From Affinundibacterium flavidum (GTDB lineage: Bacteria; Pseudomonadota; Gammaproteobacteria; Burkholderiales; Burkholderiaceae_D): a DNA stretch of 64,000 nucleotides. Where the stretch lies: the NCBI RefSeq assembly GCF_014284175.1, contig NZ_JACOGA010000010.1, positions 62,001 to 126,000 of the forward strand. Reading direction: 5' to 3'. The translations under genes and the position numbers were made by a program. Position 1 is the first letter of the stretch. Every line of letters starts with the position of its first letter. The notes under the pieces were generated by a model. It did not search any database. It was not told the DNA's origin and saw only the letters and a list, made by a program, of their open reading frames with translations. Positions 1 to 64,000 of this stretch are shown here, in pieces.

Positions 1-87
1 TTTTGTTACTTTGTCCGCGGCATAGGCGCCTTGAGCAAATGTTAAGGCCAGAAGTGAGGCTAAGATGTTGCGTGCTGGATGCTGCAT
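1..87 (-). CDS. Secreted or periplasmic protein, N-terminal fragment
   Basis: Only the first 29 codons are inside the window; the gene reads leftward off the edge. They encode a classic Sec signal peptide: a short basic start (MQHPARN), a hydrophobic core and an AYA-A cleavage site near residue 23. A GGGAG ribosome binding site lies just upstream of the ATG at 85-87. The mature protein is not visible, so its function cannot be named; export across the inner membrane is all that can be inferred. Confidence 0.6.
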   Translation of the reverse strand, partial: MQHPARNILASLLALTFAQGAYAADKVTK

Positions 88-481
88 TGTTTTGTCTCCC
101 TAAGAATAGTTATGTTGCTTTCTGATGCGCTTCCGCAGGCTCTTTGTGGCCTTGTATTTCGGATAACGCTTAAGAAGTATAGTTGCATTTTTTGTCTGAA
201 AATAGACGTCAAAAGTCGCTATAAACAACACTCGATAATACAAATTGACGAAACTTTTGTTCAATATGATGAAATTAATTTTTCAAAAGAAATGTTTGGA
301 GGAGATTTCATTTTGATATTTTGATCTGAAAGGAGTTCTGATGTTTGACCGATGGAGTTGAACACTTTGAGGTCTATATCGAAAAGTGTGGAGGCGAGAG
401 GTGGGAAATGCTTGGCAGAGTTGAATAAGAGAATATGCATCTTCTCTTATTCATTCTTGAAATCTTTTTCGGAAATTTTAA
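88..481. other. AT-rich intergenic region, no gene seen
   Basis: This 394-base stretch separates the leftmost minus-strand gene from the stop of the methyltransferase gene. The open frames here have no recognisable protein character. An AAGGAG followed by ATG at 341 opens only a six-codon frame (MFDRWS), which I take as chance. No convincing hairpin terminator or promoter pair was found, though the promoter of the left-edge gene must lie here or upstream of it. Confidence 0.5.
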
Positions 482-1231
482 CTATGCCAGAAATAGAAAA
501 ACAGTCGGTTTTTTGTGAAAATCTGGCCCGGCATTGGATAAGATTTTTTTCTTCCATTCCGCCGCTGTTTTGGTCTGTATCGACTCAGTCTCTAACGTGA
601 GGTCGGTCGCAACGCAGATTAGTGTGTGCGGAGTGCATGTGCTAGCGAGAGCTTCAAGCATGGCAGTATTGCGGTAGGGTGTTTCTATCAAGAGTTGCGT
701 TTGTTTTTCTTTGCGAGATCGGTCTTCCAGTTCTTTCACGCGTTTGGCGCGCGCAGCGGCATCGGTCGGTAAATAGCCGTGAAAAGCAAAACTTTGCCCA
801 TTTAATCCGCTGCCCATTAATGCGAGTAGTAAAGACGAAGGGCCAACCAAAGGGCGTACCTTAATATGGTGCTGATGCGCCAGGCGTACCAAATTAGCAC
901 CAGGATCCGCCACTGCAGGTACCCCCGCTTCTGAAATCAATCCAACATCGTTTCCATCAAGTAGTGGTTGAAGCAAAGCCTGAAGAGCGTCATTCGGCGT
1001 ATTGACGTTTAATTCTGCAATCTGCAATTCTTGCATAGGTTTTGCAAGAGGATGATATTGACCGAGTAGTTTTAAGTATGCACGAGTGGTCTTCGCATTT
1101 TCAGCAACAAAGTGATGCAATTGGGCGCTCATCGCTTGTACGGTCTCTGGGATAATATGTGTCAATACATTTGTTTGTGTCGTATCTGATTGTCCCAAAG
1201 TGTTTGGAATTAGATAGAGAGTTCCGCTCAT
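482..1231 (-). CDS. SAM-dependent methyltransferase, tetrapyrrole methylase (RsmI-like) family, short form
   Basis: This 249-residue protein belongs to the tetrapyrrole methylase superfamily that includes RsmI, the 16S rRNA C1402 ribose 2'-O-methyltransferase. The fold signatures are visible: an N-terminal strand leading to IPNTLG, the segment GLISEAGVPAVADPGA (about residues 97-112), and the glycine-rich LVGPSSLLLALMGSGLNG (about 128-145). It is shorter than full RsmI (about 280-290 residues) and lacks the usual C-terminal extension. The N terminus has IPNTLG where RsmI proteins usually have a TPIGN-type motif, so this is probably the short paralogue often found beside maf in Burkholderiales rather than RsmI itself. 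Its substrate is unknown; an RNA or nucleotide target is inference. It lies 54 bases downstream of maf in the same direction. Confidence 0.8.
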   Translation of the reverse strand: MSGTLYLIPNTLGQSDTTQTNVLTHIIPETVQAMSAQLHHFVAENAKTTRAYLKLLGQYHPLAKPMQELQIAELNVNTPNDALQALLQPLLDGNDVGLISEAGVPAVADPGANLVRLAHQHHIKVRPLVGPSSLLLALMGSGLNGQSFAFHGYLPTDAAARAKRVKELEDRSRKEKQTQLLIETPYRNTAMLEALASTCTPHTLICVATDLTLETESIQTKTAAEWKKKILSNAGPDFHKKPTVFLFLA

Positions 1232-1285
1232 AAAAATATCCTGAATTTTGATTTGTTTTAGTTGGAATTTGAAATTGCACTGAAT

Positions 1286-1906
1286 CTAGGCAAAAAATTT
1301 GACACCGAGATTGCGAAGCATGGTGGTCAAGGCAATCAGAGGCAAGCCCGTGAGTGCAGTTGGATCATCATTTTCTATTGATTCCAGGAGCGCAATTCCC
1401 AAGCCTTCATTTTTTGCACTGCCGGCGCAATCATAGGGTTTTTCTATGTGCAGGTAAGCATCGAGTTCTATGTCACTGAGGTCGCGAAAGCGCACAATGG
1501 TTTGGCAGTTTTGCAATTGCGTAGCGTAATTTTGGGTCTGTGGCAGCTTACTGATCACACACAGAGCGGTATGAAAAATGACGGTCTTTCCGCGCATGGC
1601 TTGCAGTTGTTGTAAAGCGCGGACGTGATTGCCCGGCTTTCCTATTTGCATTCCCTCTAAAGTGGCAACTTGATCTGAACCAATGATGATCGCTTCGGGA
1701 TATTGCAAGGCGATTTCTTCCGCTTTCTCCTGTGCTAGTCGCATTGCTGTTTGGTCGGGACTTTCCATAGCCTTTGGGTTTTCATCGATTTCGGGGCTGA
1801 TAGTAATGAATGGCAAGCAAAGGCGAGCTAGTAGCTCTTTGCGGTAGGCGGAGCTTGAAGCAAGTATGATCTGTTGATGAGGATTATTTGCTAAATTTTT
1901 AAGCAT
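1286..1906 (-). CDS. Maf-like nucleoside triphosphate pyrophosphatase
   Basis: Maf family enzymes hydrolyse non-canonical or modified nucleoside triphosphates to monophosphates in the cytoplasm. The N-terminal ILASSSAYRKELLARL signature, the ISPEIDE segment and the central IIIGSDQVATLEG motif holding the catalytic Asp are all present. I chose the ATG at 1904-1906 (206 residues) because AGAAG sits just upstream; an in-frame TTG at 1934-1936 would add ten residues but has no good binding site. The family splits into dTTP/UTP (YhdE) and m7GTP (YceF) branches. Proximity to yceD and rpmF suggests the YceF branch, but this is not proven. It is divergent from yceD. Confidence 0.9.
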   Translation of the reverse strand: MLKNLANNPHQQIILASSSAYRKELLARLCLPFITISPEIDENPKAMESPDQTAMRLAQEKAEEIALQYPEAIIIGSDQVATLEGMQIGKPGNHVRALQQLQAMRGKTVIFHTALCVISKLPQTQNYATQLQNCQTIVRFRDLSDIELDAYLHIEKPYDCAGSAKNEGLGIALLESIENDDPTALTGLPLIALTTMLRNLGVKFFA

Positions 1907-1995
1907 TGAGAACTTCTTTTGGTATGAAACAATCAATTTTTTACGAAACTTGAAGGAGATTTTTACTTTCCTCTGTGCCTAAATGCGCTAAGGCT

Positions 1996-2025
1996 TTGAC
2001 TATTAAGGTGCAATCCTGTTATTAT
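1996..2025 (+). promoter_or_regulatory. Sigma-70 promoter for yceD-rpmF
   Basis: TTGACT at 1996-2001 and TATTAT at 2020-2025 are separated by 18 bases, a good match to the housekeeping consensus. Transcription would start near 2032, about 20 bases before the ATG at 2053. This argues against the upstream in-frame GTG at 1975 as the yceD start. Confidence 0.65.
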
Positions 2026-2052
2026 CGCAGGTTTTCTGGGTCTAGAAATCCT

Positions 2053-2586
2053 ATGCAAGCATTTGTCATCGACGCTTTTACGTTTTGTCAGCACCGTGAA
2101 CAACGTGAAGGTAGTACAAAAGTTGCCGATTTTCCTCGCTTAGCCGTGGAATGCGCGAATGGTGATGGTGTATTGAACTGGTCTTTGCAAGGCAGTATGA
2201 ATCAATTAGGTTTTCCTCAATTGACACTGATTGTAGATGGACAATTTCAATTGATGTGCCAGCGTTGCTTAACGCCGTATAATTTCGCAATAGATTCACA
2301 ATCAGAATTAATTCTCGCCAAAAACGATGATCATGCCGATGAAATTGAAGGCATGCTTGAAGATGACGAGATTGATGTAGTAGTAGGCAGCAAGACATTC
2401 AATGTCATGGAATTGATAGAGGATGAGGCGTTGCTGGCAATACCCCAATCGCCCAAACATGCAGTATGCCCTGATGTAGTTGGTTCATTCAATCAATCAG
2501 AGGCAGCGAACGATGTAAATGCGTTAGATACAGCGAGCACAAGTACCAAAGTGTCTCCATTCGCTGTGCTGAAGAAGTTGCAATGA
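2053..2586 (+). CDS. yceD: YceD family protein (DUF177), 23S rRNA accumulation protein
   Basis: YceD proteins are small, acidic and found directly upstream of rpmF in most bacteria; in E. coli and plants they are linked to accumulation of 23S rRNA. This protein has the family's CxxC pair in the segment LMCQRCLTPYNF, an acidic middle, and 177 residues from the ATG at 2053, the usual family length. The promoter at 1996-2025 would exclude the GTG at 1975. Binding-site strength at the chosen ATG is weak. Gene order yceD-rpmF-plsX-fabH is the standard proteobacterial arrangement and is the main support for the name. Confidence 0.85.
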   Translation: MQAFVIDAFTFCQHREQREGSTKVADFPRLAVECANGDGVLNWSLQGSMNQLGFPQLTLIVDGQFQLMCQRCLTPYNFAIDSQSELILAKNDDHADEIEGMLEDDEIDVVVGSKTFNVMELIEDEALLAIPQSPKHAVCPDVVGSFNQSEAANDVNALDTASTSTKVSPFAVLKKLQ

Positions 2587-2674
2587 GAAGTCTGTGGGCG
2601 TACCTAGTGGCATTATTCTGAAAAAAACACTCAGGTCGAAGTATTGTTAGGGATTCTTGAGCGGCAAGAAAGAT

Positions 2675-2702
2675 TTGATTGTCGATTCAAGTGTGTTAAA
2701 TT
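2675..2702 (+). promoter_or_regulatory. Candidate promoter for rpmF
   Basis: TTGATT (2675-2680) and TAAATT (2697-2702) are 16 bases apart, 33 bases upstream of rpmF. It would let L32 be made independently of yceD. The spacing is slightly short, so confidence is moderate. Confidence 0.45.
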
Positions 2703-2735
2703 TTAGAAACATTTTTTGAAGTATTAGGAGTTATC

Positions 2736-2918
2736 ATGGCCGTTCAGCAAAACAAAAAATCACCATCCAAACGTGGTATGCACCGTTCACACGATTTCTT
2801 GACTGCACCACAGTTAGGTATCGAGCCAACAACTGGTGAAACACATCTGCGTCACCACATCAGCCCAAATGGCTTTTACCGTGGTCGTAAAGTATTGAAA
2901 ACTAAGAACGACGAGTAA
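2736..2918 (+). CDS. rpmF: 50S ribosomal protein L32
   Basis: This is a 60-residue basic ribosomal protein that begins [20 protein letters not shown], the canonical L32 N terminus. It has the usual length for the family in beta-proteobacteria and belongs to the large subunit near the peptidyl transferase region. A strong AGGAG precedes the ATG. A hairpin terminator follows directly, so at least part of the yceD-rpmF transcript ends before plsX. Confidence 0.97.
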
Positions 2919-2933
2919 TTTGTTCTTGGTGAT

Positions 2934-2976
2934 AAAGCGGCGTTGCGAGTCTCGTACTTGACGCCGCTTTTTTTTA
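2934..2976 (+). terminator. Rho-independent terminator after rpmF
   Basis: A ten-base stem AAAGCGGCGT / ACGCCGCTTT (2934-2943 and 2961-2970) is followed by a run of T. The loop contains a smaller CGAG/CTCG pairing. It lies 16 bases past the rpmF stop. Confidence 0.85.
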
Positions 2977-3115
2977 TTCTGAAAAATGTTCAAAAGCGTC
3001 TTTTGTTTTTGTTCATTGACTTTTTCATTTTTCACCATCGAACTTAAAACGGATGATTCTTTGCGTCATTCTTGTTAAGATAGTTCTCTTGGGGTGAAAA
3101 AATAGTAACAAATAC

Positions 3116-4183
3116 ATGACAATAAAAATTTCAATTGATTGTATGGGTGGCGATTTTGGCCCTTCAGTCACTGTAGCTGCAGCAGTTTCATTTGCGACGC
3201 GCGAACCGGATGTTGAGTTTCTTTTGGTAGGTCAAGAGGCAATTTTGCAGTCCGAACTAAAAAAGCTAGGCGCGCAAAATCATCCACGATTATCCATCGT
3301 GCATGCGAGTGAAATGGTCGAGATGGATGATCCCATCGAAGTTGCATTGCGCAGAAAAAAGGATTCTTCTATGCGTGTCGCTTTAACGCAAGTTAAAGAT
3401 GGCTTAGCGCAAGCTTGTGTTTCCGCAGGTAATACCGGAGCTTTGATGGCGGTGTCGCGTTACGTGCTGAAAACCATGCCGGGAGTTGATCGTCCCGCAA
3501 TTTGCAGTATTTTGCCAAATCAAAATAAGCAACCAACCTATATGCTCGACTTGGGTGCAAATGTCGATTGTGAGCCTTTGCACTTGCATCAGTTTGCGAT
3601 TATGGGATCGGCTTTAGTCGCAGCACTTGAGAATAAACCACGTCCTACGGTAGGTTTGTTGAATGTGGGTGAAGAGGATATTAAGGGTAATGACGTCGTA
3701 AAACGTACTGCACAATTATTACGTGCAGATCATGAGCGCGGCCTTTTGAATTTCTACGGTAACGTTGAAGGCAATGATATTTTTAAAGGAACGACCGACA
3801 TTGTTGTCTGTGATGGTTTTGTCGGTAACGTGACGTTGAAAGCAGTGGAAGGTTTGGGACGTTTCGTCAAAACGACGATGACGGATGCATTTAAGAGTAA
3901 TCCCTTGAATATGCTAGGTGCATTGATAGGGCGGGGCGCTTTAAAGCAAATCTCCAAAACGATGAATCCATCTAATTACAACGGCGGCAGCTTATTGGGC
4001 TTGCGTGGTGTTGTCATTAAGAGCCACGGTGGTGCAGATAAATATAGTTACGAATGGGCGATTCAACGCGCATTTGATGCAGTAAAAAATGATGTGCTTG
4101 CGCGCATCACAACATCCTTGGCGGAATTAATGCCAGTGCCCGCAGAGGCAAGTACAACTAGTTCCGGTTCGACTGAACAATAA
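3116..4183 (+). CDS. plsX: Phosphate acyltransferase PlsX
   Basis: PlsX makes acyl-phosphate from acyl-ACP for the PlsY step of phosphatidic acid synthesis, acting at the inner face of the membrane. The protein starts [12 protein letters not shown], the family's N-terminal signature, and holds the [10 protein letters not shown] (about residues 101-110) and [13 protein letters not shown] motifs. Its 355 residues match family length. It begins the fatty-acid cluster and is followed after 15 bases by fabH. The C-terminal tail rich in Ser/Thr ([16 protein letters not shown]) is variable in the family. The binding site before the ATG is weak. Confidence 0.97.
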
Positions 4184-4198
4184 TACAGATAAAGACGC

Positions 4199-5185
4199 AT
4201 GACTTTCTATAGCAAAATTATAGGCACAGGAAGCTACCTGCCACCGAGAAAAGTAACAAATCACGAATTGGCAGCGCAGTTGGCTGCAAAAGGAATTGAA
4301 ACTTCTGATGAATGGATCGTGTCGCGCAGCGGTATTTCGGCGCGTCATTATGCCGAGTCGAACGTCACCTCCAGTGATATGGCGGTTGAGGCTGCAAAGC
4401 GCGCGCTTGAGGCGGCTAATTTGCAAGCGAATGATATTGACCTGATTATTTTGGCCACCTCGACGCCAGATTTTTTTGGCGGCTTCCCAAGCACGGCTTG
4501 TGTCGTTCAAAACAAATTGGGCATCACTAACGGTGCTGCGGCTGTGGATGTCCAGGCTGTATGTAGTGGATTTATTTATGCGATGGCGATGGCTGATAGC
4601 ATGATCAAATCTGGCTCGCATAAAAAAGCTTTAATCATCGGTTCCGAAGTGTTTTCGCGCATTCTCAATTTTGAAGATCGCACTACCTGTGTGTTGTTCG
4701 GTGATGGTGCCGGTGCGATCATCATGGAACGATCAGAAGAACCGGGTGTATTGGCGACAAAGTTGCACGCCGATGGTAGTCATGGACATATTTTGTGTGT
4801 GCCCGGAAGTGTTAACGCTGGCGTGATTGCTGGTAGTGCTTTCCTGTATATGGATGGTCAGGCAGTTTTTAAATTGGCTGTCAACGTACTGGAAAAAGTC
4901 GCTAACGAAGCATTGGAAATCGCTGGCATGGACGCGAGTCAAATCGACTGGTTGATTCCGCATCAGGCAAATATTCGTATCATGCAAAGTACTGCAAAAA
5001 AATTGAAACTGCCTTTGGAAAAAGTAGTTGTGACTGTGGATCAGCATGGCAATACTTCGGCTGCTTCGATCCCGCTTGCTTTGGATGCGGCAGTGCGTGA
5101 TGGTCGCGTCAAAAAAGGTCAGATTGTGATGTTGGAAGGCGTTGGCGGAGGCTTCACGTGGGGTGCCGCTTTGGTCAAGATGTAA
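4199..5185 (+). CDS. fabH: 3-oxoacyl-ACP synthase III (KAS III)
   Basis: FabH condenses acetyl-CoA with malonyl-ACP to start fatty-acid synthesis. The catalytic triad is visible: Cys122 in VQAVCSGF, His255 in IPHQANIR and Asn285 in QHGNTSAAS. The C terminus [15 protein letters not shown] is diagnostic. The length is 328 residues, as expected. It lies between plsX and fabD in the same orientation; fabH and fabD are 50 bases apart, so the cluster is probably co-transcribed. Confidence 0.98.
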
Positions 5186-5235
5186 TGCTGATGGCATTGT
5201 TGTTTTCATTTAAAAACACCTAGAGTAAAAATATT

Positions 5236-6174
5236 ATGGCGCAATTTGCATTTGTATTTCCAGGTCAAGGCTCGCAAGCAATTGGCATGTTAAATGGCTT
5301 TGCTGGTAACCCAGTTGTTCAAGAAACGATTGCAGAAGCTTCTGACGCTTTGCAAATGGATTTGGGAAAATTGATTTCCGAAGGTCCGAAAGAAGATTTA
5401 GATTTAACGACAAATACCCAACCCGTGATGTTGACTGCAGCTGTCGCGACATATCGCGCATGGATCGCTGCTGGCGGTAAGCAGCCATCGATTGTTGCAG
5501 GTCATAGCTTGGGTGAATATTCTGCGTTGGTTGCAGCGGGTGTGATTGCCTTTAAAGATGCTGTGCCTTTGGTGCGTTTTCGCGCGCAGGCGATGCAAAG
5601 CGCTGTGCCAGTGGGGCAAGGCGGTATGGCAGCTATTTTGGGTTTGAGTGATGCTGATGTAATCGCTGCATGTGTAGAGGCTGCTGCGGCAACTTCTGAA
5701 GTAGTTGAGGCCGTCAACTTCAATGCGCCAGCTCAAGTGGTCATTGCTGGTAGTAAAGCAGCGGTTGAACGAGCATGTGAATTGGCTAAAGCAAAAGGCG
5801 CTAAACGTGCCTTGCCTTTGCCAGTATCTGCACCATTTCATTCTTCGTTGTTGAAGCCAGCGTCTGACCAATTACGCGAATATTTGGCAAACGTGTCATT
5901 TTCCGCACCCGCGATTGCTTTGATTAATAATGTAGATGTCGCCATTGTTACTGACCCGGCTTTGATAAAAGATGCTTTGGTGCGTCAAGCAGCAAGTCCA
6001 GTTCGCTGGGTTGAGACGGTGAATGCAATTGCTGCATCTGGCATTACTCAGCTAATCGAATGTGGTCCGGGTAAGGTGTTGGCAGGTTTGACTAAGCGCA
6101 TTAATGGCGATTTGCTTGGTGATGCGATTTATGATCAAGAAACACTGGAAAAAGTGTTGGCATCGCTGGGCTGA
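5236..6174 (+). CDS. fabD: Malonyl-CoA:ACP transacylase
   Basis: FabD moves malonyl from CoA to ACP, supplying the extender unit for fatty-acid elongation. The active-site Ser91 is in GHSLGEYSA and the catalytic His202 in SAPFHSSLL; the oxyanion-side GQGSQ motif is at residues 10-14. The length of 312 residues is normal. Start is the ATG at 5236 in the sequence beginning MAQFAFVFPGQGSQ. Confidence 0.98.
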   Translation: MAQFAFVFPGQGSQAIGMLNGFAGNPVVQETIAEASDALQMDLGKLISEGPKEDLDLTTNTQPVMLTAAVATYRAWIAAGGKQPSIVAGHSLGEYSALVAAGVIAFKDAVPLVRFRAQAMQSAVPVGQGGMAAILGLSDADVIAACVEAAAATSEVVEAVNFNAPAQVVIAGSKAAVERACELAKAKGAKRALPLPVSAPFHSSLLKPASDQLREYLANVSFSAPAIALINNVDVAIVTDPALIKDALVRQAASPVRWVETVNAIAASGITQLIECGPGKVLAGLTKRINGDLLGDAIYDQETLEKVLASLG

Positions 6175-6177
6175 AAT

Positions 6178-6296
6178 TAAATTTAGATTAATTTTTAAAA
6201 TAAGTTCAAAACAAGTTAAAATTATTAATTAAGCTAATTAAATAATAAATTATGTCAATTTGATAATTGTGTAAATTGTCAAGATAGTGAGGAAAT
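6178..6296. other. Very AT-rich spacer inside the fab cluster
   Basis: The 119 bases between fabD and fabG are unusually rich in A and T, with repeated TTAAT/AATTA words (for example 6217-6256). No hairpin with a T-run is evident. Such a tract could carry a second promoter for fabG-acpP or a binding site for a nucleoid protein, but I found no clean -35/-10 pair. Confidence 0.4.
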
Positions 6297-7049
6297 ATGA
6301 CGCAACAACTGGTAAATCAGGTGGCATTGGTCACTGGTGCTTCTCGTGGAATTGGTAAAGCAATCGCTATCGCCTTAGCGCAAGCGGGTGCGAAAGTCAT
6401 TGGCACTGCGACTTCTGAGTCTGGTGCGCAAGCCATTACAGCGTATTTGCAAGAAGTGAATCCCGAGGCCGGTAAGGGCGTGGCATTTAATGTCAACGAT
6501 GTAGAGCGTTGTAGTTCTCTGGTTGATGAAATTCAAAAAGAATTCGGTTCTTTGTCTATATTGGTAAACAATGCGGGCATCACCCAGGACCAATTGGCGA
6601 TGCGCATGAAAGAGGATGATTGGGATAGTGTTATCTCTACCAATTTGAATTCTGTTGCACGCTTATCTCGTGCTGTTTTGCGCGGCATGATGAAAGCTAA
6701 GCATGGGCGTATCATTAATATTACTTCCGTGGTCGGTTCTTCCGGTAATCCTGGGCAAATGAATTATGCTGCAGCAAAAGCTGGTGTTGCAGGGATGAGT
6801 CGTGCGTTGGCATTGGAGATTGGTAGTCGTAACATCACGGTCAATTGTATTGCGCCAGGCTTTATTGACACGGACATGACCAAAGCGCTAACAGATGATC
6901 AAAAGAATGCAATTTTGACACAAATTCCTATGGGCAAATTAGGGCAGCCGGAAGATATTGCTGCGGCAACTGTCTTTTTGGCATCGTCAGGTGCCGGATA
7001 TGTCACGGGAACAACAATCCACGTGAATGGTGGCATGTATTTGTGTTAA
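6297..7049 (+). CDS. fabG: 3-oxoacyl-ACP reductase
   Basis: FabG is the NADPH-dependent reductase of the elongation cycle. It is a short-chain dehydrogenase: TGASRGIG cofactor loop (13-20), NNAGIT (91-96), and the catalytic Ser144, Tyr157 and Lys161 in the NYAAAKAG motif. The length of 250 residues is typical. A GAGG binding site lies upstream of the ATG at 6297. Position between fabD and acpP supports the FabG call over other reductases of this superfamily. Confidence 0.97.
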   Translation: MTQQLVNQVALVTGASRGIGKAIAIALAQAGAKVIGTATSESGAQAITAYLQEVNPEAGKGVAFNVNDVERCSSLVDEIQKEFGSLSILVNNAGITQDQLAMRMKEDDWDSVISTNLNSVARLSRAVLRGMMKAKHGRIINITSVVGSSGNPGQMNYAAAKAGVAGMSRALALEIGSRNITVNCIAPGFIDTDMTKALTDDQKNAILTQIPMGKLGQPEDIAAATVFLASSGAGYVTGTTIHVNGGMYLC

Positions 7050-7137
7050 TATGGTTGTTGTAAATTAAGCGAATTTCGCTGAAATTAAGCGGAGTTAAAG
7101 GTGAGGCATCTAAAAATGCTCTTTTCGCGCGCAAACC

Positions 7138-7146
7138 TGCTAAAAT
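7138..7146 (+). promoter_or_regulatory. Extended -10 element before acpP
   Basis: TGCTAAAAT at 7138-7146 is a good extended -10 (TG, one base, TAAAAT) placed 34 bases before the acpP ATG. I see no strong -35, which extended -10 promoters can lack. A dedicated promoter would suit acpP, whose product is needed in large amounts. Confidence 0.45.
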
Positions 7147-7180
7147 GCGCGCACTTTCTGTAACCACTAATGGAGACCAC

Positions 7181-7420
7181 ATGTCTGATATCGAACAACG
7201 CGTTAGAAAAATCGTCGCTGAACAATTAGGCGTCGCTGAAGCTGACATCAAAATTGAATCTTCCTTCGTAGATGATTTGGGCGCAGACTCACTCGACACA
7301 GTTGAGTTGGTCATGGCTTTGGAAGACGAGTTCGAAATGGAAATCCCTGACGAACAAGCAGAAAAAATCACGACTGTTAAACAAGCGATCGACTACGCAA
7401 CTGCGCACGTCAAAGCTTAA
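7181..7420 (+). CDS. acpP: Acyl carrier protein
   Basis: AcpP carries growing acyl chains on a phosphopantetheine arm during fatty acid and lipid A synthesis. The attachment Ser37 sits in the canonical [17 protein letters not shown] motif. The protein is 79 residues and very acidic, as expected. I start at ATG 7181, preceded by GGAG; an upstream in-frame ATG at 7145 lies within the -10 element and adds a non-family peptide. Confidence 0.98.
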
Positions 7421-7457
7421 TTCTGTCGGATTGCTTTATTAATTCCAGGAGAGACGC

Positions 7458-8699
7458 TTGAGCCTCACGAGTAAACGTCGAGTTGTAATTACTGGCCTTG
7501 GTTGTGTGTCTCCTGTCGGCAATAATATTGCTGACACATGGGCAGCCATCCTCGCTGGTAAATCTGGTATCGCAACTATTACCAAGTTTGATGCTACGCC
7601 ATTCACGACCCACTTCGCTGGTGAAGTGAAGGGTTTTAATATCGAAGACTATATTCCAGCTAAAGAAGCACGCAATATGGATACTTTTATCCATTTTGGT
7701 ATTGCGGCTGGTGTGCAGGCTTTTCAAGACAGTGGGATCACAGTCACTGAAGAAAATGCAGAGCGTATAGGTGTGATTGTTGGTTCGGGTATTGGTGGCT
7801 TGCCATTGATCGAAGAAACTAAGGAAGTTTTGATTGCGCGTGGACCACGTCGCATTACACCTTTCTTTGTGCCAGCTTCCATTATCAATATGATCTCTGG
7901 TAATTTGTCGATCAAATACGGATTGAAAGGTCCTAATTTGGCGATAGTTACTGCTTGTACGACTGGTTTGCATTGCATCGGTAACGCTGCCCGTATGATT
8001 GAGTACGGTGATGCGGATGTAATGATTGCTGGTGGCGCGGAATCAACGATTTCTCCTTTGGGCTTGGGCGGCTTTGCATCTGCTCGTGCTTTGTCTTCCC
8101 GCAATGATGACCCTGCGACAGCTTCGCGTCCTTGGGATAAAGACCGTGACGGTTTTGTCTTGGGTGAAGGTGCTGGGGTTATGGTGTTAGAAGAATATGA
8201 GCACGCAAAAGCACGAGGCGCTAAGATCTATGCGGAAGTGTTAGGCTTTGGTATGAGCGGCGACGCCTACCATATCACCACGCCGACGGTTGATGGTCCG
8301 CGTCGTAGTATGCTCAATGCATTGAAAAATGCAGGATTAAATACAGATCAGATCAGCTACTTGAATGCGCATGGTACTTCTACGCCTTTAGGTGATAAGA
8401 ATGAAACTGACGCAATTAAGTCGGCGTTCGGTGATCACGCTTACAAGATGACTATCAATTCGACTAAATCGATGACCGGTCATTTGTTGGGTGGGGCCGG
8501 TGGTTTGGAATCTGTACTGTCCGTATTAGCTGTGCACAATCAAGTTTCTCCACCGACGATCAATATCATTAATCAAGATCCAGAATGTGACCTCGATTAT
8601 TGTGCGAATACTGCTCGCGATATGAATATTCAATATGCGATGAAGAATTCGTTTGGTTTTGGCGGTACTAATGGAACATTGATTTTTGCGAAAGCTTAA
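7458..8699 (+). CDS. fabF: 3-oxoacyl-ACP synthase II (KAS II)
   Basis: FabF performs elongating condensations and is important for unsaturated chain length. The Cys-His-His catalytic set is present: Cys167 (TACTTG), His305 (NAHGTSTP) and His342 (MTGHLLGG). At 413 residues it has family length. The start codon is TTG at 7458, supported by AGGAGA six bases upstream and by the family N terminus ([10 protein letters not shown]); no ATG is available near. It ends the fab cluster and is followed by a strong terminator. Confidence 0.97.
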
Positions 8700-8741
8700 T
8701 TCAGGAGTTTAAAAATTCTTGGTTTTAAACTGGATCATATT

Positions 8742-8780
8742 AAAAAAACACCACATAATGTATGTGGTGTTTTTTTTTGT
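8742..8780 (+). terminator. Rho-independent terminator after fabF
   Basis: A long AT-rich stem, AAAAAACACCACATA paired with TATGTGGTGTTTTTT around an ATG loop, is followed by a T-rich tract. It closes the fab cluster 43 bases past the fabF stop. Confidence 0.85.
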
Positions 8781-8823
8781 TTTTTGTTTTTTGTTTTTTT
8801 GTTTTCTTATGAATAGGATCTGT

Positions 8824-9321
8824 ATGAACTTGGCTGTGTCAATGTTTGTTAAGTCATCGCAGAGATTAAAGTTGTATTTGTTGGTAGTGTCAGTGCTGGT
8901 CTTCTGCGCATTGTCGTATGTAGCAATGGTGCTGTATGAAGAAGTAGGAATCTATGGCCTATTGGTCATGGCAGCAGGTTTGTTTTTCATTGCGTGCTTG
9001 GTTCGACGTCAGTTGGTTGATACAGTGCCGTATCAGTTAGAAATAGATTCTGATGGGAACATGGCTGTACGTGATATGCGACCAAGCTTGAACGAGCAAA
9101 GTTTTCGCGCAATGTCAGTAAGATCGCCCATAGTAGTGTGGTCTCAATTGATCGTGATGCGCGTTCAAGATGAGACTGGAATGCAGCGTCGACTATTGAT
9201 TTTTCGCGATGCAGTGAGCATCAATGAGTTTCGCCGCTTGAGCGTTGCTTTAACATATTTGTCTCAGAGGCGGCAGCGCTCTTTGATTGATGGGAATCAA
9301 ATGTCTGAAGGGAACTTTTAA
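8824..9321 (+). CDS. Small inner-membrane protein, YgfX-like
   Basis: This 165-residue protein has two hydrophobic segments near the N terminus (about residues 18-38 and 42-60) followed by a soluble domain. The layout, with a C-terminal LLIFRDAVSINEFRRLSVAL segment, resembles YgfX-type proteins, which in some bacteria pair with SdhE and affect cell shape or respiration. The likeness is to the family pattern only and no SdhE gene is nearby. I start at ATG 8824 (AGGA upstream); in-frame codons further left run through the fabF terminator. Its last codons carry the -35 element of the presumed rpoE promoter. Confidence 0.5.
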   Translation: MNLAVSMFVKSSQRLKLYLLVVSVLVFCALSYVAMVLYEEVGIYGLLVMAAGLFFIACLVRRQLVDTVPYQLEIDSDGNMAVRDMRPSLNEQSFRAMSVRSPIVVWSQLIVMRVQDETGMQRRLLIFRDAVSINEFRRLSVALTYLSQRRQRSLIDGNQMSEGNF

Positions 9322-9338
9322 GGCCTGATAGCGTCAAA
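9311..9338 (+). promoter_or_regulatory. Sigma-E-type promoter for rpoE-rseA-rseB
   Basis: GGAACTT at 9311-9317 and GTCAAA at 9333-9338 are 15 bases apart. This matches the extracytoplasmic-stress sigma consensus (GGAACTT, about 16 bases, TCAAA or TCTGA). It lies 66 bases upstream of the rpoE start and overlaps the end of the preceding gene. Autoregulation of rpoE from such a promoter is well known in E. coli and Pseudomonas. Confidence 0.65.
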
Positions 9339-9403
9339 CGACTAGTTACAATAAATTTCTAAACAAAAAATAATTAAGAACTCAGCAAAATGGGAATGTT
9401 TGT

Positions 9404-10006
9404 GTGACAAACGAACGCGATATAGATCAACTATTGGTTGAGCGCGTTCAGCGTGGTGATAAAAAAGCATTTGAGCTTCTAGTTTCTAAATATCAAAGGA
9501 AACTATATAGGCTCGTGTCCAGACTCGTCCATGATCATGCAGAGGCAGAAGATGTAGTGCAAGAAGCGTTTATTAAGGCATATCGCGCTTTAGCGAATTT
9601 TCGGGGTGACTCAGCGTTTTATACCTGGTTATATCGAATAGGAATTAATACGGCAAAAAATTATCTTGTGACGCAAGGGCGGCGCGCACCAACATCGACG
9701 GATGCGGATGTCTCAGAAGCGGAAACTTTTCACGATGCCGATGGACTAAGAGATATCAATACGCCAGAGTCATTGATGGCGAGTAAACAGATTGCAGCAA
9801 CAGTAAACGCAGTGATGTTGTCGTTACCTGAAGAATTGAGGAATGCAATTACCTTGCGCGAAATAGAAGGATTAAGTTATGACGAAATTGCAGAAGTCAT
9901 GCTTTGTCCGATAGGAACAGTGCGTAGCCGGATTTTTAGGGCACGTGAGGCCATAGCCGAAAAATTGAGGCCATTAATTGGTACATCAATTGATCAGAGA
10001 TGGTAA
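9404..10006 (+). CDS. rpoE: RNA polymerase sigma factor RpoE (AlgU)
   Basis: RpoE is the ECF sigma factor that directs the envelope-stress response; it is held inactive at the membrane by RseA. The 200-residue protein has region 2 (about 10-95, with DVVQEAFIKAYRAL and FYTWLYRIGIN) and region 4 (about 135-190, with LSYDEIAEVMLCPIGTVRSRI). The start is GTG at 9404 in ERDIDQLLVERVQRGDKKAF, the family N terminus. It heads an operon with rseA and rseB and has a matching sigma-E promoter upstream. Confidence 0.97.
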   Translation: MTNERDIDQLLVERVQRGDKKAFELLVSKYQRKLYRLVSRLVHDHAEAEDVVQEAFIKAYRALANFRGDSAFYTWLYRIGINTAKNYLVTQGRRAPTSTDADVSEAETFHDADGLRDINTPESLMASKQIAATVNAVMLSLPEELRNAITLREIEGLSYDEIAEVMLCPIGTVRSRIFRAREAIAEKLRPLIGTSIDQRW

Positions 10007-10084
10007 GCAGCAGCGATGGTAAGTAAGATTGTTAGTAAAAGAAAATAGTAGAAAAAATAAATGAAGTTGAACCGGGAAGAAGCG

Positions 10085-10762
10085 ATGAATAAGAGTAACC
10101 ATGACGAACTAATTTCTAGCGTGCTAGATGGCGAGCTATCGGATGCTCAGCTAGATGCATTGTTGGATCGTTTGAAGGGGCAAGACGGTCAACAAGTGAT
10201 GCAAACCTGGACTCAATATCATGAGCTTGGCGATGTGTTGCGTTCTGATGATTTGGCTGTGGCACTTAGCCCGAATTTTTCTGCAAAAATGTCTGCTTTG
10301 CTAGATGCTGAACCAGTCATTCTGGCACCGCAAAACACAATGAAAAGTAACAAAAGAAATGCCGCCAAAAAGTCAGCCTATTGGGCTGTGACGAGCGTCG
10401 CAGCAACCGTAATACTGGCATTTTTGATGGCGCCACAAATCATTCCATTACTGAAGTCGCCAAGTAATATGGATGGAACAATAGCCAAAGTGGAATCCGC
10501 AGATCCTTTCTCTGCACCTGGCGTAAAGTTGGCATCGAATACTGGAGCATCTGCAAGTGCATCGTCGTCCGGATCAGCCGCTAACCATGTCAATAAGGAG
10601 GCTGAATTCGCTCCTAAATTGGAAAATCAGGTCGAAATGTTGCGTGATCCACGCTTGGATAGTTATCTGTTGGCACATCAGAAAGTGTCGCCAAGCTTGG
10701 ATAACAGTGCGCGTTACGTTCAACGTGCGAATGTTGTTTCTCCTACAGAATCCAATAAATAA
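10085..10762 (+). CDS. rseA: Anti-sigma-E factor RseA/MucA
   Basis: RseA is a single-pass inner-membrane protein whose cytoplasmic N-terminal domain binds RpoE; stress-triggered cleavage by DegS-type and RseP proteases frees it. Seen here: a family N terminus ELISSVLDGELSDAQLDALL, a WTQYHELGDVLRSD segment, and one transmembrane helix around residues 99-119. The start at ATG 10085 (225 residues) has GGGAAGAAG upstream; an in-frame ATG at 10061 would add eight residues. The periplasmic half is Ser/Ala-rich. rseP, whose product would cut it, lies at 53.1 kb. Confidence 0.92.
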   Translation: MNKSNHDELISSVLDGELSDAQLDALLDRLKGQDGQQVMQTWTQYHELGDVLRSDDLAVALSPNFSAKMSALLDAEPVILAPQNTMKSNKRNAAKKSAYWAVTSVAATVILAFLMAPQIIPLLKSPSNMDGTIAKVESADPFSAPGVKLASNTGASASASSSGSAANHVNKEAEFAPKLENQVEMLRDPRLDSYLLAHQKVSPSLDNSARYVQRANVVSPTESNK

Positions 10763-10766
10763 TCTT

Positions 10767-11768
10767 ATGTGGTTTAAACACGCTTTCTTAGCAATTTTTT
10801 CGTTGGCTATTGTGTCAATATCGGGCAATGTTGACGCGCAATCCAATGAAGATCGTGATCTTCTGAAGATGCTGCAATCGGTGCAGAATGCGGCCAAGAA
10901 AACGAGTTACTCAGGAACTTTTGTTTATCAGCAAGGAAATCAAACCAGAACTTCTAAAATAACGCATGGTTTTGACGGCGATACCGAAGTCGAAAAACTC
11001 GAAATCTTAGATGCGAAGCCACGTGAGTATATTCGCCGCAATGGAGAGGTTTCTTGTTATTTACCTGAAAGTAAAGTCATTCAAGTTGAACAGAATTTGA
11101 GTCAAGAAGAATTCCCTGCTTTACTTAATCAAAATGCCCATTTATTGCCTGAATCTTATTTGATTAAGAAGGCGCAAATGAGTCGCGTTGCAGGTACTGA
11201 GTGTCAAGTCCTGAATTTTCAACCAAAAGATGCGTTGCGTTATGGATTTCGCCTGTGCATAGAAAAAAACTCAGGACTCTTGCTAGGTATTCAAACATTG
11301 AATCCGCGCAACGAAGTGATTGAGCAAATTGCATTCACACAGATTTCACTTGGTGAAGTAGATAAGACAAAACTGAAGCCGAGCTTTGCCAATGTCGCAC
11401 AGTGGAAAACTGAAAATATGACAGTGCAAGCGAATGTACATTCTGGTTGGACAGTCAAAAATTTACCAAATGGCTTCAAAAAAACTCTTGAAACTAAACG
11501 ATTCATTCCTATCTCAGGCAATGCATCGGGCACAGATGCAAATCAAACAAAATCACATCAAGTTGTTCAAATGATGTTTTCTGATGGATTGTCGACAATT
11601 TCGGTTTTTGTAGAACCTAATACGGGCAGTCGGACTGAAGGCAGCTTGCAACAGGGCGCGATGACTATCATGGGCAAACGTCAGGGTGATAATTGGTTGA
11701 CGGTGGTCGGCGAAGTGCCAAATGCGGCAATTAAACAAGTAATCAATTCCATTCAATTTAAAAAATAG
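10767..11768 (+). CDS. rseB: Sigma-E regulator RseB/MucB
   Basis: RseB is a periplasmic protein that binds RseA and shields it from proteolysis, releasing it when it senses mislocalised lipids or LPS. The 333-residue protein has a signal peptide with a VDA-Q cleavage site at about residue 24, then the MucB/RseB N-terminal domain (TSYSGTFVYQQGNQ) and a C-terminal domain. Its ATG lies four bases after the rseA stop without a clear binding site, so translation is likely coupled. Confidence 0.93.
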   Translation: MWFKHAFLAIFSLAIVSISGNVDAQSNEDRDLLKMLQSVQNAAKKTSYSGTFVYQQGNQTRTSKITHGFDGDTEVEKLEILDAKPREYIRRNGEVSCYLPESKVIQVEQNLSQEEFPALLNQNAHLLPESYLIKKAQMSRVAGTECQVLNFQPKDALRYGFRLCIEKNSGLLLGIQTLNPRNEVIEQIAFTQISLGEVDKTKLKPSFANVAQWKTENMTVQANVHSGWTVKNLPNGFKKTLETKRFIPISGNASGTDANQTKSHQVVQMMFSDGLSTISVFVEPNTGSRTEGSLQQGAMTIMGKRQGDNWLTVVGEVPNAAIKQVINSIQFKK

Positions 11769-11798
11769 TCCAACACAATTCAGATTCATGGTGGCAAT

Positions 11799-13340
11799 AT
11801 GAAAAATGTACGCTCTTTTCCTGTTGAAAAACATATCTCTATTCTTATTTCCTCGGTATTAATCAGCGCATCGGTATTTTCTGCAGTGAGTTTTTTCGGC
11901 ACTGCAAATGACGCGAATGCACAAGCATCTTCACCAGCTCAATCTAATCCGGTAACAACAAGCGCAACGCCAGCGCCTTTGTTGGTAAGCGGTTTGCCTG
12001 ATTTCACACAGTTGGTTGAGAAAACGAGCCCTTCGGTGGTGAATATTCGCACCACACAAAAAATCACTCAGGTTCAAGGTGATCCATTCAGTGACGATGA
12101 GCAGGCGCAAGAGCTTTTTCGTCGTTTTTTTGGCATTCCTGCACCTCAACAAGCGCCTAAGAATCGTCGCCAAGCACCAAGACAACAACAAGAGCAAGAG
12201 GTACCACGCGGCGTGGGCTCCGGTTTCATCGTCAGCCAAGATGGTTATGTGTTGACCAATGCCCATGTGGTTGAAGATGCGTCTGAAGTGTACGTTAAAC
12301 TGACTGACAAACGAGAATTCAAAGCCAAAGTCGTTGGCAGTGATAGACGTACCGATGTCGCCGTATTGAAGATTGATGGTAGTAAGTTGCCAAAAATAGC
12401 CATTGGTGACTCTGATAAGATCAAAGCAGGTGAATGGGTCATTGCTATCGGCTCACCATTTAATTTGGATAATACGGTCACCTCAGGGATCATTTCATCC
12501 AAGGCGCGTGATACTGGCGATTACTTGCCATTGATACAAACTGATGTGGCTGTGAATCCAGGTAATTCAGGTGGTCCGCTGATCAATATGCGGGGCGAAG
12601 TCATCGGTATTAACTCTCAAATTTATAGCCGCTCCGGTGGTTACATGGGAATTTCTTTTGCGATCCCGATTGACGAAGCGATGCGCGTAGTTGAGCAATT
12701 GAAAAGCTCCGGTGTCGTGTCGCGTGGTCGTATGGGGGTTGAAATTGGGGATTTGAGTAAAGAGGTTGCGGAGAGTTTGGGACTGAGCAAAGCGCAAGGC
12801 GCCCTCGTTGCAAGAGTGGAAGCAAGTGGTCCAGCGGATAAAGCAGGGATACAAGAAGGGGATGTCATCCTCAAATTTAATGGTAACCCGATAGAAAAAC
12901 GTAGCGACTTACCTCGCATGGTTGGTGCAACTAAGCCTGGTAGTAAAGTAGTCGTTTCTGTATGGCGTAAAGGTTCTGCTAAAGACATCACGATGACGGT
13001 TGGTGAGGCAGATGCCGATAAACCAATTCAGAAAAATGACAAGAAGAGTAAAAAAGAGAAGGCAGAAAACCATCTCGGGATTACGGTGTCTGATTTGAGC
13101 GATGCGCAAAAACGCAGTATGCCAAATGGCAATGGTGTCGTGATTGACAACGTTGATGGACTGGCAGCGGGTAGTGGATTACGTCCAGGCGACATTATCT
13201 TGATGATGAATAATGTTGATATTAAAGATGTAAAGCAATTTGATGCGATGTTAGCTAAATTAGATACCAAGAAATCAGTTGTCTTATTAGTGCGTCGTGG
13301 TGAGGCATCGCAGTTCTTAGTGATTCGTCCAGCTGGATAG
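11799..13340 (+). CDS. mucD: Periplasmic serine protease/chaperone, DegP/MucD family
   Basis: DegP-type proteases degrade misfolded envelope proteins. The 513-residue protein has a hydrophobic export segment (about 12-35), a trypsin-like domain with the triad His156 (NAHVVED), Asp186 (RTDVAVL) and Ser257 (PGNSGGP), and two PDZ domains (about 300-390 and 420-510). A Gln/Arg/Pro-rich stretch (115-137) precedes the protease domain as part of the LA-loop region. It sits 30 bases behind rseB, the rpoE-mucA-mucB-mucD order of Pseudomonas and Burkholderiales. A terminator follows. Confidence 0.95.
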   Translation: MKNVRSFPVEKHISILISSVLISASVFSAVSFFGTANDANAQASSPAQSNPVTTSATPAPLLVSGLPDFTQLVEKTSPSVVNIRTTQKITQVQGDPFSDDEQAQELFRRFFGIPAPQQAPKNRRQAPRQQQEQEVPRGVGSGFIVSQDGYVLTNAHVVEDASEVYVKLTDKREFKAKVVGSDRRTDVAVLKIDGSKLPKIAIGDSDKIKAGEWVIAIGSPFNLDNTVTSGIISSKARDTGDYLPLIQTDVAVNPGNSGGPLINMRGEVIGINSQIYSRSGGYMGISFAIPIDEAMRVVEQLKSSGVVSRGRMGVEIGDLSKEVAESLGLSKAQGALVARVEASGPADKAGIQEGDVILKFNGNPIEKRSDLPRMVGATKPGSKVVVSVWRKGSAKDITMTVGEADADKPIQKNDKKSKKEKAENHLGITVSDLSDAQKRSMPNGNGVVIDNVDGLAAGSGLRPGDIILMMNNVDIKDVKQFDAMLAKLDTKKSVVLLVRRGEASQFLVIRPAG

Positions 13341-13364
13341 ACTTTTTGTAAGTAGGTGTAATTT

Positions 13365-13400
13365 AAGCCGCACAGGGCAACTTGTGCGGCTTTGTCTTTT
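13365..13400 (+). terminator. Rho-independent terminator after mucD
   Basis: AAGCCGCACA (13365-13374) pairs perfectly with TGTGCGGCTT (13383-13392) and is followed by a T-rich stretch. It closes the rpoE-mucD transcript. Confidence 0.85.
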
Positions 13401-13434
13401 GGGAGAATTCAATCGGAAAGCAGTTGAGAGGCGA

Positions 13435-13440
13435 TATAAT
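13435..13440 (+). promoter_or_regulatory. Perfect -10 hexamer before the glutaredoxin-like gene
   Basis: TATAAT lies 38 bases upstream of the ATG at 13478, just past the mucD terminator. No good -35 is seen at 16-18 bases, so the promoter is only partly supported; a new transcript for this gene, rnhB and the methyltransferase is expected here. Confidence 0.45.
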
Positions 13441-13477
13441 CACTGCATTCTCAATTTGTCGTAATTTATTCTGCCTT

Positions 13478-13753
13478 ATGTCTGAAATTTCATCTGATTT
13501 TCCGATCAAATTCACGCTTTATTCACGCACTTATTGTCATTTGTGTGACGACATGCTGGACCAGCTCAAGGCTAGCTTGGACGATACAAGTATTGATATT
13601 GATGTCGTCGATGTCGATGCTGATGAGACTTTAGTAGCCAGATTCGATGAATTGGTCCCCGTTCTATTTGGGCAAAAAGAAGGTCAAGAGGCACAACAAA
13701 TCTGCCATTATTTTTTGGATGTAGAAAAACTGAGAGCCTTCTTGCATGATTAA
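13478..13753 (+). CDS. Glutaredoxin family protein (DUF836)
   Basis: A 91-residue thioredoxin-fold protein with the redox motif CHLC in [13 protein letters not shown] near the N terminus, followed by an [11 protein letters not shown] strand and a VPVLFG segment that matches the cis-Pro loop. This is the small glutaredoxin-like family often found between mucD and lepA in Burkholderiales. Here the next gene is rnhB, overlapping by eight bases, not lepA. Thiol-disulfide exchange is inferred from the fold; the partner is unknown. Confidence 0.8.
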
Positions 13754-14390
13754 GAAAACGAAAGAAAAAACGGATCAAGCGCAAGAAAATCTGTCCTTGT
13801 TTGCCTTGTTCGACTACGAAGGTGAAGTAATCTGTGGTGTCGATGAAGCTGGACGCGGCCCTTTAGCAGGGCCAGTGACTGCCGCTGCAGTGATACTCGA
13901 CCCTGCGCGTCCGATTTCTGGCTTGCGAGACTCTAAAAAGCTGAGTGAAGCTCAACGTGATGTTTTAGCGATAGAAATCAAAGAAAAAGCATTAGCCTGG
14001 GCAATAGCAGAATGTTCTGAGCAAGAAATTGATACGCTGAATATTTTGCAGGCAACCATGCTGGCCATGCGACGGGCAGTTGAGGCCTTAAAAGTGACGC
14101 CGACTTTGGCCTTGATCGATGGTAATCGTTGTCCAGTGATGTCCGTGCGTTCTGAGGCGATCGTTAAAGGTGACGATAAAGTTCCTGCGATTTCTGCTGC
14201 GTCAATTTTAGCCAAAACGGCACGAGATCATTTATTGGCACAGCTGCATTTACAATATCCAGAATACGCTTTAGATCAACACAAAGGTTACCCAACTGCT
14301 TTGCACTTAGAGCGACTCAAACTACATGGCGTGTCACCGATTCATAGAAAATCTTATGCGCCGGTGAAAGCGCTCTTGAAAGATCAGTGA
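13746..14390 (+). CDS. rnhB: Ribonuclease HII
   Basis: RNase HII nicks DNA 5' to misincorporated ribonucleotides and removes RNA from hybrids. The catalytic [12 protein letters not shown] motif (Asp33, Glu34) is near the N terminus, followed by the [11 protein letters not shown] and ALIDGNRCP segments and a later ARDHLL aspartate. At 214 residues it has normal length with a short N-terminal extension. Its start overlaps the end of the glutaredoxin gene by eight bases. In most proteobacteria rnhB follows lpxB; here it does not. Confidence 0.96.
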
Positions 14391-14392
14391 CT

Positions 14393-15190
14393 ATGAAACA
14401 GATTACTTCACGTGACAATGCTTCATATAAAGAGCTTAAGCATTTAGCCAGCAGTGCCAGTGCACGAAAAAAATCTGCTAAAACGATGCTGGATGGTGTG
14501 CATCTCTGTCAGGCATTTTTACAGCATCGCGGCAGCCCTGAGTTATGTGTTGTCTCAGCCAGCTGTGTCGATCATCATGAGGTAGTTGGCATACTCGCAC
14601 AGTGCGAAGAAGACGGTGCGGATTGCATAGTGTTACCTGATAATTTATATCAGGCCTTAAGTCAGGTTGAAAATGGTATCGGTATTTTGTTTGTGATCGC
14701 TGCGAATCAGGAACAAGCGCCACAGCAATTGTCGTTGAACGCAGTTTTGCTCGATAATTTACAAGACCCAGGTAATCTTGGTTCTATCTTGCGTAGTGCC
14801 GCAGCCGCAGGTATTCAGCAAGTATTTTGCAGCCCTGGCAGTGCTTCTGCATGGTCACCTAAAGTCTTACGCGCTGGGATGGGCGCGCACTTTTTATTGG
14901 ATATTTTCGAAAATGTCGATTTACATGCATTGATCAGTGCGTCGACTATTCCCGTCTTGGCAACTAGTTCGCACACCAAGACGACGATTTATCAAATCAA
15001 CTTAAATCGACCATTGGCATGGTTGTTTGGACATGAAGGGCAGGGCGTTGATCCCGAATTGATGGCATTGGCGACTGATACGGTAACGATTCCACAGAAA
15101 CCAGAGATCGAATCGATGAACGTGGCGGCAAGTGCAGCGATTTGTTTTTTTGAGCAAGTTCGGCAGCAGATTGCTGGCGCTTCCAAATAA
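14393..15190 (+). CDS. TrmH/SpoU family RNA 2'-O-methyltransferase
   Basis: A SAM-dependent methyltransferase with the SpoU trefoil-knot motifs: LDNLQDPGNLGSILRSA, the GHEGQGVDPELM segment, and the C-terminal IPQKPEIESMNVAASAAI. An N-terminal substrate-binding domain precedes it (about residues 1-105). The 265 residues from ATG 14393 fit a 23S rRNA or tRNA ribose methylase, but the target base cannot be told from sequence. An in-frame GTG at 14387 overlaps the rnhB stop. The rnhB-SpoU pair is conserved in Burkholderiales. Confidence 0.92.
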   Translation: MKQITSRDNASYKELKHLASSASARKKSAKTMLDGVHLCQAFLQHRGSPELCVVSASCVDHHEVVGILAQCEEDGADCIVLPDNLYQALSQVENGIGILFVIAANQEQAPQQLSLNAVLLDNLQDPGNLGSILRSAAAAGIQQVFCSPGSASAWSPKVLRAGMGAHFLLDIFENVDLHALISASTIPVLATSSHTKTTIYQINLNRPLAWLFGHEGQGVDPELMALATDTVTIPQKPEIESMNVAASAAICFFEQVRQQIAGASK

Positions 15191-15219
15191 GTTTTTGGAG
15201 TAGCTCTGAGGATTTTCTG

Positions 15220-15261
15220 CAAAAAAGCTTGAGGTCGTGAAAATGACTTCAAGCTTTTTTG
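15220..15261. terminator. Bidirectional terminator between SpoU methyltransferase and ppsR
   Basis: AAAAAAGCTTGAGGTC (15221-15236) pairs with GACTTCAAGCTTTTTT (15245-15260), with runs of A and T at the two ends. It can stop transcription from both the plus-strand methyltransferase and the minus-strand ppsR. Confidence 0.85.
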
Positions 15262-15264
15262 TTC

Positions 15265-16110
15265 TTACAGGCGGGAGTCAGGCTTTACTTCTTGCAAAAT
15301 TGTCGTGGCGATTTCTTCGATGGATTTTGCGGTAGATGATAACCAGCGTATCCCTTCTCGTTTCATCATCGCTTCTGCTTCATTCACCTCATAGCGGCAG
15401 TTTTCCAAAGATGCGTATTTACTGCCTGGGCGGCGCTCATTGCGAATCTCGGATAAGCGCTCTGGGGCGATGCTGAGGCCAAATATTTTTCCTTTGAATT
15501 CAGGTAAAGCAGACGGTAGCTTACCGCGTTCAAAATCATCCGGAATTAAAGGATAGTTGGCTGCTTTAATTCCATACTGCATTGCTAAATACAGCGTGGT
15601 TGGCGTTTTACCTGAACGTGACACGCCGACCAAAATGACATCGGCCAGTGAGAGATTTTTATTCGATTGCCCATCGTCGTGCGCCAGCGAAAAATTGATA
15701 GCTTCAATCCGATTCTTATATTCTTCGGTATCTGCAATATTGTGGCTGCGACCGACTGTATGTGTCGACTTAATACCGAGCTCTTCTTCTAACGGTGCTA
15801 CAAAGGTTTGAATTAAATCCATATGCAAGCCCTTGGATTTGAAAATCACACTGGCTAAATCAGGTTTTACCAAAGTGGAAAAAACAATAGGTCGATTGCC
15901 GGTCAATTCAAAAGCTTCATTGATACGTCTTACCGCATCTTCTGCTTTTTCAATATCGTCAATAAACGGCAAGCGGACTTGCTTAAATTTAAGATCGAAT
16001 TGCGTGATGACCGAGTGTCCAAATGCTTCCGCCGTAATGCCAGTGCCATCAGAGACAAAAAAGACAGTGCGATTGGCAATGGGCAGAGCGGGGGCGTGAT
16101 GATCGGACAT
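15265..16110 (-). CDS. ppsR: PEP synthase regulatory protein (kinase/pyrophosphorylase, DUF299)
   Basis: PpsR is a bifunctional ADP-dependent kinase and phosphate-dependent pyrophosphorylase that switches PEP synthase off and on by phosphorylating a Thr next to the catalytic His. The protein starts with the signature [19 protein letters not shown] and has the P-loop-like [15 protein letters not shown]. At 281 residues it matches the family. It is divergent from ppsA, its target, with 290 bases between them. Confidence 0.95.
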
Positions 16111-16400
16111 AGGGAATAATGGTTAAATGGGTAGTCAAATATTGAGGGAAATTGTACAGTAAACCGTCCAGGCTCAGTTTATCGTATGGTGAATTTGACA
16201 GAATAAATATATCAACTAAAAAATTCACAAATTCCGATAAATTTTAAAAGCCAAATGTAATTTTTGCAGCGCACAAGGTAAAATGCCGCTCAATAGCAAT
16301 TCAATAGTAAAGTTGACGCTGGCAACAGAATAACAAGAAAGCCTGTAGGCGTGCGACGAAGCAGTGCGAAAGATTTCTTATCATCAAAAAAGAGGTTGTT
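16111..16400. promoter_or_regulatory. Divergent regulatory region between ppsR and ppsA
   Basis: This 290-base region must hold both promoters. For ppsA, TAAAAT at 16279-16284 is the best -10. For ppsR, TACAAT on the minus strand (plus 16151-16156) is the best. Neither has a strong -35, so the exact start points are not settled. Confidence 0.4.
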
Positions 16401-18830
16401 ATGTCTAACGCAGCAAATATCGAGGCGCGCAGTGAATCTGTGTATGTTGCCTCGTTCGAAAACTTACGGATGACCGATGTTGATTCCGTTGGCGGTAAAA
16501 ATGCTTCACTTGGCGAAATGATTAGCCAGCTTGCTTCTGCTGGCGTGCGTGTTCCGGGTGGTTTTGCCACTACAGCACAAGCATTTCGTGATTTTCTTTC
16601 CTATAGCGAAAACGGCGGTTTGCCTTTAGCTCAACGTATCGCAGATCGCCTCGCGACACTCGATATCGAAGACGTTAAAGAGTTAGCGCGAGCTGGCGCG
16701 GAAATTCGTCAATGGATTATTGATACACCTTTTCAGCCACGCCTGCAAAAAGAAATTGAAGAGTTTTATAACAAACTCGTTGCAGATTCAACAGCGGAAA
16801 TGTCGTTCGCGGTGCGTTCTTCTGCAACCGCTGAAGATTTGCCAGATGCCTCTTTCGCAGGTCAACAAGAAACATTCCTGAACGTCGTTGGTATCGACAA
16901 TGTATTAGAAGCGATGAAGCATGTGTTCGCCTCTTTATACAATGACCGTGCGATCTCTTATCGCGTACATAAAGGTTTCACTCACGCTGAAGTCGCATTG
17001 TCTGCTGGTGTGCAACGCATGGTGCGCTCGGATCTCGGCGCAGCTGGTGTGATGTTCACGATTGATACTGAGTCTGGTTTTAAAGACGTGGTGTTCATTA
17101 CTTCTAGCTACGGTCTTGGTGAAACGGTAGTACAAGGCGCGGTGAATCCGGATGAATTCTATGTGCATAAACCGATGTTGGAATTAGGTAAGCTGCCAGT
17201 AATTCGCCGTAATATTGGTTCCAAATTGATCAAAATGGAATTTACCGGCGAAGCCAAAGCGGGTCGTTCTGTGAAGACTGTCGATGTACCTATCGAACTG
17301 CGTAATCGTTATTCGTTGGACGATACAGAGGTTGTTGAATTAGCTAAGTACGCTGTGATCATCGAGAAACACTATGGTCGTCCTATGGACATCGAGTGGG
17401 GCAAAGACGGTCGCGATGGCAAACTCTATATTTTGCAAGCACGCCCAGAAACGGTGAAGTCGCAGCAAAAAGCAAGCGACGCACAGCAACGCTTTAAACT
17501 CAAAGGTACGGGCGCAGTATTGGTATCAGGCCGTGCGATTGGTCAAAAAATTGGCGCTGGTCGCGTACGCGTCATTCACGACCCATCCGAAATGGAACGC
17601 GTACAACCAGGCGATGTACTGGTCGCGGATATGACCGATCCCAACTGGGAACCAGTCATGAAGCGTGCCGCCGCCATCGTCACTAATCGTGGTGGTCGTA
17701 CTTGTCACGCGGCGATTATCGCGCGTGAACTCGGTGTGCCAGCGGTAGTTGGTTGCGGTGATGCGACGGATCTTTTGAAAGACGGCACATTAGTCACGGT
17801 GTCTTGCGCTGAAGGTGATGAAGGTAAAATTTACGACGGCTTGATTGAAACTGAAGTGACCGAAGAAGTTCGTGGTGAATTGCCGAAGTTGCCATTGAAA
17901 ATTATGCTGAACGTCGGTAACCCGCAATTGGCATTTGATTTCCAATCAGTACCGAACGAAGGCGTGGGCTTGGCGCGTTTGGAATTTATTATCAATAACA
18001 ATATCGGCGTACATCCAAAAGCGATTTTGGAATATCCGAATATTGATCCTGATTTGAAAAAAGCGGTGGAATCGGTGGCGCGTGGTCATGCATCGCCAAA
18101 GGCCTTTTACGTCGATAAATTAGCTGAAGGTGTTGCGACGATTGCCGCAGCGTTCTGGCCTAAAAAAGTCATCGTGCGCCTATCTGATTTTAAATCGAAC
18201 GAGTACAAAAAACTCATCGGTGGTACACGCTACGAACCGGACGAAGAAAATCCAATGTTAGGCTTCCGCGGTGCTGCACGTTATTTGGCCAGCGATTTCG
18301 CCGAGTCTTTCGAGATGGAATGCACGGCAATGAAACGCGTGCGTAACGACATGGGTTTGACTAATGTCGAAATCATGGTGCCTTTCGTACGTACTTTAGG
18401 TCAAGCAGAAAAAGTCGTGAATTTGCTCGGTAAAAATGGTTTGAAGCGCGGCGAAAATGGTTTGCGTTTGATCATGATGTGCGAAGTGCCTTCAAATGCG
18501 ATTCTGGCTGATGAATTCTTAGAGTTCTTTGATGGTTTCTCTATTGGTTCTAATGACTTGACACAATTAACTTTGGGCCTGGATCGTGACTCTGGTATGG
18601 AACTGCTAGCGGCAGATTTTGATGAACGCGACCCTGCGGTAAAAGCGATGTTGTCACGCGCGATTTCTGCGTGTCTTAAAGCGGGCAAATATGTCGGCAT
18701 TTGCGGCCAGGGACCTTCCGATCATCCTGACTTTGCAGAATGGTTGATGCAACAAGGTATTGAATCGATTTCCTTGAACCCAGATTCAGTGATCGATACA
18801 TGGAAGCAGTTGGCTGCCGTTGCTAAGTAA
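16401..18830 (+). CDS. ppsA: Phosphoenolpyruvate synthase
   Basis: PpsA converts pyruvate and ATP to PEP, AMP and phosphate for gluconeogenesis. The 809-residue protein has the ATP-binding N-terminal domain ([11 protein letters not shown] at about 30-40; [20 protein letters not shown]), the phosphohistidine domain with catalytic His436 in [14 protein letters not shown], and a PEP/pyruvate-binding TIM barrel ending with [17 protein letters not shown]. The Thr434 beside His436 is the expected target of PpsR. A terminator follows. Confidence 0.98.
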
Positions 18831-18859
18831 AGTGCCGTTGTAAATTCTCGGTAAATGAG

Positions 18860-18895
18860 AGCGCGAAGATTCAATTGAGTCTTCGCGCTTTTTTG
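18860..18895 (+). terminator. Rho-independent terminator after ppsA
   Basis: AGCGCGAAGA (18860-18869) pairs perfectly with TCTTCGCGCT (18880-18889), followed by a run of T. The loop is TTCAATTGAG. Confidence 0.88.
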
Positions 18896-18919
18896 CTGGA
18901 TAATCTCAGAGAGAGAACT

Positions 18920-19837
18920 ATGACACTAAAAAATGCTTCGAAATTCGTACTCAAGTCAGGAACCGTGACGGACTGTATCGAGATATCGCTCACCGAATTC
19001 ATCGATGCCAAGCAAGCTTATGTTATTAACCAAAGGTGTTTGGCACTTGAAGAGAAGTACTCGTTAATCTTGCAGAACTATGCAGACTTCGAAAGTCAAT
19101 TGCATTCAATTGCGTTATCGACACTCCTTTTTGGCGTCAAAGAATGGGCTGAGTACATGAATGAGATTCAGTTGGTTAATGGAAAACTTCTTAACCTCCT
19201 TTCTTCAACTAAAGCATACCTTGATCAAGTTCCCCAGAATCTAAATGACATCTTCGGCGATAGCTGTTCACAGTCTGAGTTGTTCGAAAAGAATACCAAT
19301 AAAGAGTTCGATGACTTTTACTCGTACCGTATTATGAGTGCAGTGCGAAATCATGTGCAGCACAGTGATTTCCCAATTCAACTCATGCAACATGGCAATC
19401 AATGGAAAAATGAGGAAAGAACTCAGTGTAGTCATCACGCAACCGCTTACATTAGTACTCGTGAATTGTCCGAAAATAAGAAGATCAGGTCGAAAACAAG
19501 AGAGGAGCTTGTAGCTCGTGATGAAGATAAGTTAGATGTAAAACCATTGGTAAGGGAATACCTCTCCAGCATGGCTCGACTTCATCGCGAGGTTCGACAA
19601 AGTGTCAATGAAGTTGCAATGAGGAGCGAAGCAATCGTTCGCCAGTTGACTAGTCGATTTGCGGAAGTAAATGGCGAGCGCGTCTTCGGGTTAGCTGTTG
19701 TCGCTATTAGTGACGAGGGTAGGGAGCTGGAGCGAGTTCCCTTGTTCTCTGAAAATGTAGACCGTCGGAATTATCTAATTAAGCATAATGCCGTACTCAC
19801 CAATATGGAAAAGCATTTCATATCGGGTGAAATATAG
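18920..19837 (+). CDS. Uncharacterised helical protein with HEPN-like RX4H motif
   Basis: I do not recognise this 305-residue protein as a named family. It is predicted mostly helical by composition, with no signal peptide or membrane segment. Residues 143-148 read RNHVQH, following a hydrophobic-aromatic helix (DDFYSYRIMSAV). This is the RN-x3-H form of the RX4-6H motif that marks HEPN RNases in toxin, abortive-infection and CRISPR proteins. No MNT nucleotidyltransferase or other partner gene lies beside it. The start at ATG 18920 has GAGAG upstream, and the gene sits between two terminators (18860-18895 and 20258-20297) as a single accessory transcription unit. Reality of the gene is likely; the HEPN link is inference. 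Confidence 0.6.
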   Translation: MTLKNASKFVLKSGTVTDCIEISLTEFIDAKQAYVINQRCLALEEKYSLILQNYADFESQLHSIALSTLLFGVKEWAEYMNEIQLVNGKLLNLLSSTKAYLDQVPQNLNDIFGDSCSQSELFEKNTNKEFDDFYSYRIMSAVRNHVQHSDFPIQLMQHGNQWKNEERTQCSHHATAYISTRELSENKKIRSKTREELVARDEDKLDVKPLVREYLSSMARLHREVRQSVNEVAMRSEAIVRQLTSRFAEVNGERVFGLAVVAISDEGRELERVPLFSENVDRRNYLIKHNAVLTNMEKHFISGEI

Positions 19838-19918
19838 TTTTCAATTTTTGTTAATTGCGGTTATGTGTACTAACCAGGCTCGATCTGATCGTTACCAGTT
19901 TTTCTAGGGTGACTGAGA

Positions 19919-20125
19919 TTGGGTTTGAGTCAATTTAAGTCGTTTCTCCATCACGCAAAATATCTATTGGGATTCTGTCATAGCACATTTTGTATAGATG
20001 AGTTCTTTCATAGTCCTAGGAGTTTGGGTATACAACCAAAAATCGGTGAACTAATAAATGCTAAGAAACTTGAAGAAATCACTAATCTGTTAGCACTTCG
20101 CGAAGACTTTGGTTTGGATGAGTAA
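19919..20125 (+). pseudogene. Possible small gene or gene remnant
   Basis: An open frame of 68 codons with only a TTG at its head. Its second half (from about IQPKIGELINAKKLEEITNLL to the acidic end DFGLDE) looks protein-like, but no family is recognised and there is no ATG. It may be the C-terminal relic of a lost gene in this accessory stretch. The rest of the 530 bases between the HEPN-like gene and nfeD holds only a terminator hairpin. Confidence 0.25.
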
Positions 20126-20257
20126 AGCGACGTTTATGGGGACTTACTTTTTGTGTTGTGTACAAATCTTTTCATCGCCTTGTCACAATCAACTTGTACA
20201 TTAAGCGTATCAAAAACAAGAAAAAACATAGAATTAGTAATCCCTCAAATTACCTGC

Positions 20258-20297
20258 AAAAAAACCCTCCACATCATCGGTGTCGAGGGTTTTTTTG
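20258..20297 (+). terminator. Rho-independent terminator before nfeD
   Basis: AAAACCCTC pairs with GAGGGTTTT around a loop with a CAC/GTG inner pairing (20261-20293), followed by T residues. It isolates the accessory region from the nfeD-SPFH pair. Confidence 0.8.
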
Positions 20298-20369
20298 TTT
20301 GTAGAATACCGATGACAATTTATTAGTTATCGGGCAGACTGTTGTAATTCTTTATAAGGAGAATAATAA

Positions 20370-20804
20370 ATGGAAGCATGGACTTGGTGGTTAGTGTTAG
20401 CTGGAGTGGTCGTTATTTGTGAGTTGTTCACTGGTACGTTTTATTTGTTGATGTTTGCACTTGGTTTAGCAAGTGCCGCTGCCGCATCTTTATTCATCGG
20501 CTCGGTGCAATTGCAAATGTTGATCGCTGCGGTGATCGGTAGTGCCGCAACTCTGGCTCTGCATCATAGTAAATATGGTTGGAAAGAGAGGGGCGAAGCA
20601 GCACGCGATCCAAACGTGAATATCGACATCGGCCAGCAATTAAAGGTCGACGAATGGGAAGATCAAGGCAATGGCGTGTTTGTCGCAAGGACCAAGTACC
20701 GTGGCGCTATGTGGGATGTGGAATTACGTCATGCAAATGGCAGCTCAGGTTTATTTGTGATCGAGGCAGTAGAAGGTAGTCGATTAATTGTTCGCCCCGC
20801 TTAG
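20370..20804 (+). CDS. NfeD-like membrane protein
   Basis: A 144-residue protein with two to three N-terminal membrane helices (about residues 5-62) and a C-terminal OB-fold-like beta domain (about 80-144) ending SRLIVRPA. This is the short NfeD form (YbbJ-like) that is almost always encoded beside an SPFH protein, as here. The pair is thought to organise membrane microdomains. A strong AAGGAG precedes the ATG. The partner gene starts 59 bases downstream. Confidence 0.88.
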   Translation: MEAWTWWLVLAGVVVICELFTGTFYLLMFALGLASAAAASLFIGSVQLQMLIAAVIGSAATLALHHSKYGWKERGEAARDPNVNIDIGQQLKVDEWEDQGNGVFVARTKYRGAMWDVELRHANGSSGLFVIEAVEGSRLIVRPA

Positions 20805-20863
20805 TCAAACTCAGTTCAAGTAGTTTTTAAATCGGTTTAAACAAAATAATAAAGGAAATCAAA

Positions 20864-21781
20864 ATGGAAAATTCTGGCTTTGTCGTACTCGTATTATTTG
20901 TGTTGGCGCTCGTTTTTATTATGAAAACGATTAAAGTTGTGCCACAGCAGGATGCGTGGGTTGTTGAGCGCCTCGGTAAGTATCATGCGACTTTGGCACC
21001 GGGGCTCAACATCGTGGTTCCATTCGTTGATCGCGTCGCTTACAAGCATGTGTTAAAAGAGATCCCGCTGGATGTACCGCCACAAGTTTGTATCACCAAA
21101 GATAATACGCAGTTGCAAGTGGATGGTATCTTGTATTTTCAAATTACCGATGCGATGCGTGCCTCTTACGGTTCGTCTAATTACATTGCAGCCATTACGC
21201 AATTAGCACAAACCACACTGCGTTCAGTGATCGGTAAGATGGAGCTCGATAAAACTTTTGAAGAGCGCGATCATATCAACACGACGATCGTCAATGCGAT
21301 TGATGAGTCCGCTGCAAACTGGGGTGTAAAAGTATTACGTTACGAGATTAAAGACTTGACGCCACCAAAAGAAATTCTGCATGCGATGCAAGCACAGATC
21401 ACGGCAGAGCGTGAAAAACGCGCCTTGATTGCGGCATCGGAAGGGCGCAAACAGGAGCAAATCAACATCGCAACCGGTGAGCGTGAAGCATCTATTGCGA
21501 AATCTGAAGGTGAGAAGCAGGCATCGATTAATCGTGCGGAAGGTCAAGCTGGTGCGATTCGCGCCATTGCCGAAGCGAGTGCAGACGCGATTCGTCAAAC
21601 AGCAGCAGCGATTCGTGAGCCAGGTGGCGCGGATGCGGTGAATTTGAAAGTAGCTGAGCAATATGTTGCTGCGTTTGCGAATTTGGCGAAGACGAATAAT
21701 TCCATCATCGTGCCTGCGAATATGAGTGATATGAGTGGATTGATTGCAAGCGCGATGCAAGTTGTGAAAGCACAGAAATAA
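20864..21781 (+). CDS. SPFH/band 7 membrane protein, QmcA/stomatin-like
   Basis: This 305-residue protein has one N-terminal membrane helix (about 5-22) then an SPFH domain (IKVVPQQDAWVVERLGKYHATLAPGL onward) and a long charged coiled-coil with repeated IAxSEGEKQA-type units (about 190-240). Length and order match E. coli QmcA. It likely forms oligomeric membrane rings with the NfeD partner upstream. A terminator follows. Confidence 0.92.
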   Translation: MENSGFVVLVLFVLALVFIMKTIKVVPQQDAWVVERLGKYHATLAPGLNIVVPFVDRVAYKHVLKEIPLDVPPQVCITKDNTQLQVDGILYFQITDAMRASYGSSNYIAAITQLAQTTLRSVIGKMELDKTFEERDHINTTIVNAIDESAANWGVKVLRYEIKDLTPPKEILHAMQAQITAEREKRALIAASEGRKQEQINIATGEREASIAKSEGEKQASINRAEGQAGAIRAIAEASADAIRQTAAAIREPGGADAVNLKVAEQYVAAFANLAKTNNSIIVPANMSDMSGLIASAMQVVKAQK

Positions 21782-21836
21782 GTTCTCGCGCTTGAGGTTC
21801 TAACACATTAGTTCTTGTTCGACTGTCGTCATCAAC

Positions 21837-21877
21837 AAAGCCACCGATTCTTCCGCGAACGGTGGTTTTGTTTTTTT
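21837..21877 (+). terminator. Rho-independent terminator after the SPFH gene
   Basis: AAAGCCACCG (21837-21846) pairs with CGGTGGTTTT (21860-21869) and is followed by a T run. Confidence 0.85.
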
Positions 21878-21899
21878 GCTACATAGTTAATTTATTTAA

Positions 21900-21928
21900 T
21901 TGTAATTTAATATAAATGTTTTTATACT
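21900..21928 (+). promoter_or_regulatory. Candidate promoter for the ATP-dependent ligase gene
   Basis: TTGTAA (21900-21905) and TATACT (21923-21928) are exactly 17 bases apart in an AT-rich region, 32 bases upstream of the ATG at 21961. Confidence 0.5.
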
Positions 21929-21960
21929 TTTAATCTTTCTATCACTTAAATGGTGCAGAG

Positions 21961-23010
21961 ATGAAAAAGATTAAGAACGACTCGCTTATGGAGTTTCGTA
22001 ACGAGCTCCGCAGTGAGTTCGGTAATGAGTTCAGCAGTGAGCCCACTACTGAACTTTCTCAAGATCTGAATAACCGCGGTAAAGCGCGCAGACAGATCTT
22101 ATTTTATTCTCTGCTTCCTTTGAATTTTTTAGCGCTATCGGTGAGTGCCAAGTCTTTCATTGCAGCAGAAAGATCGGCTGCCAGACCTGCAGATTTTTCG
22201 ATAGCGGAACCAGACAACCACCTTGGTTTAGCCTTGGTTTTACCACTAGCGCTGAGAGACGCGAGTCAATTACTTAGTTCGAATCTCACCGACTATCTGA
22301 TGAGTGAAAAATTAGATGGCGTGCGAGCCTATTGGGATGGTAAGAAATTGTATTTTCGAAGCGGCCGTGTGATTAATGCGCCAGCGTGGTTCACCGAAAA
22401 ATTTCCTACACATCCTATGGATGGCGAATTATGGATGGGACGTGCGCAATTTGAACGCTTATCTGGTGCGGTACGGCGACAGCAAGCCAATGACCAAGAG
22501 TGGCGACAAATTCAATATTGCTTGTTTGAATATCCTTTGGCTAAAGGTGAATTTCGTCAGCGTTTGCAAGATTTGCAAAATACGGTGGACAAACTACATA
22601 TTCCTTGGCTGCGTATCATCCCACAAGAATCGGTGAAGTCCGTAGAACAAATCGAAGCAAAGCTCAAACAACTGAGCTTGCAGAAAGCGGAAGGATTGGT
22701 TTTACACCTGGCGAGTGCAGAATTTCAGGCGGGGCGCAGTGAGTTCGTTTATAAATTGAAACCACAACATGATGCAGAAGCGAAAGTAATCGCTATACAA
22801 GCTGGTCAAGGAAAATATCAAGGCATGATGGGGGCTTTACTGCTTGAGACTTCAGAAGGCAAACGCTTCAAGCTTGGTACAGGTTTTGACGACGAACAAA
22901 GAAGAAATCCACCACAGGTCGGCTCTTTGATTACCTATCGTTATCGTGATTGGACTGCTAGCGGATTACCCAAATTTGCTAGTTTTGTGCGTGTGTATCG
23001 ACCTGAATAA
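21961..23010 (+). CDS. ATP-dependent DNA ligase, exported Lig E type
   Basis: A minimal ATP-dependent DNA ligase. The nucleotidyltransferase motif I is SEKLDGVRAYWDG with AMP-accepting Lys117; motif III FEYPL, motif IV EGLVLHL and motif V VYKLKP follow, then an OB-fold (about 265-349). Lig E enzymes usually have a signal peptide and are thought to act on DNA in the periplasm or outside the cell. Here a hydrophobic segment (about 46-62, ending VSA) is preceded by an unusually long, charged 45-residue N terminus containing an eight-residue repeat. A later start is possible but there is no ATG before motif I. The gene is monocistronic. The NAD-dependent replicative ligase is separate, at 37.3 kb. 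Confidence 0.85.
   Translation: MKKIKNDSLMEFRNELRSEFGNEFSSEPTTELSQDLNNRGKARRQILFYSLLPLNFLALSVSAKSFIAAERSAARPADFSIAEPDNHLGLALVLPLALRDASQLLSSNLTDYLMSEKLDGVRAYWDGKKLYFRSGRVINAPAWFTEKFPTHPMDGELWMGRAQFERLSGAVRRQQANDQEWRQIQYCLFEYPLAKGEFRQRLQDLQNTVDKLHIPWLRIIPQESVKSVEQIEAKLKQLSLQKAEGLVLHLASAEFQAGRSEFVYKLKPQHDAEAKVIAIQAGQGKYQGMMGALLLETSEGKRFKLGTGFDDEQRRNPPQVGSLITYRYRDWTASGLPKFASFVRVYRPE
21991..22062 (+). repeat. 24-bp coding tandem repeat in the ligase N terminus
   Basis: Three 24-base units (21991-22014, 22015-22038, 22039-22062) encode EFRNELRS, EFGNEFSS and a degenerate EPTTELSQ. Frame is kept. The repeat lies before the hydrophobic export segment. Confidence 0.7.
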
Positions 23011-23056
23011 ATTAAGAAAAAGATGAAAAAGGAGATATGGGAAACAGGTGGAAAAT

Positions 23057-23416
23057 TAGGGTCTGTTGACATATATTTTAGGCAAGTGAATGCGCGCAAA
23101 TGAGCACAGGGCTAGGCTATCGCTATAGGAAAGTTCCCTTGCAAGGGAACTCCGTTACGTCAGCGGACAGCATGCTGTCCGAAACCCTGACTACACCGCA
23201 AGCTGCGCGGTAGCGGGTTTTAAACAACATGCACTATAAGCAGATTGCAACACCGCCATGTGCCCATTTGAGCCATTCCCGGAGGGTTTCACTCAAAACG
23301 CACGATGAACAGCGTTGCATCTCTTGCTGGGGCGGCCAGCCGCAGCGGCGAGATGCGCCTTGCCATCCTGCGTTTTGAATGAAACGCTTGCCTAAAATAT
23401 ATGTCAGCAGACCCTA
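23057..23416. mobile_element. MITE-like non-coding element with 30-bp terminal inverted repeats
   Basis: The outer 30 bases at the left (23057-23086) and right (23387-23416) are inverted copies with one mismatch at position 10 from the end. Each end reads TA then GGGTCTG inward, so a TA target duplication (23057-23058, 23415-23416) is plausible, as for IS630/Tc1-type elements. No coding frame of note lies inside. The interior is highly folded: perfect 18-base palindromes at 23133-23150 and 23164-23181, and nested arms 23286-23302 with 23369-23385 and GCATCTC/GAGATGC (23317-23323, 23350-23356). It fills the gap between the converging ligase and binding-protein genes, and supplies the latter's stop codon. 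Confidence 0.75.
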
Positions 23417-24172
23417 GTCGATCATATACTTTTTCTTGAGTGTTTCGATGAGACCTGAGGCTCTTACTTTTTCAAATGCGTGACGAATTTTTTCTATGAT
23501 CACTGGTTCAGTTTTTTTGTTAATGGCAAAGTAGAACAGGAATTCATCGTTTAGTAGATACACGGGTTCCATAGCATCTTTGGGGTAAGGTAACTGACTC
23601 AATTCGTAATTCGCACCACCATTCGTCGCCAAAATAAGATCAACTCGCTTGAAGAAGAGCTTCTTAACATTCGATGCTGTGGTCGGCGCCTCATCAATTT
23701 GTTCTCGCGGGAAAAATCCGCGCTCCATCACCAATTTGAGACTAGAGGTATCGCGTACGATACTCACTTTATATTTTTTTAAGTCTTCTTTATCTTTGAT
23801 CTGTATGTCAGTGCGTTCTTTTAATTTGAATAGCCATAATTTTCTGATGCCAATCGGGCCTATCCATTCAAATAAATTCTCACGATCGGGGGTTCTGGTC
23901 GTCGTATAAAGCAAGGTGTTTGCTTCAGTGCTGGCGTGTTGATAGGCACGATTCCAACTTATGAGCGTGTAATTAGCGTCTAGGGCGGCTTCCTGTAATA
24001 CAGCCTGCAGCAATTCAGTCGAATAGCCAGTGAGTTTGCCTTCAATATAGTAGCTATAAGGTGGCCAGGCCTGGGTGTACACCTGCAAAGTTTGTGCTTG
24101 AAGAAGCGAGACAGGCGTCATCAGTGATAACACCAAACACGCTTGAGACAGTAGCAAACAAGATGTACGCAT
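23414..24172 (-). CDS. Periplasmic solute-binding protein, SBP_bac_3 family
   Basis: A 252-residue extracytoplasmic binding protein with a signal peptide (cleavage near LLQAQ, residue 27) and the family-3 start LQVYTQAWPPYSYYIEGKLTGYSTELLQAV. This family binds amino acids or related small ligands; stand-alone members without permease genes, as here, are frequent in beta- and gamma-proteobacteria and their ligand is not predictable. The stop codon TAG falls on the TA border and first base of the MITE-like element, so the C terminus (KKKYMID) may be slightly altered from the ancestral one. Confidence 0.85.
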   Translation of the reverse strand: MRTSCLLLSQACLVLSLMTPVSLLQAQTLQVYTQAWPPYSYYIEGKLTGYSTELLQAVLQEAALDANYTLISWNRAYQHASTEANTLLYTTTRTPDRENLFEWIGPIGIRKLWLFKLKERTDIQIKDKEDLKKYKVSIVRDTSSLKLVMERGFFPREQIDEAPTTASNVKKLFFKRVDLILATNGGANYELSQLPYPKDAMEPVYLLNDEFLFYFAINKKTEPVIIEKIRHAFEKVRASGLIETLKKKYMID

Positions 24173-24204
24173 GTTGCTCTCGATATCAGGAGAGATGATG
24201 CTTT

Positions 24205-24233
24205 ATGGTAATGCTGAACCGATAGATACGCAA
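24205..24233 (-). promoter_or_regulatory. Weak candidate promoter for the binding-protein gene
   Basis: On the minus strand TTGCGT (plus 24228-24233) and TACCAT (plus 24205-24210) are 17 bases apart, upstream of the ATG at 24172. Just upstream is an imperfect palindrome with GTAC half-sites (24250-24263) that could be an operator. Confidence 0.35.
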
Positions 24234-24272
24234 GGACTGCGCCATTTGGTACAAATTCGTACAACAGAAATG

Positions 24273-24300
24273 AAATGAGGGGCGTAAATCCCCTCATTTT
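24273..24300 (-). terminator. Terminator hairpin after the ABC-F gene
   Basis: AAATGAGGGG (24273-24282) pairs with CCCCTCATTT (24290-24299), 21 bases past the stop of the minus-strand ABC-F gene. The T-run on the minus side is short and broken. Confidence 0.6.
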
Positions 24301-24320
24301 GTTGACGATATGCGATGTTC

Positions 24321-26321
24321 TTAGCTTGCAGCTTCTAGAAATTCCTGTTGTTCCAGCCAGTCGGCCTCTAGCTGATCCAATTCTTTCACGACATAAGCTT
24401 GATCTAATAGGAGATTTTTTAATTTCTCTTTATTGGCATCATCATAAATGGCGCCATCTTCGAGTTGCTTACTGTAGTCATCCTTTTTCAGATTCAGCTT
24501 CGCCATTTGCTCTTCCAGACGTTTGATTCTGGTTTCTATCGGCTTACGTAAAGCGGCGATACGTTGACGCTCTTCGGCATCGCGGCGTTTGCGTTCTTTT
24601 TCATCGACGGGTGCACTCGGAACTGGTTGTGCCTGAGGTAATGCAGCTGCCTTTTCTTTGGATTTTACTGGCAGAGCGGCAGCGTTGGCTGCAGCAGCGG
24701 CTTGTTCTAACTTAGTTTTGTAGAGCCAGTCTTTGTAATCGTCGAGATCACCATCGAAAGGCAAAAGCTTACCATCGGCAACGATGATGAACTGATCTGT
24801 CGTTGCGCGTAATAAATGACGGTCATGGGAGACGACCACCAATGTGCCTTCGAATTGTGCCAAGGCTTCAGTTAAGGCTTCACGCGTTTCTAAATCTAAG
24901 TGATTGGTCGGTTCGTCGAGCAGCAATAGGTTAGGGCGTTGCCAGACAATCATCGCCAATGCTAAACGCGCCTTTTCACCACCAGAGAACGGCGCAATCG
25001 GGCTAGTCACCATACTGCCGGGGAAGTTGAAGCCACCGAGGAAATTACGTAATTCTTGCTCACGTACATCGGGCGCAATGTGTGCCAAATGCCAGAGCGG
25101 CGATTCATCGTGACGCAACATTTCTACCTGATGCTGAGCGAAATAACCTACTGATAAACCTTTACCTGTGGTGATCGTACCTGTCAGTGGAGGTAATTCA
25201 CCCATGATCGTTTTGATCAAGGTTGATTTACCTGCACCGTTAATTCCCAATAAACCTATGCGCTGGCCGATTTGCAAAGAGAACTTTACGTCACCGACAA
25301 TTTTCTTTTCGGTAAAACTATGGTCGGTTTGCGATTCAATACGGTAGCCGCAATCGACATCGTCCATCACCAACATAGGATTGGGCGCGCTCAGTGGCTC
25401 GCGGAATTCAAATGAGAACTCCGCAGCAGCCCGCAAAGGTGCCAATTCTTCCATTTTCTCCAAGGCTTTAATCCGACTTTGCGCTTGTTTTGCTTTGGAG
25501 GCTTTTGCCGCAAAGCGATCAATAAAGGATTGTAAATGGGCGCGTTTGCGGCTTTGTTTTTCGATAGAACTTTGGGCGAGAATTAACTGCGCTGCACGTT
25601 GACGTTCAAACGCGGAATAGTTGCCAGAATAACGTTTAAGTTTACGTTCATCGATATGCACGACGACGTTGACTACACCATCCAAAAAATCCCTATCATG
25701 CGAAATGATGATCAGCGTACCCGCATAGCGTTTGAGCCAGTCTTCTAGCCAAATAATTGCATCGAGATCCAAGTGATTGGTTGGTTCATCAAGCAGCAGT
25801 AAATCGGATTTGCACATCAATGCTTGTGCCAGATTTAAACGCATACGCCAACCACCAGAGAAGCTCGCGACCGATTGTTCCATCTGTTCAATCGTGAAGC
25901 CCAAACCCAGCAATAATTGCTCGCCACGCGAACGTACGGTATACGCATCGGCATCGGCCAGCGCACCGTAGACTTCACCAATCGCGATACCGTTGTCGTG
26001 AGATTCAGGTTGTGCTTCGAGTTCTGCTAATTGCGCTTCTAGCTTACGTAGGGTGACATCACCATCAATGGCATATTCAATCGCACTGCGTTCGAGAGGT
26101 GGCGTTTCTTGTGCGACGTGCGCTAATTGCCATTTGGCGGGGAATTCTATGCTCCCTTGATCAGGATGTAATTCACCACGCAACATGGCAAATAAGCTTG
26201 ATTTGCCTGCGCCGTTAGAACCAATCAGACCGATCTTATCGCCCGGATTAAGTGTGACATCGACGCTGTCGAAAAGGGGTTTAGTACCACGGGCGAGGAT
26301 GACCTGTTGAAGACGTATCAT
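24321..26321 (-). CDS. yheS: ABC-F family ATPase, YheS-like
   Basis: A 666-residue soluble protein with two ABC ATPase domains and no membrane helices. Walker A motifs are GSNGAGKSS (34-42) and GINGAGKST (about 355); signature motifs are SFSGGWRMRL and FSGGEKARL; each Walker B reads LLLLDEPTNHLDL. Between domains lies the ABC-F linker with LQSFIDRFAAKASKAKQAQSR. The C-terminal coiled coil (about 580-660) fits YheS/Uup types. ABC-F proteins act on the ribosome E site to relieve stalled translation. A terminator separates it from prmB upstream. Confidence 0.92.
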   Translation of the reverse strand: MIRLQQVILARGTKPLFDSVDVTLNPGDKIGLIGSNGAGKSSLFAMLRGELHPDQGSIEFPAKWQLAHVAQETPPLERSAIEYAIDGDVTLRKLEAQLAELEAQPESHDNGIAIGEVYGALADADAYTVRSRGEQLLLGLGFTIEQMEQSVASFSGGWRMRLNLAQALMCKSDLLLLDEPTNHLDLDAIIWLEDWLKRYAGTLIIISHDRDFLDGVVNVVVHIDERKLKRYSGNYSAFERQRAAQLILAQSSIEKQSRKRAHLQSFIDRFAAKASKAKQAQSRIKALEKMEELAPLRAAAEFSFEFREPLSAPNPMLVMDDVDCGYRIESQTDHSFTEKKIVGDVKFSLQIGQRIGLLGINGAGKSTLIKTIMGELPPLTGTITTGKGLSVGYFAQHQVEMLRHDESPLWHLAHIAPDVREQELRNFLGGFNFPGSMVTSPIAPFSGGEKARLALAMIVWQRPNLLLLDEPTNHLDLETREALTEALAQFEGTLVVVSHDRHLLRATTDQFIIVADGKLLPFDGDLDDYKDWLYKTKLEQAAAAANAAALPVKSKEKAAALPQAQPVPSAPVDEKERKRRDAEERQRIAALRKPIETRIKRLEEQMAKLNLKKDDYSKQLEDGAIYDDANKEKLKNLLLDQAYVVKELDQLEADWLEQQEFLEAAS

Positions 26322-26354
26322 TATTGACTAACAAAAAATAGAGGCGTAGTGAAC

Positions 26355-26400
26355 TACAAAAATAAAATGCTCAAAACGCTTTTTCACAAGTGTTTTGAGC
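26355..26400 (-). terminator. Terminator after prmB
   Basis: On the minus strand GCTCAAAAC (plus 26392-26400) pairs with GTTTTGAGC (plus 26369-26377), followed by a T-rich stretch. It ends the dap-prmB transcript 48 bases past the prmB stop. Confidence 0.65.
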
Positions 26401-26447
26401 GATAAAACTAAAGAGTAAAAAAAGTCTGTTGATGCTTTTACTGCAAA

Positions 26448-27350
26448 TTAATTACCTTCCTGCAGTTGTTCAGCCGTGAGCAGAAATACCATGTCATCAC
26501 CAGCACTCGTTGACAACCAGGTTAAGCCAAATTCAGCAAAGGCTTCTTCGGCGAATACGCGTTCGTTGCCGATTTCCACCATCAAAATACCATTTGGCTT
26601 GAGGCGTGATGCAGCACCAGCGACAATCTTGCGCACCAGATCCATGCCATCGTCACCACCCGCTAATGCAATTTGCGGTTCATGCAAATATTCTTTCGGC
26701 AATTTGTTCATGGAGTTCGAATTCACGTAAGGTGGATTCGTAATGATCATGTCGTAGAGTTTGTCTGGCACATTGCTATACAAGTCTGACTCAATCAGCG
26801 TGATGCGATCTTCTAATTCATAGGTAGCGACATTTTTTGCGGCAACAGCGAGTGCGTCTTTAGAAATATCGACCGTATCTACGTGGGCATTTTCAAAGGC
26901 ATCTGCCAACATGATAGGCAGGCAACCAGAACCTGTGCAGAGTTCCAAAATATCGGTCACCTCTTCTGGATCTTGTACCCAAGGTGTGAAGCGTTCTGGA
27001 ATTAATTCTGCAATAAATGAGCGAGGTACGATGACGCGTTCATCAACATAAAAATTATACGTGCCTAACCAAGCTTCATTCGTAATATACGATGCCGGAA
27101 TTCTATCGGTAGCGCGACGTTCAATGACGGCAATCGCCGCATCGATTTCATGTGGTAACAGGCGGGCATCTAAAAATGGTTCGATTTTATCGAGCGGCAA
27201 TTTCAAAGTATGCAGCAACAGATAGGCGGCTTCGTCTAAAGCATTCGCACTGCCATGACCAAAGAACAGTTGCGCCGTATTGAAACGAGTTACGGCATAG
27301 CGCAACAGGTCACGTAAGGTTTGAAACGGGAGTGTGTTTGAGCTCGTCAT
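26448..27350 (-). CDS. prmB: Ribosomal protein L3 N5-glutamine methyltransferase
   Basis: PrmB methylates a glutamine of ribosomal protein L3. The 300-residue protein has an N-terminal helical domain, the SAM-binding motif ELCTGSGCLPI (136-146) and the catalytic NPPY (205-208) that defines glutamine/adenine N-methyltransferases. The N-terminal part (TLRDLLRYAVTRFNTAQLFFGHGSANALDEAAYLL) is PrmB-specific and separates it from PrmC. It is seven bases downstream of dapE, so probably in the same operon. Confidence 0.94.
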   Translation of the reverse strand: MTSSNTLPFQTLRDLLRYAVTRFNTAQLFFGHGSANALDEAAYLLLHTLKLPLDKIEPFLDARLLPHEIDAAIAVIERRATDRIPASYITNEAWLGTYNFYVDERVIVPRSFIAELIPERFTPWVQDPEEVTDILELCTGSGCLPIMLADAFENAHVDTVDISKDALAVAAKNVATYELEDRITLIESDLYSNVPDKLYDMIITNPPYVNSNSMNKLPKEYLHEPQIALAGGDDGMDLVRKIVAGAASRLKPNGILMVEIGNERVFAEEAFAEFGLTWLSTSAGDDMVFLLTAEQLQEGN

Positions 27351-27357
27351 AATAATT

Positions 27358-28494
<1,137 letters not shown>

Positions 28495-28884
28495 TTAGAT
28501 TTCTTTAAAAATAGTTTGGTATTGTTGTTCGTTGAAACCAACGCCAACGTGTGTCAATTTGTCGTCATTGATTTGTAAAACCGGACGCTTGATGACGGAC
28601 GGATTTTCTAACATCAATGCGATCGCATTTGCTCTGTTATTCGCTTCAGATTTTTGAATTTCTGAGAGTGCGCGCCAAGTCGTACCTTTGCGATTGATTA
28701 AAGTATCGAGCTCGATTCTTTGTAGCCAGATTTCGATTTGCTCTGCAGTCAATCCATCCTTTTTGAAATTGTGAAATGCGAAAGGAATCGATTGTTGCTC
28801 CAACCATGTGCGGGCTTTCTTTACCGTGTCGCAATTGGGGATGCCAAATAGGGTGATGCTAGTTGTTGCGCTCATTGCACTCAT
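28495..28884 (-). CDS. ArsC/Spx-family protein (YffB-like)
   Basis: A 129-residue thioredoxin-fold protein with a single N-terminal Cys18 in GIPNCDTVKKARTWL, the YffB signature, and VIKRPVLQI near the C terminus. Family members bind glutathione and resemble arsenate reductases, but arsenate activity is not established for YffB. It sits between pilU-like and dapE genes with spacings of two and six bases, so it is certainly part of the operon. An in-frame ATG three codons in is an alternative start. Confidence 0.88.
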   Translation of the reverse strand: MSAMSATTSITLFGIPNCDTVKKARTWLEQQSIPFAFHNFKKDGLTAEQIEIWLQRIELDTLINRKGTTWRALSEIQKSEANNRANAIALMLENPSVIKRPVLQINDDKLTHVGVGFNEQQYQTIFKEI

Positions 28885-28886
28885 AA

Positions 28887-30026
28887 TTACATGTTCAAAT
28901 TAAATTCAGTAAAGGTCGCTTCGGTGTGATGTTCTGGCTCAGGCTCTTCTTTGGCTTTTTGCGCAAGCGCTGTGTCATTGTTGAGTAACCACAGTAAATT
29001 GTTCGCAGAATCCGCATTCGCTAAGCCTTCTTCTTGCGTAATTAAGCCATCTTTAATCAATTGTAAGAGCGCACGTTCAAATGTTTGTGAGCCAGGCGCC
29101 AGACTTTTTTCGATGGCCTCTTTGATTTGGAAAATATTTCCTTGTTCAATTAATTCGCCTACATAGCGTGTATTCAACATGATTTCGACTGCAGGGCAGC
29201 GACCACCATTCACTGCTTTGATCAAGCGTTGTGAAATGACGGCCTTAATAGCAGACGCCAAATCTAAGAGTAGGGCGCTACGGTTTTCAATTGGGAAGAA
29301 GCTGATGATGCGATTCAAGGCTTGATAACTATTATTCGCATGCAGGGTTGCAACGACCAAGTGACCAGACTGTGCATAAGCAATGGCCGCCATCATGGTT
29401 TCCAGATCGCGAATTTCACCAATCAAAATAACATCAGGCGCTTGACGCAGTGAGTTGCGCAATGCCGTTTTCAAGCTATCAGCATCTGTGCCAACTTCTC
29501 GTTGATTGACGATAGATTTCTTACTTCTGAATAAATATTCAATTGGATCTTCGATCGTCAATATATGGCCAGTCTTGGTTTCATTGCGATAGTCGAGCAT
29601 CGAGGCAATTGATGTCGATTTACCCGAGCCCGTTGCACCGACAACCAAAATCAAACCGCGTTTTTCCATGATCAACTCAGACAACACCGGCGGCAAATGC
29701 AGTGTCGAAAATGATGGAATATGCCCAGGTACAAAACGAAACACTGCAGAAGTAGAGCCACGTTGTCTAAACGCAGAAAGACGGAAACGACCAACACCCG
29801 CCATACCAATACCAATGTTGAGTTCATTCTCACGCTTGTACTGCGCTAACTGTTCCGTAGAAAGAACTTCTGCCAGCAAAGCCATAATATTGTCTTCATC
29901 CATCTTTTGTTGATTGATGGGAAGGAGATTGCCATTAATCTTTAAATGTATTGGTGAATTGATCGCGAAAAACATATCCGACGCGTTTTTTTCTTTCATC
30001 AACTGAAACAAACGATCCATTGCCAT
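28887..30026 (-). CDS. PilT/PilU-type pilus retraction ATPase
   Basis: A 379-residue hexameric motor ATPase of the type IV pilus. It has the N-terminal PAS-like domain (NASDMFFAINSPIHLKINGNL), Walker A GATGSGKST (130-138), an Asp box/Walker B region (DVILIGEIRDLETM) and a His box (HLVVATLHANNS). Length and the C-terminal tail fit PilU better than PilT. The gene is embedded in the dap operon, 77 bases after dapD, with no other pilus gene in the window. This linkage is common in Burkholderiales. Confidence 0.9.
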   Translation of the reverse strand: MAMDRLFQLMKEKNASDMFFAINSPIHLKINGNLLPINQQKMDEDNIMALLAEVLSTEQLAQYKRENELNIGIGMAGVGRFRLSAFRQRGSTSAVFRFVPGHIPSFSTLHLPPVLSELIMEKRGLILVVGATGSGKSTSIASMLDYRNETKTGHILTIEDPIEYLFRSKKSIVNQREVGTDADSLKTALRNSLRQAPDVILIGEIRDLETMMAAIAYAQSGHLVVATLHANNSYQALNRIISFFPIENRSALLLDLASAIKAVISQRLIKAVNGGRCPAVEIMLNTRYVGELIEQGNIFQIKEAIEKSLAPGSQTFERALLQLIKDGLITQEEGLANADSANNLLWLLNNDTALAQKAKEEPEPEHHTEATFTEFNLNM

Positions 30027-30103
30027 GATAATTCCCCTATAAAGATAAAGCCTGTTGTTCTATGTTATGACTTTGCTTGATTTTGTTGCGTAAACCTGCG
30101 GAA

Positions 30104-30931
30104 TTAAGCGCCGCGTAATAATTCATTGATACTGGTTTTAGAGCGTGTTTGTGCATCAACGCGTTTCACGATGACAGCGCAATACAAACTATATTTGCCA
30201 CATGCCGATGGCAAATTACCAGATACCACGACAGAACCTGCTGGGATACGACCATAAGTAACTTCGCCAGTCGCACGGTCATAAATCTTAGTGGATTGGC
30301 CGATATACACACCCATAGAAATCACAGAATTTTCTTCGACGATGACGCCTTCGACGACTTCGGAGCGGGCGCCGATGAAGCAATTGTCTTCGATGATGGT
30401 TGGATTTGCTTGCATAGGTTCTAATACGCCACCGATGCCAACGCCGCCAGATAAATGCACGTTCTTACCGATTTGCGCGCAAGAGCCAACCGTTGCCCAT
30501 GTATCAACCATCGCACCTTCATCGACATACGCGCCGATGTTGACGTAAGAAGGCATCAACACGACGTTTTTGCCGATGAAACTACCGCGACGTGCAACTG
30601 CTGGTGGGACTACACGGAAGCCGCCTTTAGCGAAATCTTCTGCGGTGTAATTCGCAAACTTCGTCGGCACTTTATCGAAAAATTGCATGTGCTCGCCAGA
30701 TGGCATCACGATATTGTCTTCCAGACGGAAAGACAGTAATACGGCTTTCTTTACCCATTGATTGACATGCCATGCACCGTCAATTTTTTGCGCTACGCGT
30801 AAGCTACCGGAATCAAGTTGTTCCAATACGTGCGCAACCGCTTCACGTAATTCTGCTGGTGCATTTTTCGGTGAAAAACTAGCGCGGTCTTCCCATGCCT
30901 GATCGATGATGTTTTGTAATTGCTGTGTCAT
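30104..30931 (-). CDS. dapD: Tetrahydrodipicolinate N-succinyltransferase
   Basis: DapD transfers succinyl from succinyl-CoA to tetrahydrodipicolinate, the entry to the succinylase branch of lysine synthesis. It is a left-handed beta-helix protein with hexapeptide repeats (about 105-230: [24 protein letters not shown] and after) and the C-terminal [11 protein letters not shown]. At 275 residues it matches family length. dapC lies 57 bases upstream. Confidence 0.97.
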
Positions 30932-30988
30932 GACGTTATTTGAGTAAAGTGAAAGTAAAAAATTGAATACGAAAATGATGATCTGGAG

Positions 30989-32233
30989 CTATCCAGTGTG
31001 ATTAAGCTCCATTAATTGTTTTGTGTAAGCAGTGATTCTTTGCGCGGCTTCCATGCATTCCTCAACTTCGGCGACCAAGGCCATGCGAATGCGATTACTA
31101 CCCGGGTTGATGCCATGTGCTTCTCGAGCTAAAAAGCTCCCCGGTAATACTGTCACATTATAGTCTCGGTAAAGACCTTGCGCGAACTCTGTGTCAGAGA
31201 TTTGAATGTGCTTATCAACGCCTGCCCATAGGTAAAATGCGGCGTCAGGTAGAGCAACATCGAGAACTTCTTGTAGAACAGGGGTGACCTGTGCAAATTT
31301 CTTTACGTATAAAGCACGATTTTCTATCACGTGTTGTTCATCATTCCACGCAGCGATCGATGCTGCTTGTATGCTAGGCGACATGGCGCCACCGTGATAG
31401 GTGCGATATAGCAAAAATTGTTTGATGATATTGGCATCACCGGCAACAAAGCCTGAGCGCATGCCTGGAACGTTAGAGCGTTTGGAGAGACTGGATAAGG
31501 TGATTAAACGCGGATAATCATCGCGACCTAATGCACGTGCTGCAGCCAAACTACCTAGCGGTGCTGTTTCACCAAAGTAGATTTCTGAATAACATTCATC
31601 GGCAGCAATCACAAAATTATAGCGATCCGATAAATCAAATAATTCTTTCCAGTCATTCAGCGTTAACACTGCGCCGGTTGGATTGCCTGGTGAACAGACA
31701 AAAAGCAATTGTGTGCGTTGCCAGATAGATTCAGGAATTTGGCTAAAGTCCGGGGCGAAATTTTTTGCCGGATTCGCATTCGCAAAATAGGGCTCCGCAC
31801 CAGCCAAGTAGGCCGCACCTTCATAAATTTGATAGAAGGGATTTGGGCACATCACGATGGGTGCACCGCGGCTATTCTTGCTTGGATCAATCACCGCTTG
31901 GGCCAATGAGAATAGTGCTTCACGTGAGCCATTGACGGGCAAAATCTGCGTTGCAGCATCTAAAGCCGGAATGTCATAGCGTTGCGCTAACCAATTGCTG
32001 ATCGCGATGCGCAATCCTTCGATGCCATTAGTCGATGGATAATTGGCTAAACCATTCAAATTGGCGATTAAGGCATCTTTAATCAATTGAGGCGTAGCAT
32101 GTTTAGGTTCGCCTAGACCAAGACTGATAGGAGGGTAATCGGGATTGGGAGTAATGCCAGCAAACAGGCGTTTTAATTTTTCAAACGGATAAGCTTGTAG
32201 TTTTTCTAAATTGGGATTCACGGAGAAATTCAC
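30989..32233 (-). CDS. dapC: Succinyldiaminopimelate transaminase
   Basis: DapC is the PLP-dependent aminotransferase that acts between DapD and DapE. The 414-residue class I/II aminotransferase has GLGEPKHATP near the N terminus, CPNPFYQIYEGAA, CSPGNPTGAV, and the PLP lysine in SLSKRSNVPGMRSGF. Class I/II aminotransferases are hard to tell apart, but its place at the head of dapD-dapE makes DapC the right call. It is divergent from smc. Confidence 0.93.
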   Translation of the reverse strand: MNFSVNPNLEKLQAYPFEKLKRLFAGITPNPDYPPISLGLGEPKHATPQLIKDALIANLNGLANYPSTNGIEGLRIAISNWLAQRYDIPALDAATQILPVNGSREALFSLAQAVIDPSKNSRGAPIVMCPNPFYQIYEGAAYLAGAEPYFANANPAKNFAPDFSQIPESIWQRTQLLFVCSPGNPTGAVLTLNDWKELFDLSDRYNFVIAADECYSEIYFGETAPLGSLAAARALGRDDYPRLITLSSLSKRSNVPGMRSGFVAGDANIIKQFLLYRTYHGGAMSPSIQAASIAAWNDEQHVIENRALYVKKFAQVTPVLQEVLDVALPDAAFYLWAGVDKHIQISDTEFAQGLYRDYNVTVLPGSFLAREAHGINPGSNRIRMALVAEVEECMEAAQRITAYTKQLMELNHTG

Positions 32234-32524
32234 TTAAAAATACGGAGAAAATAGGATTTCAAATTAAAACGATAAAAATGTGGCAAGCTAATTAAGAGTT
32301 TCCAGCTTTGAACATCCAGCTTTGAGCGACGGATGCCTATGCATTTTCAGATTGCAGCAGAGACGTATTATAGCCGCGCTTGGCTTATGCTAAGCGGGCA
32401 AGTTCAAGGAAGTTTTGCCATTCCTTCACTTAAAGTGTCAAGGCCGAAGTTTTTTAGCGTCGCCTACTTGCCAAAATCTGCAAAACTAGGCCGTCAGAAT
32501 GTTATGATGTGCAGCCTTACTTGT

Positions 32525-32554
32525 TTGAACAATAAGTAAATCGTCATCTATTAT
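32525..32554 (+). promoter_or_regulatory. Candidate promoter for smc
   Basis: TTGAAC (32525-32530) and TATTAT (32549-32554) are 18 bases apart. Transcription would start near 32561, giving a leader of about 130 bases that contains the 11-bp tandem repeats. Confidence 0.5.
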
Positions 32555-32619
32555 GATGTTTTTTGTAAAAGCAAAAGACGAGTTGATAGCGTGTCAGAAG
32601 CGGATTGAATTTGTGCATC

Positions 32620-32674
32620 TTGGTCTAAAATTGGTCTAAAATTGGTCTAAAATTGGTCTAAAATTGGTCTAAAA
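32620..32674 (+). repeat. Five perfect 11-bp tandem repeats before smc
   Basis: The unit TTGGTCTAAAA occurs five times without a mismatch, ending 19 bases before the smc start. The period is close to one DNA turn. Copies are too short and lack spacers, so this is not a CRISPR array. Confidence 0.95.
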
Positions 32675-32693
32675 ATCGATAAATAAAAATAAC

Positions 32694-35600
32694 GTGCGCT
32701 TAACTTCTATTAAATTAGCTGGATTTAAATCCTTCGTAGATCCCACTCACTTTCATGTTCCTGGCCAATTAGTCGGCGTGGTTGGTCCGAATGGCTGCGG
32801 CAAATCGAATATTATCGATGCCGTGCGCTGGGTCTTGGGCGAATCGAAAGCCTCTGAATTGCGTGGTGAATCCATGCAAGACGTTATTTTTAATGGTTCA
32901 ACGCATCGTAAGCCTGCCGGGCGTTCCTCGGTCGAACTGATTTTTGACAACAGTTTAGGTAAAGCCGCCGGACAGTGGAGCCAATACGCCGAGATCGCGG
33001 TCAAACGGACATTGACGCGTGACGGTACGTCAACCTATTACATCAACGGTCAGCCAGTACGCCGCCGTGATATTCAGGATATTTTCTTAGGAACTGGTCT
33101 GGGGCCTCGCGCTTACGCGATTATCGGTCAGGGTATGATTTCCCGCATTATCGAATCGCGTCCAGAAGAATTGCGCGTGTTCTTGGAGGAAGCTGCGGGT
33201 GTATCACGATATAAAGAGCGTCGCCGCGAAACCGAAAATCGCATTCACGATACGCACGAAAATTTGGTGCGGGTTGAAGATATTCTGCGCGAGTTAAATA
33301 ATAATTTAGAAAAACTTGAAGCGCAGGCTGTTGTCGCCAACAAATATCATTCTTTACAGGCAGATCAAGAAGAGAAACAAAAATTATTGTGGATGTTGCG
33401 TAAGCGCGAAGCTGCAACTGAGCAAAAAAAGCATTTCGCTGAAATTGAGAAATGCCAGCTTGATCTGGAAGAACAAACGGCCAAGTTACGCCATGTCGAA
33501 TTAGAACTCGATCAAATGCGTCAGGCGCATTATGCCGTCGGCGACAAGATGCATCAGGCGCAGGGTAATTTGTATCAAACTAATGCTGAAATTGGCAGTC
33601 TTGAAGCGCAGATTAAATTCGTTATTGAATCACGTGCACGTTTGCAATCACAATTAAATTCCCTGTCAGCGCAACGCGATCAATGGCAGCGCCAAGGTCA
33701 GCAATTCCAAGATGATTTATCTGATGCAGAAATGCACGTTGAAGAATTGGCGATGCGTAGCGAACAAGCACAAGAGACAGTAGCGCAACAAAACGAAAAA
33801 ATTCCAGCGTTAGAGCAAGTCTGGCGTGATGCACAACTCAAATCGACCGAGTCGCGCGCCAAAATTATGCAGATGCAACAGCAGATAGAACTCGAATCTG
33901 CACATCAACGCAATGCTTCGAATATTCTGAATACCTTAGCAGTACGTCGTGAACGTCTGAACCAAGAGAAGCAAGGTTTGGTTATCCCGGACTCTTCTCA
34001 TTTACAAAATCTGGCTCTGCAACTTGAAGAAAAAAAGCAGATGTTAGAAGAAACGACGATGCAACTGGAAGAAGCGCAAGAACGTTTGCCGCGGTTGGAA
34101 GAAGAACGTCGTTCCGCCCAAGAACAAGTCAATAAAGACACAACGCAATCAGCCCAACTCGATGCGCGTTTGGCGGCCTTGAAATCGCTACAAGAAAAAG
34201 TAGAAAGCCAAGGCAAGGTTCAACCGTGGTTGGCGAAACATGAATTAGAAAAATTGCCGAAGTTATGGCAAAAAGTGCAGATAGAAAACGGCTGGCAAAC
34301 CGCGCTCGAATCTATCCTGCGTGAGCGCACTTCCGCCTTGGAAATGTCGAATTTGGAATGGGCGAAAGCATTTTTTAATGATGCTCCACCAGCGAAATTG
34401 GCACTGTATGCACCACAAGTCATCGCCCCCGTAGCTGTGGTGGAAGGTTTGAAGCCTTTACTCAGTCTATTGCAACTCAATGACGCGGGTGTGCGCAGCG
34501 TGATGCAAGATTGGTTGCACAATGTCTATATCGCACCAGATGCACCAACCGCATTTGCCGAACGTGCGAAGTTGCCAGCCGGCGCTAGTTTCATTACCAA
34601 AGAAGGGCATTTGATCAGCGCGAACAGCGTACGATTTTACGCTGCAGATTCTGAGCAAGATGGCGTGCTCGCGCGCCAGCAAGAAATTGAAAATATTACC
34701 AAGCAAGCCCGCGCTCAACACTTGTTGGCCGACGAAGGCAAAACCCGTGCAGTGCGCGCCGAAGCCTTATTAAGCCAGGCGACTCAGGCATTGCAAGAGT
34801 TGCGCGTACGCGTCGCTGGTTTAACGCAGGCGGTGCATGGTCTGCAAATTGAGTACATGAAGTTGGCTGAAGTCCAAGAGCGTTTTAATCAGCGTAGCAC
34901 GCAGATTCATTCAGACTTGGCAGAGATTGCCGAGCAAGAGCAAGAGCAACAAACAGCACGCGCAGAATCGGAAGCGAAATTCGAAGAGCTCGATATCGCC
35001 CTGGCGGAAATGCAGGAAACGCACGAAGATGGACAGACCGCCTTTCTTGAAAAAGAACAGCAACTAAATGACGCACGTTCTCGTCTGCGTGATCTGGAAT
35101 TGGCGGCGCAAGAAGCAAGTTTTGCCGAGAAAACCCATCGCGTCAAAATGGAAGAACTCAAGCGTAGTATTGCCACTGCCTTGGAGCAATCTTCGCAATT
35201 GTTCGCGAACATGCAGCAAGGCCAGCTCGAACTAGAAAGCATGGATGAGCAAACCGCGCATGCTGGTTTGCAAACTCTGCTGGAAAAACGTAGCGATCAA
35301 GAACGTGTCTTGGCTGATGCACGGCATGAGCTCGATCAATTAACACAAAAATTGCGGCACGCAGAAGAATCGAAAATGCAAGTCGAACGCAGCCTGCAAC
35401 CGCAGCGTGATCGCATCGTAGAACTACAATTGAAAGAGCAAGCGGCACGCCTGAATCAAGAGCAGTACGAAGAACAATTGCGTAATTTTGAAGTCGATGA
35501 AGCTGCCCTTGAAGAGAAGTTACATGACGATTTGAAGCCATCTTATTTACAAGGTGAGGTCACGCGTTTAACCAATGCGATCGCAGCACTTGGTGCAGTC

Positions 35601-36206
35601 AATCTGGCGGCGTTAGACGAGTTGGCGCAAGCAACTGAACGCAAGACTTTCCTCGATGCGCAGTATGCCGATTTGACCGAAGCGATCACGACTTTGCAAG
35701 ATGCAATTCACAAAATCGACATAGAAACACGAGATTTGTTGCAAGATACTTTCAATCGCGTGAATCATCATTTTGCCGAATTGTTCCCGATTTTGTTTGG
35801 TGGCGGTCAGGCAAAATTGATTATGACGGGCGACGAAATTCTCGATTCTGGTGTGCAGGTAATGGCGCAACCGCCAGGTAAAAAGAACGCGACGATTCAT
35901 CTGTTATCGGGTGGTGAAAAAGCATTGACGGCGACCGCATTGGTGTTCTCGATGTTCCAATTAAATCCAGCCCCATTCTGCTTACTCGATGAGGTCGATG
36001 CGCCACTGGATGACTCAAACACGGAACGTTTCTGTAATATGGTGAAACGTATGTCTAGCAATACACAATTTTTATTTATCTCCCACAATAAGATTGCAAT
36101 GGAAATGGCACAACAATTAATTGGTGTCACTATGCAAGAGCAGGGGGTTTCTCGAATCGTTGCGGTCGATATGGAATCGGCGGCAAGTTTAGTTGGTGAG
36201 GGTTAA
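32694..36206 (+). CDS. smc: Chromosome segregation protein SMC
   Basis: SMC is the ATPase of the bacterial condensin that compacts and separates chromosomes with ScpA/ScpB. The 1170-residue protein has the N-terminal Walker A GPNGCGKSN (31-39), long coiled coils (about 170-500 and 660-1000), a hinge (about 510-640), and the C-terminal signature LLSGGEKALTATAL with Walker B CLLDEVDAPLDDSN. The start is GTG at 32694, matching the family start RLTSIKLAGFKSFVDPT, but there is no evident Shine-Dalgarno upstream. It is followed by zipA and ligA, a fixed order in Burkholderiales. Confidence 0.97.
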   Translation: MRLTSIKLAGFKSFVDPTHFHVPGQLVGVVGPNGCGKSNIIDAVRWVLGESKASELRGESMQDVIFNGSTHRKPAGRSSVELIFDNSLGKAAGQWSQYAEIAVKRTLTRDGTSTYYINGQPVRRRDIQDIFLGTGLGPRAYAIIGQGMISRIIESRPEELRVFLEEAAGVSRYKERRRETENRIHDTHENLVRVEDILRELNNNLEKLEAQAVVANKYHSLQADQEEKQKLLWMLRKREAATEQKKHFAEIEKCQLDLEEQTAKLRHVELELDQMRQAHYAVGDKMHQAQGNLYQTNAEIGSLEAQIKFVIESRARLQSQLNSLSAQRDQWQRQGQQFQDDLSDAEMHVEELAMRSEQAQETVAQQNEKIPALEQVWRDAQLKSTESRAKIMQMQQQIELESAHQRNASNILNTLAVRRERLNQEKQGLVIPDSSHLQNLALQLEEKKQMLEETTMQLEEAQERLPRLEEERRSAQEQVNKDTTQSAQLDARLAALKSLQEKVESQGKVQPWLAKHELEKLPKLWQKVQIENGWQTALESILRERTSALEMSNLEWAKAFFNDAPPAKLALYAPQVIAPVAVVEGLKPLLSLLQLNDAGVRSVMQDWLHNVYIAPDAPTAFAERAKLPAGASFITKEGHLISANSVRFYAADSEQDGVLARQQEIENITKQARAQHLLADEGKTRAVRAEALLSQATQALQELRVRVAGLTQAVHGLQIEYMKLAEVQERFNQRSTQIHSDLAEIAEQEQEQQTARAESEAKFEELDIALAEMQETHEDGQTAFLEKEQQLNDARSRLRDLELAAQEASFAEKTHRVKMEELKRSIATALEQSSQLFANMQQGQLELESMDEQTAHAGLQTLLEKRSDQERVLADARHELDQLTQKLRHAEESKMQVERSLQPQRDRIVELQLKEQAARLNQEQYEEQLRNFEVDEAALEEKLHDDLKPSYLQGEVTRLTNAIAALGAVNLAALDELAQATERKTFLDAQYADLTEAITTLQDAIHKIDIETRDLLQDTFNRVNHHFAELFPILFGGGQAKLIMTGDEILDSGVQVMAQPPGKKNATIHLLSGGEKALTATALVFSMFQLNPAPFCLLDEVDAPLDDSNTERFCNMVKRMSSNTQFLFISHNKIAMEMAQQLIGVTMQEQGVSRIVAVDMESAASLVGEG

Positions 36207-36211
36207 GCGGT

Positions 36212-37306
36212 ATGTCAGAGTTAACGATGAGTTTGATCATTGCAGGTGTTGCATTTGTAGTGGTGGTTTATATTTATAGTAAATGGCAGGAATATCGTGC
36301 ACGGAAAAGCGTCGACCGCGCCTTTTCTGGCGGACATGATGATGTCTTAATGAGTGCGCGTGATGACGCGGATTTGATTCGTCAGGAACCACAATTTGAT
36401 CAAGACGATTTGAGTGGCATTGGCGACATGGACGAAGACGCAACTGCTGACACTTCCAACGCCGATCAGGTTTATAACAGTAAGCCGGACTTTGATGCCA
36501 CGATGTATGGTAAAGAATTATCGGTGGATGATTTGATCGATTGCGTTATTCCACTCGAATTCGAAGCACCGATTCGTGGTGAAAAATTACTTAAAGAAAT
36601 CAGTGATTTGAAATACGTGGGACGTAAGCCTGTGCACTTCATTGGTTTAACGCATGATGGAAAACGTGATGAAATCGCCCATGGCGGTGTTTACACTGCG
36701 CTGTTCGCTGGCGTACAAATGGTCAGTCGTAGCGGTCCTTTGAATGAATTAGAGTATTCCGAATTCGTCAGTAAACTGCGCGAGATCGCTGATCGCTTCA
36801 ATGCGCATTCTGATGTGCCAGACATGAATCGTGTGATGTCGAATGCGCGTGAATTACATCAATTTGTTGCGGAACACGATGCACAACTGAGTGTCAATGT
36901 TTTATCCAATGGTGCACCTTGGGATATCACGACTTTATTGGGAGCCTTGGAGAAACAGGGCTTTGATGTACGTCCAGATGGTCGCTTAGTAATGCCGGAT
37001 GGTGATGTCGGTAACTTGTTTACGCTGTCGACCAATGTTAGTGCCAGCGAAACTGTGACCTCTAAATTGACCTTGTTACTGGATGTGCCTTGTGTATCGC
37101 CAGATTTAGAAGGTTTTGGCGTGATGGCAAAATGCGCACGATCCTTAGCGTCACGTCTGGGTGGAACAGTCGTTGACGATGGAAATAACCCAATTTCTGA
37201 TCAAGCCTTAGCGGAAATCGCCGATCAAGTGCGCGACTTTTGTAATGCGATGGCGGTGGCTGAGATCCCGGCTGGGTCACGTCGCGCCAAGCGCCTGTTT
37301 AGTTAA
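36212..37306 (+). CDS. zipA: Cell division protein ZipA
   Basis: ZipA anchors FtsZ to the inner membrane at the division site. The 364-residue protein has an N-terminal membrane helix (about 6-24), a short acidic linker, and a C-terminal FtsZ-binding domain (about 225-350, from the LSVNVLSNG segment). The linker is more acidic than Pro/Gln-rich, as in many beta-proteobacterial ZipA proteins. It begins five bases after smc with GAGGG as binding site. Confidence 0.88.
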   Translation: MSELTMSLIIAGVAFVVVVYIYSKWQEYRARKSVDRAFSGGHDDVLMSARDDADLIRQEPQFDQDDLSGIGDMDEDATADTSNADQVYNSKPDFDATMYGKELSVDDLIDCVIPLEFEAPIRGEKLLKEISDLKYVGRKPVHFIGLTHDGKRDEIAHGGVYTALFAGVQMVSRSGPLNELEYSEFVSKLREIADRFNAHSDVPDMNRVMSNARELHQFVAEHDAQLSVNVLSNGAPWDITTLLGALEKQGFDVRPDGRLVMPDGDVGNLFTLSTNVSASETVTSKLTLLLDVPCVSPDLEGFGVMAKCARSLASRLGGTVVDDGNNPISDQALAEIADQVRDFCNAMAVAEIPAGSRRAKRLFS

Positions 37307-37318
37307 TTGAGTAGTTAA

Positions 37319-39406
<2,088 letters not shown>

Positions 39407-39409
39407 GTG

Positions 39410-39443
39410 GTAGGTTGGCGCTGAACGAAGTGAAGCCCAACAA
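39410..39443. repeat. Short REP-like inverted repeat
   Basis: The segment GTAGGTTGG ... CCCAACA, with CTGAACGAAGTGAAG between, resembles the dispersed intergenic GGTTGGGCTxxGC...GCCCAACC repeats seen in many proteobacteria. It lies between ligA and galU, four bases after the ligA stop. The assignment to a repeat family is from memory of the pattern. Confidence 0.4.
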
Positions 39444-39502
39444 GGTTCCACAGAAAATTACGCAAACAAGATAAAAAGTAAAAAAATTGGTGAGAGATAT
39501 CC

Positions 39503-40387
39503 ATGCAAAAAATTAAAAAAGCTGTTTTCCCCGTAGCCGGATTTGGTAGCCGCTTTCTCCCAGCGACGAAAGCACAGCCCAAAGAAATGTTGTCGGTCGT
39601 TGATAAACCCTTGATTCAATACGCGGTGGAAGAGGCGGTAGAAGCCGGTATTACCGAAATGGTGTTCATCACAGGACGCAATAAGCGCGCGATTGAAGAT
39701 CACTTTGATACGGCCTACGAATTGGAAAGCGAACTTGAAGCTGCAGGCAAACACGCTTTATTGGAAATTGTTCGTAGCGTCATTCCGAATAACATTAATT
39801 GCATCTACATCCGCCAGCCAGCCGCTTTAGGTTTGGGGCATGCCGTTTTGTGTGCTCGCCCCGTGGTCGGCGATGAGCCATTTGCGGTCTTATTAGCCGA
39901 TGATTTAATGGACGTACGTCCCGGTCAAAAAAGTGTTACCGCGCAAATGGCAGATTTGTATGGGCAAGAAGGCGGCAGTATCGTCGCGGTGCAAGATGTT
40001 TTGCGCGAATTCACCAATCAATACGGTATCGTTAGCGGCACAGCTTATAAGCCGAATTTGGAACGTATGCACGGCATCGTTGAAAAACCCAAACCAGAAG
40101 ATGCGCCTTCAACGCTGGCAGTAGCGGGGCGCTATGTGTTGTCAGGGAAAATCTTTAATTATTTAGAGAATCTAGGCAAGGGTTCTGGCGGTGAAATTCA
40201 ATTAACCGATGGTATCGCGGCAATGCTCAAGGATGAACCCGTGTTCGCCTATCGCTGCGACGCGAAACGTTACGATTGCGGCTCTAAACTAGGTTACCTT
40301 AAAGCCAGCGTTGCGCTCGGCTTAAAACATCCTGACGTGGGTGAAGAGTTTGCAAAATATCTGCATGAATTGATGAATGCGAAGTAA
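39503..40387 (+). CDS. galU: UTP-glucose-1-phosphate uridylyltransferase
   Basis: GalU makes UDP-glucose for LPS, exopolysaccharide and trehalose synthesis. The nucleotidyl-transferase signature [22 protein letters not shown] is at the N terminus, followed by [21 protein letters not shown] and a [13 protein letters not shown] motif. The length of 294 residues is normal. A GAGAG binding site precedes the ATG. It is followed by def after 32 bases. Confidence 0.96.
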
Positions 40388-40419
40388 TTGTGATTGATGC
40401 TAACTGGAGATAGGAAGCC

Positions 40420-40953
40420 ATGATCTATCCAATTTTAAAAATGGGTGACCCGCGCTTACTCAAGGTGTCGGATGTTATTCAAGAATTTGATACGCCTGCC
40501 TTACATCAGCTAATTGCGGACATGTTTGAAACCATGCAGCACGCTAATGGCGCAGGTTTAGCCGCACCGCAAATTGGCATCAATTTACAATTAGTGATCT
40601 TCGGTTTTAAACAAAATCCACGTTATCCCGATGCACCGAATGTGCCTGAAACGGTTTTGATCAATCCTGTATTGACGCCCTTATCGGATGAAACTGATGA
40701 TGCCTGGGAAGGGTGTTTGTCTGTGCCAGGCATGCGTGGTTTGGTACCACGTTGGAGTCGTTTGCGGTACGAGGGTTTTGATCAGTATGGTCAGAAGATT
40801 AGTCGTGATGTGGATGGTTTCCATGCGCGGGTTGTGCAGCATGAGACCGATCATTTGAATGGGGTTTTGTATACTATGCGGATTAAGGATTTGACTAAAT
40901 TTGGGTTTACTGAGGTTTTGTTTCCTGAGTTGGATCCTGGTGAGGATGATTGA
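40420..40953 (+). CDS. def: Peptide deformylase
   Basis: Def removes the formyl group from nascent proteins. All three motifs are present: [10 protein letters not shown] (44-53), EGCLSVPG with metal ligand Cys99, and [10 protein letters not shown] with His141, Glu142 and His145. The length of 177 residues is usual for the second proteobacterial deformylase type. It is not beside fmt, so it is probably not the only def gene in the genome. Confidence 0.96.
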
Positions 40954-41124
40954 GTTTGAGTGAGTGGTACGTATGGCTTAACTGATTTTGAGATTTGAGG
41001 AATTTGCTTTTCAAATGTATTAATGTCAGAACTGATCTCTTTTTTTTGTTTCAGCCATGCAATTTCAATGTACTTAAAACGTTAAGTTTGGGGTACTTAA
41101 AATGGAAACCGTGGTAAAGCCAAA

Positions 41125-41985
41125 ATGTTCAAATTAATATGTATTTTTACCGCAATTTTTTTGTTGAGTACTCCTGCGCTTGCAACAGCACCAAATTCTG
41201 AAGCATGTCATCAATCGTCAAATTGGACTGCAATCAAAATTGCATTACATGATAAAAAAATATCTCCTAAATGGCGAGATGGGTGTGGTAGGTCTCTTAT
41301 TTTGTTAAATGTATTGTATGGCTCGGAGAGTGCAGCAATCAAACATTTTTATCGAGCAAAAAAACTCAATATTTTTGTTGATAATGAGCAGATCATAATG
41401 AAAATGGCGATAAAGCAAAACCTCCAACGTTTTGTGTCAGTTATATTGAAAAATGGTGAGTCCTCAAACAGTATTGATAAAAAAGATTACTCACCGTTGA
41501 TGGTCGCAGCGAGCGTCGGTAATCTAGAAATGATGAGGTTATTGATAAATTCGGGGGCTAAGTTGTATTACGAACCGTATGAAAATCAAAATGCAATAAA
41601 TTTTGCATTGAAAAATGGTTCCCCGTATGCATTTGATTTATTAGTTGATTCTGGTGTTAAATTAAGTTATCACAGACAACAAAAAAATGAAGGGGAGTTA
41701 ATTTTTTCTGCTATTAACGGTAATAATTTGTCGGCACTTAATGTCCTGCTAAAACATGGTTTTAATTTGAATATTAAAAATAATGATGGTGATACGCCAC
41801 TTTTATTTGCTATAGGAAATTCAGCATCTCGATCAATCGTAGAGCAACTATTGAATCTAGGAGCGGATGAATGCTTGAAAAATTTAAAAGAAGAGACTGC
41901 AAAACAAATAAATGATCGGCTTGCTCAAATATTGCCTGCATGGAAATTGGATTATGACGGACTATTTATAAAAGAATGTCAATAA
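41125..41985 (+). CDS. Secreted ankyrin-repeat protein, probably acquired
   Basis: A 286-residue protein with a signal peptide (core LICIFTAIFLLSTPALA, cleavage about residue 21) and ankyrin repeats in the second half: DYSPLMVAASVGNLEMMRLLINSGA, the NAINFALKNGSPYAFDLLVDSGV unit, SAINGNNLSALNVLLKHGF and DGDTPLLFAIGNSASRSIVEQLLNLGA. Two Cys pairs flank the mature N-terminal part. The gene is visibly richer in A and T than its neighbours and sits alone between def and a minus-strand gene, signs of transfer. A periplasmic or secreted protein-binding role is all that can be inferred. The binding site upstream is weak. Confidence 0.75.
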   Translation: MFKLICIFTAIFLLSTPALATAPNSEACHQSSNWTAIKIALHDKKISPKWRDGCGRSLILLNVLYGSESAAIKHFYRAKKLNIFVDNEQIIMKMAIKQNLQRFVSVILKNGESSNSIDKKDYSPLMVAASVGNLEMMRLLINSGAKLYYEPYENQNAINFALKNGSPYAFDLLVDSGVKLSYHRQQKNEGELIFSAINGNNLSALNVLLKHGFNLNIKNNDGDTPLLFAIGNSASRSIVEQLLNLGADECLKNLKEETAKQINDRLAQILPAWKLDYDGLFIKECQ

Positions 41986-42149
41986 CGAGACTTGGGTGTC
42001 AGATTTAAAAGGAAGGATGTCTCTTCCTTAGAATATAAATGGAGTCAGCTTTCTTAAGAAACAATTCTAATTCTTTGATTTGTACAGCTTGTAGCTTTTC
42101 CGGTGCAGGGCAGGATAAAAAGGTTTTTGGCCGTAGCCAAAATCAATAG

Positions 42150-42191
42150 CAGAAACAAAAAAAAGGAGCCAGCAATGTAAGCCAGCTCCTT
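42150..42191 (-). terminator. Terminator after the pseudouridine synthase gene
   Basis: On the minus strand AAGGAGC (plus 42185-42191) pairs with GCTCCTT (plus 42163-42169) and is followed by a run of nine T. Confidence 0.8.
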
Positions 42192-42217
42192 CATAAAAAA
42201 TCCAAAAAAACAAAAAA

Positions 42218-42964
42218 TCAAAACGGCTCATCATCCCGCAAATACCGCCATTGCCCCTCAGGCAAATGCCCCAAGCGCACTTTGCCGATACGCACACGCT
42301 TCAGACCAACCACCCGCAATCCCACCATCTCACACATGCGGCGGATCTGGCGTTTTTTGCCTTCTTTGAGGATGAACTGTAATTGGTCTTCATTCATCCA
42401 ACGTACCTTCGCGGGAATTAGTTTCTTCCCATCTAAGCTTAAGCCGTGATTCAGCAAGCGCAAATCGCCAGCAGGTAATTTGCCTGGTTTGGTGTACTCA
42501 ACGCGTACCAAGTATTCTTTTTCAACATCGGTATTTTCACCAATCAAGGTCTTGGCAACGCGGCCATCTTGCGTCAACACCAGTAATCCAACTGAATCAA
42601 TATCTAAACGCCCAGCCGGCACTAAACTGCGCAATTGTGTTGGGTGAAATTCGTTTTCGACTTTGCATTCGCTCCAGCGATTTTCTGCTTTGACTAAAGC
42701 AATCGCAGGCTCATAGCCGTCTTCTGCTTGTCCACTGACATAGCCAACTGGTTTGTTGATGAGTATGGTGACGCGCTTAGATTGCTCTGCGGCGGCTTGG
42801 CGTTCTACTGTGACTTTTTGATCCGGAAAGACTTTGCTGCCAAGTTCGGATACTACCTTGCCATCAACGCGCACCCAACCTTTTGCGATCCATTCATCGG
42901 CTTCGCGGCGTGAGCACAGTCCTAATTCGGACATGCGTTTGGAGAGTCTTAATTGTTCTGTCAT
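42218..42964 (-). CDS. rRNA pseudouridine synthase, RsuA/RluB/E/F family
   Basis: The 248-residue enzyme has an N-terminal S4 RNA-binding domain (residues 3-60, LSKRMSELGLCSRREADEWIAKGWVRVDGK) and a RsuA-type catalytic domain with the active Asp in AGRLDIDSVGLLVLTQDG. The C-terminal KEGKKRQIRRMCEMVGLRVVGLKRVRIG is the family signature. It isomerises uridine in ribosomal RNA. RluF is the closest by layout, but which position it modifies cannot be read from sequence. It lies 36 bases downstream of glnD's stop. Confidence 0.9.
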   Translation of the reverse strand: MTEQLRLSKRMSELGLCSRREADEWIAKGWVRVDGKVVSELGSKVFPDQKVTVERQAAAEQSKRVTILINKPVGYVSGQAEDGYEPAIALVKAENRWSECKVENEFHPTQLRSLVPAGRLDIDSVGLLVLTQDGRVAKTLIGENTDVEKEYLVRVEYTKPGKLPAGDLRLLNHGLSLDGKKLIPAKVRWMNEDQLQFILKEGKKRQIRRMCEMVGLRVVGLKRVRIGKVRLGHLPEGQWRYLRDDEPF

Positions 42965-43000
42965 AGCTAATATTTCTTTTTATTGAATTTGAGTGTTCAT

Positions 43001-45562
43001 TTAGATGCGTAGTGCATCTAGTAATTCAGATTCAAATTGAATTTGATTTTTCGGATTGTGTAAAGCTGCGCCATCGACCAGAAATACATCTTCCACACGT
43101 TCGCCTAGAGTCATTACCTTGGCTGTGTGTAGGTTAATTTTGTATTTGGCGAGGACGCCAGCGACTGAATACAGTAAGCCATTTCTATCGTTTGCAGAAA
43201 TCGATAAAAGGAAGTATTGCCCTTTGTCGTCGGGGCGCAATTCTACCGTTGGCACCAAAGGAAAATTGCGTGACAAACGTGATAATCGACCTTGATTCGG
43301 TGTGCTCAATGGAACCTGCTTTGCCAATACTTCTGCCAATTCATGTTCGATCAAATTAATGATGTCGCGATAATTACTGGCGAAAGCGGGCTCGGTCACC
43401 AAAAAGGTATCGAGTGCATAGCCACTTTTTGTTGTATGAATTTTTGCATCGAGAATCGCAAAATTTTTGCAGTCAAAATAATTGCAAATACGCGCAAATA
43501 AATCGGCCTGATCTGGCAAATAAACCGTGACTTGCAAACCTTCACCGATAGGTGCAACACGGCACTTGACGATGGGTGTCGGGCTGCTGATTTTGTCGTG
43601 TAATACGCGCGTTTGCCAAGCGATATCAGACGCGTCGTGACGCAGGAAGTAGACGATATCTAGTTCATTCCACAGTTTGGTATGCGCATTGTTTTCTATC
43701 CCAACTAAGCGCAGTGCTTTGAGAGCTTCTTCTTGACGGTTTTTTAGCTCACGGTCGGCCGAAGGTGTTTCTCCACCAAGTACGCGTAGCGTAATTTTAT
43801 ACAAATCCTCTAGTAACTTGCCTTTCCAGGCATTCCATACTTTTGGACTGGTGCCGCGAATATCGCATACTGTGAGTAAGTACAGAGCGGTCAAATGACG
43901 TTCATCTTTGACCAAATTCGCAAAGGCCTGAATCACATCGGGATCGGAAAGATCTTGTTTTTGTGCGACTTGCGACATCGTTAAATGCTGCTGTACTAAA
44001 AAAATCACTAGCTCAGTATTGTCTTTGGAAATGCCATGATCAAAGCAAAATTTACGCGCATCGCTCATACCTAAAACAGAGTGATCGCCATTTCTTCCCT
44101 TGGCGATATCGTGAAATAGTGCTGCGATATACAAGACCCAAGGCTGATTAAAATTCGCCATTAATTGACTGCAAAACGGATACTCGTGCGCATGCTCGGT
44201 CATGGTGAAACGACGCAGATTACGCACGACCATCAGAATATGCTGATCAACGGTATAGGCATGAAATAAATCATGTTGCATTTGGCCGACTATGCGGCGG
44301 AAGTTGGGCAAATAGCGACCAAGAATACTAGTTTGATTCATGCTACGCAGTACGTGCGTAATGCCACGTGGCGATTGCAGAATTTGTAAGAACGTGCCGC
44401 GATTGAAAATATCGTGACGGAATTCTGCATCGATCAGATTGCGTGCATGCCATAAAGCGCGTAGTGTCTTTGCGGTCATGCCTTTCAGGTTGGCGTTTTG
44501 TGATAACAGCAAAAACACTTCCAGCATGGCGGACGGTGTTTGTTCAAACACATTTTCTTCGACGATATCGATTAAGCCGTTGACTTCGTTAAAGCGTTCG
44601 TTAATGACTTGCGCCTGGTGCGGCAAGGGGAATAGTACCGCCTCAATATTTTGCAATAAGATGGTGTTGAGTTGCGTGACTGCCTTGGCTGCCCAGTAAT
44701 AGCGTTGCATCAAATATTCACTGGCGCGGCGCGATTCAGTGGTTTCAAAACCAAAGGTGGCGGCGATCGCGTTTTGCAGATCGAAAACCAAACGATCTTC
44801 ACGACGACCAGCTTGTATGTGCAAGCGCACGCGAATATCTTTGAATGCGCGTTCATTGCGTTTGAGTTGATGCGCTTCCGTCGCGGTGATCAAGCCATGC
44901 GCGGCGAGTTCAGCCCATGAGTCACCGAGTTTAGCGGCTTTTGCTACCCATAAAATGACTTGTAAGTCGCGCAGGCCGCCCGGACTTTCTTTGCAGTTCG
45001 GTTCCAGACTGTATGGTGTGTCTTCGTATTTGACGTGACGCTGATGTAATTCCAGTAGTTTGGCTTGGAAAAACTGTTGAGGATTCATTGCCTCATCGTA
45101 GCGATTTTTCAGTTCACGAAAACTATTGCGGCTGCCTGCCAAAAGACGTGCTTCGAGCAGCGCTGTTTTGACGGTGATGTCGGCGGCAGCTTCCGTCATG
45201 CATTCGTCTATCGTGCGTATGCTATGGCCGATGTCTAGTCCGATGTCCCAGAATATTTGCACTAAGCTTTCGAGTTTTTCTTTGAGGGCTTTGTCCGGAT
45301 GATCGGCTAGTAAAATTAAGACATCGACGTCCGAATAGGGAAATAACTCGCCGCGACCATAGCCGCCGACTGCCACCAAGGCGAGCTCTTTCGGAAAATT
45401 AAAACTTTTCCAAATTTCACCTAAGTTAGCATCGACGCAGCGACACAAATCTTTGAGCAGAGTTTCAGCCTTCGGTTTATCTTTGAAGGATTGAATAATG
45501 ACTTGCTGTTCAGCCTTGAGCTTTGCTTTGAAAGCCATGGCATTCGCGATGGCTGTTTTCAT
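43001..45562 (-). CDS. glnD: Bifunctional uridylyltransferase/uridylyl-removing enzyme GlnD
   Basis: GlnD senses glutamine and uridylylates or deuridylylates PII proteins, controlling nitrogen assimilation. Domains in order: nucleotidyltransferase (GGYGRGELFPYSDVDV, 66-81), GlnD helical domain, HD domain (ALFHDIAKGRNGDHS, about 480) and two C-terminal ACT domains (about 680-760 and 785-850). The 853 residues match family length. Its ATG shares one base with the map stop (TGATG), so translation is coupled. Confidence 0.97.
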   Translation of the reverse strand: MKTAIANAMAFKAKLKAEQQVIIQSFKDKPKAETLLKDLCRCVDANLGEIWKSFNFPKELALVAVGGYGRGELFPYSDVDVLILLADHPDKALKEKLESLVQIFWDIGLDIGHSIRTIDECMTEAAADITVKTALLEARLLAGSRNSFRELKNRYDEAMNPQQFFQAKLLELHQRHVKYEDTPYSLEPNCKESPGGLRDLQVILWVAKAAKLGDSWAELAAHGLITATEAHQLKRNERAFKDIRVRLHIQAGRREDRLVFDLQNAIAATFGFETTESRRASEYLMQRYYWAAKAVTQLNTILLQNIEAVLFPLPHQAQVINERFNEVNGLIDIVEENVFEQTPSAMLEVFLLLSQNANLKGMTAKTLRALWHARNLIDAEFRHDIFNRGTFLQILQSPRGITHVLRSMNQTSILGRYLPNFRRIVGQMQHDLFHAYTVDQHILMVVRNLRRFTMTEHAHEYPFCSQLMANFNQPWVLYIAALFHDIAKGRNGDHSVLGMSDARKFCFDHGISKDNTELVIFLVQQHLTMSQVAQKQDLSDPDVIQAFANLVKDERHLTALYLLTVCDIRGTSPKVWNAWKGKLLEDLYKITLRVLGGETPSADRELKNRQEEALKALRLVGIENNAHTKLWNELDIVYFLRHDASDIAWQTRVLHDKISSPTPIVKCRVAPIGEGLQVTVYLPDQADLFARICNYFDCKNFAILDAKIHTTKSGYALDTFLVTEPAFASNYRDIINLIEHELAEVLAKQVPLSTPNQGRLSRLSRNFPLVPTVELRPDDKGQYFLLSISANDRNGLLYSVAGVLAKYKINLHTAKVMTLGERVEDVFLVDGAALHNPKNQIQFESELLDALRI

Positions 45563-46392
45563 CAGGCTGTGGCTTGTGCTGTAGCCTGCTTGCTAATGAA
45601 GGCAGGCGGAGGTGGCGAACCAGCGGATAAGGTCAATACTTCATAACCAGTTTCCGTCACCAAGATCATATGTTCCCATTGTGCTGACAGACTGCGATCT
45701 TTGGTTTTAATCGTCCAACCATCATCCATTGTACGAATCTTGCGGCTACCTGCGTTGATCATCGGTTCTATGGTAAAGATCATGCCTGGTTTCAATTCAT
45801 CTAGTGTGCCAGGGCGGCCATAATGCAGAATTTGTGGCTCTTCATGGAAAACCTTACCTATACCATGGCCGCAAAATTCGCGTACTACGCTGTAGCCAGC
45901 TTTTTCTGCATGTTGTTGGATGGCATGACCAATATCGCCTAAATGATTGCCGGGTTTGACTTGTTGTATACCCAGCCACATGCATTCGTAAGTAATTTCG
46001 CTCAGGCGTTTCGCTAAAATGGATGGCTCACCGATGAAAAACATGCGGCTATTGTCACCGTGGTAGCCATCTTTGATAACCGTAATATCCAGATTAACGA
46101 CGTCGCCATTTTTTAATACTTTATCGCCCGGAATGCCGTGGCAGATCACATCGTTGACGGAGGTGCAAATCGCTTTTGGATAAGGTGTGTAGCCAGGAGG
46201 GCAATAATTTAAAGGTGCCGGAATAGATCCTTGTACATTCGTCATGTATTCATGGCACAAGCGATCAAGTTCACCAGTGGTGACGCCCGCTTTGACGAAG
46301 GGCGTGATGTAATCAAGTACTTCAGATCCTAAACGACCGGCAATGCGCATGCCAGCGATATCTTCAGCGGTTTTAATAGAAATAGATGACAT
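45562..46392 (-). CDS. map: Methionine aminopeptidase
   Basis: Map removes the initiator methionine from new proteins. The five metal ligands are all seen: Asp102, Asp113, His176, Glu209 and Glu240, with substrate-site His85. It is a type I enzyme of 276 residues with a short Pro/Ala/Gln tail (PPPPAFISKQATAQATA). It is divergent from rpsB, the standard beta- and gamma-proteobacterial layout, and co-transcribed with glnD. AGAGAA precedes the ATG. Confidence 0.97.
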   Translation of the reverse strand: MSSISIKTAEDIAGMRIAGRLGSEVLDYITPFVKAGVTTGELDRLCHEYMTNVQGSIPAPLNYCPPGYTPYPKAICTSVNDVICHGIPGDKVLKNGDVVNLDITVIKDGYHGDNSRMFFIGEPSILAKRLSEITYECMWLGIQQVKPGNHLGDIGHAIQQHAEKAGYSVVREFCGHGIGKVFHEEPQILHYGRPGTLDELKPGMIFTIEPMINAGSRKIRTMDDGWTIKTKDRSLSAQWEHMILVTETGYEVLTLSAGSPPPPAFISKQATAQATA

Positions 46393-46773
46393 GCGTTCTC
46401 TGCAATCAGAAGGTAAATAGGGGAATTAGTGGAATTTAAGAGTGAATTATAGACGAGGAGTAACAAGCGCGCTGTGATGGCCCTAGAATAATCCTTACTT
46501 TTTGTGAATTTATTTCTCGTGTTTTTGAATGCGTGGTGTGTTTATGAGCCCGAGTGAAGCTGGAGTTTATTGCCAGACTTGATTAATGTCGGCATTTCGA
46601 GTTACAATAGATGGTTAGCTTGATCAAATTGCATGCTAATTAGAAGTAAAGGCGAGTAGTAGTAAATAAGTTTGTTTCTTAAAGAACGAATCTGGTCGAA
46701 AAGGGTGTTTCTCACTCGATATAAAAAGTTGAGGAATCACTGACTCGGTTCAAGACCTAACCCTGGAGTTATT
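46393..46773. promoter_or_regulatory. Divergent map/rpsB regulatory region
   Basis: The 381-base gap has no gene. It holds the rpsB promoter (46579-46608, listed separately), a minus-strand TATAAT for map (plus 46446-46451) without a clear -35, and a leader of about 160 bases before rpsB. In E. coli this leader binds S2 for autoregulation; I could not confirm the fold. Confidence 0.55.
46579..46608 (+). promoter_or_regulatory. rpsB promoter
   Basis: TTGATT (46579-46584) and TACAAT (46603-46608) are 18 bases apart. Transcription would begin near 46615, leaving a leader of about 160 bases. Confidence 0.6.
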
Positions 46774-47517
46774 ATGTCTGTAACAATGCGTGAAATGCTA
46801 GAAGCTGGTGTTCATTTCGGTCACCAAACCCGTTTTTGGAATCCAAAAATGGCACCGTACATCTTCGGTCATCGCAATAAAATCCATATCATGAATTTGG
46901 AAAAAACATTGGCGATGTATCAAGAAGCGATGAAATTCATCCGCCAATTGTCCTCTAACCGTGGTACGGTTTTGATGGTTGGTACTAAGCGCCAAGCACG
47001 CGAATTGATCGCTGCAGAAGCAAACCGTGCTGGTATGCCTTTCGTTGATCAACGTTGGCTGGGTGGTATGTTGACTAACTTTAAAACAGTTAAAACATCT
47101 ATCAAACGTTTGAAAGATATGGAAGCATCTGTGCAAGATGGTTCTGTAGAAAAATTGTCGAAAAAAGAAGGCTTGATGTTCCAACGTGAAATGATCAAGT
47201 TGCAAAAATCTATCGGCGGTATTAAAGATATGGGCGGCGTTCCTGATGCAATTTTCGTGGTTGACGTTGGTTACCACAAAGGCGCGATCACTGAGGCAGC
47301 TAAATTGGGTATCCCAGTGATTGGCGTAGTTGATACTAACCATTCTCCAGCTGGCGTTACTTACATCATTCCTGGTAATGATGACTCTTCTAAAGCGATT
47401 GCTTTGTACGCTCGTGGCGTAGCAGATGCAATTTTGGAAGGCCGTGCAAATGCAGTGAATGAAGTGCTTGAAGCTATTAAGCCAAGCGATGAGTTTGTTG
47501 AAGTAGAACAGGCTTAA
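46774..47517 (+). CDS. rpsB: 30S ribosomal protein S2
   Basis: S2 is a small-subunit protein. The N terminus [24 protein letters not shown] is canonical, and [14 protein letters not shown] and [22 protein letters not shown] follow. At 247 residues its length is normal. The TGGAG binding site is strong. The rpsB-tsf order with a terminator-like hairpin between them is as in E. coli. Confidence 0.98.
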
Positions 47518-47575
47518 TTTCACGCCGTAGCTTTTTCGAAGTTTTTTGAAAATTAAGCGCGGTGTTTGAAAAAGT

Positions 47576-47608
47576 AAAAAGGGGCCAACGCGTGTTTGCC
47601 CCTTTTTT
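47576..47608 (+). terminator. Terminator/attenuator between rpsB and tsf
   Basis: AAAAAGGGGC (47576-47585) pairs with GCCCC plus a T-run (47598-47608). It can lower tsf expression relative to rpsB. Confidence 0.85.
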
Positions 47609-47665
47609 TAAATCGAATTTATATTGAAATGTGCATCTTGTGATGCAATGAATTAGGAGAGAAAC

Positions 47666-48547
47666 ATGGCAGCAATTACAGCAGCGATGGTAGGCGAATT
47701 ACGTGCAAAGACAGACGCGCCAATGATGGAATGCAAAAAAGCATTGACGGAAGCTGAAGGTGATATGGAACGTGCGGAAGAGATTTTGCGCGTTAAATTG
47801 GGTAGCAAAGCTTCTAAAGCGGCTTCCCGTATTACAGCTGAAGGTGTAGTGGCATCTTTCATCTCTGGTGGTGTTGGTTCATTGGTTGAAGTTAACTGTG
47901 AAACTGACTTCGTGACTAAGAATGATGATTTCATCGCTTTCGCAAATAAAGTAGCGAAATTGATCGCTGAAGCAAATCCAGCGGATTTGGCAGCATTGGC
48001 AGCATTGCCATTGGAAGATGGTACAGTAGAAAGCATTCGTGCTGGTTTGATCGGTAAGATCGGTGAAAACATGTCTATCCGCCGTTTCCAACGTTTTGAA
48101 TCTGCAGCTAAAGTGACTTCATACCTGCACGGTACACGTATCGGCGTAGTTGTTGAATTTGACGCGGCTGATGAGCAAATCGGTAAAGACGTAGCGATGC
48201 ACATCGCAGCGATGAAGCCAGTATCTTTGTCTATCGAACAAGTTCCTGCAGAATTGATCGAAAAAGAGCGTTCAGTTGCTTCTTTGAAGGCAGCCGAATC
48301 TGGTAAGCCAGCTGACATCGTTACGAAGATGGTAGAAGGTTCTATCCAGAAGTTCTTGAAAGAAGTTTCTTTGTTGAATCAACCATTCGTCAAAAACGAC
48401 AAGCAAACAGTTGAGCAAATGTTGCAAGCTGCTGGCGCATCTGTAAAAGCATTTACGATGTTCGTCGTTGGTGAAGGCATTGAGAAGAAGCAAGATGACT
48501 TCGCTGCTGAAGTGGCGGCGCAAGTTGCTGCTGCTAAACAAGCGTAA
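47666..48547 (+). CDS. tsf: Elongation factor Ts
   Basis: EF-Ts exchanges GDP for GTP on EF-Tu. Family motifs are [19 protein letters not shown] at the N terminus (UBA-like domain) and [14 protein letters not shown] in the core. The length of 293 residues is usual. A terminator follows, separating it from pyrH. Confidence 0.98.
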
Positions 48548-48561
48548 GCAGACTCAAAAAG

Positions 48562-48588
48562 AAAACGGGCCGCAAGGCCCGTTTTTTT
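48562..48588 (+). terminator. Rho-independent terminator after tsf
   Basis: AAAACGGGCC and GGCCCGTTTT form a perfect ten-base stem around a GCAA tetraloop, followed by T residues. Confidence 0.92.
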
Positions 48589-48690
48589 AAGAGCCGTGTT
48601 TGTAATGCTATAAATAAAGAATCTTGCCAGTGCAAGCGATTATCGCAAGTGTTTTACACCGAGACTTTTCTTTGGTTTTTAGAATCAGAG

Positions 48691-48717
48691 TTGACCTCAC
48701 AGAATTTTTGCAATAAT
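48691..48717 (+). promoter_or_regulatory. Candidate promoter for pyrH
   Basis: TTGACC (48691-48696) and AATAAT (48712-48717), 15 bases apart, lie 30 bases before the pyrH start. The spacing is short for sigma-70, so support is partial. Confidence 0.45.
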
Positions 48718-48746
48718 GTCTTCCCAACTTTAAAGGAGCCCAGATC

Positions 48747-49463
48747 GTGACTAAACCAGCTTATAAGCGTGTGCTTTTAAAACTCTCTGGTGAGGCTTTA
48801 ATGGGTGATGATGCCTACGGCATCAATCGCGCTACCATTGAGCGTATGGTGGCTGATGTCGCCGAAATTTCCCGTATGGGTGTTGAATTAGCCATCGTAA
48901 TTGGCGGTGGTAATATTTTCCGCGGCGTTGCGCCTGGCGCGCAAGGCATGGATAGGGCGACAGCTGATTACATGGGGATGCTGGCCACGGTGATGAATTC
49001 CCTTGCTTTGGGCGATGCTATGCGTCAGGTTGGTATCACTGCGCGCGTCATGTCTGCTATCGCGATTGAACAAGTGGTTGAGCCTTATGTACGTCCTAAA
49101 GCTTTGCAATATTTGGAGGAAGGGAAGGTTGTCATTTTTGCTGCTGGCACAGGCAACCCCTTCTTCACTACGGACACTGCGGCCGCCTTACGTGGCTCGG
49201 AAATCGGTGCTGAATTAGTCTTGAAAGCCACCAAAGTTGACGGCGTCTATACAGCAGACCCGAAAAAAGACCCAACCGCGACTCGTTACACAACTATTTC
49301 TTTCGACGAAGCGATTTCGCGTCATTTGCAAGTCATGGACGCAACAGCCTTCGCTTTATGTCGTGATCAGAAGTTGCCGATTAAAGTATTCTCTATCGTT
49401 AAGCCGGGTGCTTTGAAAAATCTGATTATGGGTGGAGACGAAGGTACCTTAGTCCACGTATAA
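48747..49463 (+). CDS. pyrH: Uridylate kinase
   Basis: PyrH phosphorylates UMP to UDP. The amino-acid-kinase fold motifs are [24 protein letters not shown] and the [18 protein letters not shown] nucleotide-binding segment. It is 238 residues long. The start is GTG at 48747 with AAGGAG upstream. It begins a run of genes reaching to lpxB in one direction. Confidence 0.98.
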
Positions 49464-49571
49464 TGCGCGGTTTCGGATTGCAAGGTGATCTTTACTGATT
49501 CACCAAACTTAATTTGTTTTGAGGTCAATGAGAGCGTAAGCTCTCATTCTCATTTAGTTCAGGAGTAAATC

Positions 49572-50132
49572 ATGACAGTTGCCAGTGTTAAAAGTAGCGC
49601 CGATCAGCGCATGCAAAAATCTATTGAAACCTTGAAAGCGGATTTATCCAAGGTTCGTACCGGCCGTGCTCATCCAGGTATTCTGGATCACGTGATGGTG
49701 GATTACTACGGTTCACCGACGAATATCTCGCAAGTCGCCAACATCACTTTGATCGATTCTCGTACCATCGGTGTACAGCCGTGGGAAAAGAAAATGTTAA
49801 ACGTGATCGAAAAAGCGATCCGTGAATCTGATTTGGGTTTAAACCCAGCGTCACAAGGCGATTTGATTCGTGTGCCAACGCCACCGCTGACTGAAGAACG
49901 TCGTAAAGAAATGGTGAAGCTGGTTAAGACGGAAGGTGAAGACGCTAAAATCGCTGTGCGTAATATCCGCCGTGATGCGAATGAGTCATTGAAAAAACTT
50001 TTGAAAGATAAAGATATTTCTGAAGATGATGAGCGTCGTGCGCAAGATGATATTCAAAAATTGACAGATAAGTTTGTTGCAGAAGTGGACAAGCTTTTGG
50101 CTGAAAAAGAAAAAGAAGTGTTGACCGTTTAA
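49572..50132 (+). CDS. frr: Ribosome recycling factor
   Basis: RRF with EF-G splits the post-termination ribosome. The 186-residue protein has the family start ([20 protein letters not shown]), [23 protein letters not shown], and [22 protein letters not shown] strong AGGAG precedes the ATG. It lies between pyrH and uppS as in most proteobacteria. Confidence 0.98.
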
Positions 50133-50175
50133 GCTTCGGCATCTTCTCTTCTTTTTTATCCAATCCCGGAGTTTC

Positions 50176-50931
50176 ATGAATCATTCAAGCTCAACGAAAA
50201 CAGTCCCTGATGCGGGACTGATGCCGAAACACATTGCCATTATTATGGATGGCAATGGGCGTTGGGCTACCAAGCGCTTCTTACCACGTGTTGCAGGTCA
50301 TGTTAAAGGCGTTGATGCAGTGCGTGGCATCGTTGAAGCCTGTATCAAACGCGATATTAAATTTTTGACTTTGTTCGCCTTTAGTTCTGAGAACTGGCGA
50401 CGTCCTGCTGACGAAGTGTCCTTGTTGATGCGTCTGTTTGTCACTGCTTTGGAAAAAGAAGTTAAAAAGATGCATGACAATAATATTCGTTTGAAAATTG
50501 TCGGCGACCTGTCACGTTTTGATCTTCCGTTGCAAGAAGCCATACAGCAGGCGCAAGAATTGACTGCGGAGAATACTCGCTTAACGGTGACAATCTGCGC
50601 TAATTACGGTGGTCGCTGGGATATCGTTCAGGCTGTGAATAAATTGACTTCTGACGGGCTAGCTGCAGCAGAAATTACCGAAGAAATGCTGGAGTCACAA
50701 TTGTCGATGGCGTATGCGCCTGAACCAGATTTGTTTATTCGTACTGGTGGCGAAACACGTATTTCCAATTTCTTGTTGTGGCAATTGGCTTATACGGAGC
50801 TGTTTTTTACAGATACGTTTTGGCCCGACTTTAATGGCAAATCTTTGGATGAAGCAATTGCGTCTTATCAATCGCGTGAACGGCGATTCGGCAGAACCAG
50901 CGCGCAGTTACTCGACAATACGCAAGCTTAA
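50176..50931 (+). CDS. uppS: Undecaprenyl diphosphate synthase
   Basis: UppS adds isopentenyl units to make the C55 lipid carrier for peptidoglycan and O-antigen. The catalytic Asp25 is in [19 protein letters not shown] and the C-terminal [22 protein letters not shown] are the other family motifs. The length of 251 residues is normal. CGGAG precedes the ATG. Confidence 0.98.
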
Positions 50932-51043
50932 TCAGATTTCTGAATTAGTTTGCTGAAATGCCGCCTGACTCATTAACGTACTCTTGGCACTTTTAGATTT
51001 CTTTTCGACTCGCATATCGATCTACTCACCACGGATAACTCTC

Positions 51044-51871
51044 ATGCTTAAAACAAGAATTATTACAGCCATCGTGTTGTTGTCTATTTTGGTGCCCATC
51101 GTATTTTCTGGGTCGAGTTTGGCTTTTGCCGCTGCTGCGGCACTTTTTCTGGGTGCTGCAATGTGGGAAAGTCAGCGCCTATTTAATAAGCCTGGTGCGA
51201 TCATTATTTCCGCAGTGTGGGCTTTGGCGTTTGCGTATTTGACGCTACAAAATACCAGTTTCTCATTGCAAACTTTGTTTACGCTGTGTGTACTGTTTTG
51301 GATCTTTGGCTTAATTCCTAGTCTAAAGTTTGGTTTGCCAAGTCTTACTAGCTTTGCCAGTGGCTTGATTAGTGGCGTGTATGCAGTTGCGATCTTTGGT
51401 TGCTTTGTCGCTATGAGTTATTTGTTTGGAAAATCTGCGAAGCTCTTGTTGTCGGTGTTGGTGTTGGTGTGGATTGCCGATATTGGAGCCTATTTCGTTG
51501 GTAAAGCGATAGGGAAAAGAAAATTAGCGCCTACGATCTCTCCTGGGAAATCATGGGAAGGTGCTATTGGCGGTGGCGTATTGGTGCTGTTGTTCGGTGT
51601 GGCATGCGCTTTGACGCCTACGCTTGCCGATACATTGCCCGCTAAAATTTATGCGCATCAAGGCCCGATAGGCTTGGCTTTGGTCATGCTCTTGATTTCC
51701 GCCGCAAGCGTGATTGGTGACTTGTTCGAGTCTTTGCTCAAACGTCGTATCGGTATGAAAGACAGTAGCAATCTTTTGCCCGGTCACGGCGGTGTCTTAG
51801 ATAGAATCGACGCGTTGATTCCCGTGTTGCCCTTGGCCGCGATGTTTGTCGCTATCTGGAATCTGGCATAA
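51044..51871 (+). CDS. cdsA: Phosphatidate cytidylyltransferase
   Basis: CdsA makes CDP-diacylglycerol from phosphatidic acid and CTP in the inner membrane. The 275-residue protein has about eight membrane helices and the C-terminal signature [21 protein letters not shown] followed by VLDRID. I start at ATG 51044 ([15 protein letters not shown]); the in-frame extension to 50984 adds a peptide outside the family pattern. Confidence 0.96.
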
Positions 51872-51940
51872 GTTTTCCTAGCATCATCAGACGCTTAATC
51901 AAGCGCTTAATCACACGCACAATCAGACTTGTCGAATCGT

Positions 51941-53128
51941 ATGCAAAAACAAAGAATCTGTATTTTAGGATCGACCGGGTCTATCGGTGTCTCGACGTTG
52001 GATGTGCTTGCGCGCCATCCCGAGCGTTATCAAGTTTTTGCATTGACTGCCCATACACAAATCCGTAAGTTAGCATCGCAATGCCAGCAATTCGAGCCGC
52101 AGTTTGCGGTGGTGGCTAATGCTCCACTGGCGCAGGAGTTGCGTGACTTGTTGGCGCAGTTTTCTTCAAAAACGCAAGTCTTACATGGTGCATCGGCTTT
52201 ATGTGAAGTCGCAAGCGCCAACGATTGTGATGTCGTGATGGCCGCGATCGTCGGTGCGGCTGGTCTGCCTGCATCGCTCGCGGCTGCTCAGTCCGGTAAG
52301 CGTATCTTATTGGCGAACAAAGAAGCCTTGGTGATGTCAGGGCAATTGTTTATCGATGCGGTGGCGAAGAGTGGTGCGACCTTATTGCCGATTGATAGCG
52401 AGCACAATGCCATTTTTCAATGCTTGCCACATGGATATCAGAGAAATTTGGATGCAGGGGGGATAGCTAAGATTGTCTTAACTGCTTCTGGCGGCCCTTT
52501 CCTGAAACGTGATATTTCTACCTTAGCGCAAGTAACGGCAGCAGAAGCGATTGCGCATCCGAATTGGGTGATGGGACGTAAAATCTCCGTTGACTCCGCC
52601 ACGATGATGAACAAAGGCTTAGAGGTTATCGAAGCCCATTGGTTGTTTGGTGCGCCAGCCGATAAAATCGATGTTCTGATTCATCCGCAAAGTTTGATTC
52701 ATTCCATGGTCTCGTATGTGGACGGTTCATTGTTAGCGCAATTAGGTAATCCTGATATGCGTACGCCAATTGCCTACGGCTTGGCGTATCCAGAGCGCAT
52801 CGCTTCTGGAGTTGAAGCATTGGACCTGAGTCAGTTCTTGCAATTAAATTTCTTTAAACCCGACTTTGAACGCTTCCCTTGTTTGCGTCTGGCTTATGAC
52901 GCTCTGCGGGCTGGCGGTTCGGCCCCGACGATTTTGAATGCTGCCAATGAAATTGCAGTTGAAGCCTTCTTGAACGCGCAATTGGGATTTATGGACATAG
53001 AAAAAGTGGTCGCCGATACTTTAGGGAAGATTGCATCGCAAGCTTTGAATGCGCTTGACTCTATTCTTGAAATCGATCAGCAAGCGCGACGTGTCGCTTC
53101 GGATTTTGTCGCTAAGCGTGAGGTTTGA
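51941..53128 (+). CDS. dxr: 1-deoxy-D-xylulose 5-phosphate reductoisomerase
   Basis: Dxr is the first committed enzyme of the MEP isoprenoid pathway, feeding UppS. The NADPH loop [14 protein letters not shown] (8-21), [11 protein letters not shown], the metal-binding [14 protein letters not shown], and [19 protein letters not shown] are all present. The 395 residues from ATG 51941 match the family; an in-frame TTG at 51929 is less likely. Confidence 0.98.
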
Positions 53129-53129
53129 G

Positions 53130-54503
53130 ATGGGCGGACACTTCTTGCAAACCATGCTGTCATTTGTATTCGCCCTCGGCATCCTGATTATCTTTCATGA
53201 GCTCGGTCATTTCTGGGTGGCACGACTATGCGGTGTGCGCGTGCTGCGCTTTTCAGTTGGTATTGGCAAACCATTGTGGATCAAAAAATTTGGTAATAGC
53301 GAAACTGAATGGACACTTTCGGCTATTCCATTAGGTGGTTACGTGAAGTTTTATGATTCGCGCGAAATCGACAATGCCACGCCAAGCGCGGCAGATCTTG
53401 CGGGAGACTTTTCCAAAAAGTCTGTCTGGCGAAGAATAGCCATCGTTGCCGCGGGGCCAGTTTTTAATTTTGTGTTGGCGATCATTTTGTTTTCTGCTTT
53501 GTTCATGCACGGTACTCCTGATCCAATTGCTAAGATTCGTGTAGCGTCGGACTCGTCAATCGCTTATCAAGCCGGTTTGCGTCATGGAGACACGATACAG
53601 ACGATTAATGGTGAGACAGTGCAATCTTGGTCAGACATGCATTGGAAACTGCTGCAAGCAGGTATGGATAAGCAAGATGTACGAGTACAAGTGGCGCGCA
53701 AAAATACTGATCGTAGTACAAGCGAAGATCATTTGGAATTCAAGCTGCCTTTGACAAGGCTTAATCAGGCAGATTTCGAAGCGAATTTTTTGCAAAAAAT
53801 GGGCATGGAATTTTTTCGCCCAGCGGCGATTTTAAAAGAAGTTGTACAAGGTGGACCTGCGAGTAAAGCAGGTTTGAAAGCGGGCGATCAGATTGTTCAA
53901 ATTGATCAGCAACCGGTGTTGGATAGTCAGGCTTTCCGCGACATCGTCAACGCATCTCCGAATAAACCGTTGACGATGTTAGTGCACGGTTCAGGGCAAG
54001 AATTTGAAGTACTGGTGACTCCCGAAGCTGTGAGTGAAAATGGCAAGACGATAGGGCGCGTGCAGGTAGCGCCGCAATCAGATTTACAGATGACTAGCTT
54101 ATCGTATTCAGCCCCGGAATCACTTTATCGTGGCGTGATTCGTACTTGGGATACCAGTGTATTAACCGTAAAAATGATAGGCAAGATATTAATTGGTGAA
54201 GTATCTTGGCGCAATATTACGGGGCCAATTACGATTGCGGATTTTGCAGGACAAACTGCTAGAGCTGGCTGGCTCACCTACTTACAATTCATTGCTTTGA
54301 TTAGTATTAGTCTGGGAGTGATGAATTTGCTGCCTATACCTGTGTTAGATGGGGGGCATTTGTTGTATTATTCGCTGGAAGTTTTAATTGGGAAACCAAT
54401 CCCGGAGAAATATGTAGAGATGGCGCAGCGAGGAGGGCTAACTGTGCTGTTGTGTTTAATGCTTGTTGCTTTTTTTAATGATATCGTCCGACAGATGTCA
54501 TAA
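53130..54503 (+). CDS. rseP: Site-2 zinc metalloprotease RseP
   Basis: RseP cuts the membrane segment of RseA after the first cleavage, releasing RpoE under envelope stress. The zinc motif HELGH (His23, Glu24, His27) is in the first membrane helix; two PDZ domains fill about residues 115-300; the third ligand region is LLPIPVLDGGHLLYY. The 457-residue protein has the family's four membrane helices. The ATG at 53130 follows the dxr stop by one base, with GAGG upstream. It completes the sigma-E system whose other genes lie at 9-13 kb. Confidence 0.96.
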   Translation: MGGHFLQTMLSFVFALGILIIFHELGHFWVARLCGVRVLRFSVGIGKPLWIKKFGNSETEWTLSAIPLGGYVKFYDSREIDNATPSAADLAGDFSKKSVWRRIAIVAAGPVFNFVLAIILFSALFMHGTPDPIAKIRVASDSSIAYQAGLRHGDTIQTINGETVQSWSDMHWKLLQAGMDKQDVRVQVARKNTDRSTSEDHLEFKLPLTRLNQADFEANFLQKMGMEFFRPAAILKEVVQGGPASKAGLKAGDQIVQIDQQPVLDSQAFRDIVNASPNKPLTMLVHGSGQEFEVLVTPEAVSENGKTIGRVQVAPQSDLQMTSLSYSAPESLYRGVIRTWDTSVLTVKMIGKILIGEVSWRNITGPITIADFAGQTARAGWLTYLQFIALISISLGVMNLLPIPVLDGGHLLYYSLEVLIGKPIPEKYVEMAQRGGLTVLLCLMLVAFFNDIVRQMS

Positions 54504-54574
54504 TACGCAAGTTAACTATAGTTGTATTGTAGAAATTGCAATCAAGTAGAAATATTGAGACTGAAAAAACCCCA

Positions 54575-56929
54575 ATGAAATTACCATTAGAGAATTTAAC
54601 TTTGCCAGCATTTCCTCGCCACCTCCTCGCCACAGCCGCTTTAGCTTTGTGTTCCGGTCATGCTTTTGCAATAGAACCTTTTACGGTTAAAGAAATTCGT
54701 GTTGAAGGCTTACAAAGAACAGAAGCTGGTACAGTATTTAGTTATTTACCAGTACGCGTCGGTGAAGTATTTAACGATGCAAAAAGTATCGCTGCGATCA
54801 AAGCATTGTTTGCGACTGGTTTCTTTAAAGACGTACAAATTGAAGTCGAAGATGGTGTACTCGTTGTCTTGTTGGATGAGCGTCCAACTATTTCAACAGT
54901 GGATTTCACTGGCACCAAAGAATTTGAAAAAGATCAATTGGTCAAAGCCTTAAAAGATATCGGTGTTGGTGAAACCCGTATTTTTGATAAGGCGACAGTC
55001 GATCGTGCTGAACAAGAATTAAAAAAACAATATTTGTCACGTGGCCTATACGGCGCACAAATCACGACTACGATTACTCCTATTGAACGTAATCGTGTGA
55101 ATGTGACTTTCGCTGTGGATGAAGGCGATGTTGCGAAGATCGCGCAAATTAATATTATCGGCAATAAAGCATTTTCTGACGGTGAATTGAAAGAAATGCT
55201 GGCCTTGAGTACACCAACCTGGTTTAGCTGGTATTCCAAAGCTGATCAGTATTCAAAGCAAAAATTGTCCGGTGACGTGGAAACGATACGTTCGTTTTAT
55301 CAAAATCGTGGCTATCTGGAAATGCAGGTAACATCAACGCAAATCTCGATTACGCCAGATAAAAAACAAGTTTATATCACGCTGAATATTGATGAAGGTG
55401 ACAAATATAAAGTCACGGACGTCAAAATTGAAGGTGACACTTTTGGACGTGAAGAAGAACTCGCTTCTCTCATGTTACTCAAGAAAAATGAAACCTATAA
55501 CGCTGGTTTGCTGACCGCAAGTACGAAACGTATCTCTGATCGCATGGGCAATTTCGGTTACGCATTTGCGAATGTGGTAGCGAATCCTTTAGTGGACAAA
55601 GAAAAGAAAGAAGTCGCCTTCACAATTTTTGTTGATCCGGGTAAACGCGTTTATGTACGCCGTATTAATCTGGCGGGCAATACACGTACTCGTGATGAAG
55701 TTATTCGTCGCGAATTCAGACAGTTTGAAGGCTCATGGTATGACGGTGAAAAAATCAAAGTCTCACGTGATCGCGTTGAGTATTTAGGTTTCTTTAAAGA
55801 AGTTACGGTCGATACACCAGAGGTGCCCACGAGTATCGATCAGGTTGATGTCAATTTAACGGTGACCGAAAAGCCGACTGGTAACATCATGATTGGTGCT
55901 GGTTACTCCAGCGCCGAGAAAATTACGATTACAGGCTCGATTCAGCAAGTCAATGCCTTCGGTAGTGGCGATACTATTGGTCTTGACATCAATACCAGTA
56001 AGTACAATCGTACGATTGCCTTAACCCACGTTGATCCTTACGTAACCGATGATGGTATTAGCCGTAGTATTGACGCTTATATTCGTACCTCATTGCCACC
56101 GATAGGTTCGTATGGTTACTACCGTATTCAATCTTCTGGCGGCAATATTCGTTACGGTATTCCGTTTTCTGAATTAGATACAGTATTTTTTGGTATTGGT
56201 TTAGAACGTTCTAAAATTGATACTTATACCGATAGTCCGTATCGTTACTTGAAGTATGTTGCTGACTTTGGCGGTAAAGATATCATCAAAGATCCGACTA
56301 ATGCTTTGTGGGGTGTGGGTACTGCTACCAACGATTCAATTCCTTTATCAGTGGCATGGCAACGTGACAGTCGTGATAATGTCATGACGCCATCGATTGG
56401 TCGTTATCAAAGGATTAATTTTGAACTATCTGCCTATGGCGAGTTCAAGTATTACCGCGCTATCTATAAACACGAGTACTTTAAGCCTATCTATCGCTCA
56501 GTAATTTTGGCGATGAATGGTGAGATTAACTATGGTCATGGTTTAGCTGGCAAACCATATCCGGTATTTAAAAACTTTTATGCTGGTGGCATTGGTTCTG
56601 TTCGCGGCTATGAACCTGGCTCTTTAGGAACAAAAGACCCACGTGGCGATACGCTGGGTGGCTCTACCCGCGTGGTAGGTAATGTAGAATTACAGATTCC
56701 ATTCCCAGGTGCCGATAAATCCTTACGTTGGTTCACTTTCTTCGACGTTGGTAATGTGTTTGATGAAGGTCAGAAGATTCGTGCGCAAGATATGCGAACA
56801 TCTGTTGGTATGGGTATTAGCTGGATTTCCCCAATGGGACCGCTGAAGTTGAGTTTCGGTAAGGCCTTAAACGCTAAGCCAGAAGATCGACGTCAGGGCT
56901 TCCAGTTCACCATGGGAACAGGGTTCTAA
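54575..56929 (+). CDS. bamA: Outer-membrane protein assembly factor BamA
   Basis: BamA inserts beta-barrel proteins into the outer membrane. The 784-residue protein has a signal peptide (cleavage after AFA, about residue 32), five POTRA domains (about 35-430, starting FTVKEIRVEGLQRTEAGTVF) and a C-terminal 16-strand barrel with the conserved GGIGSVRGYEPGSLG loop motif and a terminal Phe. I start at ATG 54575; the in-frame TTG at 54536 adds a non-signal peptide. Confidence 0.97.
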   Translation: MKLPLENLTLPAFPRHLLATAALALCSGHAFAIEPFTVKEIRVEGLQRTEAGTVFSYLPVRVGEVFNDAKSIAAIKALFATGFFKDVQIEVEDGVLVVLLDERPTISTVDFTGTKEFEKDQLVKALKDIGVGETRIFDKATVDRAEQELKKQYLSRGLYGAQITTTITPIERNRVNVTFAVDEGDVAKIAQINIIGNKAFSDGELKEMLALSTPTWFSWYSKADQYSKQKLSGDVETIRSFYQNRGYLEMQVTSTQISITPDKKQVYITLNIDEGDKYKVTDVKIEGDTFGREEELASLMLLKKNETYNAGLLTASTKRISDRMGNFGYAFANVVANPLVDKEKKEVAFTIFVDPGKRVYVRRINLAGNTRTRDEVIRREFRQFEGSWYDGEKIKVSRDRVEYLGFFKEVTVDTPEVPTSIDQVDVNLTVTEKPTGNIMIGAGYSSAEKITITGSIQQVNAFGSGDTIGLDINTSKYNRTIALTHVDPYVTDDGISRSIDAYIRTSLPPIGSYGYYRIQSSGGNIRYGIPFSELDTVFFGIGLERSKIDTYTDSPYRYLKYVADFGGKDIIKDPTNALWGVGTATNDSIPLSVAWQRDSRDNVMTPSIGRYQRINFELSAYGEFKYYRAIYKHEYFKPIYRSVILAMNGEINYGHGLAGKPYPVFKNFYAGGIGSVRGYEPGSLGTKDPRGDTLGGSTRVVGNVELQIPFPGADKSLRWFTFFDVGNVFDEGQKIRAQDMRTSVGMGISWISPMGPLKLSFGKALNAKPEDRRQGFQFTMGTGF

Positions 56930-57016
56930 ATTTGTCTATATTTTTGTTTCCGATGTGCTTGTCAGTTGCTTGTAGTTGCTTGTTGGTAAGTTGAAGTTTG
57001 TAATCTGGAGAATATT

Positions 57017-57535
57017 TTGAGTCAGCTATCTAATCCGTCCAAATTCATGCGCAATTTTTTGCTAGGCGCAGCTTCTTTGTTTGCTTTTGCACAAGTTCAA
57101 GCGCAGGATTTTAAAATTGCATTTTTTAACGGACAGCGTGTCTTAGATGAGTCCGTGCCTGCGAAGATAGCCTCTTCACGCATAGAGCAAGAGTTCTCTA
57201 AGCGTAAAAAGGAACTCGACGAAGTCAATGATCGTTTCCGTACTGCCTATCGTAAATACGAAAAAGATGCGCCATCCTTATCCGAAAGCGAACGTTTGCG
57301 TCGTCAGCGTGAACTGACTGAAATGGATCAAGATTTCAATCGTAAGCAACGTATTTACAATGAAGATTTGGCACAACGTCGTCAAGAAGAAGCGATTGCT
57401 TTAGGTGAGCGCGCTTTGAAAATCGTTCGTCAAATTGCCGAAGCAGAAAAAATTGATATCGTGGTCCAAGACGCCTCTTACGTGAATCCACGCATCGACA
57501 TTACAGATAAAGTACTGAAAGCACTTTCCAAATAA
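57017..57535 (+). CDS. skp: Periplasmic chaperone Skp/OmpH
   Basis: Skp carries unfolded outer-membrane proteins from the Sec exit to BamA. The 172-residue protein has a signal peptide (cleavage near VQA-Q, residue 29) and the long helical arms (about 55-130, rich in Arg, Lys, Glu). The start is taken as TTG 57017, which has TGGAG six to seven bases upstream; an ATG at 57050 gives a shorter signal peptide but has no binding site. It lies between bamA and lpxD, as usual. Confidence 0.93.
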
Positions 57536-57537
57536 AA

Positions 57538-58632
57538 ATGACAAATAAAAGCATTCGACTAGGGGAGTTAGTCGATCGCTTCGGTGGTCAGTTAATTGGT
57601 AATCCTGATATTCAGGTCGTCGGCATTGCCCCATTAAGTGATGCGAGCGATCGTCATATCACCTTCCTCTCAAATTCCAAATTCAGATCGCAAGCGGAGA
57701 AAACGCAGGCGATCGCTTTGATTTTGTCTGAACAAGATCATCAGCAGATCGCTGACGCCTATCAAGGCGCGCGCATTATCACAGCAAACCCTTATGTGTA
57801 TTTTGCCAAAGCTGCACAGTATTTTTTTGATTTAAATTCTGTCGCCGCCCCACAAGGTATTCATCCGTCAGCATGGGTCAGTTCGCAAGCAGAAGTTGCA
57901 GCGACTGCGAGTATTGCTGCGCATGTATCGATTGAGGCTGGTGCGCTTATTGGTGAACACGTAGTCATCGCTGCGGGTGTTTCAGTCGGTCGTGGTGTGG
58001 TGATTGGTGAAGACAGTCAAATCAATGCGAATGTCAGTATTTATAATGATTGCATTATCGGACAGCGTTGCATCATTCATTCTGGTGCAGTGATTGGTGC
58101 GGATGGTTTTGGTTTCGCGAATGAAAAAGGCAAGTGGATTAAAATCCCACAAACTGGTCGTGTAGTGATCGGTGATGATGTTGAGATCGGTGCGAATACC
58201 AGTATAGATCGCGGTGCCTTGGCCGATACCATTATCGAAAATGGTGTCAAACTCGACAATCAAATTCAAATCGGTCACAACTGCCATATTGGTGAAAATA
58301 CCGCAATGGCGGGTTGCGTTGGCGTAGCCGGTAGTGCCAAGATCGGCAAGAATTGCACTTTTGGAGGTGCTGCCATGGTCTTGGGTCATTTGACCATCGC
58401 CGATAATGTGCATATCTCTTCCGGCAGTATGGTGTCTCGTTCAATTCATGAACCAGGACAATACACAGGTTTTTATCCTTTGGCGAAGAATGCTGATTGG
58501 GAAAAAACAGCCGTCATTGTACGCAATCTCGACAGTATGCGCGATAAGCTTAAGCAACTAGAGAAGACAGTTAAAGCACAGGTGTCTACTACATTAATTC
58601 AAGATTTAAATACCTCTAACTCAGAAGAATAG
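57538..58632 (+). CDS. lpxD: UDP-3-O-acylglucosamine N-acyltransferase
   Basis: LpxD adds the second acyl chain in lipid A synthesis. The 364-residue protein has an N-terminal uridine-binding domain ([10 protein letters not shown]) and a left-handed beta-helix of hexapeptide repeats (about 105-310) with the catalytic His in [16 protein letters not shown]. It begins two bases after the skp stop. Confidence 0.97.
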
Positions 58633-58633
58633 T

Positions 58634-59143
58634 ATGGAAAATATCGACAAAACCCTAGACATTAATCAGATCAAACAATATCTGCCACATCGCTATCCGA
58701 TGTTGTTGGTTGATCGTGTGTTGACTTGGGAAAGTGGTAAAACAATTACCGCTATCAAGAATGTCACAGCTAATGAAGAATTCTTCAATGGACACTTCCC
58801 GAATAAACCTGTGATGCCTGGTGTTTTGATGGTTGAGGCGATGGCGCAGACTGCGGCGATTTTGTCATTTCTGACGATGGGCAAAAAGCCAGATGAAAAT
58901 ACGATTGTGTATTTTGTCGGTATTGATAATGTTCGCTTCAAGCGTCCAGTGGGTCCTGGCGATCAGTTAAAAATGGACGTAGAAATTTTGCGTGTGGCAC
59001 GTGGCATTTGGAAATACAAAGCGGTAGCAACAGTCGATGGTCAATTGGCGGTAGAAGCCGAATTGATGTGTACTTTACGCAGTACTGGCGACGACGTAAA
59101 GCCAGCAGCGGCAACTTCTGGCGAAACTCCTACAGGAGCATAA
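58634..59143 (+). CDS. fabZ: 3-hydroxyacyl-ACP dehydratase FabZ
   Basis: FabZ dehydrates 3-hydroxyacyl-ACP, competing with lipid A synthesis for the same substrate; that explains its place between lpxD and lpxA. The hot-dog-fold motif [19 protein letters not shown] holds catalytic His54 and Glu68. The protein is 169 residues, with an extra Ala/Thr/Gly-rich tail of about 20 residues. One base separates it from lpxD. Confidence 0.97.
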
Positions 59144-59145
59144 TC

Positions 59146-59934
59146 ATGGCTATTCATTCCACCGCAATCATTGATCCAAAAGCACAACTCGATTCCAGTG
59201 TCGAAGTCGGTGCCTATTCAATTATTGGTCCAAATGTGCGTATCGATGCCGGTACCAAGATAGGTCCACATGTGGTGATTGAAGGCCATACGACCATCGG
59301 TAAAGATAATCAGTTCTTTCAATTTTCATCGATAGGGGCGGCTCCGCAAGACAAGAAATATGCGGGCGAGCCAACGCTGCTAGAAATCGGTGACCGCAAT
59401 GTCGTGCGTGAATTTTGTACCTTCAATCTGGGTACCGTGCAGGACGGTGGTGTTACGCGGGTCGGTAGCGATAACTGGATTATGGCTTATGTGCATATCG
59501 CCCATGATTGCCACGTCGGTAATCGCACGATTTTTGCCAACAATGCGGCCTTGGCGGGGCATGTCCATATCGGCGATTGGGTGATTCTCGGTGGCTTTTC
59601 GAATGTGCATCAATTCTGCAAAATCGGAGCACATGCGATGGTCGGTATGAGCACTAGCTTGACGCAAGATGTGCCGCCGTTTGTGATCTTGAATGGCAAT
59701 CCTGCGGCAGCGCACGGTATCAATATCGAAGGCTTGAAGCGTCGTGGCTTTAGCCGCGAGCAAATTTCTGCGATACGTCAGGCGTACAAAACTTTATACA
59801 AATCGGGTTTGACTTTGGACGAAGCAAAAGCTGAGCTGGATAAGGAAATAGCAGCGCAAACGGCTGAAATCGCTGAACACATTTCTTCGTTCCGCCAATT
59901 CCTTGATACGTCTACGCGCGGTATTGTGCGTTAA
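59146..59934 (+). CDS. lpxA: UDP-N-acetylglucosamine O-acyltransferase
   Basis: LpxA makes the first acyl transfer of lipid A synthesis. It is a left-handed beta-helix protein (hexapeptide repeats through about residue 190) with the active-site segment [12 protein letters not shown]; His120 corresponds to the E. coli catalytic base. The length of 262 residues is typical. It starts two bases after fabZ, with AGGAG upstream. Confidence 0.97.
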
Positions 59935-59953
59935 TCACCGTGTATCAATTATT

Positions 59954-61102
59954 GTGACTCGACCCATCATCTCTATGGTCGCCGGAGAAACCTCTGGCGA
60001 TATGTTAGCAGCCCGTTTGTTATCGGGCTTGCGTCCGCAATTGCCTGAGTCTTTGATGCACGGGATAGGTGGTAAGCACATGGCGGAATATGGATTTCAG
60101 AGCGATTTTCCTATGGAAAAACTCTCGGTCCGTGGCCTGTTTGAAGTCTTGCGGCATTATCGTGAGATCTCTGGCATTCGTAAACAATTGATGGCGCAAT
60201 TATTGGATGAAAAGCCTGATGTGTTTATTGGTGTCGATGCGCCTGATTTTAATTTGGCTTTGGAAGTTCAACTCAAGCGCGCAGGCATTCCGACTATGCA
60301 TTACATTAGCCCGTCCATTTGGGCATGGCGTGGTGGCAGGATCAAGAAGATTGCTGAAGCGGTTTCGCACATGTTGGTGATCTTTCCTTTTGAAGAAGAA
60401 ATTTATCGTAAAGCAGGCATTCCTGCGACCTATGTTGGCCACCCTTTAGCGCAAGTGATTGCTATGGAGCCAGATGTTGAGGCAGCGCGAGAAGAGCTCG
60501 GTTTAGAGTTAGATGCTCGCGTTGTGACGATACTGCCGGGCAGTCGCATGTCGGAGATTAAATACAATACGGCTGCGTTTATCGCAACCGCTAAATTGCT
60601 CTTGCAACGCGACCCACATCTGCAGTTTTTGGTGCCTATGGTCGGAACCAAACAACGTGCTTACTATTCGGAATTAGTCTTGGCAGCGCAGTTAGATGAA
60701 GTGCCAATTTTACTGATGGAAGGCAAATCACACACCGCGATTGCGGCTGCAGATGTCGTATTGGTGGCATCGGGAACGGCATCGCTGGAAGTAGCATTAT
60801 TTAAGAAACCGATGGTCATCGCTTACAAAATGATGGCGGCATCCTGGCATGTTTTAAAGCACATGGGCTATCAGCCATGGATAGGTTTGCCAAATATTAT
60901 GGCAGAAGATTTTTTGGTGCCGGAATTTTTGCAATCCGCAGCGACGCCGCAAAATATGGCAGATGCGCTTTGGCAGCAACTCAATGATGTAGCATTGCAA
61001 AAGCGTTTAAAGCAGCGATTTACCGACATGCATCACGAATTGCTGCGTGACACCGCTGGCATCTCTGCGCAGGCGGTACTCAATCTTATTCACCATCGCT
61101 AA
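59954..61102 (+). CDS. lpxB: Lipid-A-disaccharide synthase
   Basis: LpxB joins UDP-diacylglucosamine with lipid X to give the disaccharide core of lipid A at the inner membrane. The start region ISMVAGETSGDMLAARLL, PSIWAWRGGRIKKI, LPGSRMSEI and the VASGTASLE motif are diagnostic. The start codon is taken as GTG 59954 (382 residues); an ATG at 59975 is possible. The family usually has rnhB directly behind it; here a terminator and tatD follow. Confidence 0.96.
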   Translation: MTRPIISMVAGETSGDMLAARLLSGLRPQLPESLMHGIGGKHMAEYGFQSDFPMEKLSVRGLFEVLRHYREISGIRKQLMAQLLDEKPDVFIGVDAPDFNLALEVQLKRAGIPTMHYISPSIWAWRGGRIKKIAEAVSHMLVIFPFEEEIYRKAGIPATYVGHPLAQVIAMEPDVEAAREELGLELDARVVTILPGSRMSEIKYNTAAFIATAKLLLQRDPHLQFLVPMVGTKQRAYYSELVLAAQLDEVPILLMEGKSHTAIAAADVVLVASGTASLEVALFKKPMVIAYKMMAASWHVLKHMGYQPWIGLPNIMAEDFLVPEFLQSAATPQNMADALWQQLNDVALQKRLKQRFTDMHHELLRDTAGISAQAVLNLIHHR

Positions 61103-61108
61103 GTTATT

Positions 61109-61133
61109 CGCTTAAGCACGCTTAAGCGTTTTT
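61109..61133 (+). terminator. Rho-independent terminator after lpxB
   Basis: CGCTTAAG (61109-61116) pairs perfectly with CTTAAGCG (61121-61128) around a CACG loop, followed by five T. It lies seven bases past lpxB. Confidence 0.8.
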
Positions 61134-61191
61134 CACATTGTTGAACATAACATTTTAATTGGTGTTCAAATTCAGCTGGAAGTTTTTCATC

Positions 61192-61977
61192 ATGTATATC
61201 GACTCACACTGTCATATTAATTTTCCCGAGTTGGCAGCACGTATGCCTGAATTGTTGCAACGCATGGAAGACAATGGTGTGACTTATGCGCTGTGCGTTT
61301 CAGTCGATTTGCCTGATTTTCCGCAGGTTTTGGCTTTGGCTGAACAGTATCCGCATATTTACGCTTCAGTTGGGGTGCATCCTGATTATGAAGATACAGA
61401 AGATCCTAGTGCTGAGCGTTTGGTCGAATTATCGCAACATCCTAAGATCATCGCGATTGGCGAAACAGGCTTAGATTATTTTCGACTTAAGGGCGATTTG
61501 GAATGGCAGCGTGAACGTTTTCGCCAACATATCCGGGCATCGCGTTTGAGTCGCAAACCCTTGATTATTCATACCCGTGCGGCGTCGGAAGATACGATAC
61601 GAATTATGCGGGAAGAGGGCGCGGGTACCGATCAAGGCGGCGTCGCGGGCGTCATGCATTGCTTTACTGAGTCTTTGGAAGTTGCGCAGGCAGCGGTTGA
61701 GATGGGCTTTTATATTTCCTTCTCTGGTATTTTGACATTCAAAAGCGCGAAAGATTTACAGGCTGTGGCGAAAGCCTTGCCAATCGAGCGTATCTTGATA
61801 GAAACTGATTCGCCGTATCTCGCGCCGGCTCCACATCGCGGCAAAATGAATGAACCGAGTTTTGTGAAACATGTCGGTGAATTTTTAGCGGACCTAAAAC
61901 AATTGCCGTTGGCGCAGGTGCAGGAACAAACGACGAAAAATTTTTTCGATCTCTTTCAGTTTGCACAAAAAAATTAA
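61192..61977 (+). CDS. TatD family metal-dependent deoxyribonuclease (YcfH-like)
   Basis: TatD-type hydrolases are TIM-barrel enzymes with 3'-5' exonuclease activity linked to DNA repair and quality control. Metal ligands are in SHCHINF (His6, His8); further motifs are AIGETGLDYFRLKG, KPLIIHTRAASEDT, MHCFTES and LIETDSPYLAPAPHRGKMNEP. The 261 residues from ATG 61192 (GGAAG upstream) fit YcfH, the member often linked to holB in other bacteria. Confidence 0.94.
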   Translation: MYIDSHCHINFPELAARMPELLQRMEDNGVTYALCVSVDLPDFPQVLALAEQYPHIYASVGVHPDYEDTEDPSAERLVELSQHPKIIAIGETGLDYFRLKGDLEWQRERFRQHIRASRLSRKPLIIHTRAASEDTIRIMREEGAGTDQGGVAGVMHCFTESLEVAQAAVEMGFYISFSGILTFKSAKDLQAVAKALPIERILIETDSPYLAPAPHRGKMNEPSFVKHVGEFLADLKQLPLAQVQEQTTKNFFDLFQFAQKN

Positions 61978-61993
61978 GGCAGAAGAAAAATCC

Positions 61994-62668
61994 ATGCGCT
62001 ACTTGAGCTTCTTTACGGTTTGGATTTCATTACTGCTCTTCGCGCCAATGTCATGGGCGCAATCGTCATCATTTTCTGTCGCAGAACAAATTATTCGCGC
62101 TGCCAGATTTGACGATGTCAGTGCCATCAAAAAACACGCAGAGCAGCAAGGCGATATTAATCTCGCAGAAACAGATCGTGGCGAAACTTTATTGATGATC
62201 AGCGTACGAGAAAACTCACAACGAGTTTTTGAGTACTTGCTACAGCATCCAAAAATTCAACTCGATCAACGCGCAAAGAATGGCGATACAGCGATTATGT
62301 TGGCTGCCTACCTCGAACAAAAAGACACGGTACAGCGCCTCATTGATGCCGGTGCGCAAGTCAATCAACAAGGTTGGACCGCATTGCATTATGCAGCGGT
62401 TGTCGGCAATCTTGATATCGTCGAATTACTGATAGCGCACTATGCCTACATAGATGCTGAGACGCCAAATAAGACCACGCCCATCATGCTAGCAGCGCGC
62501 CGAGGCGAAATGAGCATGGTTAGATTTCTGATTGCTGAAGGTGCGGATATTTCTTTAAAAAATATGCTGGGCTGGACTGCTTACGATTTCGCAGTGGAAT
62601 CTGAACGGCGTGAGATTGCCGCGATGTTAAAAGAATTGATGCAGGCAAGAGCAACGGAACGCAAATAA
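61994..62668 (+). CDS. Exported ankyrin-repeat protein
   Basis: A 224-residue protein with a signal peptide (FTVWISLLLFAPMSWA-Q, cleavage about residue 22) and five ankyrin repeats over about residues 30-215, such as NGDTAIMLAAYLEQKDTVQRLIDAGA and GWTALHYAAVVGNLDIVELLIAHYA. It probably acts in the periplasm in protein-protein contacts. It lies 16 bases after tatD and is part of a tatD-ankyrin-lipoprotein run. Base composition is like its neighbours, unlike the ankyrin gene at 41 kb. Confidence 0.9.
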   Translation: MRYLSFFTVWISLLLFAPMSWAQSSSFSVAEQIIRAARFDDVSAIKKHAEQQGDINLAETDRGETLLMISVRENSQRVFEYLLQHPKIQLDQRAKNGDTAIMLAAYLEQKDTVQRLIDAGAQVNQQGWTALHYAAVVGNLDIVELLIAHYAYIDAETPNKTTPIMLAARRGEMSMVRFLIAEGADISLKNMLGWTAYDFAVESERREIAAMLKELMQARATERK

Positions 62669-62682
62669 ATTTGTGGATTGCG

Positions 62683-63207
62683 ATGAACTCTAAATTGCGC
62701 CGATTTCTGTTGATTCTAAGCTTGTTATCGACAGCTTGTGGTGCTCCTAAGACCGATACATTGAAGTCTGATACTTCGATCGACAAGCTAAAAGCGCTAG
62801 GAAAAATAGATAGTAACTCTGATCAACCGGCGATAGTGAAGCCCAATGTGAAATCCAATGCAAAAACCTTAGTTGCCTACCAACTTGAATTTGCCACACA
62901 TCTGTCCCGTGTCAATGCGGCGAAGATCTATACCGGCAATCCACAAGCCTTGTTACGTTCGGTGATCGTGTTGAGATTTACTTTGGATGCACATGGGCAT
63001 TTACTTAGTAAAGCCATCGTACGAAGCAATAAGGACAGGGAAACGGAAACAAGCGCTTTATCCAGCTTAGTCAATGCACAGCCATTTCCAATGCCGTCAG
63101 CACTACTCTTGAAACAGGGTAAGCTCGATATGGTTGAAACTTGGTTGTTTAATTCGGATGGACGTTTTCAATTAAGGACTATCGCTTTGCCACAAGCAAA
63201 TCAGTGA
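62683..63207 (+). CDS. Lipoprotein with TonB C-terminal-like domain
   Basis: A 174-residue protein with a lipobox near the N terminus (LLSTAC, lipid on Cys19). The second half (LRSVIVLRFTLDAHGHLLSKAIV, SALSSLVNAQPFPMPSALL) resembles the TonB C-terminal fold, which in TonB contacts outer-membrane receptors. There is no Pro-rich spanning region, so it is not a classical TonB. It begins 14 bases after the ankyrin gene. Role unknown; envelope location is inferred from the lipobox. Confidence 0.7.
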   Translation: MNSKLRRFLLILSLLSTACGAPKTDTLKSDTSIDKLKALGKIDSNSDQPAIVKPNVKSNAKTLVAYQLEFATHLSRVNAAKIYTGNPQALLRSVIVLRFTLDAHGHLLSKAIVRSNKDRETETSALSSLVNAQPFPMPSALLLKQGKLDMVETWLFNSDGRFQLRTIALPQANQ

Positions 63208-63211
63208 GTGA

Positions 63212-64000
63212 CTAGACTTGTATTTCCATCAAATCACTTCCGACTAGGATTTCGCCGTCGAAATAAGGACGCACCGCATTGAGCCACACGCTATCATCCA
63301 AATAAGGGTAGCCGCCGGGAACAAAATGCGATAACACGAGTTTCTTTACCTTCGCTGCGGTCGCAACACGTCCAACTTGTTCTGCTGTGCTATGACTGGC
63401 AAGCAAATGTTCTTTCAAGCGCGTCGCATTGGGTTCGGTAGCGAGTAGTTGATCTAGGGATGGTGTATGCATAATTTCATGCACTAATACGTCAGCACCT
63501 TGTGCCAAGCGCACCAGATTTTCTGAATAACTAGTATCGCCAGAAATTACAATAGATTTTCCCTGATGCTCAAACCGGTAAGCAAATGCAGGCGTCACTG
63601 GTGGATGTACGACTTGCGCTGCAGTGACTTTTACCTGTTGATTTTGCATAACAAGACCTCCGTCCTTGAGCTCGTGCGGAACAATCAAAGACTTGAGTGG
63701 GTGTCGACCTTCATCCTGTATGCGAGTCTTAATGTCAAATTCATTCAACGCTAAGAATTGCTGTGTCATGCGTTTTATCGGCGCAGGTCCGTAAGTATCG
63801 ATACGATGGTCGAGATCTGCTGCCCATGCTAGCAGCATCAAATTGCCATAGTCGGCATTGTGATCGGAGTGATGATGGGTCAAAAATACATGGCGTATCG
63901 CAGATAACTTGATGCCTGCTTTGATGATTTGTTGCGCAAGGCCGTTGCCACAGTCGATCACGTAAGCTTCGCCATCGATGAGTATCATCTGTGCGGGTGC
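63212..64000 (-). CDS. Metallo-beta-lactamase-fold hydrolase (RNase Z-like), partial
   Basis: The gene runs off the right edge: the frame stays open past the internal ATG at 63988, and the visible start APAQMILIDGEAYVIDCGNG is the inner part of the family N terminus. The zinc motif HHHSDHN, VVISGDTSYSEN, a His in DVLVHEIMH and the C-terminal LSHFVPGG are seen. These place it in the RNase Z/arylsulfatase-type branch of the superfamily. Substrate unknown. It converges on the lipoprotein gene with only four bases between the stops. Confidence 0.85.
   Translation of the reverse strand, partial: APAQMILIDGEAYVIDCGNGLAQQIIKAGIKLSAIRHVFLTHHHSDHNADYGNLMLLAWAADLDHRIDTYGPAPIKRMTQQFLALNEFDIKTRIQDEGRHPLKSLIVPHELKDGGLVMQNQQVKVTAAQVVHPPVTPAFAYRFEHQGKSIVISGDTSYSENLVRLAQGADVLVHEIMHTPSLDQLLATEPNATRLKEHLLASHSTAEQVGRVATAAKVKKLVLSHFVPGGYPYLDDSVWLNAVRPYFDGEILVGSDLMEIQV

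Follow-up and report, generated by a model that had tools for sequence, protein, structure and literature searches.

What is a strongly folding stretch of 360 bp without a gene doing between two converging genes, and what in it has been kept, its ends or its inside? The element lies at positions 23057-23416 of the window (the whole 64-kb stretch of DNA that was analysed). As the initial annotation had described, it is closed by inverted arms of 30 nt (23057-23086 and 23387-23416) with a single mismatch (29/30), the outermost dinucleotide at either end is TA, and no coding frame lies inside (no ORF of at least 60 aa; the longest stop-free run has 59 codons). The inverted repeat without TA is 28 bp. 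The search of the window for inverted ends returned 2 matches, with 0.00 expected. A nested long hairpin (arms 23286-23302 and 23369-23385) was recovered as well, with 16/17 positions pairing. The two internal palindromes are perfect, as annotated, but only one has the reported 18 bp, the other having 20 bp (Table 1); 2 further perfect palindromes of at least 16 bp occur in the window. Strong folding, which had been expected, is borne out: RNA folding of the element gave z-scores of -14.1 (+ strand) and -12.9 (- strand), and 0 of 100 shuffles were as stable on each strand. The flanking ORFs do converge. The left one (21961-23010, + strand) has a DNA-ligase OB-like domain, and the right one (23414-24172, - strand) codes for a family 3 solute-binding protein, its stop codon overlapping the right TA of the element. 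Behind the TA, the element begins with GGG, and a stop codon whose TA serves as the insertion target is thereby kept as a stop, TAG. Among called ORFs, an overlap of 1 base with the stop codon is seen for 7 of 56 copies (window, at 23414-23416; L040, L041, L046, L134, L138 and L140).

Table 1. Parts of the element, in coordinates of the window.
Feature	Position	Strand	Evidence or remark
TA target duplication, left copy	23057..23058	.	both flanks TA in 42/56 extracted elements
Left terminal inverted repeat, 28 bp	23059..23086	+	31 own-genome places at ≤3 mismatches; reversed-pattern control 0
Arm P2, enlarged by module	23086..23278	+	covariance model R2, 49.6 bits, E 6e-11; window copy outside the R2 rows
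Palindromic module, 83 nt (G000:C2:85115-85197)	23115..23197	+	missing from 264-bp copies; model R3, 104.7 bits, E 9e-26, R3 being built from 17 rows with this same sequence among them
Hairpin 1 of module, perfect 20-bp palindrome	23132..23151	.	both-sided changes among related modules
Hairpin 2 of module, perfect 18-bp palindrome	23164..23181	.	both-sided changes among related modules
Arm P3, the long nested hairpin	23275..23389	+	model R1, 119.4 bits, E 2e-24; window copy outside the R1 rows
Hinge hairpin CCCGGAGGG, between P2 and P3	23278..23286	.	sequence reading and column conservation in 57 rows
Right terminal inverted repeat	23387..23414	-	inverted-repeat search
TA target duplication, right copy	23415..23416	.	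part of the stop codon of ORF 23414-24172

The element is one of many. The genome that contains the window (G000, 5.17 Mb in 102 contigs) has 76 matching pieces, and 22 of 23 candidate places carry a complete element with two ends. Two partnerless ends were inspected by reading (L031 and L032), and no recognisable transposase ORF was seen next to either. Matches, some of them to the internal module only, were found in 29 of 43 Undibacterium genomes, the own genome included. From 60 candidate loci, 56 complete elements were extracted, with L017, L044, L062 and L143 left out as incomplete. TA borders both flanks in 42 of these 56 genus elements; the preceding base is C or T in 39 of the 42, and the following base is A or G in 41. 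A sister copy (L016) splits a gene that we take to be KTSC-like. TA borders the insertion on both sides, and its flanks, when joined with one TA, read ...RVELNDGTAIDYAGVGQEV..., restore the frame VELNDGTAIDY and match 5 relatives without gaps (78-86% identity). Such an empty site with a single TA was thus obtained for the sister copy but not for the window copy, where the matches in 10 other genomes reach the left gene only. The 22 complete copies, together with a sister copy that interrupts a gene intact in 5 relatives, lead us to class the family, from its sequences, as MITEs, i.e., non-autonomous elements with past mobility, of which the copies, the TA duplication and the sister copy's empty site are the signs. 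The initial annotation had proposed a non-autonomous mobile element with a TA duplication and had called for a look at copy number; both are answered in its favour, with further copies in relatives. An exact pattern for one arm strand, searched across 84,980 species, occurred in 46 stretches, among them 36 titled Undibacterium, 8 from genus-less assemblies of Oxalobacteraceae, Burkholderiales or Betaproteobacteria, 1 from Collimonas and 1 from Escherichia albertii. The last looks like a chance match, with no element around it. No match pointed to a phage or plasmid origin, and the exact arm pattern was absent from the viral contigs searched.

The inside of the element has a recurrent architecture. 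The length is 264-266 bp in 30 of the 38 module-free elements and 260-286 bp in the others. In the consensus of the 38, an outer stem is followed by arms P2 and P3 with a short CCC-GGG hinge between them. Alignment A1 consists of these 38 elements (38 of 39 short forms, L145 having been dropped because of its module, which has a deletion; the 17 long forms were left out). Both-sided changes occur in 50 of its 97 pairs, and 97.6% of cells are paired. Its 443 both-sided cells compare with 136.5 ± 9.9 after shuffling (0/500) and with at most 45 in slid controls. For A2 and A3, 17 and 14 of 19 non-redundant rows were used, rows with extra loops having been dropped. When 57 arms from across the class are aligned, 27 of 33 pairs are changed on both sides, with 474 both-sided cells against 116.4 ± 10.5 after shuffling (0/500); since this alignment is fitted to the model, the both-sided count leans towards structure, and A5 contains rows that built its model and is fitted to the structure of the same model. 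Over the 57 arms, the loop motif of arm P3, GCGTTGC..CTTG..GCG..GCGCCTTG, is largely conserved, and so is the hinge, where six C/G columns are each conserved in at least 80% of the rows and four of them in at least 95%. Since this shape persists although the sequence changes and the ends vary between groups, the shape itself may be the target of selection.

The two arms appear to be related to each other. The P2 model matches the opposite strand of P3 in L174 (E 1.4e-9) and in L019, L010 and the window copy (E 1.6e-6 to 1.4e-5, with 1.4e-5 for the window). The hairpins being nearly palindromic, each of the two models also hits its own arm on the opposite strand, which weakens the comparison of P2 with P3 within Undibacterium. 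Stronger evidence comes from the P3 model, which finds both arms on opposite strands in L292 (66 and 64 bits) and in L240 (100 and 61 bits). For this reason, P2 and P3 are read, at the level of sequence and model matches, as probable inverted homologues.

The core extends well beyond the genus. In the family, the P3 covariance model matched 89 of 294 genomes (18 of 44 genera), and in the class 66 of 369 (52 of 272 genera), the own genome being included in both counts; as the covariance searches scored 10-15 candidates per genome, copy numbers are minimum values. A model placed the second arm where it was expected at 13 of 19 class-level loci, for three of them only at E 0.004-0.023. The span between the outermost paired bases is 252-271 bp in 18 of the 19, and their ends are unrelated (TAGTGCTCTATCAA.., GTACTCTTTCAA.., TAGGGAAGCTCTG.., TAGTGTCCCTTAACA.. 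and TAGTGGGCCAAGTGG.. are found at different loci). By reading, TA is present on both sides at only 9 of the 19. Of 30 loci examined for ends, one at class level (L302) is devoid of a convincing end pair. In L290, L292, L297, L303, L206, L217 and L224, the end sequence past the first 6-10 bases is private to the locus yet symmetric. Private but symmetric ends imply that the outer stem drifts while staying paired.

The window copy is longer than the module-free form. A stretch of about 80 bp is extra in 10 of the 22 complete own-genome copies and missing from the other 12, and the two dense palindromes of the window element are parts of this 83-nt module. The suspicion that the palindromes are more than transposition needs was therefore well placed. 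The module is located at GGGCTAGG^CG in arm P2, and it has the same position in the divergent copy L018. Related modules (81-84 nt, 17 extracted) were located by blastn. Reading of the loci placed some of them in P3, at a like motif or within about 2 nt of it (L008/L034, L063/L175 and L257), and others inverted in P2 (L056/L156). A second small element, with AGGACTTACGCAAAA ends (L049-L059, from other Undibacterium genomes, at about 1400-1800 in each), contains 1-3 modules in tandem. Its module lies at GCAAGG^CG, a motif that resembles the arm loop. Alignment of the 17 modules reveals both-sided changes in 18 of their 21 predicted pairs, and the covariance model of the module has matches in 182 of 294 family genomes (31 of 44 genera), again counting the own genome. 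Judged by these alignments and matches, the module is a separate unit, a widespread folded repeat of its own.

Which transposase moved the element can be approached through its ends. Of the outer 16 bases of the window element, 15 and 14 agree with L068 at its two ends and 13 with L084, and 14-15 are identical to those of L068, L071, L077 or L078. L068, L070, L071 and L084 have 837-856 bp between their TAGGG.. ends, and their end variants ..GTTGACATAT and ..GTTAACATTT also occur among the small elements. A transposase split across two ORFs is encoded in L068, L071 and L084. In all three, which are those tested, both halves score above the cut-off of NF033580 (NCBIfam, IS5 family), and the split transposases also match PF13340 and PF01609. 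PF13340 is present in 17 of 42 genomes of the genus, and several of its loci there are those with matching ends. The own draft genome (102 contigs) has no PF13340 match, and its single PF01609 match is interrupted by a stop. Assembly gaps frequently coincide with insertion sequences, so that absence from this draft is not firm; the family may be dormant in its own genome, or the insertion sequence may lie within an assembly gap. A full insertion sequence with the same ends, which had been proposed as a check, thus exists in relatives, but the own genome lacks a PF13340 match. In sequence, the outer ends of the element agree with those of IS5-family insertion sequences from relatives and not with IS630/Tc1. 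The initial annotation had guessed at IS630/Tc1-type transposases, and a TA duplication is indeed typical of that family. The IS5-family transposase (NF033580, PF13340/PF01609) in three of three tested elements with matching ends replaces this guess; IS630/Tc1 parentage was rejected on these grounds, and a MITE of that type is hardly credible. Within Undibacterium, the same core is also found between TAGAACTCATTTCATAAATAG ends (L238 and L240), which have 2 to 89 matches per genome in the six genomes searched. An autonomous element with TAGAACTCATTTCATAAATAG ends was not seen in 12 stretches. Many copies of the core between TAGAACTCATTTCATAAATAG ends occur at L237-L240 and L257 (Undibacterium G040, G020, G014 and G009). 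A different kind of mobiliser, a Y1 transposase (RAYT or IS200-like) that would move the element as single-stranded DNA in the manner of a REPIN, is very improbable: insertion by the REPIN/RAYT system is not known to produce a target duplication, whereas the element has a 2-bp TA duplication and ends in common with IS5-type insertion sequences. It does consist of an inverted pair of related hairpins with compensatory changes in the stems, as in the REPINs of the available text of PMC3116915, and Y1 transposases are present in 41 of 42 genomes of the genus. However, the arm models match at just 1 of 30 Y1 loci (1.5-kb flanks), and with one nearby arm among these 30 (the module was looked for there by a crude regular expression), a Y1/RAYT origin of the arms was discarded. 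The single case is a lone arm-like match of both models near a Y1 transposase gene (L099:684-800).

If IS5-family transposases account for the ends, it still has to be explained why the inside covaries. If one strand acted as an RNA, GU pairs should outnumber AC mismatches on that strand. Among strand-neutral imperfect pairs (predicted on both strands), 23 broad rows have 19 GU and 21 AC (20 and 33 when L173, a spurious coding match and one of 24 broad rows, is included); the 57 arm rows have 22 GU and 20 AC when one U-G-majority column is excluded. Single-sided changes between copies of at least 95% identity are likewise distributed over GU (106), AC (100) and other (98). Opposite indications come from the A1 arm pairs of P2 and P3 (GU 30 and 17 versus AC 8 and 9; the outer stem has 12 versus 13) and from copy pairs below 90% identity, where GU exceeds AC 1.8 to 3.2 times; both of these counts use a structure derived on the + strand. 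Near equality in the strand-neutral counts fits folding as DNA, or copying of arms, better than one RNA, and the evidence leans towards a constraint at the DNA level or on both strands. A structured RNA, a two-way terminator or an mRNA-stability element that acts when transcribed with the neighbouring genes is accordingly an unlikely function. Its attractions are the very stable fold on both strands, the excess of GU over AC in the A1 arm pairs, and the effects on neighbouring genes ascribed to BOX and similar folded repeats in the part of PMC3049150 at hand; moreover, a requirement on both strands would also yield strand symmetry. However, no terminator-like site (GC-rich hairpin with a T run) was found in 22900-23600, and the 50 classified copies, based on crude ORF calls, show no preference for convergent genes (11 convergent, 10 divergent and 29 tandem), so that the two-way terminator of the initial annotation is not upheld and its single-strand RNA function is disfavoured by the strand-neutral counts, with the other counts leaning the opposite way. 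Nor did Rfam 15 yield a match covering the element, either for the window (at gathering thresholds and at E up to 1) or over 14 relatives and 14 class-level loci. Two sub-threshold matches on relatives, and a t44 RNA and a weak threonine-leader match on class-level loci, lie outside the element or at its edges. A tRNA-like or Rfam RNA identity was thus dismissed for the element. Near an element copy of the own genome, L018:968-1032 matches a Betaproteobacteria toxic sRNA family at 42.3 bits, below the gathering threshold of 50. Another possibility is that the family is an ordinary one of MITEs and that its covariation arises as a side effect of intrastrand template switching, or of repair, that keeps copying arm onto arm, without selection for a fold. 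In favour of this, the inner part of the ends varies between elements yet is mostly symmetric, and copies of at least 95% identity show 73 compatible double changes versus 304 single-sided ones (81 pairs). Such frequent double changes in close copies could result either from fast compensation or from arm-to-arm template switching. The near equality of the strand-neutral imperfect pairs would fit as well. Copying does not account for the conserved loop bases, which remain unpaired within covarying stems in 57 class-wide rows and argue for selection on fold plus loop, or for a length that stays near 265 bp despite unrelated ends. Unpaired positions of this kind are what homogenisation should remove. 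We consider a mere copying by-product to be rather improbable, though it deserves attention.

The explanation that we favour, and hold to be probable for the data as a whole, is a TA-target MITE mobilised by IS5-family transposases, with a conserved foldback core that is kept as a DNA fold. The 28-bp ends would let these transposases act on the element in trans. Between the ends, the core is built from a stem followed by two inverted, related arms about the CCC-GGG hinge, each arm holding a conserved loop motif inside covarying stems, and P2 of the window copy carries the separate 83-nt double-hairpin module. We infer that the fold is kept as single-stranded or cruciform DNA and helps the mobilisation or survival of the element, a benefit that is probably mediated by a putative protein reading the loop motif. 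The core would repeatedly have acquired new ends. A more far-reaching reading can be offered only tentatively. The elements may form one superfamily of mobile folded DNA that runs through the class and whose unit of selection is the fold and not the ends. Its core, about 230 nt long with the two inverted arms and their conserved loop motif, would be read as single-stranded or cruciform DNA by a putative conserved protein. The core would borrow its ends from several unrelated transposons and would in turn house, at a specific site, a second folded mobile module, that of 83 nt.

MITEs are usually viewed as decayed transposons that are held together by their ends alone. In the present family, a shape is preserved on the inside throughout the class and it is the ends that change, which reverses the usual view and raises the question of whether the fold, not the ends, controls spread. 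The 83-nt module is a case of a folded element at one recurrent place inside others. With the covariance models, a part of the intergenic DNA of proteobacteria that appears to be uncatalogued can now be annotated. No report of the element family was recognised in the open-licence PMC literature searched.

Several known systems are similar in part. IS5-type MITEs of bacteria, as far as they are described in the available portion of PMC10969869, are likewise short, gene-less and multicopy, have terminal inverted repeats and a TA duplication, are thought to be mobilised in trans and have a stable predicted fold. Unlike them, on that same partial description, the present element has a core that is kept as a fold class-wide, between unrelated ends and with conserved loop motifs. 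QMITE1 and QMITE2 of Coxiella burnetii are also multicopy folded MITEs, and CbsR13 RNA (QMITE1) folds as a very long palindrome; compared by description in the accessible text (PMC5896051), they differ from the element in the 7-9-bp duplications of QMITE2 and in an IHF site at QMITE1 loci. The pneumococcal BOX is, according to the sections of PMC3049150 at hand, a composite repeat with outer parts around a variable number of boxB modules, and in S. suis the same inner module of BOX lies between different outer parts. An inner module in variable number between outer parts and a strong fold are thus common to both, again by description; unlike in BOX, the module number in the core is 0, 1 or 2, and the second element has as many as 3 in tandem (L058). 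REPINs consist of two inverted hairpin units with compensatory changes, the hairpins being predicted in single-stranded DNA or mRNA (PMC3116915, in the text available). From these, the element differs by arms of about 115 nt instead of short REPs, by the TA duplication, by IS5-type ends and by the absence of any observed association with RAYT, insofar as that text describes the REPIN side. Without implying identity with either, the modular build of the element resembles that of BOX as there described, and its inverted hairpin pair resembles that of REPINs.
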